From positions 124,001 to 188,000 of the forward strand of contig NZ_AP013042.1 of assembly GCF_001547755.1 (NCBI RefSeq): a stretch of 64,000 bases of DNA, written 5' to 3'. The DNA comes from an endosymbiont of Bathymodiolus septemdierum str. Myojin knoll. Its GTDB lineage: Bacteria; Pseudomonadota; Gammaproteobacteria; PS1; Pseudothioglobaceae. Positions 1 to 64,000 of the stretch are shown one piece after another; the stretch's first letter is position 1, and each line of letters starts with the position of its first letter. Below the pieces are notes generated by a model that was not told the DNA's origin, made no database searches, and saw only the letters and a list, made by a program, of their open reading frames with translations. The position numbers and the translations under genes are program-made.

Positions 1-2
1 TT

Positions 3-950
3 AACGACAAATTAGGCAACAATATCAAAGCCTCCCAAGTTAATTATTTTAAAAATGAGATGAAAATTGGCGATATTGTTATTATTAGCGACGGTAACTA
101 TAAATTTAAAGCTATTGCTGAGATTACGGGAGAATATTATTTTGACGAAGCGTCAGAATTGCCACAAAAAAGAAAAATAAAATGGCTACAAAAGTTTTCA
201 AATTCTCGCCCAGTATTGGAAATCAGTAGCAAAAACTTTACGCAAACTACCATTAACAAGCCAAAACATATTGATAGAGGTAAGTTGCAAGCCTATTTAA
301 CCGATACGCAAAGTATCGATAACAACAAGCCCTACATCTTAATCATCGATGAAATCAATCGTGGTAATATCTCACGGATTTTTGGCGAGTTGATTACCTT
401 GATTGAGCCGAGTAAACGAACAGAAGAGGAGGAAGAAATATCCGTTAAATTACCTTATTCTAAAGATGATTTTTCAGTGCCAAAGAATCTTTATATTATC
501 GGCACGATGAATACCGCTGATAGAAGTTTGGCGTTGATGGATACGGCACTTCGTAGGCGGTTTGATTTTATTGAAATGATGCCAGATGTCGGTTTAATTA
601 CTAATGATTGTGGTGGTGTCAATTTACAAGAAATGCTAGAAACTATCAACCAAAGAATTGAGGTTTTGTACGACAGAGAGCATACGATTGGACATTCTTT
701 TTTAATGGGTATTGATAATTTAGAACAATTACGAAACGCGTTTAAAAATAAAATTTTGCCGTTATTAGAAGAATATTTTTATGATGATTTTGAAAAAATA
801 AATCTTGTTTTAGGTAACGATAGTTTTTATAAAAAAGAAACAAAACAAGTAGGAGAAATTAGTAAGGATATTTATCAAAAACAAGATATTAGCGAATTGA
901 ATGCCGAATACTTTATTCAAATTTATTCACAGAAAGCTGATACGGAATAA
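3..950 (+). CDS. mcrB: McrB-like AAA+ GTPase subunit of a McrBC-type restriction system (5' end outside window)
   Basis: The frame is open from the left edge, so the N-terminus and Walker A motif lie outside the window; the methionine codon at 60 is internal. McrB is the nucleotide-driven motor that recruits the McrC nuclease to modified DNA. Visible are a Walker B/McrB signature (IIDEINRGNISRIFGELI, codons near 345-400), sensor-1 TMNTADRS and the LRRRF arginine-rich motif. About 80 residues before Walker B is a KIGDIVIISDGNYKFKAIAE stretch resembling the small beta-barrel modified-base readers (EVE/PUA-like); it appears to sit between Walker A and Walker B, where E. coli McrB has none. The stop codon overlaps the start of mcrC by one base (TAATG), so the two are translationally coupled. 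Family assignment is secure; the reader-domain reading is inference. Confidence 0.88.
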   Translation, partial: NDKLGNNIKASQVNYFKNEMKIGDIVIISDGNYKFKAIAEITGEYYFDEASELPQKRKIKWLQKFSNSRPVLEISSKNFTQTTINKPKHIDRGKLQAYLTDTQSIDNNKPYILIIDEINRGNISRIFGELITLIEPSKRTEEEEEISVKLPYSKDDFSVPKNLYIIGTMNTADRSLALMDTALRRRFDFIEMMPDVGLITNDCGGVNLQEMLETINQRIEVLYDREHTIGHSFLMGIDNLEQLRNAFKNKILPLLEEYFYDDFEKINLVLGNDSFYKKETKQVGEISKDIYQKQDISELNAEYFIQIYSQKADTE

Positions 951-2236
951 TGCAATTGCTATACATTCGTGAGTTTGGAAAAATTGTCAGGGGTGAAGAA
1001 AACGAACAGAAAAGTGTTGATGAGATAACACTCAATCGCAGTGCTTGGGATTTTTTGGCAAAGTATGCTGAGTCTGATAAAGAAGACGATAGATTTATTA
1101 GATTTGTTAAGTCTACAACCTTGAAAGTTAAAAATTTTGTCGGCGTAATCACAACACCTGATGGCACGCAGATTGAGATTTTGCCGAAAATTGAAGAAGT
1201 GGCAAATGACAAGAGCGTTGAGCAGAGTCGTTCTATTTTAGAAAAAATGCTCAAAGTAGTGAATGATTTGCCGTTTATTCAAACAACTGAAGCGGATTTA
1301 AAATTAAAAAACCGACCTTTGCCTGAAGTGTTAATTGGGTGGTTTTTAAAATCGGTTGATAAAATTATCAAGCAAGGTATTCGCAGGGATTATTTAAGAA
1401 TGCGAGGGCACGAAAAGTTTTTAAAAGGGCAACTGCAAACACATAAACAACTCAACGAACCGCCACACAAGCAGCATTTATTTCATATTGAGTACGATAT
1501 TTTATCGCCTAATCGATGCGAAAATCGGTTGATCCATTCGGCACTTTTGCAGATATTGAAGTGGAGTAAGGATTTTGATCATCAGAAAACGGCAAAGCAT
1601 TTTTTGATGCTTTTTGACGAAGTGCCTGCGTCTGAAAATATCAAAAATGATTTTAATCAATGGGCAAGTGGGCGAGATATGAATTATTATCAAAGCGTTT
1701 TACCGTGGTTGAAATTGATTTTAAATCAACAAAGCCCTTTTGCTTTGAAAGATAAAAACGCAGGTATTTCGTTTTTGTTACCGATGGAGGTTTTATTTGA
1801 AAGGTATGTGGCAAAGAAGTTGGCAGAGCGGTTGCCAAAGGGTTATAAACTGACTGAGCAAAAACCACAAAAACCTTTGGCGTATTTTGAAAATAACGGT
1901 GTTTTTATGATGAAACCAGATATTGTCATTTCAAAAATTTCAAATAAAAACCCTGTTTGCATCCTTGATACTAAGTGGAAGTTGATTGATGAAAATCAAA
2001 CTTATAAAAATGGCAGTGTGGATAATAAGAGGGGTATTAGTCAGAGCGATATGTATCAACTTTTTGCCTATGGTAAGAAATACAAAGTGGCAAAAGTGGT
2101 GTTAATTTACCCACAATGGACGCAGTTTGAAAATGAATTTGCATTTCAGATTGACGAGAATTTAGATTTATGTGTCAAGCCTTTTGCACTTGATGACGAT
2201 AAGATGACAGCCTTTGGTTTAAGCATTGCTGGATAA
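950..2236 (+). CDS. mcrC: McrC-like nuclease subunit of the McrBC restriction system
   Basis: This 428-residue protein has the length and layout of McrC, which binds McrB hexamers and supplies the endonuclease. The N-terminal part carries the McrC-family segment GVITTPDGTQIEILPKI (residues 65-81); the middle has ENRLIHSALLQILK (191-204); the C-terminal half holds a PD-(D/E)XK nuclease core with KPDIVIS (D324) and CILDTKWKLID (D340, K342). Both catalytic motifs look intact, so the system is probably active if mcrB is complete. It starts inside the mcrB stop codon. No terminator was seen after the stop; hicAB follows after 175 bases with its own promoter-like sequence. Confidence 0.9.
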   Translation: MQLLYIREFGKIVRGEENEQKSVDEITLNRSAWDFLAKYAESDKEDDRFIRFVKSTTLKVKNFVGVITTPDGTQIEILPKIEEVANDKSVEQSRSILEKMLKVVNDLPFIQTTEADLKLKNRPLPEVLIGWFLKSVDKIIKQGIRRDYLRMRGHEKFLKGQLQTHKQLNEPPHKQHLFHIEYDILSPNRCENRLIHSALLQILKWSKDFDHQKTAKHFLMLFDEVPASENIKNDFNQWASGRDMNYYQSVLPWLKLILNQQSPFALKDKNAGISFLLPMEVLFERYVAKKLAERLPKGYKLTEQKPQKPLAYFENNGVFMMKPDIVISKISNKNPVCILDTKWKLIDENQTYKNGSVDNKRGISQSDMYQLFAYGKKYKVAKVVLIYPQWTQFENEFAFQIDENLDLCVKPFALDDDKMTAFGLSIAG

Positions 2237-2350
2237 AATTCTCATCTTAGTGCGAATGGAATGCAACAGCGTGGAATTAGATATACAAATCCTTGCCGCT
2301 TAATAATTGAATTGGTTTGTAGATATTGGAAACTCTTGGCAAGAGGTATA

Positions 2351-2378
2351 TTGATGGCAATATTAAATAGTGTATAAT
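2351..2378 (+). promoter_or_regulatory. Probable sigma70 promoter of hicAB
   Basis: TTGATG at 2351-2356 and a perfect TATAAT at 2373-2378 are separated by 16 bases, about 30 bases ahead of the hicA start. The rest of 2237-2411 shows no gene or hairpin that I can support. Confidence 0.55.
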
Positions 2379-2411
2379 AATACTTAACCACTAAAAAAGG
2401 GTTATTTTTAA

Positions 2412-2645
2412 ATGAGTAAGCAGCAAAAAATCTTAGATGTGATGAAAAGCAACCCTAAGAATGTTGACTTTAAAATATTAAGAAAGTTATTGGAAAAATC
2501 AGGTTACGAGTGTATCAACAGTGGTGGCAGTCATTTTGTTTTTCGTAAACAAGGCTGTTCAAGTGTTACTATCCCGTTCAAACGCCCGATTAAAGTAATT
2601 TATGTAAAAAGAGTGTTAGAAATTTTGGAGAGAAACAATGATTAA
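2412..2645 (+). CDS. hicA: HicA-family mRNA interferase toxin
   Basis: A 77-residue protein of the HicA/YcfA double-stranded-RNA-binding fold. HicA toxins cleave mRNA using a single conserved histidine; here it is in SGGSHFVFR (H41), followed by VTIPFKRPIKVIYVKRVLEI, the usual helix that closes the fold. It is longer at the N-terminus than the shortest HicA proteins (about 58 residues). It overlaps hicB by 8 bases, the usual toxin-first order. A weak AAGGG precedes the start by about 10 bases. Confidence 0.9.
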   Translation: MSKQQKILDVMKSNPKNVDFKILRKLLEKSGYECINSGGSHFVFRKQGCSSVTIPFKRPIKVIYVKRVLEILERNND

Positions 2646-3021
2646 AAATAAAGAATATTACCAAGCAATTGATTACGACATTATCGTTTCAACAGTGAGC
2701 GAGGATGATGGCGGTGGCTATATGGCATACTACAAAAATATCGATGGCGTGATGGGTGATGGAAAAACAGAATCCGAAGCCGTTGCAGATGTCAAAAATG
2801 CGTTTGATTGTTATTTGGATGTTGCATTAAAAAACAAAGATGCCATTCCAGAGCCAGAAAATCTAAACAAAGCCAAGAAAATTAACATTTCAATGGCTGC
2901 CAGCAAAATCAAGAGCTTAGACATTTATGCCAAACGGCTCAACACAACAAGAAGTGGACTGCTGACTATGTTGAGCGACAAGTTATTGAATGGCGATATT
3001 GAATTACATCCAAAACCTTAA
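2638..3021 (+). CDS. hicB: HicB-family antitoxin
   Basis: A 127-residue partner of HicA. The N-terminal half is the partial RNase H-like HicB fold (EDDGGGYMAYYKNIDGVMGD, roughly 23-42, then TESEAVADVKNAFDCYLD), which blocks the toxin. The C-terminal half (NISMAASKIKSLDIYAKRLN and TTRSGLLTML) resembles a ribbon-helix-helix or helical DNA-binding segment, so the protein probably also represses its own promoter. The 8-base overlap with hicA supports co-production. Confidence 0.88.
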   Translation: MIKNKEYYQAIDYDIIVSTVSEDDGGGYMAYYKNIDGVMGDGKTESEAVADVKNAFDCYLDVALKNKDAIPEPENLNKAKKINISMAASKIKSLDIYAKRLNTTRSGLLTMLSDKLLNGDIELHPKP

Positions 3022-3098
3022 TAGAGTGGCAACATATTTAAAGGCAGCTGGCTTGATAATGATAAAATGACGAGCATATCTTATTTACCAATCAAACG

Positions 3099-4796
3099 AT
3101 GAAAGAAAAATTACAAGAATTATTGAAGCAGGCGTTAGCGATACTGGTGCAGGACGGGGGGTTGGCGTATGTGCCAGAAGATATTCGCATTGACCATTCT
3201 AAGGATAAGACACAGGGAGATTTTGCGACCAATATTGCGATGGTGCTGTCAAAGCAGGCGAAGTGTGCGCCGAAGGTTTTGGCAGAGCGGATTGTGGCGA
3301 GTTTTCCTGAATCAGATGTGGTGGAAAAAGTTGAAATTGCGGGACCAGGATTTATTAATTTCTTTATGTCACAGGGGGCAAACGCCTCTGTGGTGGGGCA
3401 GATTATTGAACAAGGTGAGGCGTATGGGTTGTCAGATTTGGGTGCGGGACAGCGGATTTTGTTGGAGTTTGTTTCGGCAAATCCGACCGGGCCTTTGCAT
3501 GTGGGACATGGACGAGGGGCAGCGTACGGAGCGACGGTTTCCAATCTTTTAAAGGCGGTCGGGTTTGAAGTCGATAATGAATATTATGTGAATGATGCAG
3601 GTCGGCAGATGGATATTTTGGCGACTTCGGTGTATTTACGCTATATAAAAACTAATAAATTTCCTGATAACGGTTATAAAGGCGATTATATTTTTGATAT
3701 TGCCAAACAAATTAGCGCTGTGGAAAAATATGATATTTTTACCGATGTGTGTAAAGACGAACGAGACGGTGGCGATAAAGAAAAGCATATTGATGGGCTG
3801 ATTGCAAATTGTAAGAAGGCACTAGGGAGTGATTATAAAAAGATATTTGATTTGTCCATTACTGAGATTTTGGGTGATATTAAAGTTGATTTGGGCGAGT
3901 TTGGGGTTGCATATCAGCAGTGGTTTAGTGAACAATCCTTAGTGGATAGCGGGCTATCAAAGACAACGGTGGAGACTCTGCAGGCATCAGGACATATATA
4001 CGAAAAGGATGGGGCACTTTGGTTTAAAACCACCGATTTTGGCGATGATTTAGACCGTGTGGTGGTGCGTGATAATGGGTTGCATACTTATTTTGCCTCA
4101 GATATTGCCTATCATCGGGAGAAGTTTGAACGAGGCTATGACAAGGTAATCAATATTTGGGGAGCAGACCATCATGGCTATATTGCCCGTGTAAAGGCAG
4201 CGATTAAGGCGCTAGGATTTGATGAGGGTAAATTAGAAATTTTGTTGGTGCAATTTGCAAATTTGTATCGCCATGGCGAGAAAGTGGCAATGTCCACGCG
4301 CTCGGGCTCGTTTGTGACTTTAAAAGAATTGCGTGAAGAAGTGGGGAATGATGCGGCGCGCTTTTTCTATATCTTGCGTAAGTCAGAACAGCATATGGAT
4401 TTTGATTTGGATTTGGCAAAGTCAAAAACCAATGAAAATCCGGTGTTTTATATTCAATATGCCCACGCGAGGATTTGCTCAGTATTAGCCAAGGCACAGG
4501 GCAATGGGACGGCAGATTTATCGTTGTTAAATGATGAATATGAGCAGGCATTGATTAAGCAATTAGGGCGTTATGCAGAGATTGTAAAAAATGCTGCCAT
4601 CAATTATGAGCCGCATATCTTGGCGTATTATTTGCGTGATTTGGCGAGTGATTTTCACAGTTATTACAATAATTGTGAGTTCTTGATTGAAGATAAAACA
4701 TTGCAAGCCAGTCGTTTAGAATTGGCGAAAGCAACTAAGCAAGTGATTCAAAATGGTTTGCAATTATTAGGCGTATCTGCCCCTGAAAAAATGTAA
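3099..4796 (+). CDS. argS: Arginyl-tRNA synthetase
   Basis: Class I aminoacyl-tRNA synthetase charging tRNA-Arg in the cytoplasm. The 565 residues begin with the ArgRS-specific N-terminal domain ([11 protein letters not shown] near 40-50), then the HIGH motif as HVGHGR (134-139) inside [13 protein letters not shown]. The KMSKS loop is the degenerate KVAMSTRSG form, common in ArgRS. A helical anticodon-binding domain ends the protein. There is no clear Shine-Dalgarno sequence before the start (AATCAAACGATG). The ATPase gene downstream begins only nine bases after the stop, so argS is likely the promoter-proximal gene of the run to 9533. Confidence 0.96.
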
Positions 4797-4805
4797 AATT
4801 AGTTT

Positions 4806-5846
4806 ATGGATAATTTATCTCACATTAAAATCAAAGGCTTTAAATCTATTAAAGAGTTAGATTTAGAAATGAAGCCGATTAATGTATTGATCGGGGCGAA
4901 TGGATCAGGCAAGAGTAATTTTATTTCGGTTTTTGAATTTCTTAAATATGCTGTTGATGATAACATAGAAAAAACCGAGTTATATGTAAAACAACACGGC
5001 GGTAGTGATGCTTTTTTACTTTTTGGTAGCAATATAACCAAGAAAATAAATATTGATATTAACATACAAAAGCATAAATATAGTTTGGGATTTGAAGTAG
5101 ATTACAACAAAGATGTATTAACAAGCACAAGTATTGCCTCAAATTTAGAAAATTCTTATGATAATTTTATTTATTTTGAAAAAGACATAAAAAGCATAAA
5201 TACTTACCATTTTCACAATACTGGTAAAGCCGTTAGCTTTAAAAAGTATCAGGAAAAAAATGACTACGCTTTTTTGCGTTCAGATGCTAAAAATATAGCA
5301 CCATTTTTATACCACATAAGAGAGAAATTTAATCAAGAGTATAGACAAATAGTTCAATCTATTCAAACAGTTGCCCCTTATTTTCATGATTTTGTGCTAA
5401 ATTTAGTGGGTGAAAAAAATGACGAAAGGATTTTGTTAAGATGGCAGCATAAGAATGATCTGGACAATGATTTTTCAGCCAATCAATTGTCAGATGGCAC
5501 AGCCCGTTTTATCTGTATGGCAACACTATTTTTGCAGCCTAAGGAGTTGCGACCTAAAACCATTATTTTAGATGAGCCAGAAATTGGGCTGCATCCAACT
5601 GCAATTGCTGTCTTATCAGAAATTATCCAGACAGTGGCAAATGATGGGGCGCAAGTTATTATTTCTACTCAGTCTGTTGAGCTCGCTAATTATTTTGAAC
5701 CCGATGATTTTATTATTGTGGATTATGAAAATGGCGAGTCAAAATTTAAAAGGTTAAACGCACAAGATTTAGGTGATTGGATTGAGACTTATCAAGTGGG
5801 AGAGGCTTGGAGTGAAGGCTTGTTGGGCGGTGAGCCAAAATGGTAA
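4806..5846 (+). CDS. RecF/OLD-like AAA ATPase, first gene of an ATPase-DUF4276 pair
   Basis: A 346-residue stand-alone ATPase of the SMC/ABC-like class (AAA_21). Walker A is GANGSGKS (30-37), the ABC-type signature is LSDGTARF (228-235), Walker B is IILDEPE (253-259) and ISTQS (286-290) fits the switch position. It overlaps the following DUF4276 gene by seven bases. ATPases of this type paired with a DUF4276 or TOPRIM-like partner are widespread near defence genes and resemble two-gene nuclease systems such as PARIS or OLD, but the function of this pair is not established here. AT-rich compared with argS. Family call is firm, role is inferred. Confidence 0.85.
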   Translation: MDNLSHIKIKGFKSIKELDLEMKPINVLIGANGSGKSNFISVFEFLKYAVDDNIEKTELYVKQHGGSDAFLLFGSNITKKINIDINIQKHKYSLGFEVDYNKDVLTSTSIASNLENSYDNFIYFEKDIKSINTYHFHNTGKAVSFKKYQEKNDYAFLRSDAKNIAPFLYHIREKFNQEYRQIVQSIQTVAPYFHDFVLNLVGEKNDERILLRWQHKNDLDNDFSANQLSDGTARFICMATLFLQPKELRPKTIILDEPEIGLHPTAIAVLSEIIQTVANDGAQVIISTQSVELANYFEPDDFIIVDYENGESKFKRLNAQDLGDWIETYQVGEAWSEGLLGGEPKW

Positions 5847-6430
5847 GACTATTAATCTCGGCAGAAGGGCATTCGGAATATAAATTTATAAAAGAGAGCG
5901 TTGATCCGTATTTAGCAGGATTAAACATATTTGTGGAAATACAAAATATGAAAGGCAATGTTGGTGTTGACAGGGTGAACTCAAAACTTAATAAGTTGAT
6001 TTACAATTATGATTATGTGACAACCTTGTATGATTTTTATGGCTTTAAGAAAAAATCCCAAGAAGAAACAAAACAAAGTTTAGAAAGTAGGATTAAGCAA
6101 GGTATTAAACAAGCACAGCAACATAAGATAATTCCTTATATTCAAATGTATGAATTTGAAGCCTTGCTTTTTAGCGATGCTGAAATTATGGCAAATGGGC
6201 TTGATACTTCGCAAAACTGGATTGATAGCATTGTGAATGATTTTCCAAACCTGGAAACAATTAATAACTCTAAAGAAACTGCACCATCCAAGCGCATTGG
6301 AAAGAATGCAAAGTACATAAAAACCCAACATGCACCAAAAATATTACAAGAGATTGGCTTGCTAAAAATAAGAGAAAAATGTCAAGGTTTTAATGCTTGG
6401 CTAACACAATTAGAAAAATTAGGTGAATGA
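5840..6430 (+). CDS. DUF4276 protein, probable TOPRIM-like partner of the upstream ATPase
   Basis: A 196-residue protein with the DUF4276 pattern: an early EGHSE (E9 to E13) followed by a hydrophobic strand and TTLYDFYGF (D65), then YIQMYEFEALLFSD (about 101-114). The glutamate followed by an aspartate after a beta-strand is the layout of TOPRIM nuclease/primase folds, which would give a metal-dependent nuclease driven by the ATPase; this fold assignment is inference. It overlaps the ATPase gene at its start and the helicase gene at its end by eight bases, so all three are likely co-translated. Confidence 0.78.
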   Translation: MVRLLISAEGHSEYKFIKESVDPYLAGLNIFVEIQNMKGNVGVDRVNSKLNKLIYNYDYVTTLYDFYGFKKKSQEETKQSLESRIKQGIKQAQQHKIIPYIQMYEFEALLFSDAEIMANGLDTSQNWIDSIVNDFPNLETINNSKETAPSKRIGKNAKYIKTQHAPKILQEIGLLKIREKCQGFNAWLTQLEKLGE

Positions 6431-9400
6431 CCAAAAACAAAGAAATCAAGCCTTAGATATTAGCCAGTCTTTTATCGTGCAAGCGCCAGCAGGATCGGGA
6501 AAAACAGAGTTATTAACGCAACGCTATTTGAAATTATTGGCACATTGTGTAGAACCTGAGAGTGTCATTGCGATGACTTTTACCAATAAAGCGGTGGATG
6601 AGATGACGCATCGGGTGTTATCGGCGTTGAAATCGACAGTGCAATCACGACCTAGTGAGCCACATAAACAAACGACTTATGATTTGGCAGCAGCGGCAAT
6701 GAGGCACTCGGATGAGCAAGGGTGGCAGTTGTTGCAAAATCCGAAACGCTTAAAAATCTCAACCATTGATGGGCTTTATAGTCTGATTACTAATCGTTAT
6801 CCTTTGCCAGGTCAGTTGGTTCCGAGACAAATTATGGCGCAGCAATGGGAGCGAAATAAAGCCTATCAGATAGCAGCACAGCAGACATTAATGTTGATTG
6901 ATGATGAGGAGTATGGCAAGGATATTCAAAATTTGTTGTTACACCTGGATAATAATGTCAGCAAGTTTGAGAGCTTGGTGGTGCAGATGCTGTCGAAGCG
7001 GGATCAATGGTTGGGGCGCTTGTATCGGGATAATGTGCTAGATTTACAAATATTGCAAGACAGTGCTAGAACGATTGTGAAACAATATTTTGAGTATTTA
7101 CAACCATTGGCTAAAGTGTATTTAGATGATGAATTTTTTGGATTGTTGTCTGCTCGTGAAGGTAAGTTATACACCCTGCCAACGACTAATTTTTCGGATT
7201 TGGAGGCGTGGCAGACCATTGCAGATTTATGTTTGACCAAAAAAGGCACATGGCGTACAGCAGTTAATAAACTCAAGGAAAACTTGTCCGAACAAAAAGC
7301 ACTTGGCGAAGCATTGCAAGGCTTAAGGAGTTTGCCAAATATTGATTTTTCGCAAGCACAGGCGGATATTTTGCAGACCATTGCACAGGTATTAAAATTA
7401 TCTGTGGCACAACTCAATATCTATTTTGAAGCGCAGCAAGCACACGATTTTATTGAGGTGGCGTTGAATGCTAATCAGGCATTGGACAGTCAAATTGGCG
7501 TGAGCGATATTGCCCTATTTATGGATTATAAAGTGCAACATTTGCTGATTGACGAGTTTCAAGACACTTCGGCATCACAGTTTAATACGGTTGAAAAATT
7601 GATAGAACAATGGCAAACAGATGATGAAAAAACGCTGTTCTTGGTGGGCGATCCAATGCAATCAATTTACCGATTTAGAGAATCTCAGGTGGGGTTATTT
7701 TTGCAAGTGCGAGATAAGGGAATTGCGAACATTCGTCCAACTTCATTGGTATTGAGTACCAATTTTCGCTCTTCAAAAAGTATTGTTGAGGGCAATAATG
7801 GATTTTTCAGTAAGATTTTCCCTGAGTGTGACGATGTACATAAAGGTGCAATTTCTTACTCACCATCGCTTGCAAATTCGGATACAAAGGATGACAATGC
7901 CATTGCATTCTATCCCTTTGCCCACGACCAATATCTATGTGAAGCAAAAACGATTGGCACGATTGTCGCCGCTAGTTTGGCGAAAAATACACAAAATACA
8001 ATTGCGATTTTGGTGCGTGGGCGGGCACATTTGTTGCACATCGCACAACAGTTAATGGATGAGAAAATTGCATTTGAATCGGTAGATATTACCGAATTAA
8101 AAGACCATTTATTGACGCGGGACCTGCTCTCGCTAAGTAAGGCTTTATTGCATTTGGGCGATAAACTGGCGTGGTTGAGTGTGTTGCGCGCCCCTTGGTG
8201 CGGCTTGATTTTGGATGATTTGTTGGTGCTATCTGAGGATGATAATCAGATAATTTATAGGCAACTAAATGATGAGGCGATATTGGTAAAAATGAGTGCA
8301 GATGGGCGTGAGCGTGCACAGCATCTATATCAGTGTTTGCAAGAGGTTATTAGCAATCAAGGGCGATTTAATTTTGTGGAATTATTGACCCATACAATGA
8401 ATCAATTGGGGTTAAAAAATGAGACTTTAGCAAAAACGGAATTGGCAATTAAAGACAAATTTTTGCAGATTATTTATGAATGCGAACAGCAACAATTACT
8501 GAGCGCGGATACCATTGAACAGATGATAGAAAAGTTATATGCACCGAGTGAAAAGGCGCAGGTGAAGTTAATGACAGTGCATGCATCAAAGGGCCTGGAG
8601 TTTGACACGGTGATTATTCCGGGCTTGGGTCGGAGTTCTGGGAGGGATGATTCGCTGATTATTCGATTGCGTGAATTTTCGAATAAGGATTTACTATTAG
8701 CACCAATGAAGTCGGCATCTGCCACACAAGAAAGTGGGGTATATCGGTATTTGAAATCTATTGAAACAGAGCAAAACTATTATGAAAGCATGCGCTTATT
8801 GTATGTGGCAATGACGCGAGCAAAAAGCCATTTACACCTATTGGGGGCAGTAAATAAGTCAGGGAATATCGGTAAAAATACGCTGTTGGAATTATTGGGG
8901 CAGTTTTTTACACATCGGTTTGATGATATTGACAAGACGCCTGATACAGTGGAATCAGCGGAAATTTTGCAGTTAGCGCGTGTTTCCGAGTTAAAAACGC
9001 CAGTTAATCGAATGCAAGAAAAAGGCGAAATGGTAGAATATCAGCAGAATTTTGAACGCTTATTTAAGCGTGCATTAGGCACTTTGGTGCATCAATATTA
9101 TGAGCATCAATTGTTTGAGCCGAGCGCAGAGAATATTCGTAATCAATTGATTAGTATAGGCACGCCGCCGAGTGAGATTGAAAAATGGCAGGCGGTTATC
9201 ACTAAATTATTGAATAACACCAAAAATGATGCTCAATTCGAGTGGCTGTTTAAAGACCGAGCATCCGCACGAAATGAAGCGGAATTTAGCATTAATGGTA
9301 GCACCATCGCTATTGACAGACTATTTATTGATGAGGGGACTTTATGGGTGATTGATTTTAAAACAGCCAAACCTGCTGAGGATGAGCCATTAGAAGCCTT

Positions 9401-9533
9401 TATTAAACGACAACAGCAAGAACACACAAAACAATTGCAGTTCTATAAAACCGCAATGTCTGAGATTTACGACTATCCTGTGCGTTGCGCACTATATTGC
9501 CCTAGCGTCAAACAATTAATCGACATTTCCTAA
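6423..9533 (+). CDS. addA: AddA/RecB-like UvrD-family helicase-nuclease
   Basis: A 1036-residue superfamily 1A helicase with a C-terminal nuclease, the architecture of AddA, which processes DNA double-strand ends for recombination. Walker A is APAGSGKT (21-28), motif Ia TFTNKAVDEMT, motif II LLIDEFQDTSASQF, motif III GDPMQSIYRFRES, motif V LMTVHASKGLEFD and motif VI LLYVAMTRAKSHLHL. The end carries the RecB-type PD-(D/E)XK nuclease: IDRLF then LWVIDFKTAK and QLQFYKTAM. Translation probably starts at the GTG at 6423, eight bases inside the DUF4276 gene. No AddB subunit gene lies beside it in the window, so the partner must be elsewhere or absent. It converges with thiE, overlapping by four bases. 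Confidence 0.85.
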   Translation: MNDQKQRNQALDISQSFIVQAPAGSGKTELLTQRYLKLLAHCVEPESVIAMTFTNKAVDEMTHRVLSALKSTVQSRPSEPHKQTTYDLAAAAMRHSDEQGWQLLQNPKRLKISTIDGLYSLITNRYPLPGQLVPRQIMAQQWERNKAYQIAAQQTLMLIDDEEYGKDIQNLLLHLDNNVSKFESLVVQMLSKRDQWLGRLYRDNVLDLQILQDSARTIVKQYFEYLQPLAKVYLDDEFFGLLSAREGKLYTLPTTNFSDLEAWQTIADLCLTKKGTWRTAVNKLKENLSEQKALGEALQGLRSLPNIDFSQAQADILQTIAQVLKLSVAQLNIYFEAQQAHDFIEVALNANQALDSQIGVSDIALFMDYKVQHLLIDEFQDTSASQFNTVEKLIEQWQTDDEKTLFLVGDPMQSIYRFRESQVGLFLQVRDKGIANIRPTSLVLSTNFRSSKSIVEGNNGFFSKIFPECDDVHKGAISYSPSLANSDTKDDNAIAFYPFAHDQYLCEAKTIGTIVAASLAKNTQNTIAILVRGRAHLLHIAQQLMDEKIAFESVDITELKDHLLTRDLLSLSKALLHLGDKLAWLSVLRAPWCGLILDDLLVLSEDDNQIIYRQLNDEAILVKMSADGRERAQHLYQCLQEVISNQGRFNFVELLTHTMNQLGLKNETLAKTELAIKDKFLQIIYECEQQQLLSADTIEQMIEKLYAPSEKAQVKLMTVHASKGLEFDTVIIPGLGRSSGRDDSLIIRLREFSNKDLLLAPMKSASATQESGVYRYLKSIETEQNYYESMRLLYVAMTRAKSHLHLLGAVNKSGNIGKNTLLELLGQFFTHRFDDIDKTPDTVESAEILQLARVSELKTPVNRMQEKGEMVEYQQNFERLFKRALGTLVHQYYEHQLFEPSAENIRNQLISIGTPPSEIEKWQAVITKLLNNTKNDAQFEWLFKDRASARNEAEFSINGSTIAIDRLFIDEGTLWVIDFKTAKPAEDEPLEAFIKRQQQEHTKQLQFYKTAMSEIYDYPVRCALYCPSVKQLIDIS

Positions 9534-10108
9534 TCCCACAAAGCATTAATCATTGCCACCGAATTACAGCCTGCATCATAGGCAAGTTGTTGATTGTCAA
9601 AATTAATGCCACCAATGCCGACAATAGGGATAGTTAGGTTCTGTTTTGCTTGGGCGATGAGGGTTAATGCACATTGAGATGCGTTAGGCTTGGTGATTGA
9701 TGTGAATAATGCACCAAATGCGACATAATCCGCGCCTTGTTGCTGTGCATTTTTTGCCAAATTAATGTCGTTATAACACGATACACCAATGACGGCATCG
9801 ACACCAAGTTGTGTCCGTGCGTATTGGATTGCGCCATCATTTTTACCTAAATGTACACCATCTGCTGAGATTTTTTTCGCCAGGTTGATGTCATCATTGA
9901 CGATAAATAAAGTATGATGTTTGGCACACAGTTGTTGTAATTGTGTTGCTTCGTTGAGTTGAATTTTTTTGTTAAGCGTTTTATGTCGGTATTGTAAAAT
10001 ACGGATTTTGTGCGTCATTATTACTTTTTCAATAGCGTCAAGGTCTAAGGCACGGTCTGGCGTAATCGCGTAAATGCCATTTATATTATGCAAAAAATCA
10101 GTTTTCAT
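9530..10108 (-). CDS. thiE: Thiamine-phosphate synthase
   Basis: ThiE joins hydroxymethylpyrimidine diphosphate and thiazole phosphate to give thiamine phosphate. The 192 residues follow the TIM-barrel family pattern: YAITPD at the start, ILQYRHK for the pyrophosphate-binding QxR(x)K motif, IVNDD, DGVHLGK, IGVSCYN, YVAFGALFTS and the phosphate-binding VGIGGI near the end. Its 5' end overlaps the start of lptC on the other strand by 21 bases, so its promoter must lie inside lptC. No thiamine riboswitch is visible. thiD lies at 59-60 kb, so the pathway genes are scattered. Confidence 0.93.
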   Translation of the reverse strand: MKTDFLHNINGIYAITPDRALDLDAIEKVIMTHKIRILQYRHKTLNKKIQLNEATQLQQLCAKHHTLFIVNDDINLAKKISADGVHLGKNDGAIQYARTQLGVDAVIGVSCYNDINLAKNAQQQGADYVAFGALFTSITKPNASQCALTLIAQAKQNLTIPIVGIGGINFDNQQLAYDAGCNSVAMINALWD

Positions 10109-11035
10109 TCAAAAGGGAAATTATTAGTCACGGGCGTTATTATAGCGTTTGTTGGCGTTGTATGGCTTTTTATATCTTTGGTTTCTTTGGTTTTTATAGT
10201 GAATGAAAAAGAATTAGTAGACTTGAATGAAATCACTAACTATGTTGAGAAAATCGATAAATTTGTATTGCAAGGGTTTAATCAAAAGCAACAATTGGTG
10301 CATTTTATTGAATCGGATAAATACTATAGTTTTAAAGAAAAACCTGCTTTGTTATTAGAGCCAAAAGTGACCGTTTATAACAAAAAAGGCGAAGAACTTT
10401 ATATGCTGACTTCAAAGCGTGCCAATTATTTAGAGGATGGAGAGATTATATTTAAGGGTAAGGTAAACATCAATTCTAAGTCTGGTGCCAGTTATCAAAT
10501 GAATGCCAAAGAATTGTCGGTTAACACCAAAACTAACAATCTAAAGAGTGATAAACAAATTATCTATTTAGATAAAAAGGCACGAGTGGTCGCCCAAGGG
10601 ATGTTGATGAAGTCTACAGAAGATAAAATGCATTTGCTTGGTAAAACAACGATTAATCAAAAGGGTGGGCAAAAAATATTTACCAAAGATTTATTTATTG
10701 ACCAGTCTAACGCTAAGAAACGATATTATTCCAAACATAAAACCACTTATTTGGCATCGGGTAATAAAATTTATTCTCAAGGTTTAGATATGGATACAGG
10801 TGAAGGCATTACTATTTTACTTGGCAAGGTTGATATTTTACAAAAATCTGGAGCTAAAATTAATACCAGTAGGTTAATTGTTGACCAAAGTAAAGGTCGG
10901 GATATTTATCGGACCGTGGCGCAAGTGCATTACCAATCGGGAATATCGAATATTCATGCGAAAAAAGGTATGTATTACGATGTTAAAGACCAAAAATTGA
11001 GATTAACAGGGGGTGTTGTTGGTCGTTATGAGTAG
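10088..11035 (+). CDS. lptC: LptC-family LPS export protein, unusually long
   Basis: LptC anchors the periplasmic bridge that passes lipopolysaccharide from the LptBFG transporter to LptA. A single N-terminal membrane segment (about residues 12-37) is followed by a repetitive beta-rich periplasmic region with strands of the LptC/OstA jellyroll type (YMLTSKRANYLEDGEIIFKG; later QGLDMDTGEGITILLG). At 315 residues it is far longer than the usual 185-200, and the pattern appears to run through two successive jellyrolls. It sits directly before lptA, overlapping by eight bases. The start at 10088 is the only one that keeps the membrane anchor, though no Shine-Dalgarno sequence is visible and it overlaps thiE head to head. 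Confidence 0.78.
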   Translation: MQKISFHSKGKLLVTGVIIAFVGVVWLFISLVSLVFIVNEKELVDLNEITNYVEKIDKFVLQGFNQKQQLVHFIESDKYYSFKEKPALLLEPKVTVYNKKGEELYMLTSKRANYLEDGEIIFKGKVNINSKSGASYQMNAKELSVNTKTNNLKSDKQIIYLDKKARVVAQGMLMKSTEDKMHLLGKTTINQKGGQKIFTKDLFIDQSNAKKRYYSKHKTTYLASGNKIYSQGLDMDTGEGITILLGKVDILQKSGAKINTSRLIVDQSKGRDIYRTVAQVHYQSGISNIHAKKGMYYDVKDQKLRLTGGVVGRYE

Positions 11036-11507
11036 AATTTTTCTTATTTTATTGCTGTTGCCTTTGGGGGTTCAAGCGATATTTGACAGCAAGTCTGAGA
11101 TAGTTGTGCAAGCGCATACGGTGGTGGTTGATGGGCGTTCGGAGTTAAGCACTTATACGGGCGATGCCAAAATCACACAAGGCGATTTACTCATTATGGC
11201 GCAGAAGATACAAGTATTTAATAAAGAACAGGTGGTTAGCAAAATAATTGCAACAGGTGTAAAAAAGAAACCTGCCTATTACAAACAAAATCAGCCTAAG
11301 CAGTCAGGCTTTGTTGAGGCGACAGCGCAGAAGATTACCTACTTCATTGATAAACAATTAGTGCGTCTTGAAGGCAACGCCCATCTGACCCAAGATTCTA
11401 ATTCTTTTAGTGGCGGGCTTTTAAATTACGACATTAAAAAGAATAAAATTATTGCCAAAAAATCTAAAGACGGCATGCAGCGTGTTAAATTTAAAATAAA
11501 ATTATAG
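11028..11507 (+). CDS. lptA: LptA, periplasmic LPS-transport bridge protein
   Basis: LptA oligomers carry lipopolysaccharide across the periplasm. The ATG at 11028 gives a classic signal peptide (MSRIFLILLLLPLGVQA) with cleavage after VQA; a GTG at 11013 in the same frame would merely add five residues. The mature part has the OstA-like strands TYTGDAKITQGDLLIMAQKI and LVRLEGNAHLTQDSNSFSGG typical of the family. It overlaps the end of lptC by eight bases. No lptB follows; sat begins after a 99-base gap. Confidence 0.88.
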   Translation: MSRIFLILLLLPLGVQAIFDSKSEIVVQAHTVVVDGRSELSTYTGDAKITQGDLLIMAQKIQVFNKEQVVSKIIATGVKKKPAYYKQNQPKQSGFVEATAQKITYFIDKQLVRLEGNAHLTQDSNSFSGGLLNYDIKKNKIIAKKSKDGMQRVKFKIKL

Positions 11508-11566
11508 GAGACCTTGTGTAATATCTCTTAGGGGGTATAAAAAGAATGCGTTATTCAAACACTATT

Positions 11567-11600
11567 TGGTATAATTTCTTCTTTTAAAATCAATATAGGA
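11567..11600 (+). promoter_or_regulatory. Extended -10 promoter and ribosome-binding site of sat
   Basis: TGGTATAAT at 11567-11575 is a perfect extended -10 element (TGnTATAAT) with no strong -35 in front of it. An AGGA ribosome-binding site ends at 11600, six bases before the sat ATG at 11607. This is the only good promoter in the 99 bases after lptA. Confidence 0.6.
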
Positions 11601-11606
11601 TGAGAC

Positions 11607-12815
11607 ATGTCAAAATTAGTCCCACCACATGGTAGCGATACAATTAATGCGTTAGCATTATCAGGCGATGCTTTAACAGCGGAATTATCAAGAGCAGAAT
11701 CATTGGCAAAAATCGAATGTTCTTCAAGAGAAGAAGGTGATATTGTTATGTTGGGTATTGGCGGTTTTAACCCATTAGACGGTTTTATGGGTGAAGCAGA
11801 CTGGAAAGGCGTTTGTGATAACATGACAATGACTAATGGCTTGTTTTGGCCGATCCCTGTTACTTTATCGACTAACGATGAAGCTGTAAAAGCAGGCGAT
11901 GAAATTGCAATCACATCCAGTAAAACGGGTGAGGTTTTAGCAACGATGAAGGTCACTGAAAAATATACAATCGACAAAGACCACGAATGTGAAACAGTTT
12001 TTAAGACTACTGAAGATGCACATCCAGGTGTTGTTATGGTTCAAGCGCAGGGTAAATATAATCTTGCAGGACCTATTAAAGTTTTATCTGATGGCGGCTT
12101 TCCTGCGAAGTTTGGTAACTTATATATGACACCCGCTGAAACGCGTAAATATTTTGACGATAAGGGTTGGAAGACAGTTGCTGCGTTTCAAACGCGAAAC
12201 CCTATGCATCGTTCACACGAATACTTAGCAAAAATTGCGGTAGAAATTTGTGATGGCGTGATGATTCACTCGGTATTGGGTGGACTTAAAGCAGGTGATA
12301 TTCCTGCCGATGTGCGTTCAGAAGCGATTTCAACTTTAATTGAAAATTATTTCGTTGACAACACAATCTTGCAATCGGGTTATCCGTTGGATATGCGTTA
12401 TGCAGGTCCTCGTGAGGCATTGTTGCACGCATTATTTAGACAAAACTATGGCTGTTCGCATCTAATCGTTGGTCGTGACCACGCTGGTGTTGATGACTAT
12501 TACGGTCCATTTGATGCGCATAACATCTTTGACGAAATCGCTGACGATGCACTCATAACACAGCCATTGAAAATTGACTGGACTTTCTGGTGTCATGAAT
12601 GTGGCGGTATGTCTTCAATGAAGACTTGCCCGCACGAAGCCAAAGACCGCGTACTATTGTCAGGTACCAAAGTGCGTAAGATGCTTTCAGAAGGTGAGGA
12701 TTTGCCAGAAGAGTTCTCACGCCCCGAAGTAGCTAAAGTTTTACAGGCTTATTATGCGAGCATTAAGGACGAAGACAAAGTAGAAATTAAGTTGAGTGGC
12801 CACTCAGCTAAGTAA
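11607..12815 (+). CDS. sat: Dissimilatory ATP sulfurylase (sulfate adenylyltransferase)
   Basis: Sat converts APS and pyrophosphate to ATP and sulfate, the substrate-level phosphorylation step of cytoplasmic sulfite oxidation. The 402-residue protein is the homo-oligomeric dissimilatory type, not CysDN. Active-site motifs are [10 protein letters not shown] (195-204, with the HxxH pair) and GRDHAGV (289-295). A C-terminal cluster FWCHECGG plus KTCPH (C329, C332, C341, H343) fits the zinc site of archaeal and sulfur-bacterial Sat. It is followed by a hairpin terminator and then aprMBA, whose product APS reductase supplies its substrate. Confidence 0.97.
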
Positions 12816-12827
12816 AAGTAGAAAATA

Positions 12828-12857
12828 TTTAAACAGAAAGGGCTGATAGTATATAAT
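12828..12857 (+). promoter_or_regulatory. Possible aprMBA promoter whose -10 enters the sat terminator
   Basis: TTTAAA at 12828-12833 and a perfect TATAAT at 12852-12857 are 18 bases apart. Transcripts would begin near 12864, within the sat terminator hairpin, and so would lack its left arm and escape termination. The leader to the aprM start would be about 60 bases and carries AGGAG about ten bases before the ATG. The -35 is weak, so this is a candidate only. Confidence 0.45.
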
Positions 12858-12890
12858 TGTCGGGTTTTAAAAATTCGACGATTTTTTTTT
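12856..12890 (+). terminator. Intrinsic terminator after sat
   Basis: A stem of about 12 pairs (12856-12867 with 12871-12882, three of them G-T wobbles, loop TAA) is followed by a run of nine T residues ending at 12890. It lies 40 bases after the sat stop codon and would separate sat transcripts from aprMBA. Confidence 0.6.
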
Positions 12891-12925
12891 AATATGATTA
12901 AACAATACAAAGGAGAAGTAAAATC

Positions 12926-13756
12926 ATGATGGACTTTATCAATAACACACCAATTGCTAATTTAGCAAATTCAGGTATGTCATATGACACAATGCAGACT
13001 TACGTAATGGTAATGGTTGCACTGGTTATCGTTATGACAATAATGGATATGTTGCACAAGAAAAGTGCAAAATATTTCTTTGCTAATGCAAAAAAAGCAA
13101 AAACCAATGCAACAACAGAGTTAGGTGCTGGTGATAAAATCGGTATTGCAGCGGCAACAATCGTAACAGATGTTATTTCGGCGGGTGAGTTCCATAACCC
13201 GGTGCGTCGTCTTGTTCACTTGTTGACTATGTACGGTTTTATTTTATTCAACGCAGCAACTGCAATAATGATATTTAGTGCAGATGGCGCCAATTCAATG
13301 TGGACACAAGTGTGGCACATTGGTGCAATTATGCTATTGGTAGGTAGTTTTTGGTTTTGGTTTTTCTTTAAAGTGGATGTGGTTGCCGAAGGTAATTCAC
13401 CGTTTAGTATTGACCTTAAAAGAGATGCGTTTAGTTTGTCGTTAATGGCAACTTCTGTTTCTGCACTTATTTGGTCTTTCAATGGCAACGCAATGGGCTG
13501 GGAATTTGGTTTTGTTATCCTTGCGACTGCTTCATTATTTGGCGGCGTTTATTGGTCTAAGTTCTCACATATGTTCTTTAAGCCATTTGCTGCATACGAC
13601 AAACGCATTACTAAAGCGGACGGCTCTGCTGAAAACTTACCAACAATCACCAGAGATGAGAAAGATCAGCGAGAGCGTCATTCTATGGAATTATTAGTAG
13701 ATGCCCCTATGGACATGGGTCTTGGCATCAAGCGCGAAAAGCCGCAACACTACTAA
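12926..13756 (+). CDS. aprM: AprM, membrane anchor of APS reductase
   Basis: AprM is the integral membrane protein that is thought to take electrons from AprAB to the quinone pool in gammaproteobacterial sulfur oxidisers that use it in place of Qmo. The 276 residues contain about five hydrophobic segments (near 24-42, 92-117, 130-149, 172-189 and 195-212) and a charged cytoplasmic tail from 215 onward. Histidines inside or beside the membrane segments (GEFHNPVRRLVHLL, QVWHIG) could hold haem, as in NarI-like subunits. A strong AGGAG precedes two adjacent ATG codons; the first is used here. aprB follows after 31 bases. Confidence 0.9.
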   Translation: MMDFINNTPIANLANSGMSYDTMQTYVMVMVALVIVMTIMDMLHKKSAKYFFANAKKAKTNATTELGAGDKIGIAAATIVTDVISAGEFHNPVRRLVHLLTMYGFILFNAATAIMIFSADGANSMWTQVWHIGAIMLLVGSFWFWFFFKVDVVAEGNSPFSIDLKRDAFSLSLMATSVSALIWSFNGNAMGWEFGFVILATASLFGGVYWSKFSHMFFKPFAAYDKRITKADGSAENLPTITRDEKDQRERHSMELLVDAPMDMGLGIKREKPQHY

Positions 13757-13787
13757 TCTATTAATTAATTAAACTAAGGAGAATAAT

Positions 13788-14267
13788 ATGCCAACTTTTG
13801 TATATATGACCCGTTGTGATGGCTGTGGACATTGTGTCGACATCTGCCCATCTGACATTATGCACATCGATAAGAAGTATCGTCGTGCGCTTAACATTGA
13901 ACCTAACATGTGCTGGGAATGCTACTCATGTGTAAAAGCATGCCCACATCAAGCAATTGATGTTCGTGGTTATGCAGACTTTGCACCACTAGGTCATAGT
14001 GTTCGTGTAATTCGTGATGAAGAAAAAGGCACGATTGCATGGAAAATTAAATTTAGAGATGGTCGTGAGAAGAATTTCTTATCGCCTATCACTACCAAGC
14101 CATGGGGTTCTGCAATTCCTGACTTTAGAAATGAAGCTGAGCCTACGGCTGAAGCGCGTAACTCTGAGTTGTTGGCATTTGAACCTGAGTCAATTCGTTT
14201 AGATGACGGTGGTTTACATACATTAGAATCTAATGGTTTAAAACTGGTTGAAGGAGTATATTACTAA
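13788..14267 (+). CDS. aprB: APS reductase beta subunit (ferredoxin-like)
   Basis: AprB carries two [4Fe-4S] clusters that take electrons from the FAD of AprA. The 159-residue protein has two cluster motifs: CDGCGHCVDICP (C10, C13, C16, C20) and CWECYSCVKACP (C42, C45, C48, C52). The aromatic residue and spacing are as in AprB. The C-terminal part (GYADFAPLGHSVRVIRD onward, including KPWGS) is the extension that wraps AprA. AAGGAG precedes the ATG, and the stop codon overlaps the aprA start (TAATG), giving coupled production of the two subunits. Confidence 0.97.
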   Translation: MPTFVYMTRCDGCGHCVDICPSDIMHIDKKYRRALNIEPNMCWECYSCVKACPHQAIDVRGYADFAPLGHSVRVIRDEEKGTIAWKIKFRDGREKNFLSPITTKPWGSAIPDFRNEAEPTAEARNSELLAFEPESIRLDDGGLHTLESNGLKLVEGVYY

Positions 14268-16174
14268 TGAGTTACAAGACAATTATTGAAGATAACATCG
14301 ACATTTTAGTGGTTGGTGCAGGTTTAGGTGGCACAGGTTCTGCCTATGAAGCGAGACATTGGGGTCGTGATAAGAAGGTTGTGATTGCTGAAAAAGCAAA
14401 CATCGACCGTTCTGGTGCGGTTGCACAGGGTCTATACGCGATTAACTGTTATATGGGTACGCGTTGGGGCGAAAATAATCCAGAAGACCATGTGCGTTAT
14501 GCACGAATGGACTTGATGGGTATGGTTCGTGAAGACTTAGCCTTTGATATGGCGCGTCATGTTGACTCTGCTGTTCATAAGTTTGAAGAATGGGGTTTGC
14601 CTTTAATGAAGGACCCTAAGAGAGCTGAATTACCTGAAGGTGATATCGGTAAAGGTGCTTATATGCGTGAAGGTCGCTGGCAGATTATGATTCACGGTGA
14701 ATCATACAAGCCTATCGTTGCTGAAGCTGCAAAAGTGAATGCTGACAAGACTTTCAACCGTATTATGGTCACACACTTATTAATGGACGATGCACAAGAT
14801 AACCGTGTTGCAGGTGCTGTTGGTTTTAATGTGCGTACAGGTAACTACCATGTATTTAAATCTAAGACTGTTATTGTTGGTGCTGGTGGTGCGTCTAACA
14901 TCTTTAAACCGCGTTCAGTGGGTGAAGGTGCAGGTCGTGTTTGGTATGCACCATGGTCATCAGGTTCTGCGTATGGCTTATTAATTGAAGCCGGTGCAAA
15001 AATGACACAAATGGAAAACCGTATTGTTCTTGCTCGATTTAAAGACGGTTATGGTCCTGTTGGCGCATACTTCTTACACCTTAAGACTTACACTCAAAAC
15101 GCTTATGGCGACGAGTATGAGTCTAAGTGGTTCCCAGAATTAGCAGAAAGAGTAGGTAAAGCCTATCTTGATACTGAAAACCAACATTTCTCACATAAGC
15201 CTATTCCGACTTGTTTGCGTAATCACGCATTCATCTCTGAAGTGGCGGCTGGTCGTGGTCCAATTCACATGGTTACTGTTGAAGCATTCCAAGACCCACA
15301 TTTAGAAGAAGTAGGATGGGAAAACTTCTTAGGTATGACGGTTGGTCAAGCGGTATTATGGGCTGCAACAGACATTGATCCTAAATATATCAACCCTGAA
15401 TTAACGACTTCTGAGCCGTATGTAATGGGTTCACACGCGACAGGTTGTGGCGCATGGTGTTCAGGTCCTGAAGATATCTCAGGTAACATTCCTGAGTACT
15501 TTTGGGGCTACAATCGTATGACTACGGTTGAGGGTTTATTTGGTGCAGGTGACTCTGTTGGTGGAACGCCACATGCGTTTTCTTCGGGTTCGTTCACTGA
15601 AGGTCGTTTGTCTGCTAAAGCTGCTTGTAAATATATTGATGACGGAAAAGCCGAAGGTATCAATGTTTCACAAAAGCAAATTGATGATCGTAAGGCACAA
15701 ATCTACAAACCTTTAGAAACTTATACAGTGGGTCGTAACGAAATTGTTGGTGGCACTGTGTCGCCAAGTTACATCTTGCCAATGCCGGGCCTTCAACGAC
15801 TACAAAAGTTGATGGACGAGTATGCGGGTGGTGTAACCGTTCAGTATATGACGAACGATAAACTTCTAAATATGGGTCTTCACAAGTTGAAGATTATGGA
15901 AGAAGATTTAGAGAAGGTTGCTGCCGAAGACATTCATCAGTTATTGCGTGCATGGGAGCTTAAGCACCGTCATCGCACTTCTGAATGCGTAGTTCATCAC
16001 ACTTTATTCCGTGAGGAAACTCGCTGGCCTGGTTACTACTACCGTGGTGATAAGATGAAACTTGACGATGAAAATTGGCATGTTTTGACGACTTCACAGC
16101 GTGATCGTGTTACTGGTGAGTACAAGATGGAGAAACAACCATTGTATCACCTAGTTGGCGACGACGAGAAGTAA
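14267..16174 (+). CDS. aprA: APS reductase alpha subunit (FAD)
   Basis: AprA holds FAD and, acting in reverse in sulfur oxidisers, makes APS from sulfite and AMP. The 635 residues start with the dinucleotide-binding motif ILVVGAGLGGTGSAYEARHW (about 12-31) and the FAD-contact region DRSGAVAQGLYAINCYMG. Conserved family stretches include PWSSGSAYGLLIEAGA, CGAWCSGPEDISG and RHRTSECVVHHTLFREETRW near the C-terminus. It is the type of alpha subunit used as a marker for sulfur-oxidising lineages. A perfect bidirectional terminator follows 43 bases after the stop. Confidence 0.98.
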   Translation: MSYKTIIEDNIDILVVGAGLGGTGSAYEARHWGRDKKVVIAEKANIDRSGAVAQGLYAINCYMGTRWGENNPEDHVRYARMDLMGMVREDLAFDMARHVDSAVHKFEEWGLPLMKDPKRAELPEGDIGKGAYMREGRWQIMIHGESYKPIVAEAAKVNADKTFNRIMVTHLLMDDAQDNRVAGAVGFNVRTGNYHVFKSKTVIVGAGGASNIFKPRSVGEGAGRVWYAPWSSGSAYGLLIEAGAKMTQMENRIVLARFKDGYGPVGAYFLHLKTYTQNAYGDEYESKWFPELAERVGKAYLDTENQHFSHKPIPTCLRNHAFISEVAAGRGPIHMVTVEAFQDPHLEEVGWENFLGMTVGQAVLWAATDIDPKYINPELTTSEPYVMGSHATGCGAWCSGPEDISGNIPEYFWGYNRMTTVEGLFGAGDSVGGTPHAFSSGSFTEGRLSAKAACKYIDDGKAEGINVSQKQIDDRKAQIYKPLETYTVGRNEIVGGTVSPSYILPMPGLQRLQKLMDEYAGGVTVQYMTNDKLLNMGLHKLKIMEEDLEKVAAEDIHQLLRAWELKHRHRTSECVVHHTLFREETRWPGYYYRGDKMKLDDENWHVLTTSQRDRVTGEYKMEKQPLYHLVGDDEK

Positions 16175-16217
16175 AAATCTCGCTTGACGAAGGGCTGGTA
16201 ACAAGTCTTCATTAGAC

Positions 16218-16257
16218 AAAATAAAAGACCAACATTTTTATGTTGGTCTTTTATTTT
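16218..16257 (+). terminator. Strong intrinsic terminator after aprA
   Basis: An 18-base perfect inverted repeat (16218-16235 and 16240-16257, loop TTTT) with core GACCAACAT / ATGTTGGTC and flanking A and T tracts. It can work in both directions and closes the aprMBA unit. Confidence 0.9.
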
Positions 16258-16339
16258 GAGGAGAGCTTTATATGCATTAGGTTTATACTTAGTGTATATA
16301 GCGGTCTTAAAAAAGAAAATTTAATTATAAGAGTAACAA

Positions 16340-16696
16340 ATGAATATTATTGATAAAACAGATGAAGAATTATTAGCTATTGCCAATCCATTTTGGAATG
16401 ACTTAGTGAAATTCTCTAATAATAAAAACTATGGTGCATTCACTAGAAATTTTTCTGAAGAAATGCTTCGCGGTGCAAACGAAATTGAAATGGGTAAGCA
16501 ATTTGCCCGTAGTAAATTAACCAAAGGCCTGGAAAAAGATCCTGAGCATTTAGGTATGATTCGTCGTGGTGAACATGTGACTGTTCTTTATAAGCAGACT
16601 AACAAAAATATGGTTGGCGATGAATATTTAGGTCGCTTAGTTTTGGGTTATAACGAAGATGGTGATGTCAAAATTTTTGGTGCAACTATTTTTTAA
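16340..16696 (+). CDS. Conserved-looking small protein of unknown function
   Basis: I do not recognise this 118-residue protein. It has no signal peptide or membrane segment, is acidic and mixed alpha/beta in appearance, and ends with a strand-rich part (LGRLVLGYNEDGDVKIFGAT). It has a coding-like codon pattern and begins the three-gene run to 17575, ten bases before the SlyD-like gene. Position behind the sat-apr cluster suggests, without proof, a link to sulfur metabolism or to general stress. GAGTAA precedes the ATG by seven bases. Confidence 0.7.
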   Translation: MNIIDKTDEELLAIANPFWNDLVKFSNNKNYGAFTRNFSEEMLRGANEIEMGKQFARSKLTKGLEKDPEHLGMIRRGEHVTVLYKQTNKNMVGDEYLGRLVLGYNEDGDVKIFGATIF

Positions 16697-16706
16697 AGGT
16701 TAGATA

Positions 16707-17216
16707 ATGGTTATTGAAGACGGAAAATTTGTTGAATTAAATTACAAGGTTATTGATAAAAAAACCAAAGATGTATTGTCTGAAGTGGAATTTCCACTCG
16801 GCTATATACAGGGTATCAGTGAGATTTTATCACCTGAAGTTACCGCAGAATTGGCAGGACAAGAGCAGGGTGATGTGATTGAATTGCCAATTAATTGTGA
16901 TTTAATTTATGGGCCAAGGGACGAGTCTTTGGTGTTTACTGATCATCTTGAAAATGTACCAGAAGCGTTCCGTAAAGTTGGTACAACCATTACCATGGAA
17001 AACGAGAAAGGCGAACCTAAAGATTTTATTGTTATCCGTGTCAATGAAAAAACAGTCACCGTTGATGGCAATAACCCGCTTTGTGGTAGAGATGTTATCT
17101 TTACCTTGGAAGTGTTAACTGTGCGTGAGCCTACCGATGAAGAAGCGGCAGCAGGCGGTCCACTTAATGACATTCCACCGGAACTTAAACTGCCAAATGC
17201 GCACAAAATTCATTAA
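16707..17216 (+). CDS. slyD: SlyD-like FKBP-type peptidyl-prolyl isomerase
   Basis: A 169-residue FKBP-type prolyl isomerase and chaperone. The FKBP fold is split by an insert-in-flap domain as in SlyD: N-terminal strands VELNYKVIDKKTKDVL and FPLGYIQG, insert around residues 65-125, and the closing motif VDGNNPLCGRDVIFTLEVL (about 120-138). The metal-binding histidine-rich tail of E. coli SlyD is missing, leaving only HKIH at the end. It lies between two small unknown genes, with 5-10 base gaps, indicating one operon. Confidence 0.85.
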   Translation: MVIEDGKFVELNYKVIDKKTKDVLSEVEFPLGYIQGISEILSPEVTAELAGQEQGDVIELPINCDLIYGPRDESLVFTDHLENVPEAFRKVGTTITMENEKGEPKDFIVIRVNEKTVTVDGNNPLCGRDVIFTLEVLTVREPTDEEAAAGGPLNDIPPELKLPNAHKIH

Positions 17217-17221
17217 TTGAT

Positions 17222-17575
17222 ATGACTATTATGGCAACAGACTTTACACAAGCAGAAATAGATATTATTAAAACCCATATTGATGGGCGTTGGACCAAGA
17301 AGGACCATGGTGTTCATATGGGTGATATTGAGGTAGGCGGCGAAGAAAAACCCGCAGCTATTTGGGAAGACGGTTATTATACTTTTGTAGTGCTTAAAAT
17401 AGCAGAAGGCACCTTTAAAAATATGTTCTACTTTATGCGTGACAAGCGTTTTGATACAGGTACTGATGAATACACTGATTTGGATGAATGTGTTGATTCT
17501 ATTATGAGGGCGCAGGCAGATTTTTCATTGTCAAAGAACACCAAGGGTTTAACGGTAGAAATTAACAAGGCTTAA
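17222..17575 (+). CDS. Small protein of unknown function, last gene of the slyD operon
   Basis: I do not recognise this 117-residue acidic protein. It starts five bases after the SlyD-like gene; a second in-frame ATG at 17231 is also possible. No membrane segment or signal peptide is visible. FTQAEIDIIKTHIDGRW opens with a helix, followed by alternating strands (YYTFVVLKIAEGTFKNMFYF). Co-location in sulfur-oxidiser context is the only functional hint. A REP-like half element overlaps its last base. Confidence 0.7.
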   Translation: MTIMATDFTQAEIDIIKTHIDGRWTKKDHGVHMGDIEVGGEEKPAAIWEDGYYTFVVLKIAEGTFKNMFYFMRDKRFDTGTDEYTDLDECVDSIMRAQADFSLSKNTKGLTVEINKA

Positions 17576-17595
17576 CGCCATATTCACACTTTCTA
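17575..17595. repeat. Half-copy of a REP-like repeat
   Basis: The 21 bases beginning at 17575 match the complement of 36190-36210 with one difference (CGCCATATT, C or T, ACACTTTCTAT). The partner site at 36 kb is one arm plus loop of a long palindrome; here only this part is present, in the 33-base gap between convergent genes. Confidence 0.5.
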
Positions 17596-17608
17596 TTTTA
17601 ATAAGGTC

Positions 17609-18241
17609 TCAAGATAAATCTGAACGAGTAGATTTGCGTTTAGAGCGTGGGATTTTTTCTTTCTTGCGTTTAATTTGCTCTGCTTTAGAAACGATGCTGT
17701 TGACTGACACTAAATCATCGACACTTTCACTGATTTTTTTGAAGGCTTTGGGTGCTTGGATTTCTATCATTTGTTGTACAATCCATTTTTCATCAACATC
17801 GGTCATTGCTAGTTTGACTTTTTCCGAAAAGTATCTTAAAAAATGGTAATCAGGTTCGTTGCCGACAAATTTGTATTCTGAGTAATCTTTTGAGCGTTGA
17901 TTGTAAGTGTTAATAAATGCTTTCCAGTGATTGCCTTCGCTGATGCGTTCTGTTTTATTTTCTTGGTAGTAGAAGGCAGATTGTTTGGCCAGTTTATTAA
18001 TTAATTCTTGGCGTTGTTCGGTGCCAAGGGTTTTAAATACTAATCTGTCAATTGATTGAATAAGGAAGCATAGATACTCTTTGATAACATCAAAGACTTG
18101 TTCTTTTTCAATCACAAAACCTTCGTTGATTAAATCTTCAAGGTGATTTTTAGTGATACGCCAGCAAATAAATGCCATTGCACTGCCAATATCCTCGATA
18201 GTTTTGACCTGAGTTTTATGCCATTTACTCTTTATTCGCAT
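17609..18241 (-). CDS. Protein of unknown function
   Basis: I do not recognise this 210-residue protein. It is mostly predicted helical, with no signal peptide or membrane segment. A tryptophan-containing helix opens the protein (AMAFICWRITKNHLEDL) and the C-terminus is strongly basic (KRKKEKIPRSKRKSTR), which could bind nucleic acid or ribosomes. It follows the rhodanese gene on the minus strand with a 25-base gap and converges with the slyD operon. Confidence 0.7.
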   Translation of the reverse strand: MRIKSKWHKTQVKTIEDIGSAMAFICWRITKNHLEDLINEGFVIEKEQVFDVIKEYLCFLIQSIDRLVFKTLGTEQRQELINKLAKQSAFYYQENKTERISEGNHWKAFINTYNQRSKDYSEYKFVGNEPDYHFLRYFSEKVKLAMTDVDEKWIVQQMIEIQAPKAFKKISESVDDLVSVNSIVSKAEQIKRKKEKIPRSKRKSTRSDLS

Positions 18242-18266
18242 AAGCGGATTTTAACAAAGATTACAC

Positions 18267-18554
18267 TTACTCGCAATTGTAGTTTTTGAATGAGCCTAAG
18301 TCGTTGACATTGTCGAAACCCATTTGCACTAAATAATTTTTAGCAGTGGATGAGCGGGCACCACTAACACAGTATAAAACGATGGCTTTACTTTCGTCGA
18401 GAATATTTTTGGCATTCATAACCGATTGCAAAGGCAGGTTAATGGCATTAGGCAATGATCCTTGTGAGAATTCAGAACTTGAACGAACATCGACCAATTG
18501 GGCACCAGCGGCTAAAAGTTTGCAGGCATCATCGCCCGAAAATGAGTTGAACAT
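18267..18554 (-). CDS. Single-domain rhodanese-like sulfurtransferase
   Basis: A 95-residue stand-alone rhodanese domain. LVDVRSSSEFSQGSLPNAIN (20-39) is the rhodanese N-terminal signature and the active-site loop is CVSGARSS (C62), so the catalytic cysteine that carries a persulfide is present. There is no export signal, so it acts in the cytoplasm. In sulfur oxidisers such proteins relay sulfane sulfur, but the exact partner cannot be read from this context. It is divergent from serS across an inverted repeat. Confidence 0.9.
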   Translation of the reverse strand: MFNSFSGDDACKLLAAGAQLVDVRSSSEFSQGSLPNAINLPLQSVMNAKNILDESKAIVLYCVSGARSSTAKNYLVQMGFDNVNDLGSFKNYNCE

Positions 18555-18578
18555 AGTATAATCCTTAATAAGTTTTTT

Positions 18579-18609
18579 GAAGGGGTGCTGATTTATCTAG
18601 CACCCCTTC
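18579..18609. repeat. Perfect 11-bp inverted repeat between divergent genes
   Basis: GAAGGGGTGCT (18579-18589) and AGCACCCCTTC (18599-18609) are exact inverse copies around a nine-base loop. It lies between the rhodanese gene and serS, both of which start away from it. No T-run follows on either strand, so it is not an ordinary terminator; it could be an operator or a leader hairpin. TATAAT occurs at 18620-18625, only nine bases before the serS start. Confidence 0.6.
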
Positions 18610-18616
18610 TATATAA

Positions 18617-19921
<1,305 letters not shown>

Positions 19922-19947
19922 ACAATTTTTTATTAGGAGAAAAAGCA

Positions 19948-20292
19948 ATGAATTTATTAGATTTAATCATATCACCAGCATTCGCTGAAGGCGAAACAAC
20001 TGCGGCGGTATCGGGTTTTGGTGGGTTAGACAATTTAATACCAATGGTATTGTTGTTTATCGTTTTTTATTTTTTATTAATTCGCCCACAGCAAAAGCGC
20101 GCCAAAGACCACAAGGCTTTATTGAAAGCCTTAAAAACAGGTGACGAAGTGGTGACCAATGGCGGCGTTATCGGCATTGTAAAGTCAGTTGATGAATCTT
20201 TTGCAACTGTTGAAGTGGCGAGTGGTGTGGTAATTAAAGTGCAAAAGCAAGGCATTAATCAAAAACTACCTAAGGGTAGTGCGAAAATTTAA
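19948..20292 (+). CDS. yajC: YajC, Sec translocase accessory subunit
   Basis: YajC is the small membrane protein that joins SecD and SecF in the Sec holotranslocon. The 114 residues have one membrane segment (about 31-50, with LFIVFYFLLIRPQQKR at its end) and the cytoplasmic strand-rich part LKTGDEVVTNGGVIGIVKSV. AGGAGA precedes the start. It lies 26 bases after serS and 16 before secD; the usual upstream tgt and queA genes are replaced by serS here. Confidence 0.93.
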   Translation: MNLLDLIISPAFAEGETTAAVSGFGGLDNLIPMVLLFIVFYFLLIRPQQKRAKDHKALLKALKTGDEVVTNGGVIGIVKSVDESFATVEVASGVVIKVQKQGINQKLPKGSAKI

Positions 20293-20308
20293 TAATTAGG
20301 TTAATTTA

Positions 20309-22165
20309 ATGAATCATTACTCAGGCTTAAAGAATGCATTGATTGCGTTTTTTTTACTACTTGCTACCTTGTATGCCTTGCCAAATATTTTCGGTTCGGA
20401 CTTGGCAGTGCAGGTTTCCAGTGCGGGCGATAAGGCGATTACATCGGCAGATTTAACCAAAATCACAAGCGTATTGAAAAATAAAGGAGCGGGCTATAAG
20501 TCGGTAACTTTGTCAAATCGTCGTATTTTGATACGCTTTGACGATACGGCGAGTCAGTTGTCTGCCAAAGATGCGTTGAAAGAAAATTTAGGTCGCAATT
20601 ATGTAACGGCGTTAAATCTTGCTCCTTCCGTGCCTAAATGGTTGACAAGTTTAGGTGGTAGGGCAATGTCATTAGGTTTGGACCTTCGTGGTGGTGTACA
20701 TTTCTTATTAGAAGTAGATATGCATTCGGTACTGCAGATGTCGATGGATAAATACTATAACGAATTGCGTACACTACTGCGGACTGAACGTTTGTATAAG
20801 CGGATTACCAAGCAGAATGACAGCATTGCAATTCAATTGAAAACGGCAGATTCAAGGGCGAAAGTGTTAAAGCTTATTAAATCAGAGTTGACTGATTTAG
20901 TGATTTTAGAAACGGATAATGACAATACCCTAATGATTTTTGTAGGTATTAGTGAAAGTGCGAAAAAACTGGCTAAAAGTAGTGCGTTGAAGCAGAATAT
21001 TACCACGCTGAGAAATCGTGTGAATGAGTTGGGCGTAGCAGAACCTATTATTCAACAGCAGGGATTAGAGCGTATTGTGGTGCAGTTGCCAGGTGTGCAA
21101 GATACGGCGAGAGCGAAAGAGATTCTAGGTGCGGTTGCAACATTAGAATTTAGATTGGTAGATGAAAAGAATGATCCGCAAACAGCGGTTCAATCGGGCA
21201 GAACGCCAGTTGGGTCGAAATTGTATTACTTTAAAGACGGTAGGCCTTTGTTATTAAAAACTCGAGTGATTGCAACGGGTGAGAATATTACTGGTGCAGC
21301 ATCTGGTATTGACCAAGAAAGTAGCACGCCACAGGTTAATATTACTTTGGATAGTGCAGGTGGTCGTGCGATGTTGGATACGACAAAGAAATACTTGCGC
21401 CATCGTATGGCAGTTGTGTTTATTGAGAATAAGGTGGAAACGATACGCAAAGATGGTAAGGTTGTGAAAAAGCGTACTAAGACTAAAGATATTATTAATG
21501 CAGCAACGATTCAAGGGACTTTTTCGTCGCGTTTTCAGATTACTGGTATTGACAGTGCCCGTGAGGCGCGTAATTTGGCTTTATTGTTGAGAGCGGGCTC
21601 ACTTTCAGCGCCGATTGAAATCATTGAAGAGCGCACCATTGGTCCTAGCTTGGGTAGCGATAATATCAATAAAGGTGTGTTGAGCGTAATTGTGGGGTTT
21701 GTACTGGTATTGCTCTTTATGGTGGCGCGTTATCGTGTATTTGGTGTGGTGGCAAATATAGCGTTAACACTTAATTTGGTGATGATTGTGGCAGTATTAT
21801 CGATGTTGCAAGCGACACTGACTTTACCAGGTATTGCTGGTATCGTCTTGACGGTGGGCATGGCAGTTGATGCGAATGTGTTGATTTTTGAGCGTATTAA
21901 GGAAGAATTGGGTGCGGGGAATAATATTCAAAAGGCCATTTCAAGTGGTTATGACAAAGCAGTATTGACGATTGCAGACGCAAATATTACCACGCTAATT
22001 GCGGCTTTGGTATTGTTCAGTTTTGGCACGGGACCGATTAAAGGTTTTGCGATTACTTTGTCTATTGGTATTATCACCTCAATGTTTACGGCGATTATTG
22101 TTTCAAGGGCGATTATCAATAAAATTTATGGTGGCAAAAAAGAAATAGAGGAGTTATCAATATGA
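20309..22165 (+). CDS. secD: SecD, Sec translocase proton-driven subunit
   Basis: SecD with SecF pulls exported proteins through SecYEG using the proton gradient. The 618-residue protein has the first membrane segment near 10-25, the SecD signature GLDLRGGVHFLLEVDM, a large periplasmic region with LRNRVNELGVAEPIIQQQG, and a C-terminal block of membrane segments ending in GMAVDANVLIFERIKEEL. It overlaps secF by four bases (ATGA). Confidence 0.97.
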   Translation: MNHYSGLKNALIAFFLLLATLYALPNIFGSDLAVQVSSAGDKAITSADLTKITSVLKNKGAGYKSVTLSNRRILIRFDDTASQLSAKDALKENLGRNYVTALNLAPSVPKWLTSLGGRAMSLGLDLRGGVHFLLEVDMHSVLQMSMDKYYNELRTLLRTERLYKRITKQNDSIAIQLKTADSRAKVLKLIKSELTDLVILETDNDNTLMIFVGISESAKKLAKSSALKQNITTLRNRVNELGVAEPIIQQQGLERIVVQLPGVQDTARAKEILGAVATLEFRLVDEKNDPQTAVQSGRTPVGSKLYYFKDGRPLLLKTRVIATGENITGAASGIDQESSTPQVNITLDSAGGRAMLDTTKKYLRHRMAVVFIENKVETIRKDGKVVKKRTKTKDIINAATIQGTFSSRFQITGIDSAREARNLALLLRAGSLSAPIEIIEERTIGPSLGSDNINKGVLSVIVGFVLVLLFMVARYRVFGVVANIALTLNLVMIVAVLSMLQATLTLPGIAGIVLTVGMAVDANVLIFERIKEELGAGNNIQKAISSGYDKAVLTIADANITTLIAALVLFSFGTGPIKGFAITLSIGIITSMFTAIIVSRAIINKIYGGKKEIEELSI

Positions 22166-23082
22166 AGGCGTTAAACATCCCTAAAATTGACTTTGTTGGT
22201 AGGCGTATTTACGCCATTATTTTTTCAATGCTGTTGATTGTTGCTTCTGTCTTTTCACTAACAACGAACGGTTTAAAATTTGGTATTGACTTTACAGGCG
22301 GCACTTTGCTTGAGGTGGGTTATCAGCAAGATGCGAATTTGGCTGAGGTGAGAGAGGTACTTAATAAAGCAGATTTTAACGGTGTGAATGTTCAATATTT
22401 TGGCTCAACCAAAGAGATTTTAATTCGCCTTGAGCCACAAAAGATTTCCAGTGCTAAACTCAGCTCTAAAATTATCCATTTATTGGGTAATGAAGTTGAT
22501 ATTCGCCGTGTGGAATTTGTTGGCCCTAAAGTTGGTGAAGAACTGGCTAATGATGGTGGTTTGGCAATGTTATACGCATTAATCGGTATTTTAATTTATG
22601 TGGCATTTCGTTTCGAATATCGTTTTGCTTTGGGTTCAATTTCTGCCCTTATTCACGATGTAATTATTACCTTGGGTATCTTTTCAATTTTTCAAATTGA
22701 GTTTGATTTAACGGTGTTGGCAGCGATTTTAGCAGTGATTGGTTATTCACTAAATGATACCATTGTGGTCTTTGACCGTATTCGTGAAAACTTCTTATCA
22801 ACACGGCATGCAGATCCTGCGAAAATTATTAATGATGCACTTAATCAAACTCTTTCTAGGACGATTATGACCTCAGTAACCACCTTATTGGTATTGGTGG
22901 CATTGTTCTATTTAGGCGGTGAAATTATTCACAGTTTTGCTTTGGCATTATTGATTGGTGTTGTTGTTGGTACTTATTCTTCAATTTATGTCGCAAGTAC
23001 AATGATTTTGGCGTTAGGTATTAGCAAAGAAGATTTGCTGCCGTCAGAGAAAGAAGCGCAGGCAGTTGATAATCGCCCTTAA
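22162..23082 (+). CDS. secF: SecF, Sec translocase subunit
   Basis: The 306-residue partner of SecD. It has the first membrane segment (about 18-33), the SecF signature GIDFTGGTLLEV (about 39-50), a periplasmic loop and the five-helix C-terminal block containing IGYSLNDTIVVFDRIREN. Translation is coupled to secD by the four-base overlap. A palindromic terminator follows 29 bases after the stop. Confidence 0.97.
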   Translation: MKALNIPKIDFVGRRIYAIIFSMLLIVASVFSLTTNGLKFGIDFTGGTLLEVGYQQDANLAEVREVLNKADFNGVNVQYFGSTKEILIRLEPQKISSAKLSSKIIHLLGNEVDIRRVEFVGPKVGEELANDGGLAMLYALIGILIYVAFRFEYRFALGSISALIHDVIITLGIFSIFQIEFDLTVLAAILAVIGYSLNDTIVVFDRIRENFLSTRHADPAKIINDALNQTLSRTIMTSVTTLLVLVALFYLGGEIIHSFALALLIGVVVGTYSSIYVASTMILALGISKEDLLPSEKEAQAVDNRP

Positions 23083-23111
23083 TACAGGGGGTTTCAATCC
23101 AAAATCCACAT

Positions 23112-23143
23112 AAAAAAAAGACCGCTACTGCGGTCTTTTTTTT
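23112..23143. terminator. Bidirectional terminator between secF and fabB
   Basis: Eight A residues plus GACCGC (23112-23125), loop TACT, and the exact complement GCGGTC plus eight T residues (23130-23143). It serves the converging secF and fabB transcripts. Confidence 0.92.
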
Positions 23144-23162
23144 ATTGTCTCAAGAAGGGTAT

Positions 23163-24380
23163 TTATTTCTTAAACTTTTCAAAGACTAAACAAGCATTCG
23201 TACCGCCAAAGCCAAAACTATTTGACATCACTCGGTTGAGCGCTTGTACAGTCGTTGCTTGAACGATTGGCACACCCTCAGCAGCCTCGTCTAACCTATC
23301 AATATTAACAGATTCTGCCATAAAATTATTTTGTAACATTAGTAATGAATAAATAGATTCATTCACACCTGCTGCACCTAATGCGTGACCAGAAAGGGAT
23401 TTGGTTGAGCCAACATTTGGCACATTGTCACCGAATACGGCTTTAATTGCACCTAATTCCTTGGCATCGCCAACGGGTGTTGAGGTGCCGTGTGCATTGA
23501 TGTAATCAATGGGGCCGTCAACGGTTGAAATGGCAAGTTCCATACATCGTTTGGCGCCTTCACCAGATGGGGCAACCATATCATAACCGTCAGAGGTAGC
23601 ACCGTAACCTGTTAATTCTGCAAGAATGGTTGCACCACGCGCCTGCGCATGTTCTAGTGATTCTAATACTAAGGCACCACCACCACCAGAGATGACAAAG
23701 CCATCACGGTCAGCATCATAAGCACGAGAGGCTTTTTCAGGGGTTTGGTTATACTTAGAGGACAATGCACCCATTGCGTCAAATAACATTGTTAATGACC
23801 AATCTAATTCTTCACCACCGCCTGCAAATACCACATCTTGCTTGCCCAATTGGATTTGCTCCATTGCATTACCGATGCAATGAGCACTGGTTGAACAAGC
23901 AGAACTGATTGAATAATTAATACCTTTGATTTTGAACATTGTAGAGAGGCAGGCGGAAGTTGTAGAACCCATGGTGCGAGGTACGCGGTATGGACCCACG
24001 CGTTTTATACCTTTCTCTCTCAAGATATCAGCCGCTTCAACTACATTTTGGTTGCTTGCACCACCAGAACCCATAATTAATCCTGTGCGAGGATTAGAAA
24101 CTTGGTCTTCGGTTAAGCCTGATTGCTTAATGGCTTCGTCTAAGGCAACGGCATTATAAATTGCCGCATCTGCCATAAAACGCTTCATTTTTCTGTCAAT
24201 GATTTCACTTGAATCTACTTCAGCAACTTGACCTGAAACATGGGATCTTAACCCTAATTCTGCATAGGTTTCATCAAATTTAATACCCGATTTTGCAGTT
24301 TTTAAAGACGCTAATACTTCGGTGCAATTTGCACCCAAACTTGAAACAATACCCATTCCTGTAACAACAACTCTTTGCAT
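23163..24380 (-). CDS. fabB: 3-oxoacyl-ACP synthase I
   Basis: FabB extends acyl-ACP and is needed for unsaturated fatty acid synthesis. The 405 residues show the Cys-His-His triad of the KAS I/II family: SSACSTSAH (C162), [14 protein letters not shown] and GHALGAAG. FabB rather than FabF is supported by its pairing with fabA: the fabA stop overlaps the fabB start by one base. Transcription ends at the shared terminator with secF. Confidence 0.95.
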
Positions 24381-24904
24381 TAGAAGTTGCTCGTATCTGT
24401 GAATAATCCGACCTTTAAGCCAGTGGCCTCATAAATAATTTTACCGTCAACTTCCATGGTGGCATCGCCGATACCCATGTAAAGTTTGCGTGCGATGACG
24501 CGTGACAGGCTAATTCTATAAGTTACTTTCTTAGCCGTTGGCAATACTTGGCCGGTAAATTTAATATTACCCGAACCCAATGCACGACCACGACCAGGTC
24601 CACCTAGCCAACCTAAGTAAAAACCAATCAGTTGCCACATTGCATCAACACCTAAGCAGCCCGGCATAACGGGATCTTCGCTGAAGTGACAATCGAAAAA
24701 CCATAAATCGGGGTTAATGTCTAATTCAGCAATGATTTCACCCTTACCAAACTCACCCCCGTCTTCATTAATAGTGACAATCCTATCTAGCATTAACATT
24801 GGTGGTTTAGGCAATTGTGCATTGCCTGAACCGAATAATTCACCGTTGCCACACTGAATGAGTGTTTCGTAAGAATACGAATTTTGTCTTGTTTTATCTA
24901 TCAT
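24380..24904 (-). CDS. fabA: 3-hydroxydecanoyl-ACP dehydratase/isomerase
   Basis: FabA makes trans-2-decenoyl-ACP and isomerises it to the cis-3 form, the branch point to unsaturated fatty acids. The 174 residues form a hot-dog fold with the active-site segment [19 protein letters not shown] holding the catalytic His and Asp. [19 protein letters not shown] follows as in the family. The gene is the first of the fabAB pair and starts eight bases after metZ on the same strand, so it may also be read from the long upstream operon. Confidence 0.96.
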
Positions 24905-24912
24905 AACTGAAA

Positions 24913-26082
24913 TTATACCGAAAGTCCTTTGTTTATATCGTTTATTAAGTCGTCAGCGTCTTCTAATCCAATAGAAAGTCGAATCAATCCGTCGGTGATA
25001 TTAGCACTAATTTTGTCTTCATCGCTCAGACGCCCATGCGTTGTTGTTGCTGGGTGGGTGATGGTGGATTTTGTGTCACCCAAATTGGCAGTAATAGAAA
25101 AGATTTTAGTGGCATTAATTAATTTAAATGCTGCCGCTTGACCACCATTAACTTCAAAGGACACAATACCACCAAACCCTGACTGTTGTGTTTTTGCCAG
25201 TTGATGATGAGCGTGAGATTCTAAACCTAAGTAATGTACTTTATTTATTTTAGTTTGACCTTCTAGCCAGGTGGCAATTTTCATTGCATTCTCAGAATGC
25301 GCTTTCATTCTTAGGCTTAATGTATCCAACCCTTTAAGTACAATCCACGCATTAAACGCACTCAAACTAGGGCCTGTGGCACGAGTAAAGGTCGTTATTT
25401 GCTCAATAATCTCTTCATTACCCAAGACTGCACCTGCCAAACAACGACCTTGACCATCAATATATTTGGTGGCAGAATGAATGATAATATCTGCCCCTAA
25501 TTTAATAGGGGTTTGTAATGCTGGCGACAAAATTGCATTGTCTACCGCTAATAAAATATTGTTTGCCTTGCTAATTTTACTTAGCGCCTTGATGTTTACT
25601 ACCTCGCCCAATGGGTTAGATGGTGTTTCTAATAAGAATAATTTTGTGTCGCTTTCAATGGCATTTTCCCACTGTGATAAATCACCCAAATCAACATAAG
25701 TGATACCGACATTGAACTTACTCACAACGGTGTTAAGTAGTACGATAGAAGTGCCAAACATATTGCGCGAAGCCACAATGTGGTCACCCGATTTAACCAA
25801 TGCCATAATCACAGCAAAGATTGCTGCCATCCCCGACGCCGTAGCAACACACGACTCTGCCCCCTCAAGAGCGGCTAATTTCTTCTCAAAAGCATCCACC
25901 GTAGGATTGGTAAAGCGTGCATAAATATTACCCGGCGCTTCCTTAGAAAATCGTGCCGCCGCCTGCTCCGCTGAATCAAACTTAAAGCTGGAGGTCATAA
26001 AAATTGCTTCAGAATGCTCTTGTTCGTTGGTGGTTTGATAGCCTTCACGAATGGCTTTTGTGTTGAATTTTTTGTTTTTCAT
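24913..26082 (-). CDS. metZ: O-succinylhomoserine sulfhydrylase (PLP)
   Basis: MetZ makes homocysteine directly from O-succinylhomoserine and sulfide, fitting a cell rich in reduced sulfur. The 389 residues are of the Cys/Met metabolism PLP family: [20 protein letters not shown], the cofactor lysine in [12 protein letters not shown], and the C-terminal [14 protein letters not shown]. Assignment to MetZ over MetB rests on the classical folC-cvpA-purF-metZ order, here interrupted by a restriction-modification pair between purF and metZ. cystathionine gamma-synthase activity cannot be fully excluded from sequence alone. Confidence 0.85.
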
Positions 26083-26093
26083 ATTTTTATGCG

Positions 26094-27317
26094 TTAAATT
26101 TTTTTTCGGTAAATTACAAAATTATCGTTTTCTATATCTTTTTTCTTGATTGATATTTTTATTTTTCTTTCTGCTCCATTACTATTTTTTCCTTGCTTAA
26201 AATCTACTAAATATTTTTTATTAAATTGATTGATTTCCAATATAGCAAAATTATCCAGAATAACAGAGTGCTTCATTCTCGATAAATAACTATCTAATTT
26301 TTTAAACTTACCTTTACCAGTTTTTTCATAGCGTTCATTTATTTTTTTATTCCAAAATTCAGTAGTTAAGCCATTTTTATCTTTATCTTTATCTTTAATT
26401 GTACTATGGGAAAAAACTATATACCAAACTTTATTATATTGTCTTAATGCTTCGTTAATATTAGTTTTATCATTACCTATCAAATCTCTATCAACACCAT
26501 GTGCTTTTAAATCCCCATAAAATTGCTTTTCTTCAAACCATAAATCCAAATCTATTGCTGTATGTTCTTTATTTTGAACATACTGACAAATGTCTTGATA
26601 ACCAGGATTGTTTCTTAAAAATTCATCAAACTTATATTCTAAATAATATCCAGCCCATTCGCCAAGATAGGCTAAATTAAAATTATTATTCATCATTTCA
26701 ATGTAACAATCAACACCTAGCCAATTAGCATTTAAAGTGTTAGAAAAATCATTAAAAATATTTATTTCGTTTGATAAAGTGGTTTTTTTATTTAACAAAA
26801 CCACATCAAATGCCTTTTCAAAATTTTGTTCAGTAAAAACAATGATGTTATTTCCTTTTTTATCAGTTTTTTCAAATAGGCTTAATTCTTTTGCCTTGAG
26901 TATATCCATTGTATGGATGTGAGCACTTGCATTATTTGCTGAACTATTTTCATAACTTTGTTTATCAAAAATACAGAATACATTTGCATTGTCATAATGA
27001 TACACGCCTAATAGCAAGGTGTTTTTTTGTTTAGATATTGGTTTAAAGTTTTCACCAATTTGTATTCGTTTTTTATAATGCTCCCAATCATCATAATTGC
27101 CAAGTTTATCTTTTTTCCTACCTAAGTAAGTAATGTTTTTTACATATAAATTTATGTCTTTATTTTTATATTTGACAATGTAGGGATTTTTGTTAGATTT
27201 AATTTCTATATACTTCTGTTTAGATAAAAGTAACTTAATTTCATTTGGTTTTAGTTTTTCATCATAATCACTAACAACCCGCCCAGTTTTTGTAATTTGC
27301 TCTATTTTAATTGGCAT
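26094..27317 (-). CDS. Probable type II restriction endonuclease
   Basis: A 407-residue protein that I cannot match to a named enzyme, but it overlaps the cytosine methyltransferase gene by 11 bases on the same strand, the usual partner position. A likely PD-(D/E)XK core is IDLDLWFEEKQFYGDLKAHG (about 255-274), with D256 or D258 and the D269-L-K271 pair, followed by helix and strand RQYNKVWYIVFSHS. It is much more AT- and lysine/asparagine-rich than the flanking purF and metZ, consistent with transfer. Recognition sequence unknown. Confidence 0.75.
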   Translation of the reverse strand: MPIKIEQITKTGRVVSDYDEKLKPNEIKLLLSKQKYIEIKSNKNPYIVKYKNKDINLYVKNITYLGRKKDKLGNYDDWEHYKKRIQIGENFKPISKQKNTLLLGVYHYDNANVFCIFDKQSYENSSANNASAHIHTMDILKAKELSLFEKTDKKGNNIIVFTEQNFEKAFDVVLLNKKTTLSNEINIFNDFSNTLNANWLGVDCYIEMMNNNFNLAYLGEWAGYYLEYKFDEFLRNNPGYQDICQYVQNKEHTAIDLDLWFEEKQFYGDLKAHGVDRDLIGNDKTNINEALRQYNKVWYIVFSHSTIKDKDKDKNGLTTEFWNKKINERYEKTGKGKFKKLDSYLSRMKHSVILDNFAILEINQFNKKYLVDFKQGKNSNGAERKIKISIKKKDIENDNFVIYRKKI

Positions 27318-28662
27318 AACTTCTCATATTTTGAATAACTTTTTTAACTACTTCTATATTGACAGAGTTTCCTAGTTGTTTTAAAGCGATATTATTTTGG
27401 ATAGGTAGTGCAAAATCAACAGGAAAAGATTGTAATTTCTTAGTTTCCTTTGGCGTTAATCTGCGTTTGTATTTTCCAATAATTTGCGGTTGGTTCATTG
27501 CCACTAAAGTTGAAAATTTATTAGGTCTTTTGACTCGAATACCAGATGGTCTAAATTGAATTAAGCCCTCATAAATATTATCAATATCTGCACCAGCCTG
27601 CCATTCCATTTTTTGTTGTGTTGGTTTCATCCAATCTAAATAATTATATTTTTTTAGCCATTTGTCAATAAATTTTTTATTACGCTTATAAAGTTCTCTA
27701 TTTTTTAAAATAAAATTTACCTTCCATTTTGGCGTGTCAATAATTTTATAGTCTTTATTAAATTCCTTTGCCCATATTGGGTAACCAATGACTTTAATAT
27801 CAATACCTAGATAAAATTCATTCCAAGCCTCTAAAACTTTTGTTTCATAATCAGAAATATAGAACTCTTTATTAACAGGTTTTTTATCTACAATAGCGTA
27901 AGCTCCTTTTTCATTAGCTAAAGATAAAGAAGTAGAAAGGTTTAATGAAAATTTATCTTTTTTTATTAACGCCTTTTTAATGGCTGGTATAAAAATACGC
28001 TTTCTAATGGCTGGGATTCCAAAATCATCAGGGCTTAAAATTAAAGGACTGGTATTTATTGCATAACCCAATTCATCCAAAGTATTGCAAATTGTTTCAA
28101 ATGTTTTACCATTATCGTGAGTGACTAAATTTTGTACATTTTCAAGTAGTATGTAACTAGGATTATGGTGTTTTATAATTCTAGCGACATCAAAGAACAA
28201 AGTACCCCTCGTGTCTTCAAAGCCTTTTCTATGCCCTCCTTTAGAAAATGGCTGACAAGGAAAACCTGCAAATAAAAAATCAAAATTAGGGATGTCCTTT
28301 TCGTCAATCTTGGTAATATCACCTGCAAAGTTGCCTGAATAAAATAAATCTTTATTGTGCCTCAAAAAATTTGCTTCGTAAGTTTTTCGGGCATTTTCAT
28401 CAAACTCACTGGCAAAAACACACTTTCCACCTAAGCTTGAAGCGGCGAGGTGAAAGCCACCAATACCTGCAAATAAATCAATAAAAGTAAAATCAGGTTT
28501 ATTATAGTCATGTTCTTCTGTTTCAAAATGGTCTAATAACCCCACTTGAAAGGCATCCTCCACACCATCAAGTGTTTCTTGGTGTTCTAAGACTGGATAA
28601 AAACTACCGTATTCTTTTTTTGAGGAATAATCAATTTTAGAAATGTCTTTGATTTTTGCCAT
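27307..28662 (-). CDS. DNA cytosine-C5 methyltransferase of a type II restriction-modification system
   Basis: A 451-residue C5-cytosine methyltransferase. Motif I is DLFAGIGGFH (62-71), motif IV PCQPFS with the catalytic cysteine C136, motif VI ENVQN (174-178), motif VIII is the variant IRKRIFIP, and motifs IX-X include RRLTPKETKKLQSFP and LKQLGNSVN at the end. The target-recognition region between VIII and IX is long (about 230-390). It starts four bases after purF ends, so the pair sits inside the purF-metZ operon with almost no added spacer. Confidence 0.94.
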   Translation of the reverse strand: MAKIKDISKIDYSSKKEYGSFYPVLEHQETLDGVEDAFQVGLLDHFETEEHDYNKPDFTFIDLFAGIGGFHLAASSLGGKCVFASEFDENARKTYEANFLRHNKDLFYSGNFAGDITKIDEKDIPNFDFLFAGFPCQPFSKGGHRKGFEDTRGTLFFDVARIIKHHNPSYILLENVQNLVTHDNGKTFETICNTLDELGYAINTSPLILSPDDFGIPAIRKRIFIPAIKKALIKKDKFSLNLSTSLSLANEKGAYAIVDKKPVNKEFYISDYETKVLEAWNEFYLGIDIKVIGYPIWAKEFNKDYKIIDTPKWKVNFILKNRELYKRNKKFIDKWLKKYNYLDWMKPTQQKMEWQAGADIDNIYEGLIQFRPSGIRVKRPNKFSTLVAMNQPQIIGKYKRRLTPKETKKLQSFPVDFALPIQNNIALKQLGNSVNIEVVKKVIQNMRSYAN

Positions 28663-28666
28663 AGGG

Positions 28667-30181
28667 TTATTCTACGTCATTACAGATAAGTTCTGAACTT
28701 TCGTTGGATTGGTGTTTTTGTTTGACAGTGTCGGAGCGTATATCTTCGATGCCTTGTAGGTAATTTTTATCAATATCACCAGTAACATATTTACCGTCAA
28801 AACAAGAATTATCAAAGGTCTTAATATCCGGATTGCCTTGCTGTACGCACCAAATTAAATCCTCTAAATTCTGATAAATTAATTTATCAGCACCAATGGC
28901 TTCGCACACTTGCTCGGTGGTTTTGCCATGGGCAATAAATTCTTTCTCGCTTGACATATCAATACCGTAAACATTTGGATAACGCACCGCAGGAGCGGCG
29001 GAGGCAAAAAAGACTTTTTTAGCGCCCGCATCACGAGCCATTTTGACAATTTGCTCGCTGGTGGTGCCACGCACGATAGAGTCATCGACCAATAAAACAT
29101 TTCTGCCTTTAAATTCAAGTTCAATGGCGCTGAGCTTCTGACGCACTGATTTTTTACGCTGTTTTTGTCCAGGCATAATGAAAGTGCGAGCGATGTAGCG
29201 ATTTTTAATCAAGCCTTCGGAATATTTTACGCCGAGTTTTTGTGCCAATTGTAGGGCTGCTACGCGCGAGGTATCTGGAATTGGAATAACCACATCAATT
29301 TTTTCATTCCACTCATTTTGGATTTTTTCTGCTAATTTTTCACCCATTCTTAGGCGAGATTTATACACAGAAATATTGTCAATCACAGAATCTGGACGGG
29401 CAAAATAAACAAATTCAAAGATACAAGGGGCGTATTGAGCCTTGTCTGAACATTGCTTGGTGAAAACATTGCCTTTTCTATCAATCACAACACCTTCACC
29501 CGGCGTGATGTCACGCGTTACCTTGTAGCCCAACGCTGTGAGTGCAACGCTTTCTGATGCCAACATATATTTAGTACCACCATTCGTGGTGCGCTTGCCT
29601 AAAATCAATGGGCGAATGCCATTTGGGTCGCGGAAACCAAAAATACCATAGCCTGGAATCATACCAACCGCTGCATAGGCGCCACGGACTCTTTTGTGTA
29701 CTTGGGTAATTGAGGTGAAAATATCTTTTTCATTAATGCGCTGTTTTTCTAATTTTGCCAATTCTCCAGCGAATACATTCAGTAGGATTTCTGAATCAGA
29801 ATTGGTATTAATGTGGCGTAAATCCTGTTCGAATAATTCTTTTTCCAATTCTTTTGTATTGGTTAAATTGCCATTATGAGCAAAAGCAATACCGTAAGGG
29901 GAATTGACATAAAACGGTTGCGCCTCCGCACCTGATGAGCTGCCTGCTGTCGGATAACGCACATGTCCAATACCCATATCGCCTAAGAGTCCAGCCATAT
30001 GCTTGGCTCTAAAGGCGTTTCTAACCAGACCATTTGACTTACGCATATAAAAGCGACCTTTGTGCGAAGTAACAATGCCAGCAGCATCTTGTCCACGGTG
30101 TTGAATAATGGTTAACGCATCATAAATATAAAGCGCTGTGTCTTTTTTTGTGGTGGATAAAATACCGACAATGCCGCACAT
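28667..30181 (-). CDS. purF: Amidophosphoribosyltransferase
   Basis: PurF makes phosphoribosylamine from PRPP and glutamine, the first step of purine synthesis. The 504 residues begin with MCGIVGI, where C2 is the Ntn-type glutaminase nucleophile after removal of Met1. The PRPP-binding loop is VLLVDDSIVRGTTSEQI. It follows cvpA by nine bases, the classical order. Confidence 0.97.
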   Translation of the reverse strand: MCGIVGILSTTKKDTALYIYDALTIIQHRGQDAAGIVTSHKGRFYMRKSNGLVRNAFRAKHMAGLLGDMGIGHVRYPTAGSSSGAEAQPFYVNSPYGIAFAHNGNLTNTKELEKELFEQDLRHINTNSDSEILLNVFAGELAKLEKQRINEKDIFTSITQVHKRVRGAYAAVGMIPGYGIFGFRDPNGIRPLILGKRTTNGGTKYMLASESVALTALGYKVTRDITPGEGVVIDRKGNVFTKQCSDKAQYAPCIFEFVYFARPDSVIDNISVYKSRLRMGEKLAEKIQNEWNEKIDVVIPIPDTSRVAALQLAQKLGVKYSEGLIKNRYIARTFIMPGQKQRKKSVRQKLSAIELEFKGRNVLLVDDSIVRGTTSEQIVKMARDAGAKKVFFASAAPAVRYPNVYGIDMSSEKEFIAHGKTTEQVCEAIGADKLIYQNLEDLIWCVQQGNPDIKTFDNSCFDGKYVTGDIDKNYLQGIEDIRSDTVKQKHQSNESSELICNDVE

Positions 30182-30190
30182 AATTATTTC

Positions 30191-31039
30191 CTAATCGTTT
30201 TTGATAAATAGTAGATGTTGTGATAACTCAAGCTTAATGCTGGTAACGACATCTTGGAATACTCCTAGTGAACTTTGGGATTCAGCCCAAAAATACCCCT
30301 GTGAAATAGTGTCAATGCTTTGCAATATTAAAATCATTAGAATAATAAATGCAAAACCTTTGATGAGTCCAATAATAGCGCCGAATATGTAATTATCTCC
30401 ACCACTTATGTTTGTTGCATTGAGTTTATCATCTAAGGCGGATAGTGTATTTAAAATGCCTTGAATAAAAGCACTTAAAAAGCAAGGATACGATGTGCTG
30501 ATTGGGCGCTTGAATAGTTTGGACAAGGTAACAAAGAAACCAATAAATGCAAAGAACATAATGGCGAAGGATGTCATAGAATGAAAGAAATTAGAGGTGG
30601 CCATTATTTCAATAAAATTGAAATCAAAAATTACATCAATATAATAATTAAATACAGCAGTAGCAATGAGTAAAAATCCTACTAAAAAAGACTTATTTAA
30701 AGTACAAGGTTCAGAGATTTTCGATGCCATTGCTATCACTTTATAAAGCACCATTTTTGCCGCCTCTACTAAAACAAAGATAACACCAAATGCAATTGCC
30801 ATATTAGATTGCAGTGATAATGACATCCAAGTGATGATCGGATGACCGGATAAATCAATATAAAACAACCAAGCAACAGTAAAAGATAGTACTAAAAAAC
30901 CAAGTCCAATGAGTTCTCTTGCCATGCCGCGTTCATATCCGCGCACACCAAAACCAATAAAAATAATCAAAGAAACCCAGACGGACCAATGATAATTGCC
31001 AATATTTGTAATAAATTCAGTCATTGTTGTTAAATTCAT
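30191..31039 (-). CDS. cvpA: CvpA-family membrane protein
   Basis: Assigned to CvpA by position between folC and purF and by the CvpA-like opening WVSLIIFIGFGVRGYERGMA plus four or more hydrophobic segments (near 20-35, 42-62, 80-95, 118-140, 153-170 and 222-242). At 282 residues it is much longer than the usual 160-190. CvpA proteins are linked to purine operons, colicin V production and envelope stress; the molecular role is unknown. The sequence similarity visible by eye is limited to the N-terminal half. Confidence 0.75.
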   Translation of the reverse strand: MNLTTMTEFITNIGNYHWSVWVSLIIFIGFGVRGYERGMARELIGLGFLVLSFTVAWLFYIDLSGHPIITWMSLSLQSNMAIAFGVIFVLVEAAKMVLYKVIAMASKISEPCTLNKSFLVGFLLIATAVFNYYIDVIFDFNFIEIMATSNFFHSMTSFAIMFFAFIGFFVTLSKLFKRPISTSYPCFLSAFIQGILNTLSALDDKLNATNISGGDNYIFGAIIGLIKGFAFIILMILILQSIDTISQGYFWAESQSSLGVFQDVVTSIKLELSQHLLFIKND

Positions 31040-31062
31040 TTAATGATTAAAAGAAGTTAATT

Positions 31063-32247
31063 TTACAAGATTTTGAGCGCATCGGTAACAACATAAAAAG
31101 AGCCAAAAATAACAATGCGTTGCAGTTGTTTTGTTTTTAATGCCCGATGGATTGCAGAAGACATATCTTCGCAAGCCGTTACCCTATCAGATAAAGAAAA
31201 TTTTTGCGTTAAATCTTGCATGGAAATTGCACGCTCTGTATCTAGTGGAACGAGTAGCCACTCGTCAATAATTGGAGAAATAATTGAAATCATTTCTCTA
31301 ATATTTTTATCTTCCAAGGCAGAAAAAATTGCAATGGTTGGCTGTTTGTTTTGTTTAAGGGTACTACTTAAGACTTGAACGGCTGCAGGGTTGTGTGCAA
31401 CATCTAAAATCACCATTTTTCCATTAATTTTCTTAGTTTGAAAACGACCTGCTAATTTTGTATTTTTAATGCCATTGAAAAATTGATTTTGAGTAATAGA
31501 AAACTCAGGCAGTTGCTTAATTGCCTCAATCGCAAGTGCGGCATTGCGTTGTTGATGTTCGCCTTGTAAACCAATATCGCCCATGTAAGGTGTGTTAACA
31601 AATGTTAAAAAAGCCTTCATTTTTTTTGCCACCGCTTCAATTGTTTTTGGCGGGTTTAAATCACCACAAATACAAGGCATATTTGCACGCATAATGCCCG
31701 CTTTTTCAAAGCCAATCATCTCACGCGTATTGCCCAAATAATCTGTATGGTCAATATCAATATTGGTAATCACTGCCACATCACTATCCACCACATTGAC
31801 CGAATCCAAACGACCACCTAAGCCAATTTCTAATACGGCAATTTCGACTTTTGCGTGGGTAAAAATCAATAATGCCGCTAAAGTAGAAAATTCAAAATAA
31901 GTTAAAGAGGTATTCTCTCTTGCCTGTTCGATTTGCTCGAAGGCAGTGCATATTTGTTGGTCGCTAACTTGCATGCCATTAACGCTAAAGCGTTCGTTAT
32001 ATTGATTGATATGTGGGGAGGTAAATGAGGCAACTTTAATGCCTGCTTGTTGATAAATGCTGCCAATAAAAGCGACGGTTGAGCCTTTGCCGTTAGTCCC
32101 CGCAACGGTGATAACTTTAAAATTTACCCCACTTGGAAAGAGAGTTTGATAAACTTTTTGTATGCGCTCTAATCCTAAATCAATCCCTACCGCATGTAGA
32201 TTTTGCTGATAATCTAGCCAATCGTTGAGTTTTTTCACTCTTCCCAA
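31063..32247 (-). CDS. folC: Folylpolyglutamate synthase / dihydrofolate synthase
   Basis: FolC adds glutamate to dihydropteroate and to folates. The 394 residues start with the Mur-ligase-type P-loop GTNGKGST (50-57) and contain VLEIGLGGRLDSVNVVDSDV and ITNIDIDHTDYLG of the central domain. A shorter C-terminal domain follows (ILDVAHNPAAVQVL). It overlaps fxsA by 13 bases and belongs to the minus-strand run toward purF. Confidence 0.95.
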   Translation of the reverse strand: MGRVKKLNDWLDYQQNLHAVGIDLGLERIQKVYQTLFPSGVNFKVITVAGTNGKGSTVAFIGSIYQQAGIKVASFTSPHINQYNERFSVNGMQVSDQQICTAFEQIEQARENTSLTYFEFSTLAALLIFTHAKVEIAVLEIGLGGRLDSVNVVDSDVAVITNIDIDHTDYLGNTREMIGFEKAGIMRANMPCICGDLNPPKTIEAVAKKMKAFLTFVNTPYMGDIGLQGEHQQRNAALAIEAIKQLPEFSITQNQFFNGIKNTKLAGRFQTKKINGKMVILDVAHNPAAVQVLSSTLKQNKQPTIAIFSALEDKNIREMISIISPIIDEWLLVPLDTERAISMQDLTQKFSLSDRVTACEDMSSAIHRALKTKQLQRIVIFGSFYVVTDALKIL

Positions 32248-32669
32248 AATTCGCCTTCAACAATCTTGTCGTCTTGCCTATTTTTTTGCTTTTGTTGTTG
32301 CGTTTGTGTTGAAGTAAAAATTCTATTCACATTCTTCTCCAAGAAATACCTTAAAAAGAACGCTCGACTCCAAGGCATTAGCCCTAACAATCCAACGCTA
32401 TCCGTAATAAATCCAGGTGTCAAAAGCAATATGCCCGACACCATAATGACGACGCCTTGCAACATTTCAAACGACGGATTTTGCCCTTGAATCTGCATTT
32501 GTTGCACTTTTTGCAAGGTAGAGAGCCCCTGTTGTTTTAGTAAATAGGCGCCGATAAAAGCCGTCAAAATAATCAATAAAATCGTATTGCCCGTGCCAAT
32601 CGCACCACCAACTTCAATTAGTACCATTAATTCTAAAGTCGTTGATATAACAAAAATTAAAAGTAACAT
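32235..32669 (-). CDS. fxsA: FxsA family membrane protein
   Basis: FxsA is a cytoplasmic membrane protein; in E. coli its overproduction relieves F-plasmid exclusion of phage T7. The 144 residues show the family pattern: LELMVLIEVGGAIGTGNTIL, AFIGAYLLKQQGL and GILLLTPGFITDSVGLLGLM, with about three membrane segments and a polar glutamine-rich tail. It overlaps folC by 13 bases and trmB by one base. Confidence 0.9.
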   Translation of the reverse strand: MLLLIFVISTTLELMVLIEVGGAIGTGNTILLIILTAFIGAYLLKQQGLSTLQKVQQMQIQGQNPSFEMLQGVVIMVSGILLLTPGFITDSVGLLGLMPWSRAFFLRYFLEKNVNRIFTSTQTQQQKQKNRQDDKIVEGEFWEE

Positions 32670-33349
32670 TATGATTTCTCGTTAACAAAAATTAAATCCC
32701 AAACGCCATGACCCAAGCGATGTCCGCGTTTTTCAAACTTACTTAAAGGTCTGAAATCTGGTCTTGGTGTATATGTATGGGCGCATTGCGTGTTTTTAAA
32801 GTTTTTATTTTCTTCTAGTGTCTCCATCATATGTTCAGCATAGTTTTCCCAATCTGTTGCCAAATGAAATTTGGCCCCATTTTTTAGTTTTTCCGATAAT
32901 AAATTCAAAAAACTGTGCTGAATAATCCTGCGTTTATGATGCTTTTTCTTGTGCCACGGGTCAGGGAAAAATAATTGCACGCCACTCAAGGTATCCTCTG
33001 CAATAATTTTTTCCAAGAATTCTACTGCATCACCTTTTAACACTTTTAAATTTTTCAGCGCATTGCTATGCGTACTACTAATCAATCGCCCAATCCCTGC
33101 CTCATAAACCTCAACCCCTACATAATTCAACTGTGGATTGTTCTGTGCCATATTCACCAGTGTATCGCCATTGCCAAATCCAATTTCCAAAACCACTGGA
33201 TTGTCATTCCCGAAAACTGTTTCAAAATCAATTGTCTTGTCAGTCTCAATAGAATAGTCTGCCCATAATTCTGTCAAACCTCTTTTTTGAGAAAGCGTCA
33301 AACGACCAGAGCGACGGACGAAACTCTGTATTTTTCTTAAAGCAGCCAT
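32669..33349 (-). CDS. trmB: tRNA (guanine-46-N7)-methyltransferase
   Basis: TrmB methylates G46 of tRNAs with S-adenosylmethionine. The 226 residues include the SAM-binding VLEIGFGNGDTLVNMAQ and the family signature FFPDPWHKKKHHKRRI used to contact tRNA, then RPDFRPLSKFEKRGHRLGH near the end. It overlaps xthA and fxsA by single bases. Confidence 0.95.
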   Translation of the reverse strand: MAALRKIQSFVRRSGRLTLSQKRGLTELWADYSIETDKTIDFETVFGNDNPVVLEIGFGNGDTLVNMAQNNPQLNYVGVEVYEAGIGRLISSTHSNALKNLKVLKGDAVEFLEKIIAEDTLSGVQLFFPDPWHKKKHHKRRIIQHSFLNLLSEKLKNGAKFHLATDWENYAEHMMETLEENKNFKNTQCAHTYTPRPDFRPLSKFEKRGHRLGHGVWDLIFVNEKS

Positions 33350-34116
33350 TAAAATTTATATTCCATAATCAGTGGCGCATGATCTGAAAAGCGTTGGTCT
33401 TTATAAATTTGGGTATTTTTAACCGTGCCTTTAAGGTTTGGCGTAAGAATTTGGTAGTCAATGCGCCAGCCAGTGTTGTTTGCCCAGGCTTGCCCACGGT
33501 TGCTCCACCAGGTGTATTGTCCATCTTCTTGGTTGATTTCACGAAAGGCGTCAATGAAGCCAACTTTATCGAATAATTCGTCGAGATAGGCGCGTTCTTC
33601 TGGGAGGCAGCCTGAGCGATTTTTGTTGCCAGTGAAGTTTTTTATGTCGCGTTTTTGATGGACGATGTTAACATCGCCGCAGAAGATGACTTTTTTTCCA
33701 TTGGCTTTTAATTGCTTAAGGTGAGGCATAAAGCGTTGCGTTAAAAACGCCATTTTTAAATCTTGTCTTTCTTGCTTAGAGCTACCTGAGTGGATATAAA
33801 TAGACACCACGGATAAATCATCAAAATCGGCTTGAATAATTCGACCTTCAAAATTCATATCTTCCCAATCGGTTTTTTTGACGACCAAGTTGGGTTTTTT
33901 CTTGCTAAAAATTGCAGTACCAGAATAGCCTTTTTTCTCGGCAGGGTGGTAATAACAGTGGTATTCTTTAGGGTAGAAGCGTTCGTCTAATTGGTCTTCT
34001 TGTGCTTTGATTTCTTGCAAGCACACCACTTCTGCATCTTCTTTTTTCAACCAATCAAAAAAACCTTTTTTTTCAGCTGCTCTAATTCCATTGACATTGA
34101 CTGTTATAATTTTCAT
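33349..34116 (-). CDS. xthA: Exodeoxyribonuclease III
   Basis: ExoIII-type AP endonuclease and 3'-5' exonuclease for base-excision repair. The 255 residues show the conserved metal and catalytic motifs [40 protein letters not shown] and SDHAPL. It is the first gene of the long minus-strand run and is divergent from pyrE across 34 AT-rich bases. Confidence 0.95.
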
Positions 34117-34150
34117 CTTTAAATTTTATCTTATTAAATATTGGACAACT

Positions 34151-34789
34151 ATGAAAGATTATCAAAAAGACTTTATTAATTTCGTTTTAGAAGTGGGCGC
34201 ATTAAAATTCGGAGAATTCAAACTAAAATCAGGTCGCATCAGTCCTTATTTTTTCAATGCTGGATTATTTAACCAGGGTAAACATCTGTCACAACTTGGT
34301 CATTTCTACGCACAGGCCATCGAAGACAGTGGTATGGATTTTGATGTTCTGTTCGGCCCCGCCTACAAGGGCATTCCTTTGGCTACTGCCACCGCAATGG
34401 CGCTCAATGACAATTTTAATAAAAATATCCCTTATAGTTTCAACCGCAAAGAAGCCAAAACCCACGGCGAAGGCGGCAACATCGTCGGACACCCGTTAAC
34501 AGGAGACATTTTAATCATCGACGATGTTATTACTGCTGGCACTGCAATCCGCGAGGCAATGGACATTATCTCAGCCAACGGCGCCACCGCAAAAGGTGTT
34601 ATCGTCGCATTAGACCGACAAGAAAAAGGCAAAGGCGAAAAATCCGCCATTCAAGAAGTTGAGCAAGATTTTGGACTAAGCGTTTTAAGCATCATCAATC
34701 TTTCAAGTGTTATTAATTATTTAAAACAAGGCAATGATCAAAAATTAATCACCCGTATTGAAACATATCGTGAACACTACGGAGTATGA
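34151..34789 (+). CDS. pyrE: Orotate phosphoribosyltransferase
   Basis: PyrE makes orotidine monophosphate from orotate and PRPP. The ATG at 34151 gives 212 residues, the E. coli length; the open frame extends upstream to 34007 but that part lies across xthA and is not family-like. Motifs are [16 protein letters not shown] and the PRPP loop [17 protein letters not shown]. The stop overlaps dbpA by four bases (ATGA). Confidence 0.96.
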
Positions 34790-36174
34790 GTACTGTGAAT
34801 ACGACTGATTTTTCTGAATTAAAATTAAATCCAGATTTGCTAAAAAACCTAAGTAGTTTAGAGTATGAGTCAATGACACCTATTCAGGCATTGAGTTTGC
34901 CGGTAATTTTGGCGGGGGACGATGTGATTGGGCAGGGTAAGACAGGGTCGGGGAAGACGGCGGCGTTTGGACTGGGGTTATTGCAGAAATTAGATGTAAC
35001 TTCGTTTAAGGCACAGTCAATTGTATTGTGTCCGACTCGTGAGTTGGCAGACCAAGTGGCGAGTGAGATTCGAAAATTAGCCAGAGCAGTGCATAATATC
35101 AAGGTGTTGACGCTGTGTGGCGGTACACCGTTTGGTCCGCAAATTGGGTCATTGGCGCATGGGGTGCATATTGTAGTGGGGACACCAGGGCGGATTGAGG
35201 AGCATTTGCGTAAAGGTACATTGAAGTTGGGGGCTGTTAATACGCTAGTGCTGGATGAGGCAGATAGGATGTTGGATATGGGGTTTCAGGATACCATTGA
35301 CGAGATTATTGAGAAGGTGCCAGAAAATCGCCAGACTTTGTTGTTCAGTGCCACTTTCCCTAAGGAAATTATGTCAATTGCGGATAAGGTAATGCAAAAC
35401 CCCACTATTGTTGAAGCGCCTTCGATTGAAGAAGGGTCAACCATTAAACAATATTTTCACCTGACTAATACAGATGATGAACGAATGAAAGCATTGCGTT
35501 TATTGCTAGCAAAACACAAACCCAACGCCGCACTGGTATTTTGTAATACCAAGAGCGACACACAGGATGTGACAGACGAATTAGCTTATTATAAGTTTTA
35601 TGCAATTTCTATCCATGGGGATTTAGACCAACGAGAACGAGACCAGGCCTTAATTCGTTTTTCCAATGGCAGTGTGTCAGTACTGGTGGCAACTGATGTA
35701 GCAGCCCGAGGACTGGATATTGATGACTTGGATATGGTGATTAATTTTAATGTTGCACACGACCCCGAGGTACATACACATCGCATTGGACGCACAGGCA
35801 GGGCGGGAAAGCATGGCATTGCCTGCACTTTGTATAACGATAAAGAAACACGAAAATTAGAATTATTAGATGTTGACTGGGTTGATTGCACTAGCCCATT
35901 GCCGAGTGATAATTATTTACACAAACCAATTAAACGACCATTAATGACCACGCTGAAAGTTGATGGTGGTAAAAAACAAAAGCTACGCCCTGGTGATATT
36001 GTCGGTGGATTAACAGGCAAGGATGGCATCCCAGGTGATAAAATTGGCAAAATTAATGTGGTGAGTAATTGGTCGTATGTCGCTGTCAGTTCAGAATTGG
36101 TAAAAACAGCCTTGCAAAAAATTCAAAATGACAAACTCAAAGGTAGGACTTTTAGAGTGAGGATTCTGTCTTAA
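34786..36174 (+). CDS. dbpA: ATP-dependent RNA helicase DbpA
   Basis: DEAD-box helicase that acts in 50S ribosome assembly after binding hairpin 92 of 23S rRNA. The 462 residues have motif [17 protein letters not shown], motif [14 protein letters not shown], motif III SAT, and motif [12 protein letters not shown]. The C-terminal 75 residues ([20 protein letters not shown] onward) form the DbpA RNA-binding domain, which separates it from other DEAD-box proteins. Coupled to pyrE by overlap; followed by a 27-bp palindrome. Confidence 0.95.
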
Positions 36175-36176
36175 TT

Positions 36177-36240
36177 CCTAATCCAAAGATAGAAAGTGTA
36201 AATATGGCGTCAGATTTGCATTTTCTATTTTTGGATTAGG
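36177..36240. repeat. Long palindromic element, 27-bp arms, REP-like and probably a bidirectional terminator
   Basis: The arms 36177-36203 and 36214-36240 pair along 27 bases; the three non-Watson-Crick positions are G-T wobbles in the plus-strand RNA. The loop is ten bases. It fills the gap between convergent dbpA and the unknown gene at 36242. One arm plus loop (36190-36210) recurs inverted at 17575-17595 with one change. The arms are much longer than those of the other terminators in the window, so it may belong to a dispersed repeat family that also ends transcription. Confidence 0.75.
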
Positions 36241-36241
36241 G

Positions 36242-36664
36242 TTAATCAGTAGGATTGTCGTTAAGGGGCTTAATGGTAAAATCTTCCCATTTTTCACTGT
36301 CGTAAGTTATCTCAAAGCCATATAATTTTTGTGAGACTTCTACTTTCGCTTCATCGGGTAATTGCCAAACTCGGTTGCATTCAGTTGGGCCTTGAATATC
36401 CATAAAATTGTTCACCCGAATCACATCTTTTTTGCTTAGTTCTAAATTGGTAAAAGTGGTAATCACTTCGTTGATAAACTCAGGTTTGGCAAGGTTGTAG
36501 TAACCCATTTTTTCATACTGTCGCACTAATCGTATGTTCTCTTTTATGTGTACTTTAACTTTGTCAAGGTCATAATATTCCTGAGTCACGGACGCAACTG
36601 TGGAATCGTCATTCAAAATAACAGTGGTAACTTCTGGGAACACCTTGATGGTTTCAGTGCTCAT
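36242..36664 (-). CDS. Protein of unknown function
   Basis: I do not recognise this 140-residue acidic protein. No membrane segment or signal peptide is seen. The first 30 residues look like two beta-strands (VTTVILNDDSTVASVTQEYY), followed by helices. It starts nine bases after purH ends, as the last gene of the minus-strand run, and is closed by the palindrome at 36177-36240. Confidence 0.65.
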   Translation of the reverse strand: MSTETIKVFPEVTTVILNDDSTVASVTQEYYDLDKVKVHIKENIRLVRQYEKMGYYNLAKPEFINEVITTFTNLELSKKDVIRVNNFMDIQGPTECNRVWQLPDEAKVEVSQKLYGFEITYDSEKWEDFTIKPLNDNPTD

Positions 36665-36673
36665 TGCTCCCCC

Positions 36674-38212
36674 TTAGTGTTTGAAATGGCGCATATCAGT
36701 GAAGACCATGGCGATGCCGTGTTCGTTGGCAGCTTTAATAGTTTCGTCGTCACGCATTGAGCCACCAGGTTGGATAATGGCTTTGATACCTGCTTCTGCG
36801 GCGGCGTCGATGCCATCTCTGAATGGGAAGAAGGCGTCGGATGCCATGACGGAACCTTCGACCACTAAATTTTCATCGGTAGCTTTGATACCAGCAATCT
36901 TGGCAGAATAGACGCGGGACATTTGTCCTGCGCCGATGCCGATGGTCATTTGGTTTTTAGCATAAACGATGGCGTTTGATTTAACGGTTTTTGCAACTTT
37001 CCAGGCGAACATTAAATCATTCATTTGCGCTGAAGTTGGCTGAACTTCACTAACGCATTTTATATCGTCAGCTGTAATTACGCCAAGGTCTTTGTCTTGA
37101 ACTAACAAACCACCTGTGACGCGCTTGTAGTCAAGAGATGGCTGGGCTTTGCTTAAATTGCCACACTCTAAGGCACGAACATTTTGTTTGGTTGATAATA
37201 CGGCTTTGGCATCATCATCCACACTTGGGGCAATGATGACTTCGACAAATTGACGCTCAATAATGATTTCTACGGTCTTTTTGTCAAGATTGCGATTGAA
37301 GGCGATGATGCCACCAAATGCAGAAGTGGGGTCGGTTTTGAAAGCATCGTCATAAGCATCAAAAATATTGTTACGAACGGCAACACCACAAGGGTTAGCA
37401 TGTTTAACAATCACACAGGCAGGCTCGTTAAAACTACGAACGCATTCCAAGGCGGCATCTGCATCTGCCATATTATTGAATGACATTTCCCTACCTTGGA
37501 ATTGCGTTGAAGATGCTACGCAAGCCTGAGTAATGTTATTTTCAACATAGAAAGCTGCATTTTGATGCGGATTTTCACCGTAACGCATTGATTGCACTTT
37601 GTGGAATTGCAAGTTTATTGTGTTTGAAAAGCCCCCTTCACCTTTGCCTAAATAGTTAGCAATTGCACCATCATATTGGGCGGTGTGTTCGAAAGTTTTT
37701 AAGGCTAATTTGACTCTAGTGGCTAATGAAGTGTCGCCGTTTTCGGTAATTTCATCCATTACTATTTGGTAGTCAGATGCGTCAACGATAACGGTTACTG
37801 AGGCGTGGTTTTTGGCGCTTGAACGCAACATTGCTGGGCCCCCAATGTCAATATTTTCAATTGCATCTTCTAAGGTGCAATCTGGGTTGGCAATGGTTTC
37901 CTGGAAAGGGTAAAGGTTAACCACGACTAAATCGATTGGACTGATGTCATTTTCTGCCATAACCGCTTCATCAATGCCACGACGCGCTAAAATGCCACCA
38001 TGGATTTTTGGGTTTAAAGTCTTTACCCGACCTGCCATCATTTCTGGGAAGCCAGTGTAATCCGATACTTCGATAACAGGGATATTATTGTCGGCTAATA
38101 ATTTTGCTGTACCACCTGTGGATAGGATTTCGATGTTTTTACTGGCTAATAATTTTGCCAATTCAAGTACACCTGTTTTATCAGAAACACTAATTAATGC
38201 GCGATTTATCAT
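36674..38212 (-). CDS. purH: Bifunctional AICAR transformylase / IMP cyclohydrolase
   Basis: PurH carries out the last two steps of IMP synthesis. The N-terminal domain is the IMP cyclohydrolase ([46 protein letters not shown]) and the larger C-terminal domain the transformylase ([31 protein letters not shown]). The start at 38212 gives the standard [11 protein letters not shown] and 512 residues; the frame stays open to 38242 but that extension lies across the end of fis. The dusB-fis-purH order is a common gammaproteobacterial one. Confidence 0.96.
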
Positions 38213-38222
38213 TTTTAATCTC

Positions 38223-38453
38223 TTAAAGTTTATAAAGCTCAATTTTCTTTTTAAGTGTGCCGCGATTCATACCTAAAATCCTGGCGGCTTCACTCTGGTT
38301 TTGCCCAACTTTATCTAACACGAATTTAAGGGTAATCGATTCACCTTCATTCATCACCATTTTGTGTACGCCAGTCGCTTTTTCGCCTTTTAATTGGGAG
38401 AAATAGTGCTCTAATTTTGCGTTAATGCAAGCGGGTAAATCAGTCGAGTTCAT
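38223..38453 (-). CDS. fis: Fis-family nucleoid-associated DNA-binding protein
   Basis: Fis bends DNA and modulates rRNA and many other promoters. From the ATG at 38453 the protein is 76 residues, shorter than the 98 of E. coli, with the C-terminal helix-turn-helix [20 protein letters not shown] intact. The N-terminal beta-hairpin arm is reduced. The open frame goes back to 38630, but that part overlaps dusB and is not Fis-like. It overlaps dusB by 14 bases, matching the classical dusB-fis operon. Confidence 0.85.
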
Positions 38454-39411
38454 GGATGCAATTTTTGAAGTGTTGATGTTGTTGTTTAGAAGTGTCAATT
38501 TTACTAATTTTTGCCCAACAAGATTGAGGTTTATCTGAAAAATATTGTAAATACCAAAGAATGTGTTTTCTGGCAATGCGCACGCCCAATCCTTCGCCGT
38601 AAAAAACATGAATTTGCTGAATGTGCTCAATGGCAGTTTGTTTTTTTACGGTTAATGCAATCGGTTTGGCGTGTGTATTTGTTTTTAAATAATGGTCAAT
38701 TTCTCTGATAATCCATGGGTTACCTTGCGTCGCTCTACCGACCATAACGCCACTTGCCCCTGTTTCGTCTAATATGCGTTTGGCTTTTTCAGCGGAAGTA
38801 ATGTCGCCATTGGCAATCACGGGGATAGTGACTTGTGAGACTACTTGGGCAACGGTATCGTATTCGGCTTTTCCGTTATATTTATCCGCACGGGTTCTGC
38901 CATGGATACTGAGCATTTGAATGCCAGCTTCTTGGGCGATTTGGGCGATGGTTGGCGCGTTTTTGTTTTCACGGTTCCAACCGGTGCGTATTTTCAAAGT
39001 CACGGGTACATCAACGCTACTGACAACTGAATTAAGGATGTTTTCGACTAGGGCTTCATCTTGCATAAGTGCCGAACCTGCGGCTTTGTTACATACTTTC
39101 TTGGCGGGGCAGCCCATATTAATATCGATAATATCAGCACCAAATTCAACGGCTTTTTGTGCGGACAAGGCTAATTCTTTGGCTTCAGATCCTGCAATCT
39201 GAATGCTAATCGGGGCAGATTCCCCTAAAAAATCCAAGCGCTGTTTGGTTTTATTAGTATTGAGTAAATGTTGTTGGATTACCACCATTTCGGAAGTCGT
39301 TAGTGCCGCACCTTGCGCTCGACATAGCATTCTAAATGGTTTGTCACTGGTGCCTGCCATCGGTGCCAATAACACCTGAGAGTTGAGTTGGTAGGGGCCG
39401 ATTTGAATCAC
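38440..39411 (-). CDS. dusB: tRNA-dihydrouridine synthase B
   Basis: DusB reduces specific uridines in the tRNA D-loop using FMN. The 323 residues are a TIM barrel: [18 protein letters not shown] at the start, [19 protein letters not shown] with the catalytic cysteine C102, LKIRTGW and the FMN-phosphate site [17 protein letters not shown]. Classified as DusB by its position before fis. It overlaps def by four bases. Confidence 0.93.
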
Positions 39412-39956
39412 TTGGATTTTCTAAACTTTTCTTTGAGTCTTTGTTGTTTAAGTTTAGAAAGATAATCAACGAATAAAATACCTTTCAAGTGGTCAAGTTC
39501 ATGCTGAATGCAAACGGCCAATAAATTGCGCGCCTCTAAGGTGAAGGACTCGCCATTTTCATTAAGGGCCTCAACCACAACATGGTTAAATCGTTCAACA
39601 TCTGCGTAATAACTGGGTATCGATAGACAGCCTTCTGAATGTGTTTCTTTACCCCCTTTCTCGATAATTTTTGGGTTGATAAAACACAATGGATGTTTTG
39701 CTTCAAGTGGTTTTTTTGTTTTACTTTCACGCTTTTTTAACAACAGTTGGTAGTCTTCCCCTGAATCCGGTACATCCATCACTACAATTTGCATATGACG
39801 GTCAACTTGCGTGGCAGCTAAGCCAATACCATCTTCGGCGTACATGGTTTCAAACATATCGGCAACTAAGGCTTTGATGCTGGCATTCACCGTTTCAACT
39901 TTGATGGCTTTGGTGCGTAAGCGCTTGTCTGGGAATTTTAAAATAGGCAATATCAT
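39408..39956 (-). CDS. def: Peptide deformylase
   Basis: Def removes the N-formyl group from new proteins. The 182 residues contain all three family motifs: [16 protein letters not shown] and QHELDHLKG, so the metal ligands (one Cys, two His) and catalytic Glu are present. The usual neighbour fmt is missing; def here lies between nadB and dusB, with four-base overlaps on both sides. Confidence 0.95.
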
Positions 39957-41509
39957 AGTTTTATAGTAGTATTTTTAATAATATCGGATGTATTTGGGTA
40001 ATCTATATTGTAATGTAAACCACGACTTTCTGTTCTTGAAATTGCAGATTTAACAATAATTTGTGCTGTAGTAATGAGGTTTCTGAGTTCAATTAAGTCA
40101 CTTGAAATCAGGTATGAGCGGTAATATTCATCCACTTCATTTTGGATTTGTGTCAGACGCATTTGTGCGGTGTGTAGGCGTTTGTTGCTGCGAACAATGC
40201 CGACAAAATTCCACATAATACGCCTGATGTCATCCCATAAATGCGATACCATTACTTTTTCTTTAGACAGGCTTACCTTTGATGCATCCCAATTGTCAAA
40301 GTCTGGGTAAGGTTGTTTAAAGGGTTGTTGATTAATGTGCTGAGCACAAGTTTTAGCAAATACAATACATTCCGACAAGGAGTTGCTTGCCATGCGGTTA
40401 GCCCCATGAACGCCAGTATGAGCGACTTCGCCAACGGCATATAAGTTGTTTAAATTACTTCGTGCATTAAGGTCAGTTTGAATACCACCACAGGTGTAAT
40501 GGGCAGCAGGGACGACGGGAATAGGTTGCTGAGAAATATCAATACCAAATGAAGCGCATTTGTCATCAATGGTTGGAAAATGTGCTTGTATCCATGCTCT
40601 TTCTTTGAAGGAGATATCCAAATAAACACAATCAAATCCATTTTCTTTCATTTCTGAATCGATTGCTCTGGCGACGATATCGCGAGGTGCGAGTTCGAGG
40701 CGGTCGTCATATTTATGCATAAATGCATCGCCGTTCGGTAGGGTAAGTTTGGCGCCTTCACCGCGCAGGGCCTCTGAAATTAAAAACGATTTTGCATGCG
40801 GGTGATATAGGCAAGTTGGGTGGAATTGTGTGAATTCCATATTGACAATGTTGCATTGCGCACGGTATGCCATGGCGATACCATCGCCTGTTGAGGTATC
40901 TGGATTGGAAGTATAAAGATAGGATTTAGAGGCGCCACCTGTGGCAATAACAGTTTGGTGAGCGATGAAATTTTCAACTTTATGGCTGGACTTGTTGAGC
41001 ACATAGGCGCCATGGCACTGATTATTTTTTGTCAATAAATCAACGGCAATAAAGTTTTCAAAAAGGTGGATATTGTCTTTTTTTCTAACACTTTTTAATA
41101 AGTTCATCTGAATAGATTGCCCAGTTTTATCTGCGACATGGGCAACACGCCTGTTGCTATGCCCACCCTCAGTGGTTAGATGGTAGCGGTCTTTTTCTTG
41201 CGTAAAAATAACACCAGCTTGTTCTAAAGATTGAATCGCATCTGGCGCGTGTTCTACCATAAAACGAATAACTTTTTCATCACCCAAATGACAACCTGTT
41301 GATAGCGTATCGCTAATATGGGATTGGAAATTATCAGCAATGTCTAATACTGCCGAAACCCCCCCTTGTGCGTAATAAGAGCTACCCTCTAACAATTTAT
41401 CTTTGGCAATTAAGGCGACGGACAAGTCGTTAGAGAGTTGTAAGGCACTCATTAGCCCTGCACTGCCCGTGCCAATAATTAGAACATCAAAGTGTTGTTG
41501 TGCAGACAT
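39953..41509 (-). CDS. nadB: L-aspartate oxidase
   Basis: NadB oxidises L-aspartate to iminoaspartate for NAD synthesis. The 518 residues begin with the FAD-binding [17 protein letters not shown], and contain [24 protein letters not shown] and [20 protein letters not shown]. It is of the fumarate-reductase superfamily, and the length and the aspartate-oxidase-specific C-terminal helix region favour NadB over a succinate dehydrogenase subunit. No nadA or nadC is in the window. Confidence 0.95.
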
Positions 41510-41529
41510 TAGTTTGATGGCTCGTTCGC

Positions 41530-43905
41530 TTAGATTTTTGGCTTAACCATTAAAATTAATTTTGGTAACAAAGTTAAGTTGGCAAGTAGTGCACTAATCA
41601 TTGCAATCGCCGTGAACACGCCAAAATAAATACTAGGGATAAAGTTTGAAAGTGCCAAAATTAAAAAGCCCAAAGTGACAGTGATAGAGGTATAGAACAT
41701 AGCCAAACCGATAGAATTATGCGAGCGATACATGGTGGCAAGGTAGTCCTTGTCTTTTTGAAATTCCTCTTGAAAACGATGAATGTAATGAATAGCATTG
41801 TCAACACCAATACCAATAGCAATTGCTGAAATAGTAATGGTCATCAAATCCAGTGGAATATTCATCAGACCCATAATGCCTAAAATAAAGAGTGATGGCA
41901 ACATATTTGGAATGATTGCTAACAGCGAAAGCGTAAAAGATTTAAAGATAAATAAAAACATAATAAAAATCATTGCAAACACCACAGCAATGGTTTTTAT
42001 CTGTGAATCAAATAAACTTTGTAGCATATTGTTATACAGCACCAGCATACCTGTGGTGTGGAAAGTATCCTTTTTAAAGCCAATATCTTTGCTGATAAAA
42101 TGTTCAATTTTCTCAATTAATGCTGCGCGTTTAAGTTCTGTATTGGTCTCACGAATGCGAATAACCATGCGTAATTGACCGCTGTCTTCGGAGAGGTATG
42201 GGTCGATTATCTGCGTTCTAGCAGCGCCTGAAATCTGATTCTTAATAATATTTAAGAAGAAGCCATTGGGCAGGGTATTATCATTTGCTTGTGCCAATAT
42301 TTGCATCAGTGTGTCAATGGAAAGCACCTTGCCAGTCTCATTAAGTGAGTCTAAATATTGATGAATTTTATGAATATCAACCCGTAAATCTTCGTCATAC
42401 CAATAGTCTTCTGCTAAATCATCAAAGACGATTTCTAGTGGAATGGTGCCACCGAGTTTTTTATCAATCAAGGTTAAACCTTGATTGATTTCAGTACTTT
42501 CTTTGAAGTAATCAATAAAACGATTTTCAACACTTAATTTGCTAATGCCTACCGCTGAGATGCCAATAAATAAAACTAAAACGATTAATAAGTGGTTGCC
42601 AAATTTCTCAGTAAAGCTTGCTAAACTATTAGTGATGCCTAATTCAGTATTAAAGGTTTGAATTTTTGCCTTAGGTAAAAAACTCATTATTATCGGGAAG
42701 ATAATAAATGACAAAACCAAAGCAATGGTAACACCAATTGACATCATCCAGCCGAAATCAATGACTGGTCTGATGCCACTAATTAGTAGGGAGCCAAAGG
42801 CGGCAATTGTTGTTAGTGTCGTGAATAAACACGGCTTGAGCATTTGTTCCAAAGTGGTTTTAATCAGTGTTATATAATCTAAATCAGGGTCATTCTGTGC
42901 CAATTCTCGATAACGCACCACCAAGTGAATGGTCACTGAGAGTGTCATTACCAGTAGTAATGAGAAGAAATTACTGGAAATAACTGTGACTTTCCAACCT
43001 AAAAACGCCAGTACGCCTGTCATCGTTAATGCGCCAGTAATACTGATACCAATCGGTATCAATACCCAGCGAATACCTTTAAAAATGAAAGCCAAGATAA
43101 GTGTCATTAAGCCAATAACGGCAATACTGAAGACCACTAAATCACTGCTAATATAACTAATGATATCGGTGGTAATCATTGGTAAGCCACCTAAGAATAA
43201 CCCTGCTTTATCACGATATTTACCGATGGTAGTGCGAATTTCTGCAATCGTTTTTGCCTGTAAATCACTTTGGGTTGTTGCATCTTGCAATACTTGTTTT
43301 TCAAGGCTGATTAACTGTGTTAATTCTTCTGTGGAGAGTTCGTTATTTGCTCTTTGAATGCGCATCGTATTGCGTTTTTGACGTCGTTGTGCAAAAACTT
43401 CATTACCCTTAAGGGTGATTAAAATCGCACTGGTTTTACCGTCTTTACTGACTAAATTATCTGCATACAATGGCGATGTTTTAAATTCCTCGAGGGCAAG
43501 TACAAGATTGGCATTACCGTTATCAATAGAGATATTTTTAGAGGCTAACTCTGTTAGTGACAAGGGTGGAGATTGAAATAAAGGTACATCTAAAATAGTG
43601 GTCACTGCTTTAACTTGATCAACGGTTTTCAGGTCTTTTCTGAAACGCGCTAAATGCTCAAGTTGTTCAGGAGCAAGAAGATTGTCTTTAACTTGGTAAC
43701 TGATGATTAAATAATCATCAGAGCCATAATTCTTTTTGATGTTTTCATAATAACGAAGATTGTTATCTCCTTCTAAAACTAAAGAGTCTGAGGAGGCATC
43801 CAATTGAAAATTGGGAATTTGCAATATAAAAAACCCAAGCACAAATAATAACAATACAATGCTATAGCCTGATTTTTTTAACACAAAGTTATAAAAATAT
43901 TTCAT
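41530..43905 (-). CDS. RND/MMPL-family exporter
   Basis: A 791-residue inner-membrane protein with the RND repeat: one N-terminal membrane segment (about 14-31), a periplasmic loop, a six-helix block (about 248-420), a second single segment near 440-460, a second loop, and another block (about 640-790). The SSD-type motifs are LLLVMTLSVTIHLVVRYREL and IGIGVDNAIHYIHRF. This is the single-chain HAE-3/MMPL type that exports lipids or hopanoid-like compounds. No membrane-fusion or outer-membrane partner is adjacent, so the substrate is unknown. It lies between pcm and nadB with short gaps. Confidence 0.85.
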   Translation of the reverse strand: MKYFYNFVLKKSGYSIVLLLFVLGFFILQIPNFQLDASSDSLVLEGDNNLRYYENIKKNYGSDDYLIISYQVKDNLLAPEQLEHLARFRKDLKTVDQVKAVTTILDVPLFQSPPLSLTELASKNISIDNGNANLVLALEEFKTSPLYADNLVSKDGKTSAILITLKGNEVFAQRRQKRNTMRIQRANNELSTEELTQLISLEKQVLQDATTQSDLQAKTIAEIRTTIGKYRDKAGLFLGGLPMITTDIISYISSDLVVFSIAVIGLMTLILAFIFKGIRWVLIPIGISITGALTMTGVLAFLGWKVTVISSNFFSLLLVMTLSVTIHLVVRYRELAQNDPDLDYITLIKTTLEQMLKPCLFTTLTTIAAFGSLLISGIRPVIDFGWMMSIGVTIALVLSFIIFPIIMSFLPKAKIQTFNTELGITNSLASFTEKFGNHLLIVLVLFIGISAVGISKLSVENRFIDYFKESTEINQGLTLIDKKLGGTIPLEIVFDDLAEDYWYDEDLRVDIHKIHQYLDSLNETGKVLSIDTLMQILAQANDNTLPNGFFLNIIKNQISGAARTQIIDPYLSEDSGQLRMVIRIRETNTELKRAALIEKIEHFISKDIGFKKDTFHTTGMLVLYNNMLQSLFDSQIKTIAVVFAMIFIMFLFIFKSFTLSLLAIIPNMLPSLFILGIMGLMNIPLDLMTITISAIAIGIGVDNAIHYIHRFQEEFQKDKDYLATMYRSHNSIGLAMFYTSITVTLGFLILALSNFIPSIYFGVFTAIAMISALLANLTLLPKLILMVKPKI

Positions 43906-43917
43906 TTCAAGTTTTTT

Positions 43918-44574
43918 TTAAAATTCAAATTTTTCTATAGATTCTAAGCCTCGCATCGTATCTAAGTGTGTTTCAAATAGAGATTTGGTGACCCATTCGT
44001 GCTCACTGATACGCGTAATTAATTTTGCTTGCATTGCATTGCCCACACCTTCAATGACAAAAATGCGACCACCAACATTCAACAAATGGAAATAACGACC
44101 TGTGATTTTTGGTACCGAACTGCCAACGATAACCACATCAAAAAAGTCATTGGACTGCCAACCTTCAGATGCATCACCCACTTCAAGCGATACATTATTA
44201 ATACCTAATTCTTTAATTTTTGCCCCTGCACTTTGGCTAAGTTCTTCATCGATCTCAACGCTAGCAACAGATTTACATAGCTTTGAAATCACTGCAGTCA
44301 GATAGCCACTGCCTGTGCCAATTTCTAGAACTGTCTCGTTTTTCTGGATATTAAGCGCATCCAGTAAGCGACCCTCAATTTTAGGGCTGAACATTTTTGC
44401 TTTATTCGTTAAAGGAATTTCAATATCTGCAAAAGCTAAATTCTGATACGCCGTAGGTACAAAAACCTCTCTTGGTGTGCCCATCAACGCATTATTGGCA
44501 ATGTAATTCAATCCACCCCAAGGGCGAATTTGCGAATCAATAGCATTTTGTCTTGCTTGTTGTATATTATCCAT
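43918..44574 (-). CDS. pcm: Protein-L-isoaspartate O-methyltransferase family protein
   Basis: A 218-residue SAM-dependent methyltransferase of the PCMT family, which starts repair of isoaspartyl damage. The SAM-binding motif is VLEIGTGSGYLTAVISKL (about 82-99), preceded by the family segment MFSPKIEGRLLDALNIQ. The canonical PCMT loop QTISQPY is replaced by KAKMFSPK, so substrate specificity may differ; many proteobacteria have this shorter variant. Confidence 0.85.
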   Translation of the reverse strand: MDNIQQARQNAIDSQIRPWGGLNYIANNALMGTPREVFVPTAYQNLAFADIEIPLTNKAKMFSPKIEGRLLDALNIQKNETVLEIGTGSGYLTAVISKLCKSVASVEIDEELSQSAGAKIKELGINNVSLEVGDASEGWQSNDFFDVVIVGSSVPKITGRYFHLLNVGGRIFVIEGVGNAMQAKLITRISEHEWVTKSLFETHLDTMRGLESIEKFEF

Positions 44575-44620
44575 ATCAATCTTTTTGTTAAAAACAATGC
44601 TTGTAATTTTAATATATTTA

Positions 44621-45445
44621 TTAAGGTCTAACGCGTAAAAACACAGGATATTTAAATTTTCCTTTTTTCGTTAAGTCATAATATTTAAAAGTAACGCTAG
44701 TACCAATAGTAGGTGGGTTTTCACGCTGAACATCTGTAAATCCTGACCCAATTTTAACCATTGTACCATCTTTGGTTTTACATAATGGTGAACCCATCTT
44801 GTCCGTGTATTTTCCTTTGCCAGGCAAAATTTCTGTTACCACACACTCCGTATCGAAATATTGTTTCACTTTAAGTGCCGAGCTCAATCTACCTGTTTGA
44901 TAAGCAGTATTTGGGTTTCTCACCACTACGCCTTCACCACCTTTATGTACAATATCACGCAAAAATTTCTTAACTTGATTTTGATGGGTAATCGGATATT
45001 GTTTAATAATTTTAATCGGCGTATTCGCTTGATTTTTTAAATAATTGCGTAAAACCTTCAATCTATTCAACAATCCACCATCTTGATTTGGCACTTCAAA
45101 AATTTGATGACTAATTTTATGCCAGCGTTCATCAGGATTTTTGCGTCTAACAATACTACTAATTTCTTCAAAATTCCCACGCTTCGTCCATAATTCACCG
45201 TCAATCGAAAATGGCGGATAATTCTCAACAAACCAATCAGGTGCCATAATTTGTTGACCACCACGCGTTAATAATTGTTCCCCATTCCAAAAACCTCTTA
45301 TCCCGTCAAGCTTTTCACTCTTCACCCAACCCACAACAGACTTTTTATCATCATAAGTTTTGAGTAGAAATAAATCTGGCTTATTTACCGCTAACAACAA
45401 ACTCGGCAAACACAACAAACACAATATTTTGATTATTGTTTTCAC
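44621..45445 (-). CDS. ligE: Lig E-type minimal ATP-dependent DNA ligase with signal peptide
   Basis: A 274-residue ATP-dependent DNA ligase of the small Lig E group, made only of adenylation and OB domains. Motif I is EKLDGIRGFW (K45 as the AMP-accepting lysine), motif III FSIDGELW, motif IV GGEGVVVRN and motif V LKVKQY. Residues 1-19 (MKTIIKILCLLCLPSLLLA) form a clear signal peptide, so the enzyme should be exported to the periplasm, where it would join incoming or extracellular DNA. It lacks any link to the replication genes. Confidence 0.9.
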   Translation of the reverse strand: MKTIIKILCLLCLPSLLLAVNKPDLFLLKTYDDKKSVVGWVKSEKLDGIRGFWNGEQLLTRGGQQIMAPDWFVENYPPFSIDGELWTKRGNFEEISSIVRRKNPDERWHKISHQIFEVPNQDGGLLNRLKVLRNYLKNQANTPIKIIKQYPITHQNQVKKFLRDIVHKGGEGVVVRNPNTAYQTGRLSSALKVKQYFDTECVVTEILPGKGKYTDKMGSPLCKTKDGTMVKIGSGFTDVQRENPPTIGTSVTFKYYDLTKKGKFKYPVFLRVRP

Positions 45446-45449
45446 ATCT

Positions 45450-45710
45450 TTAAACTAATCGATATTTTTGCGTTGGGCTATTGGGTTTATCTGGTTGCGT
45501 CATTTCAATTAAGTTATTAGATATTGCAGGTAATAAATAGCGTTGACGAAAATTCTTAGCATCTTTTAATGATAAGACAAGCATTAATTCTTTTTTGCTC
45601 ATCTCGCCATTTATGATTAAAATCAGCCGCTTTACTTGGGGGCTTACTTGAGGGGTTACTTGGTGGGTATCCTTATTGCAATTATCAAGAATTATCGTAT
45701 TTTTTTGTGG
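45450..45710 (-). pseudogene. C-terminal remnant of a Fic- or AlbA-type (RecG-like) protein
   Basis: A minus-strand frame stays open from 45710 to a stop at 45450-45452. Its product contains QVTPQVSPQVKRLILIINGE, SKKELMLVLSLKDAKNFRQR and IEMTQPDKPNSPTQKYRLV, exactly the winged-helix tail found at the end of many Fic-domain proteins and of AlbA_2/RecG-like ATPases. No Fic, AlbA or ATPase part lies upstream: a stop precedes at 45711-45713 and the next gene on that strand is the DUF262-HNH gene. So only the last 80 or so residues remain, marking a deletion or an island boundary. A short internal ATG could still drive a 53-residue product. Confidence 0.75.
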
Positions 45711-45726
45711 TTATTCACGGTTTTTT

Positions 45727-46959
45727 TTAACCATTACCTTTCTTTAAGTTACAACTAGCACATAAAGTTTGCCCATTTTCTATAGTTGTTTTTCCACCTT
45801 TTGAATGAGGGATAATATGGTCAGCATGCATATCTTTAAACTCAATTCCACACCCGCATTGTTTGCATTTTTCATTATCTCTACGCCACATGACTATTTT
45901 TTGATTTGCATCAAATGCCCTTTGAGCATCCTTGGTTTCTAAATTCATAATTTCTCTAAATAATTTATGTGTATAAACCTCATTTCTAATTTTTATATTT
46001 CTACGCACCCCACCTGCTTTGAATGCATCAATATAATCATACAAATCTTTTGCCCAAGTATCATTTTGTTCTATCAATTCTGACGGGTCTTCAACACTTC
46101 TTCTTTCTTGCTCAAAACCAACATAAAAAGCTGCAAAATCTTGTTTTTTATTATTTGTGATATACTCTCTTGAAAGTAGTGAAATCAATAAATAAAAATC
46201 AATGAATCCCCATTGAACATTTAATTCTGGCACAACTTCATCAAATGCATCAAAAATAAAATTAAGTATTTTTTTAATGTTTTTTGCTTCTTTAGACTCA
46301 ACATCAAAATTTACATTATTCTGATACATTTCTTTTAAATTTTTAGCTTTAATATCCGTCTCACCACCTGCTAATTCTAAGCAAACTACATGTGCCAACC
46401 AGTCTGCATATTTATATCTTTTATCTTCTACGGGAATAATTTGAAACACTTTATGAGTTGTTAATTCAGCAATAAAATCACGCATATTTCCCATAATAGC
46501 ATTTCTATTTTCTGGAGCATTTAATGGCATTCCTTTTTGCAATCGTGAAAATAAATCTCTAATTTCTACATCAGAAGCATCTTCAATGAATACTACAGAT
46601 AAAACATAAGCATCTAATTTATCTTTGGCATCAATTGGTAAATGTTCATGCTTTTTACCCGATAAATTCCCTATAGGTAAATTTATACTATCATCACCTA
46701 ATGAATAATCATTATTATAATAACCCCAAATAGCTCTCAACCGTTGCTGTCCATCAATAACTTCATATTTATATTTATTGTTACTACTGTTAGTAAGGTA
46801 GATTTTAGGCATATCATAGCCTCGCAATATTGTATCTATCAATAGTTGTTTTTTCTTATCTGACCATACCTCGGGTCTTTGATATTGTGGTTTAGGATTA
46901 ATTTCATTTTGCCTTCTACTGATTGAGATTAGTGGTAAAGGCTGAGGATTAATTTTCAT
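45727..46959 (-). CDS. DUF262 (ParB-like) and HNH endonuclease fusion
   Basis: A 410-residue protein with an N-terminal DUF262 domain (YQRPEVWS at 26-33 and VIDGQQRLRAIWGY at 67-80), the ParB-like nucleotide-sensing domain found in GmrS and SspE, and a C-terminal HNH nuclease: CKQCGCG (C365, C368), HADHIIPHSKGG (H378, D380, H381) and CASCN (C400, C403, N404). All zinc ligands and the catalytic histidine are present. GmrSD and SspE carry a DUF1524 nuclease rather than this McrA-type HNH. It is the last intact gene of the cluster, with AGGAAG before the start. Confidence 0.88.
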   Translation of the reverse strand: MKINPQPLPLISISRRQNEINPKPQYQRPEVWSDKKKQLLIDTILRGYDMPKIYLTNSSNNKYKYEVIDGQQRLRAIWGYYNNDYSLGDDSINLPIGNLSGKKHEHLPIDAKDKLDAYVLSVVFIEDASDVEIRDLFSRLQKGMPLNAPENRNAIMGNMRDFIAELTTHKVFQIIPVEDKRYKYADWLAHVVCLELAGGETDIKAKNLKEMYQNNVNFDVESKEAKNIKKILNFIFDAFDEVVPELNVQWGFIDFYLLISLLSREYITNNKKQDFAAFYVGFEQERRSVEDPSELIEQNDTWAKDLYDYIDAFKAGGVRRNIKIRNEVYTHKLFREIMNLETKDAQRAFDANQKIVMWRRDNEKCKQCGCGIEFKDMHADHIIPHSKGGKTTIENGQTLCASCNLKKGNG

Positions 46960-46968
46960 GTTTCTTCC

Positions 46969-47811
46969 TTATAAATTGTTAGCAATTAATTTTATTTCTT
47001 CTCTATTTAACTCGGGAGTTTGAATTTCTATAGCCTTCCAAGCACTTAAATATGAGATTGTTTTAATGACATTGTTTAATTTTCCTTTTAAATTATTTTC
47101 ATTTAAAAACAACAAAAGACCACCAAGCGTATTAATTTGGCTGATATAACTATCTTTTGAAAACATTCTTTCAGAAAAAACACCATAACTTGTTTCGTCA
47201 AAAATTGTTAGTATTTCCTCAAAATTCAAACTAATTTCGTTTGACATCTTGTTTGCCCAATTCCAACGCCAATACGCCTTACCCAAATAAAAATCATTAA
47301 ACACAATTCGTTTTCCTCGAGGTGCTGGATTACCCATGGAGCGAAGAATTCTACGAACACAGTCATCTACTTTCTTGTTATCATCAGAAGTAATAGCACT
47401 ATCAAGCATATAAATTCCCGTTTCATTAACGCCGTTTAAATTAGAAGCCAAATATTCAGGCTTGATACAATCATATTTAATCATATTGATAATCACATTA
47501 CCCCAAAAACCACAATATCCCATATATTCTCGCTCTACTTTTTCAAAAGCATCCCAAATTATTTTTTGAGTATCTATTGGTGGAAATCTAAATTCCGCTT
47601 CGGTAAATTGATGGTCAAAATATATATTACCTCCCTCTATTATTATGTCTTTATCATTGATTAATTTTTCATTTAAATAATTTAAAAAATCTTTTTTACC
47701 ATTTCTACAAATTTGTAAAAATTCTATTTGTTCATCAGACCCCTTATTATTTAAAAGACTTTTCCCAAAATTATTCCAAGCACTCTCATCAATTCTTTTA
47801 TATTCAGTCAT
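46969..47811 (-). CDS. Cluster protein of unknown function
   Basis: I do not recognise this 280-residue protein. It is AT-rich, rich in Asn, Lys and Ile, cytoplasmic, and helical in its second half (NINEL-like leucine-rich end). A central basic segment GNPAPRGKRIVFNDFYLGKA (about 172-191) could bind nucleic acid. A very strong AAGGAGG lies in the end of the small upstream gene, whose TAA touches this ATG, and nine bases separate it from the DUF262-HNH gene. It is thus a fixed member of the cluster. Confidence 0.75.
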   Translation of the reverse strand: MTEYKRIDESAWNNFGKSLLNNKGSDEQIEFLQICRNGKKDFLNYLNEKLINDKDIIIEGGNIYFDHQFTEAEFRFPPIDTQKIIWDAFEKVEREYMGYCGFWGNVIINMIKYDCIKPEYLASNLNGVNETGIYMLDSAITSDDNKKVDDCVRRILRSMGNPAPRGKRIVFNDFYLGKAYWRWNWANKMSNEISLNFEEILTIFDETSYGVFSERMFSKDSYISQINTLGGLLLFLNENNLKGKLNNVIKTISYLSAWKAIEIQTPELNREEIKLIANNL

Positions 47812-47964
47812 TTAGTTATCCTCCTTATTTAAGGCTTCAATATCATAAGGTATCATTTTTGTGGCAGCAAAACTTGGATTGAAATCATTTTCATTTTCCC
47901 AATCTTGTCCTGTCTGCTCCTTTACATTTTCCATATGCATTAACAACCCACTATGAATTGTCAT
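47812..47964 (-). CDS. Small cluster protein of 50 residues
   Basis: A short frame from ATG 47964 (or from ATG 47940, giving 42 residues) to TAA 47812. The longer form overlaps the upstream gene by 14 bases. The product is acidic with a polar middle (QDWENENDFNPSFAATKM) and no membrane segment. Its stop is directly adjacent to the start of the next gene and its last codons contain that gene's AAGGAGG ribosome-binding site, so it is translated or at least serves as coupling leader. No homologue recognised. Confidence 0.5.
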   Translation of the reverse strand: MTIHSGLLMHMENVKEQTGQDWENENDFNPSFAATKMIPYDIEALNKEDN

Positions 47965-48679
47965 CTGTTTTGTCTTTTATCTGATTCATATGAGCATAAA
48001 CAGCACATAAAATTTGCGTAACAATTGATTGCCTCATTGCCATTTTTGTATCCATTATATTGCCTGAAAAGCCTTTATCCAATTCGTCATAAACATCTTG
48101 AGCACAAATAATTTTAATAGGCTGCTCCCCTTCTCCTTTATTTACATCAACAATAGTTCTAATAACACCATTGCTGTAACTTTCCTCCATATCTTTCCAC
48201 ATCAATGAAGATACATCACCACTGGTAAATTTTAATTTTGAATAATGTGCTATTCTTGCATAGGCGGGAATAGTAAATATTTCACCATTCCAAAAACCAC
48301 TTAAACCAGAATTATTATCAACAGTAATTTTGACATCTTTAAAAATGATAATATTTGGTGTTATTTCAGGTGCGTAACGAAAATCAATATTTATTTCTTG
48401 TTTAGAAGTAATCTCTTTGGACTTATCATTATAATCAAAATCCTCACAAACAAACTTTTGTCTTTCGGCGTTATCTTTATAAAACAAAGCCACAGAAAAT
48501 TTAGCCTTTTTATCTTTTATAAGTTGAGAAATAAAGGAATTTCCCTTAAGTGTATGAGTAATGTAGAGCTTTCTATTATTTTGTGCTTGTGTTGCCTCTA
48601 CAACATAAGAAATACCATCTAAAAAATCACCGCCACCATTTTTTAAAACTGGGAAACTTAATATTAAATCATCAGTCAT
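47951..48679 (-). CDS. Cluster protein of unknown function
   Basis: I do not recognise this 242-residue protein. It appears beta-strand rich, with GFWNGEIFTIPAYARIAHYS in the middle and helical QSIVTQILCAVYAHMNQIKD at the end. No signal peptide or membrane segment. It starts within the stop codon of the preceding gene (TAATG), so the two are probably made together and may form one complex. Confidence 0.72.
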   Translation of the reverse strand: MTDDLILSFPVLKNGGGDFLDGISYVVEATQAQNNRKLYITHTLKGNSFISQLIKDKKAKFSVALFYKDNAERQKFVCEDFDYNDKSKEITSKQEINIDFRYAPEITPNIIIFKDVKITVDNNSGLSGFWNGEIFTIPAYARIAHYSKLKFTSGDVSSLMWKDMEESYSNGVIRTIVDVNKGEGEQPIKIICAQDVYDELDKGFSGNIMDTKMAMRQSIVTQILCAVYAHMNQIKDKTDDNS

Positions 48680-49254
48680 TATTTACTCCTTTGTTTTAAG
48701 CCTAAAAATGGCCTTAGAGCCACACTAATATCTTTGATATTTTTCGGTTTTTTGATTGTAGCTTCTACGCTATAAGTCTGTGCCTCTGACAATGTTCCTA
48801 ATTTAATTTGGGTTTTGTCTGCTTCTTGTTTTTCAATATTTCCATCCTCTTGTTCTACTTCCACAAACTCTGGTATTTCTATATCCACCCCATCTATCGA
48901 CAAACTAATAAAATCTAAGGCGTTTCCACTTTCATCATTGTCTTTATCTTGTGCTAAACTCATTGATAAATAAACCTCATCTTTTGCTTCAATTTTTTGT
49001 GGCGTTATATTTAATTCAATATCGATAGTGCCTCCCTTATCTTTCATTCTCATTGAATTTTTTGCCTCTAAATATCTACTAACAATGATAGGTGCCGGTC
49101 GTTTTTTACCTTTATTGGTCGTTTTTACTTTGTTGATAGGTGGCTTTGGCTTATTAGCATTAGGCTTAGCTTTGGGTGTTTGACTCCTAGGTCGACTAGT
49201 ATTTGAACCCTGTGCTTCAGCCTTATTTGGAATTTCCAATAAAGGCATTGACAC
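48679..49254 (-). CDS. Cluster protein of unknown function with a proline/lysine-rich N-terminus
   Basis: I do not recognise this 191-residue protein. Residues 12-55 are a low-complexity basic linker rich in Pro, Lys, Asn and Ser (PKAKPNANKPKPPINKVK), suited to DNA binding or to tethering; the rest is an acidic beta-rich domain (IDIELNITPQKIEAKDEVYL). The first usable start is GTG at 49254 (ATG at 49248). The frame stays open further upstream into the GHKL gene and reads like protein (FLKARDRSGSLVSMPLLEIP), so the true start may be a rare codon upstream. Confidence 0.65.
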   Translation of the reverse strand: MSMPLLEIPNKAEAQGSNTSRPRSQTPKAKPNANKPKPPINKVKTTNKGKKRPAPIIVSRYLEAKNSMRMKDKGGTIDIELNITPQKIEAKDEVYLSMSLAQDKDNDESGNALDFISLSIDGVDIEIPEFVEVEQEDGNIEKQEADKTQIKLGTLSEAQTYSVEATIKKPKNIKDISVALRPFLGLKQRSK

Positions 49255-49280
49255 TAAAGATCCACTTCTATCTCTTGCTT

Positions 49281-50567
49281 TTAAAAAGATTTTATTTTTT
49301 CGCTTAACTCTTTCAGTAATGCTTTTAGCTGTTTTTCATCTTTTTTAATAAGACGATTTTTTTCTAATTTATTATGATATGGATTTTCTGCCCCTTTGAT
49401 TAGTTCAAATAATTTAGGACATTCTTTATCATCAACATTAATTACCACTGAAAATGGTTCAAAGTCTTCATTTTTTCTAAGACTGTTTATTTCATTAGCA
49501 AGCATTTTGTCATGTCTAGCAATTAGCATACCATTTCTAATCAAGACAATAACTGAATTGGCTTCAATATTATTTCTAATATGAACACAAACCTCGTCAC
49601 CATTATCTAAATCAATTTTTGATTTGTGGTTATTATTTTTAACCGCTAGCCACGCTTGATAAACATCACTACCGCATAAGATGTTGCCATCCATTGCTCT
49701 TGTATTATCTTGATTTTTTTCTAACAATCTATCAATATCACTTTTATCAATAGTGTCATGGTCAATCTTTACTATTAATTCTTGCTTGTTGATGGCATAG
49801 AAAAAATTACTAACAATAGCGTAATTTGCCTCTTTATCCCATTCTTTGTTTAACCCTAAAATCGCCACCATTGAACCAGTAGCTTCCAATTTATCCATTT
49901 TATTTTGAATAAAACTGGGGTATATTGTCGGAAAAATAAATTTTGGTTTGTTCTCATTCTCTGGAATACTTTTTAAAATTCTGCCAGTAGCTCCTCGAGT
50001 TGCGTCATCGTCTTCGAAACCAGCCAAAATTGGTGTACCGCTAAATAAAGTTTTAATAACCTCGTCGTTGTTTTTGTATTTACTAGCATATAAGACATAA
50101 CGAAGAGATGATAAAAAATAAGGCGATAAATGCCCAACACCAAACGAACCACCAGACCCTTCGCTAGACTTTACACTTCTTTCACCAATTAGACCGTTCA
50201 ATATATCGGGTGACATGCCTTTACCATTATCAACAAACATTAAAATTTTTAATTTATCTTTTCCTAATTCTTGCTGAATGGTATTTACTATTTGCTCTGC
50301 ATTATGATTATAACTATCTACACTTTTGTGGAATTCAATTGCTGTATTTAAGGTGTCTTCATAGTCTTTTATGTGCGGAATAGTGGTCTTATTAATACTT
50401 TCAATATAAATATTTATCTCACATTTGTTATTGTCCGCATCTTTAGAAGCGTCTAAACTATTTTGTAATAATTCTCTAATAGGATTAGCGTATCCACTCT
50501 TTTTATCAGCTAATTTCTTAGAAGTAAAGCCCTCAGTTTCGCCTGTTCTAAAATACAATTTTGACAT
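49281..50567 (-). CDS. GHKL (Hsp90/MutL-like) ATPase
   Basis: A 428-residue protein with an N-terminal GHKL ATPase domain: N-box ELLQNSLDAS (32-41) with the Mg-binding Asn, G1 box VDNGKGM (112-118) and the lid/G2 box GSGGSFGVGHLSPY (137-150). No Hsp90 middle or client domain, no histidine-kinase phosphoacceptor and no MutL endonuclease motif was seen, so it is a free-standing GHKL protein like those in several anti-phage systems, where ATP-driven dimerisation controls an effector. AAGGAG precedes the start. It follows the PP-loop gene by 15 bases. Confidence 0.85.
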   Translation of the reverse strand: MSKLYFRTGETEGFTSKKLADKKSGYANPIRELLQNSLDASKDADNNKCEINIYIESINKTTIPHIKDYEDTLNTAIEFHKSVDSYNHNAEQIVNTIQQELGKDKLKILMFVDNGKGMSPDILNGLIGERSVKSSEGSGGSFGVGHLSPYFLSSLRYVLYASKYKNNDEVIKTLFSGTPILAGFEDDDATRGATGRILKSIPENENKPKFIFPTIYPSFIQNKMDKLEATGSMVAILGLNKEWDKEANYAIVSNFFYAINKQELIVKIDHDTIDKSDIDRLLEKNQDNTRAMDGNILCGSDVYQAWLAVKNNNHKSKIDLDNGDEVCVHIRNNIEANSVIVLIRNGMLIARHDKMLANEINSLRKNEDFEPFSVVINVDDKECPKLFELIKGAENPYHNKLEKNRLIKKDEKQLKALLKELSEKIKSF

Positions 50568-50582
50568 TTTTTTATTCTCCTT

Positions 50583-51842
50583 TTAATCGGTGCAGTTACA
50601 CGGAATAGCACTATCTAACTTTAATAATTCTGGATCAATTTTTTCGCCACTATCAACTTTCTTTTTAATGTCTTCAAAAACAAACTTATTAATACCGCCA
50701 AAAAAACCCACAAATTTAGTGTTTTCTTTAGTAATAGGCCTGCCCTCTGCAACTAAATCACGACTATATTTTTTTTCTATATTTATCCACCAGTCTATGC
50801 TTTCTGGCGTGTCTTTGTCAATATTTTTTTCCAATTGCAAAGTGGCAATCTGCTGTAATTTCGCTTTGCTTTTAAGTGGGCAATAAAGACAATTAGAAAA
50901 AAGCCCTGTATTGGATAATTTTAAATTAAAGTTTTGTCGCTCCCAAAACTCTATTACTTGTTCTTGAGTAATATTATTATCAACCAATGGGGCGTAAATA
51001 CTTTCACCATGAGGTTGGTTAAATAATGATTTTCCTTGATTTTCTTGAGCTTCATCAATTCTATTTTCAATTTTAGTTATTCGTCTTTGCTCATCGTTTC
51101 TAATACCTAGGACTGATACATAATCCACTGCTAAATCACCATATAATTGTGCTTTATTACCAATAACACTTTCTACCAAGTCTTCATTGTCAATGATGAT
51201 ATTTGCTTTTGTCCAATCCTGCCAAAACTGTTTTTCTCTAACAAACGCACAACTTCTAACAAATTCTTTTTTAGACAGCAAGATAGCCTCTGGAACGCTA
51301 CCGCCATTCTTTTTATGTATTTTTTTAACATCATCATCTGACATTTTAGGATTTTTACCATAATGCCCTAATCTCTCAATACCTTGTTTTTGTGCAAACC
51401 AGTCACTTAAAAAAGCATTAGTGATAAAAATTTTCATTGATATAGTGCAAATTCTAGACACCATACTTGGTAAAAATCCGCCAAGTGAAATCATTTCTTC
51501 AAATACTTCTCCCTTATAACGATAACCGCCAAGATTATCTTGACTAAGAGGTTGGTCATTAACTAATTTATAAGAAGGTTTTCTTGACCATTGATAAGTA
51601 CCACTTGAATCCTCATAAGTTTGGTATTCAATCCAAAAAAATGGAATATTATATTGCTCCTCTGACATTTTTTTCATTTGTCGAGTAAATTCATAAGTAG
51701 CAGAATGTTCAGCAGAAGTATTATTAAAGATAATGATATCACCTCGTTTTGGATCAAGCTGACCTTCTTCAAGTAGATTCATCAACATCATGCCTGACGA
51801 CCTACCCCCTGAGAATTTAACAATGTGTGGCTTATTATTCAT
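50583..51842 (-). CDS. PAPS-reductase-family PP-loop protein
   Basis: A 419-residue member of the PAPS reductase/adenine nucleotide alpha hydrolase family. The PP-loop is KFSGGRSSGMML (9-20, consensus SGGxSS) and ICTISMK (C132) matches the CT-x-x-x-K element of the family. Cysteines C318 and C321 (NCLYCPLK) and C415 and C417 (PCNCTD) could hold an iron-sulfur cluster, as in DndC. Family members include DndC and SspD, which activate DNA for phosphorothioation. The cysK/cysH role is unlikely given size and context. It overlaps the BRO-like gene by eight bases and is followed by the GHKL ATPase. Confidence 0.85.
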   Translation of the reverse strand: MNNKPHIVKFSGGRSSGMMLMNLLEEGQLDPKRGDIIIFNNTSAEHSATYEFTRQMKKMSEEQYNIPFFWIEYQTYEDSSGTYQWSRKPSYKLVNDQPLSQDNLGGYRYKGEVFEEMISLGGFLPSMVSRICTISMKIFITNAFLSDWFAQKQGIERLGHYGKNPKMSDDDVKKIHKKNGGSVPEAILLSKKEFVRSCAFVREKQFWQDWTKANIIIDNEDLVESVIGNKAQLYGDLAVDYVSVLGIRNDEQRRITKIENRIDEAQENQGKSLFNQPHGESIYAPLVDNNITQEQVIEFWERQNFNLKLSNTGLFSNCLYCPLKSKAKLQQIATLQLEKNIDKDTPESIDWWINIEKKYSRDLVAEGRPITKENTKFVGFFGGINKFVFEDIKKKVDSGEKIDPELLKLDSAIPCNCTD

Positions 51843-52683
51843 CGTTTTTGCCTAAACTATTTGGATTTAAAAAGTTGTTGTCATTAACAATTTTTTTCGT
51901 AGTTTTTTGTTCTAATTCTTTTCTAGCATTTTTGGCGATACTACCGCCTTTCTTGGCAGATTCTTTGTTTTCATTAAAGCCAATTGCACCATCACTTTGT
52001 GCAATTTGGCGGGTGGACAATTCTGCTAAAGCGGTAAAAAGTAATTCTGCTTCGCTCATATGGTCGCGCAAGTTTTGAGTGTCTAAATTTTTAAGTGCTT
52101 TGTGTTCTTTGACTGATAGATCGCTCCATTCAGAGTGAATAATGTTAGTAAGTGTTGCAAATTCTAAGCCTGTTTTAACTTCATTTTCTTGCCAATAATC
52201 CGTAAGTTTGTTACGGGTTTCTTGCCCGCTCATTCTCTTTTCAATCCATTTTTTACTTCTGCCTGCTTTCTGCCAATTTTCTCTAGCGCGATTAAGCGAC
52301 TGTTCAGGGTCGGTGATTTCTTGGATTCTCTCGTTGCCTACTTTTGCAAGCCAAAGTTTAATTGGTTCGGCTTTTTTACTGGGGACGGACTGGATAATTC
52401 TAAAAAGGGTTTGGGTGTCTGCCACATCGGTGAGATATTTTTTACCATCTGCTGCCGGTAATTTCAGTTGGTCACAATTTGTGACCAACTGAGAGTTTTC
52501 TTTGTTTAGTCTTTCTTTAAGGGTGCTCCAATAAGATTTTGCTTTTTTGTAGTTATGCTGTTCAGTCAAAACTGCGACAATATCAATCACTGAGAAAAAC
52601 CATTTCTCTTGTTCTTTATCAAAATGACGGCGGATTTTAAAATCTTCAAACAGTTGTGGAGCTCTTGTGATTTTTTCAGCCAT
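51835..52683 (-). CDS. DinD-like BRO-N domain protein
   Basis: A 282-residue protein like DNA-damage-inducible protein D and phage BRO antirepressors. The N-terminal BRO domain covers about residues 10-120 (WFFSVIDIVAVLTEQHNYKK, YWSTLKERL, YLTDVADTQTLFRIIQSVPS, KLWLAKVGNERIQE). E. coli DinD inhibits RecA. The C-terminal half carries NIIHSEWSDLSVKEHKALKN and a basic tail. It starts two bases after lpdA ends, so it is the first gene of the accessory cluster and may be its regulator or be read through from aceF-lpdA. Confidence 0.85.
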   Translation of the reverse strand: MAEKITRAPQLFEDFKIRRHFDKEQEKWFFSVIDIVAVLTEQHNYKKAKSYWSTLKERLNKENSQLVTNCDQLKLPAADGKKYLTDVADTQTLFRIIQSVPSKKAEPIKLWLAKVGNERIQEITDPEQSLNRARENWQKAGRSKKWIEKRMSGQETRNKLTDYWQENEVKTGLEFATLTNIIHSEWSDLSVKEHKALKNLDTQNLRDHMSEAELLFTALAELSTRQIAQSDGAIGFNENKESAKKGGSIAKNARKELEQKTTKKIVNDNNFLNPNSLGKNDE

Positions 52684-52685
52684 TA

Positions 52686-54089
52686 TTATCTTTTCTTCGG
52701 TGGCAGTAAGTCGGTAATCGTGCCTTCTGCCATTTCAACGGCGAAAGCAGTAGTTTCGCTGAGGGTTGGGTGGGCGTGGATGGTGAGTGCAATGTCACTC
52801 ATATCGCAGCCCATCTCAATGGCAAGGGTGGGTTCGGCGATGAGCTCACCTGCGTTAGTACCGCAGATGCCCATGCCTAAAATACGGTGTGTGTGTTTGT
52901 CGAATAGGGCTTTGGAGATACCTTCACTTCTGCCGATACTTAAACTTCTTCCTGAGGCTGCCCATGGAAATTTTCCGACTTCATAATCAATACCTTCTGC
53001 TTTTAATTCTTTTTCAGTTTTACCTGTCCAGGCGACTTCTGGGTCGGTGTAGGCGACTGAGGGGATGGTCAATGCATCAAAGCCTGATTTGTGTCCACAG
53101 ATAACTTCAGCAGCCACTTTGGCCTCGTGAACGGCTTTGTGGGCGAGCATAGGTTGGCCGACGATGTCGCCGATGGCGTAGATATTTTCTACATTGGTTT
53201 TCATTTGTTTATCGACTTTGATAAAGCCCCAGTCGTCAACATTAACACCTGCTTTATTGGCGTCAATTAGTTTGCCATTTGCACTGCGACCAATGGATAC
53301 CAAGACTTTGTCAAAAGTATCTGTTTCTGGTGCATTTTTGCCTTCAAAGCCGACTTTTATGCCGTCATTTTGTGCGTCCATACTGGTAACTTTGGTGTTT
53401 AGAAAGATATTTTCGTATTGCTTTTTAATGCGTTTAAATAGTGGGGCAACAATGTCTTTATCGGCCGCTGCAATCAGTTGGTCTGACAATTCTACCACCG
53501 TGATTTCACTGCCTAATGCCGCGTAAACCGTTGCCATTTCCAGTCCGATGATACCACCACCAACGACCAATAAGCGTTTTGGCACACTGTCTAATTCTAA
53601 AGCATCGGTTGAGTCCATTACGCGTGGGTCGTCGAATGGAAAAGCAGGGATTTTACTAACGCGAGAGCCTGCGGCAATGATACACTGTTCAAATTCAACG
53701 ATTTCGTCACTGCCCTCAATAGCAATTTGGGTGTTGGAAATGAATTTCCCGTAGCCTTTGACTACTTTCACTTTTCTTGCATTTGCCAAGGCTTTAATGC
53801 CATCTGTTAATTTAGCAACCACGGCATCTTTGTTCTTTCGTACGCCGTCAATGCTGATTTCTGGACTGCCGAATGTCACACCAAGATGTTTTGCTTCTGC
53901 GGCTTCGTTAATGATTTCTGCGGTGTGAAGTAAAGCTTTTGAAGGGATGCAGCCGACATTTAAGCACACGCCACCCAAACTTTCATAGCGTTCAATTAGC
54001 ACCACTTGTTTGCCTAAATCTGCCGCGCGAAATGCAGCCGTGTAGCCTCCTGGGCCTGAACCAATAACAACAACTTGCGTTTTAATCAT
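52686..54089 (-). CDS. lpdA: Dihydrolipoyl dehydrogenase (E3)
   Basis: FAD disulfide oxidoreductase that reoxidises lipoamide in pyruvate or 2-oxoglutarate dehydrogenase complexes. The 467 residues have the FAD motif VVIGSGPGGYTAAFRAADLG, the redox-active GGVCLNVGCIPSK (C42 and C47), the NAD motif VVGGGIIGLEMATVYAALGS and the catalytic HAHPTLSE close to the end. It overlaps aceF by eight bases. Confidence 0.96.
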   Translation of the reverse strand: MIKTQVVVIGSGPGGYTAAFRAADLGKQVVLIERYESLGGVCLNVGCIPSKALLHTAEIINEAAEAKHLGVTFGSPEISIDGVRKNKDAVVAKLTDGIKALANARKVKVVKGYGKFISNTQIAIEGSDEIVEFEQCIIAAGSRVSKIPAFPFDDPRVMDSTDALELDSVPKRLLVVGGGIIGLEMATVYAALGSEITVVELSDQLIAAADKDIVAPLFKRIKKQYENIFLNTKVTSMDAQNDGIKVGFEGKNAPETDTFDKVLVSIGRSANGKLIDANKAGVNVDDWGFIKVDKQMKTNVENIYAIGDIVGQPMLAHKAVHEAKVAAEVICGHKSGFDALTIPSVAYTDPEVAWTGKTEKELKAEGIDYEVGKFPWAASGRSLSIGRSEGISKALFDKHTHRILGMGICGTNAGELIAEPTLAIEMGCDMSDIALTIHAHPTLSETTAFAVEMAEGTITDLLPPKKR

Positions 54090-55602
54090 AATCTGCCTCG
54101 CGTAAGATTGTATTCAGTTGCGCCATAAAGCGACCACCCTGTGCGCCATCAATGACTCTGTGGTCATACGATAGGGCAAGCGGCAAGGTTAATTCGGGTG
54201 TGAAATTTTCGCCGTTCCAAATAGGCTTGTTAAATGAGCGAGAAACACCCAAAATTGCCACTTCTGGCGCATTGACAATTGGTGTAAATTGTGTGCCACC
54301 GATGCCACCAAGACTAGAAATGGTAAACCCTGCACCTTGCATATCAGCAGGTTTAAGTTTGCCATCACGAGCTTTTGCGGAAATTTCAGCTAATTCTGTG
54401 GCAAGTTCTTGCAACGATTTTTGTTCCACATCGCGAATCACAGGGACGACCAAACCATTCGGCGTGTCCATGGCAATGCCAAGATTAAAGTATTTTTTAA
54501 GGATTAAATGCTCGCCCGACTCATCTAAAGACGCATTAAATCGTGGATGTATTTGCAATGCTTGCACCACGCCTTTCATAATAAAGACTAACGGGGTTAG
54601 TTTTACGCCTGCGGCTTTTTGCGCTTGTCGGTAGACTTCCATTTTGTCAATATTAACTTCGTCAAACTGCGTGACATGCGGTATATTTAACCAGCATGCC
54701 GTTAAATGTTTGCCTGATAATTTGTTGATTCTTGAAAGCGCCAAGGTTTCAGTTTCGCCGAATTTAGAAAAATCAATAACAGGTGTTTTTGGTAAGGCAC
54801 CGCCTGTGCCACCCGATAACATAATTTGTTTAACATAACCTTTTAGGTCATCTTCCAACACCCTGCCTTTTTGCCCTGTGCCCGATACATTTGACAAATC
54901 AACGCCCAATTCACGCGCCAATTTACGAATAGAAGGTGAGGCGTGAGAAGTGCCTTTTGGCATATTTGACACAGATTGGTCAAAGGTTTTCGGTGTGGGT
55001 TTCTGGGTGGGCGTTGTATGTGTCGGTGCGGTGACTGGTGTTGGTGTTTGCTCGGCAGGGCTTCGTGTTGGCGTTGAAGCACCTGTGCTTTCTATGTTTA
55101 AAATTAAATCGCCCAACTTAATTTTATCACCCAAAGCAACTTTAATATCAAGCACTATGCCCGCAAGTGGCGTTGGGATTTCCATAGAAGCTTTATCACT
55201 TTCAAGGGTAATAATACCGTCTTCTTCGGACAACTCATCGCCGACATTGACCAAGATTTCAATAACTTCAACTTCGTCAAAATCGCCGATGTCGGGGACG
55301 ACAACAGGCATGCTTTTTGGTTTAGTATTGACCACTTCTTCAATAACCTCAGCGTCCTTTTCTTCACTTTCGATGGATAAAATAATGTCGCCTTGTTTAA
55401 TTTTGTCGCCAAGGCTAACTTTTATTTCGCTGATAATACCCGCTGAAGGGGCAGGAATTTCCATCGATGCCTTGTCGCTTTCAAGGGTTATTATGCCGTC
55501 ATCTTCGGCGACTGTGTCGCCAATAGATACTAAAATCTCAATAACTTCAACTTCGTCAAAGTCGCCGATATCAGGTAAAGGTACATTTTTAATGTCAGAC
55601 AT
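54082..55602 (-). CDS. aceF: Dihydrolipoamide acetyltransferase (E2) with two lipoyl domains
   Basis: Core of the pyruvate dehydrogenase complex. The 506 residues contain two near-identical lipoyl domains (about 2-78 and 97-172), each with the lipoylated lysine in ESDKASMEIP, a Pro/Thr-rich linker (about 176-210), a peripheral-subunit-binding domain (HASPSIRKLARELGVDLSNV) and the catalytic domain ending in SYDHRVIDGAQGG with the active-site His and Asp. E. coli AceF has three lipoyl domains. aceE, normally directly upstream, is absent: the next gene is divergent. Confidence 0.95.
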   Translation of the reverse strand: MSDIKNVPLPDIGDFDEVEVIEILVSIGDTVAEDDGIITLESDKASMEIPAPSAGIISEIKVSLGDKIKQGDIILSIESEEKDAEVIEEVVNTKPKSMPVVVPDIGDFDEVEVIEILVNVGDELSEEDGIITLESDKASMEIPTPLAGIVLDIKVALGDKIKLGDLILNIESTGASTPTRSPAEQTPTPVTAPTHTTPTQKPTPKTFDQSVSNMPKGTSHASPSIRKLARELGVDLSNVSGTGQKGRVLEDDLKGYVKQIMLSGGTGGALPKTPVIDFSKFGETETLALSRINKLSGKHLTACWLNIPHVTQFDEVNIDKMEVYRQAQKAAGVKLTPLVFIMKGVVQALQIHPRFNASLDESGEHLILKKYFNLGIAMDTPNGLVVPVIRDVEQKSLQELATELAEISAKARDGKLKPADMQGAGFTISSLGGIGGTQFTPIVNAPEVAILGVSRSFNKPIWNGENFTPELTLPLALSYDHRVIDGAQGGRFMAQLNTILREADYD

Positions 55603-55650
55603 AGGTCAAAATATAGTGCAATTTTAAAGTGGGTAATTATCGCATAAATA

Positions 55651-55679
55651 TTACTGATAGCGTATTAAAAGTGGATAAT
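55651..55679 (+). promoter_or_regulatory. Possible promoter of the ABC transporter pair
   Basis: TTACTG at 55651-55656 and GATAAT at 55674-55679 with the ideal 17-base spacer. The ATG at 55688 lies only eight bases after the -10, so the transcript would be nearly leaderless. The same 85-base gap must also hold the aceF promoter on the other strand. Confidence 0.4.
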
Positions 55680-55687
55680 ATTCGCCT

Positions 55688-56599
55688 ATGTTGAGAGCAC
55701 TTGAAATTAATAACCTTACAAAAACTTATGCCAACAATTTTTATGCCTTAAAAGGGGTGAATTTATCGGTAACAGAAGGCGACTTTTTTGCCTTATTGGG
55801 TAGTAACGGCGCCGGAAAAACGACAATGATTGGCATTATTTGCGGATTATTAGAAAAAACAGCAGGTGAAATCAGCGTACTGGGACTCAATCAATCAAAA
55901 AATGTTGCCAAAGTAAAAGGGTTGATTGGCTTGATGCCACAAGAATTTAATTTCAATCCCTTTGAGCCGATTGAAGAAATTTTGATTAATCAGGCGGGTT
56001 ATCACGGTATTGAACGCAGTGAGGCGAGAAAAAATGCTGAGATTTTGCTTAAACGCGTGGAATTGTGGGACAAACGCCGTGATATGGCGAAGTCGCTTTC
56101 GGGCGGCATGAAAAGGCGGTTAATGTTGGCAAGAGCGTTGATTCATCAGCCGAAAATTCTGATTTTAGATGAGCCAAGTGCGGGTGTTGATGTGGAAATC
56201 CGTCGTTCAATGTGGGCTTTTCTTAAAGAATTAAATCGGGATGGGATGACCATTATTTTGACCACGCATTATTTAGAAGAGGCAGAATCTCTGTGCCGAA
56301 ATATTGCTATTGTTAATCAAGGAAAAGTGGTTGAACAGACCAGTATGAAGCAATTATTGACACAAATTTCGCAACAAGTGTTGATTTTAGAAAGTGCGGA
56401 AAAATTGACGGATATGCCAACAGATTTGGATTTTTCAATCACAAAATTAGATGAGTATTCTTTAGAGGTATTGGTAGAATCTGGCGTTAGCATTACTCAA
56501 ATATTGCAAAATCTTGCGCAAAAAGGTGTTGAAATTACCCATGTGAAAAGTGCACAAAATCGCTTAGAAACTTTGTTTTTAAATTTGATTGAGAAATAA
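55688..56599 (+). CDS. ABC transporter ATP-binding protein (YadG-like)
   Basis: A 303-residue ABC ATPase of the ABC-2 exporter type. Walker A is LGSNGAGKTT (37-46), the signature KSLSGGMKRRL, Walker B ILILDEPSAGVDVEIRR and the H-loop TTHYLEEAE. The C-terminal 80 residues are the accessory domain found in this subfamily. It overlaps the permease region by a few bases at its end, forming a two-gene exporter resembling yadG-yadH; substrate unknown. Confidence 0.93.
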   Translation: MLRALEINNLTKTYANNFYALKGVNLSVTEGDFFALLGSNGAGKTTMIGIICGLLEKTAGEISVLGLNQSKNVAKVKGLIGLMPQEFNFNPFEPIEEILINQAGYHGIERSEARKNAEILLKRVELWDKRRDMAKSLSGGMKRRLMLARALIHQPKILILDEPSAGVDVEIRRSMWAFLKELNRDGMTIILTTHYLEEAESLCRNIAIVNQGKVVEQTSMKQLLTQISQQVLILESAEKLTDMPTDLDFSITKLDEYSLEVLVESGVSITQILQNLAQKGVEITHVKSAQNRLETLFLNLIEK

Positions 56600-56600
56600 T

Positions 56601-57371
56601 ATGCAAAATAATATATTCATCCAATACAAAACCATTGTTATTAAAGAAATCCTGAGATTTTCACGGATTTGGTTGCAGACAATTTTCCCACCGGTTATCA
56701 CCACTTCTCTATACCTTTTAATTTTTGGTGGCTTGATGGGTGAACGCATTGGAGCAATGCAAGGTGTGGGATATTTGCAGTTTATCATTCCTGGCATTAT
56801 TTTAATGACGGTGATTCAAAACTCGTATTCAAATACGGTTTCCTCATTTTTCCTGGCAAAATTTAACCACAGTATTGAAGAAATTCTGGTATCGCCCGTG
56901 CCTTATTGGGTGCTTTTGTTGGGCTATGTTTCGGGTGGTGTAGCCCGTGGATTTTTTGTCGGTATTGGCGTGTTTATTGCGGTTTCATTCTTTGTAGATT
57001 TTCAGATTTATTCTGTGCCGATTGCCCTTGTTACTTTCTTATTGACTGCGATTTTATTTTCCTTAGCGGGATTTATTAATGCGATATTTGCACAATCTTT
57101 TGACGATATTTCTATTGTTCCTACCTTTATTTTGATGCCGATGACTTATCTTGGCGGAATGTTTTATAGTGTTGAAATCCTGCCTGAATTTTGGCAGTCA
57201 GCGAGTCAGTTCAACCCGATTTATTATATGGTAGACAGTTTTAGATTGGGCTTTTTGGGTACGAGTACTTCTGATTTTGCAACTTCAATATTGCTGTTAA
57301 TTGTGATGATTGTTATCCTTATTTCGGTGTCGCTTTATTTGCTGAAAAGAGGGGTAAATATTAAGACCTAA
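56601..57371 (+). CDS. ABC-2 type permease (YadH-like)
   Basis: The ATG at 56601 gives 256 residues; the frame is open from a TTG at 56589 inside the ATPase gene, which is less likely. Six membrane segments are apparent, with the ABC-2 signature region TFILMPMTYLGGMFYSVEIL and NPIYYMVDSFRLGFLG near the end. It works with the preceding ATPase. Its stop overlaps that of plsY on the opposite strand by 11 bases. Confidence 0.92.
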   Translation: MQNNIFIQYKTIVIKEILRFSRIWLQTIFPPVITTSLYLLIFGGLMGERIGAMQGVGYLQFIIPGIILMTVIQNSYSNTVSSFFLAKFNHSIEEILVSPVPYWVLLLGYVSGGVARGFFVGIGVFIAVSFFVDFQIYSVPIALVTFLLTAILFSLAGFINAIFAQSFDDISIVPTFILMPMTYLGGMFYSVEILPEFWQSASQFNPIYYMVDSFRLGFLGTSTSDFATSILLLIVMIVILISVSLYLLKRGVNIKT

Positions 57372-57945
57372 TTTTGCCTTCATCACCTGAGATAATTCTT
57401 TGAATGTTATCTTTATGCGTAAAGAAAACCCATACACAAATAAGGGAAATCACATAAGTTGCATTTAAATCTTTGCCATTTAAAAAATAAAAAATAGCAG
57501 GAGTGAGTAGGGTGGCAATCAATGCAGACAGAGAAGAAATTTTCAACACTTTGGCAATGAAGATCCAAATCAAAGCGAAACTCAAACCGACAAAAATATT
57601 CAACGCAAATAGCGTACCTAGTAGTGTTGCTACGCCTTTTCCACCTTTGAATCCAAAGAAAATTGGATAAACATGCCCCAAGAATGACGCCAAAGCAACG
57701 AAGGTTGTTGTTAATAAATCAACCCCTAAATATTGAGCAATAAGCACGGGAATTGCCCCTTTGGCACCGTCGCCAATTAGGGTGATGGCAGCGGCTTTTT
57801 TACCGCCGATGCGCAATACATTGGTGGCACCTGGGTTATTTGAGCCTTGTGTACGAGGGTCGGGAAGTCCGAAGGCTTTACAGACTAAGATTGCACTGGA
57901 AATTGAGCCGATTAGATAGCCAATAGTAATCAAAATAGGTAACAT
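57361..57945 (-). CDS. plsY: Acyl-phosphate glycerol-3-phosphate acyltransferase
   Basis: PlsY puts the first acyl chain on glycerol 3-phosphate in the membrane. The 194 residues have about five membrane segments and the family motifs GSISSAILVCK, DPRTQGSNNPGATNVLR and FGFKGGKGVATLLG. It is divergent from folB, a common gammaproteobacterial arrangement. Confidence 0.95.
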   Translation of the reverse strand: MLPILITIGYLIGSISSAILVCKAFGLPDPRTQGSNNPGATNVLRIGGKKAAAITLIGDGAKGAIPVLIAQYLGVDLLTTTFVALASFLGHVYPIFFGFKGGKGVATLLGTLFALNIFVGLSFALIWIFIAKVLKISSLSALIATLLTPAIFYFLNGKDLNATYVISLICVWVFFTHKDNIQRIISGDEGKIRS

Positions 57946-57979
57946 AGCGGTCTCTTTTAATAAAAGTTTGAATGTTACT

Positions 57980-64000: not shown

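What the first reader, a model, noticed from the sequence alone, without database searches (positions are those of the whole stretch)
26094..28662. Restriction-modification pair inserted precisely between purF and metZ
In many gammaproteobacteria the order is folC-cvpA-purF-metZ. Here a C5-methyltransferase and its likely endonuclease lie between purF and metZ, with four and eleven base junctions and without damage to either gene. The pair would be read from the purine/folate operon, tying restriction to housekeeping transcription. The low GC of both supports transfer.
Basis: partly seen in the sequence, partly recalled or inferred. Interest (0 to 1): 0.6.

Follow-up and report, generated by a model that had tools for sequence, protein, structure and literature searches.

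The report
Mosaic restriction-modification cassette between purF and metZ
A two-gene bacterial system for telling self from foreign DNA sits neatly between two housekeeping genes, and comparison with relatives in this family of mussel and clam symbionts shows that it belongs to a set of exchangeable, patchwork defence cassettes that keep turning up at the same few chromosomal spots and then decaying.

Summary
A C5-cytosine methyltransferase (27307-28662) and an MTaX1-type restriction endonuclease (26094-27317), overlapping by 11 bp, lie between intact purF (4 bp) and metZ (11 bp), with low GC3 (22 and 18 against a median of 35).

It is not a one-off recent insertion. The nearest relatives, G002 and G005 (99% clade with the window genome), keep wrecks of the same pair at the same junction, overwritten by a two-gene HTH_73/NOV_C module. 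Other congeners with both genes have no insert there.

The same cassette family occupies efp|sucC, the 3' side of lpdA and the 3' side of mutY in other genomes. The window genome has a second pair (NgoFVII-type) at efp|sucC and a defence-like island behind lpdA, inside this window.

The methyltransferases are mosaic: a shared N-terminal half to motif IV (PCQPFS), then unrelated C-terminal halves (breakpoint at residues 131-141, 0 of 5000 permutations). The leader of the window's methyltransferase is a RadC remnant; relatives carry RadC fused in frame to the methyltransferase.

This works like Neisseria minimal mobile elements: a new variant with mosaic, RadC-derived modules. Enzyme activity, target site and mode of movement are untested.

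The parts
27307..28662 (-). C5-cytosine DNA methyltransferase (MTase A), 451 aa
   Evidence: PF00145 E 7e-80; TIGR00675 268 bits; PADLOC MTase_II PDLC03272 1e-94
28501..28662 (-). MTase A leader (about residues 1-54), RadC-derived: residues 1-13 resemble the start and residues 19-54 the tail plus linker of the fused RadC of relatives, with about 190 aa (HhH and JAB domains) missing
   Evidence: alignment; fused-RadC query hits this stretch, E 6e-8; Pfam of the fusions
28237..28662 (-). MTase A shared N-terminal half (residues 1-142, through motif IV), common to cassettes at purF|metZ, efp|sucC, lpdA and mutY sites
   Evidence: segment identities; family search; max-chi2 tests
28243..28260 (-). 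motif IV PCQPFS, where recombination breakpoints fall in relatives
27307..28236 (-). MTase A variable C-terminal half (target-recognition region and later motifs), very different from that of MTase B in the same genome
   Evidence: 25-55% aa to MTase B after residue 143 against 80-91% between residues 58 and 142
26094..27317 (-). Type II restriction endonuclease (REase A), 407 aa
   Evidence: PADLOC REase_II PDLC03409 E 2e-53; PF20296
26811..27161 (-). MTaX1 domain of REase A (residues 53-169)
   Evidence: PF20296, 84 bits
26505..26555 (-). candidate PD-(D/E)XK catalytic stretch IDLDLWF...GDLK (residues 255-271), conserved in the G022 homologue
   Evidence: alignment; assignment is inference, fold model too poor to confirm
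28663..28666 (.). 4-bp junction to purF (stop codon ends at 28667)
26083..26093 (.). 11-bp junction to metZ
28667..30181 (-). purF, intact left flank
   Evidence: TIGR01134 508 bits
24913..26082 (-). metZ, intact right flank
   Evidence: NF006003 615 bits
28669..28697 (-). promoter-like TTCAGA-17-TAGAAT in the purF 3' end, 6 bp before the MTase ATG
   Evidence: consensus match only, number of matches near chance
45727..52683 (-). low-GC defence-like island starting 2 bp after the lpdA stop, i.e. at another landing site of the same cassette family
   Evidence: GmrSD_N+HNH and PDC-M33A matches; lpdA ORF 52686-54089; RadC-MTase cassettes behind lpdA in G006 and G008

Best explanation
The insert is a Type II R-M cassette: a C5 methyltransferase and its endonuclease, encoded in overlapping frames in the direction of purF-metZ, which most likely methylates the cell's own sites and cuts unmethylated incoming DNA. 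It is one occupant of a family-wide set of landing sites (purF|metZ, efp|sucC, 3' of lpdA, 3' of mutY) where whole R-M or related cassettes are gained, swapped and lost. New specificities seem to arise by recombination inside the methyltransferase gene at motif IV: the resident leader and catalytic N-terminal half stay, while the target-recognition half and probably the endonuclease behind it are replaced. The window's methyltransferase descends from a RadC-methyltransferase fusion by an internal deletion of RadC. Shown by sequence: anatomy, remnants, shared sites, mosaic breakpoint, RadC fusion and relic. Inferred: enzyme activity, exchange by homologous recombination, order of events.
For: Anatomy and families. 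G005 and G002 hold an MTase N-terminal remnant directly after purF and a REase A C-terminal remnant directly before metZ, with a 166-aa ORF and an HTH_73/NOV_C gene between; the three genomes form a 99% clade. No insert in the other congeners with both genes. In the same genome a second pair, MTase B plus NgoFVII-type REase B, sits exactly at efp|sucC. The efp|sucC gap exceeds 1 kb in ten family genomes and is about 53 bp in many others, holding leader-type C5 MTases, NOV_C, a D12 adenine MTase, REase A or REase B ends. The A-type MTase is at efp in G438 (81% aa) and behind purF in G028 (79%). Mosaicism: 80-91% aa between MTases A and B from residue 58 to 142, then 25-55%; the right part of MTase B is 75-79% to the leaderless G010 MTase; breakpoint at A residues 131-141, 0/5000 permutations, with like results in G006 and G442. 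RadC (PF20582+PF04002) is fused to PF00145 in G006 and G028, with RadC plus MTase N-half in G008. Published: a B. septemdierum symbiont population has a very high recombination rate (PMC7473567).
Against: No methylome, expression or restriction data. Four-fold sites are near saturation, so transfer cannot be dated and vertical descent at each site with differential loss is not excluded for part of the pattern. Homologous recombination is inferred from breakpoints and from the lack of integrase and target repeats, not observed. Many comparison genomes are MAGs; the G028 contig runs from the MTase into rpsE and may be chimeric. REase A has no intact homologue in the genomes searched, so its pairing with this MTase rests on adjacency and on remnants at both sites.
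Confidence: 0.72

Rival explanations
1. Ordinary single horizontal transfer: one R-M pair landed by chance between purF and metZ, with no special site or mechanism.
For: Low GC and GC3; no insert in most relatives; no REase homologue in plasmids, phages or outside the family in the class sample.
Against: Same cassette family at purF|metZ and efp|sucC in several genera and behind lpdA and mutY; remnants in both sisters; a second pair of the same MTase family at efp|sucC in the same genome.
Confidence: 0.12
2. Permissive-site effect: these junctions are only places where any insertion does no harm, and the shared N-half reflects an old duplication of one R-M system in the family followed by divergence of the fast-evolving recognition half, not module exchange.
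For: Synonymous sites saturated, divergence of cassettes similar to that of core genes; recognition regions evolve fast in general.
Against: The right part of MTase B is 75-79% aa to the G010 MTase while its left part is only 34-58% to it over residues 58-125; single sharp breakpoint, 0/5000 permutations. Divergence alone does not make one half nearer to A and the other nearer to a different gene.
Confidence: 0.1
3. RadC-guided mobile R-M cassette: the RadC domain fused to the methyltransferase takes part in placing the cassette at gene junctions, and the window copy is a derivative that has lost RadC.
For: RadC-C5 MTase fusions behind lpdA and purF; RadC before a D12 adenine MTase in G007; RadC remnants in the efp|sucC gap of g2 genomes; JAMM-like HNHPSGDPTPSKQD kept. 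RadC domains occur in proteins of mobile elements (PMC5512222).
Against: RadC has no established recombinase activity; cassettes without RadC are at the same sites; no target repeat found.
Confidence: 0.06

Closest known systems
Minimal mobile elements (MMEs) of Neisseria, especially the Type II R-M content at pheS/pheT (PMC3898611, PMC3082526)
   Same: Different whole-gene cassettes, R-M systems among them, between two conserved genes, without integrase or terminal repeats.
   Different: Here related cassettes occupy at least four different junctions across genera, the exchange also cuts inside the MTase gene at motif IV, and the leader derives from RadC. Exchange by homologous recombination is inferred, not shown.
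Type II R-M systems with a C5 MTase and MTaX1 REase (PF00145 with PF20296; PADLOC MTase_II / REase_II)
   Same: Same gene families, adjacent and co-directional.
   Different: RadC-derived MTase leader; recognition site unknown; no intact close REase homologue found.
NgoFVII-type R-M pair (MTase B/REase B at efp|sucC in the same genome)
   Same: Shares the N-terminal half of the MTase with the window pair.
   Different: Different MTase recognition half and a different endonuclease family (PF20731).
Domain shuffling in Type I S subunits and in H. pylori R-M systems (from general knowledge, not tested here)
   Same: Specificity changes by exchange of recognition parts while the catalytic part stays.
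   Different: Here the unit swapped is the C-terminal half of a Type II C5 MTase, apparently with its endonuclease.
RadC domain in polyvalent and mobile-element proteins (PMC5512222)
   Same: RadC/JAB joined to other DNA-acting domains in mobile contexts.
   Different: Fusion to a C5 MTase of an R-M system; no match covering 80% of the fusion in plasmid or phage records.

Membership tests
Type II restriction-modification system | DNA methyltransferase with catalytic motifs | tested here: met
   PF00145 full-length match, DLFAGIGG and PCQPFS present
Type II restriction-modification system | Adjacent restriction endonuclease of a known family | tested here: met
   PDLC03409 over residues 3-404, PF20296
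Type II restriction-modification system | Same recognition site for both enzymes; cutting blocked by methylation | not testable with these tools
   needs expression or methylome
PD-(D/E)XK nuclease | Fold core with D...(D/E)XK | tested here: inconclusive
   IDLDLWF...GDLK conserved with G022; model pLDDT 39.5, not usable
Minimal mobile element | Different whole-gene cassettes between the same two conserved genes in different genomes | tested here: met
   purF|metZ: intact R-M pair, 166-aa ORF plus NOV_C, decayed C5 MTase; efp|sucC: several kinds of C5 MTase, NOV_C, D12 MTase; compared between species, not strains
Minimal mobile element | No integrase, transposase or target repeats of its own | tested here: met
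   only the two ORFs in the insert; flank repeat at chance level
Minimal mobile element | Exchange by homologous recombination through the flanks | not testable with these tools
   inferred only; needs population data
RadC-methyltransferase fusion | UPF0758_N and RadC JAB domains in frame with the MTase | tested here: not met
   window MTase has only the RadC start and tail; relatives G006 and G028 meet it
Integrase- or transposon-borne element | Recombinase gene and terminal or target repeats | tested here: not met

The most novel reading that the evidence does not exclude
A previously undescribed class of mobile R-M cassette: a RadC-DNA methyltransferase fusion that helps to place itself at the ends of housekeeping genes, and that renews its specificity by swapping everything behind motif IV, with the window's pair a RadC-deleted descendant.
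Probability: 0.15. Interest if true: 0.78.

Novelty: new variant of a known kind. Interest (0 to 1): 0.57.

Why it matters
It gives a concrete, multi-species record of how R-M systems come, change specificity and decay at fixed chromosomal spots in host-associated bacteria, a group reported to be rich in R-M genes (PMC4612132). The motif-IV junction suggests a simple route by which a Type II system could change target while keeping its catalytic half, which can be tested. The RadC-methyltransferase fusion is a lead on RadC, whose function is disputed.

Tried and rejected
Close REase relatives in plasmids, phages, viral contigs, 369 class genomes and 398 phylum genomes: none outside the family. 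First genome-contig scan: nothing; second, with an alignment, only the two known fragments, which gave organism names. Target-site duplication at the junctions: not above chance. Dating by synonymous sites: saturated. Structure of REase A: model too poor (pLDDT 39.5), so no fold search was made. Recognition site from palindrome avoidance: several 4-mers are strongly avoided (ACGT, GATC, GGCC), but with at least three R-M systems in the genome none can be assigned to this pair. Literature for a RadC-C5 MTase fusion: nothing specific in the titles and passages returned.

Full report
1. Check. Both neighbours are full length. The MTase is PF00145/TIGR00675; the REase has an MTaX1 domain (PF20296) and matches PADLOC REase_II PDLC03409 over nearly its whole length. 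GC3 is 22 and 18 against a window median of 35. The window is G000:C1:124001-188000 of a single-contig 1,469,434-bp genome. Two comparison genomes were named through the search for related loci: G005 is a Candidatus Thiodubiliella endoseptemdiera MAG (Bathymodiolus septemdierum symbiont, same genus) and G022 a Candidatus Ruthturnera MAG. That the window itself is a Bathymodiolus symbiont genome is likely, but rests on this kinship and on memory of its size.

2. Ancestry at this junction. In 83 family genomes purF and metZ are neighbours with gaps mostly of 8-160 bp; G000, G002, G005 and G029 exceed 1 kb (gaps read by eye from coordinates). G005 keeps an MTase N-terminal remnant 4 bp after purF and a REase A C-terminal remnant shortly before metZ. 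Between them stand a 166-aa ORF, an HTH_73/NOV_C gene and a MITE-like hairpin. G002 keeps 25 aa of the leader after purF and scraps of the REase end before metZ around the same 166-aa ORF and a broken NOV_C gene. The three genomes form a 99% clade in a purF+metZ tree. The simplest reading is one arrival before their split, survival in the window genome and overwriting in the other two.

3. More landing sites. The window genome has a second pair, MTase B (365 aa) and REase B (NgoFVII type, PF20731, PDLC03479), exactly between efp and sucC. That gap exceeds 1 kb in ten family genomes and is about 53 bp in many. Its contents include leader-type C5 MTases, whole or decayed (G011, G004, G007, G009), an A-type MTase in G438 (81% aa) with a REase A end before sucC on another contig, NOV_C with a REase A end (G022), NOV_C alone (G434), NOV_C with REase B ends (G431, G432) and a D12 adenine MTase (G430). 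Behind lpdA, G006 has a RadC-MTase plus REase B and G008 a RadC-MTase; G442 has an MTase B/REase B pair behind mutY. In the window itself a low-GC island with GmrSD_N-HNH and PDC-M33A matches starts 2 bp after lpdA. A further C5 system of the genome, a BanI-type pair near 817 kb, lacks the leader.

4. Mosaic MTase. MTases A and B agree at 80-91% aa from residue 58 to 142 and at 25-55% after it. MTase B behind residue 143 is 75-79% aa to the leaderless MTase of G010 up to residue 395, to which its left part is only 34-58% over residues 58-125. A max-chi2 test puts the break between residues 131 and 141, around motif IV (PCQPFS at 135), with 0 of 5000 permutations as extreme; G006 gives the same place and G442 a break at 144-146. 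The remnants in G005 and G002 also stop near motif IV. This supports exchange of the recognition half behind a resident catalytic half. That the endonuclease moves along with it is inferred from REase B following B-type halves in G000, G006 and G442, and from REase A ends at the sites that hold or held A-type halves.

5. RadC. In G006 and G028 one ORF carries UPF0758_N, the RadC JAB domain and the MTase; G008 has RadC and the MTase N-half in one ORF that ends just after motif IV. These are three separate assemblies, though the G028 contig continues into rpsE and may be chimeric. The window MTase begins with a RadC-like start (residues 1-13) joined to the RadC tail and linker (residues 19-54), lacking about 190 aa; the fused RadC query finds this stretch at E 6e-8. 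The genome's own other radC is only 33% identical to the fused RadC. In G007 a RadC with the same linker stands before a D12 adenine MTase, in the same frame after one stop codon. RadC scraps lie in the efp|sucC gap of g2 genomes. No plasmid or phage record matched 80% of the fusion; one viral contig matched the MTase part only.

6. How it most likely works. The pair is predicted to be a Type II R-M system that protects against foreign DNA. It may be transcribed with purF or from the promoter-like TTCAGA-17-TAGAAT ending 6 bp before the ATG, but promoter-like matches in the region are near chance in number. Exchange most likely goes by homologous recombination, as proposed for minimal mobile elements of Neisseria, where Type II R-M content at pheS/pheT differs between strains (PMC3898611, PMC3082526). 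Bathymodiolus septemdierum symbionts have a very high effective recombination rate (PMC7473567), and Bathymodiolus symbionts are enriched in R-M genes (PMC4612132). No integrase and no flank repeat above chance were found.

7. Limits. No activity, target or expression data. Four-fold sites are saturated, so transfer and vertical descent with loss cannot be separated for each site. The REase fold was not confirmed. The family sample has one genome per species and many fragmented MAGs.

8. Verdict. Observation confirmed; interpretation partly supported. Filed as a Type II R-M cassette that works like a minimal mobile element, new variant: recurrent sites shared by one cassette family, mosaic MTase with a motif-IV junction, RadC-derived leader.

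Noticed in passing
window 45727-52683: Low-GC island of defence-like genes (GmrSD_N-HNH, PDC-M33A, a 419-aa ORF with weak SspD/BrxP matches, a 282-aa ORF directly after lpdA) starting 2 bp after lpdA, another landing site of the cassette family.
   Followed up: partly
window, whole: Strong avoidance of short palindromes: ACGT 4 observed against 132 expected, GATC 39/196, GGCC 35/167, CCGG 24/73; fits long exposure to several R-M systems.
   Followed up: partly
L027 12595-14021; L028 12211-13417: Two-gene module (166-aa ORF of unknown family plus HTH_73/NOV_C protein) that overwrote the R-M pair in G005 and G002; a NOV_C gene follows a C5 MTase in G010 (L047), so it may be an endonuclease.
   Followed up: partly
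L029 5370-5936 and 5933-6859: In G022 the C-terminal part of REase A (188 aa, GDLK stretch kept) stands as its own ORF behind an intact NOV_C gene, upstream of sucC.
   Followed up: partly
L027 about 14255-14415; L054, L098 near the efp site: MITE-like hairpin (ends TTTGCATAAATATGAATAATCATC and complement) recurs beside cassettes in G005, G011 and G007.
   Followed up: no
L097 883-2736: G028 ORF joins RadC, MTase N-part and ribosomal protein S5 in one frame, behind purF; possibly a chimeric contig.
   Followed up: no
L052 1871-4430: G029 (genus g2) has a 2.5-kb purF-metZ insert with only faint C5 MTase remnants.
   Followed up: partly
L050, L054, L055, L099, L046, L060, L100 upstream of the MTase ATG: Shared TTTGTTTGTAAAAT just before the cassette start at efp and mutY sites, like a -10 box close to the ATG; purF offers GTAGAATAA at the same place.
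   Followed up: no
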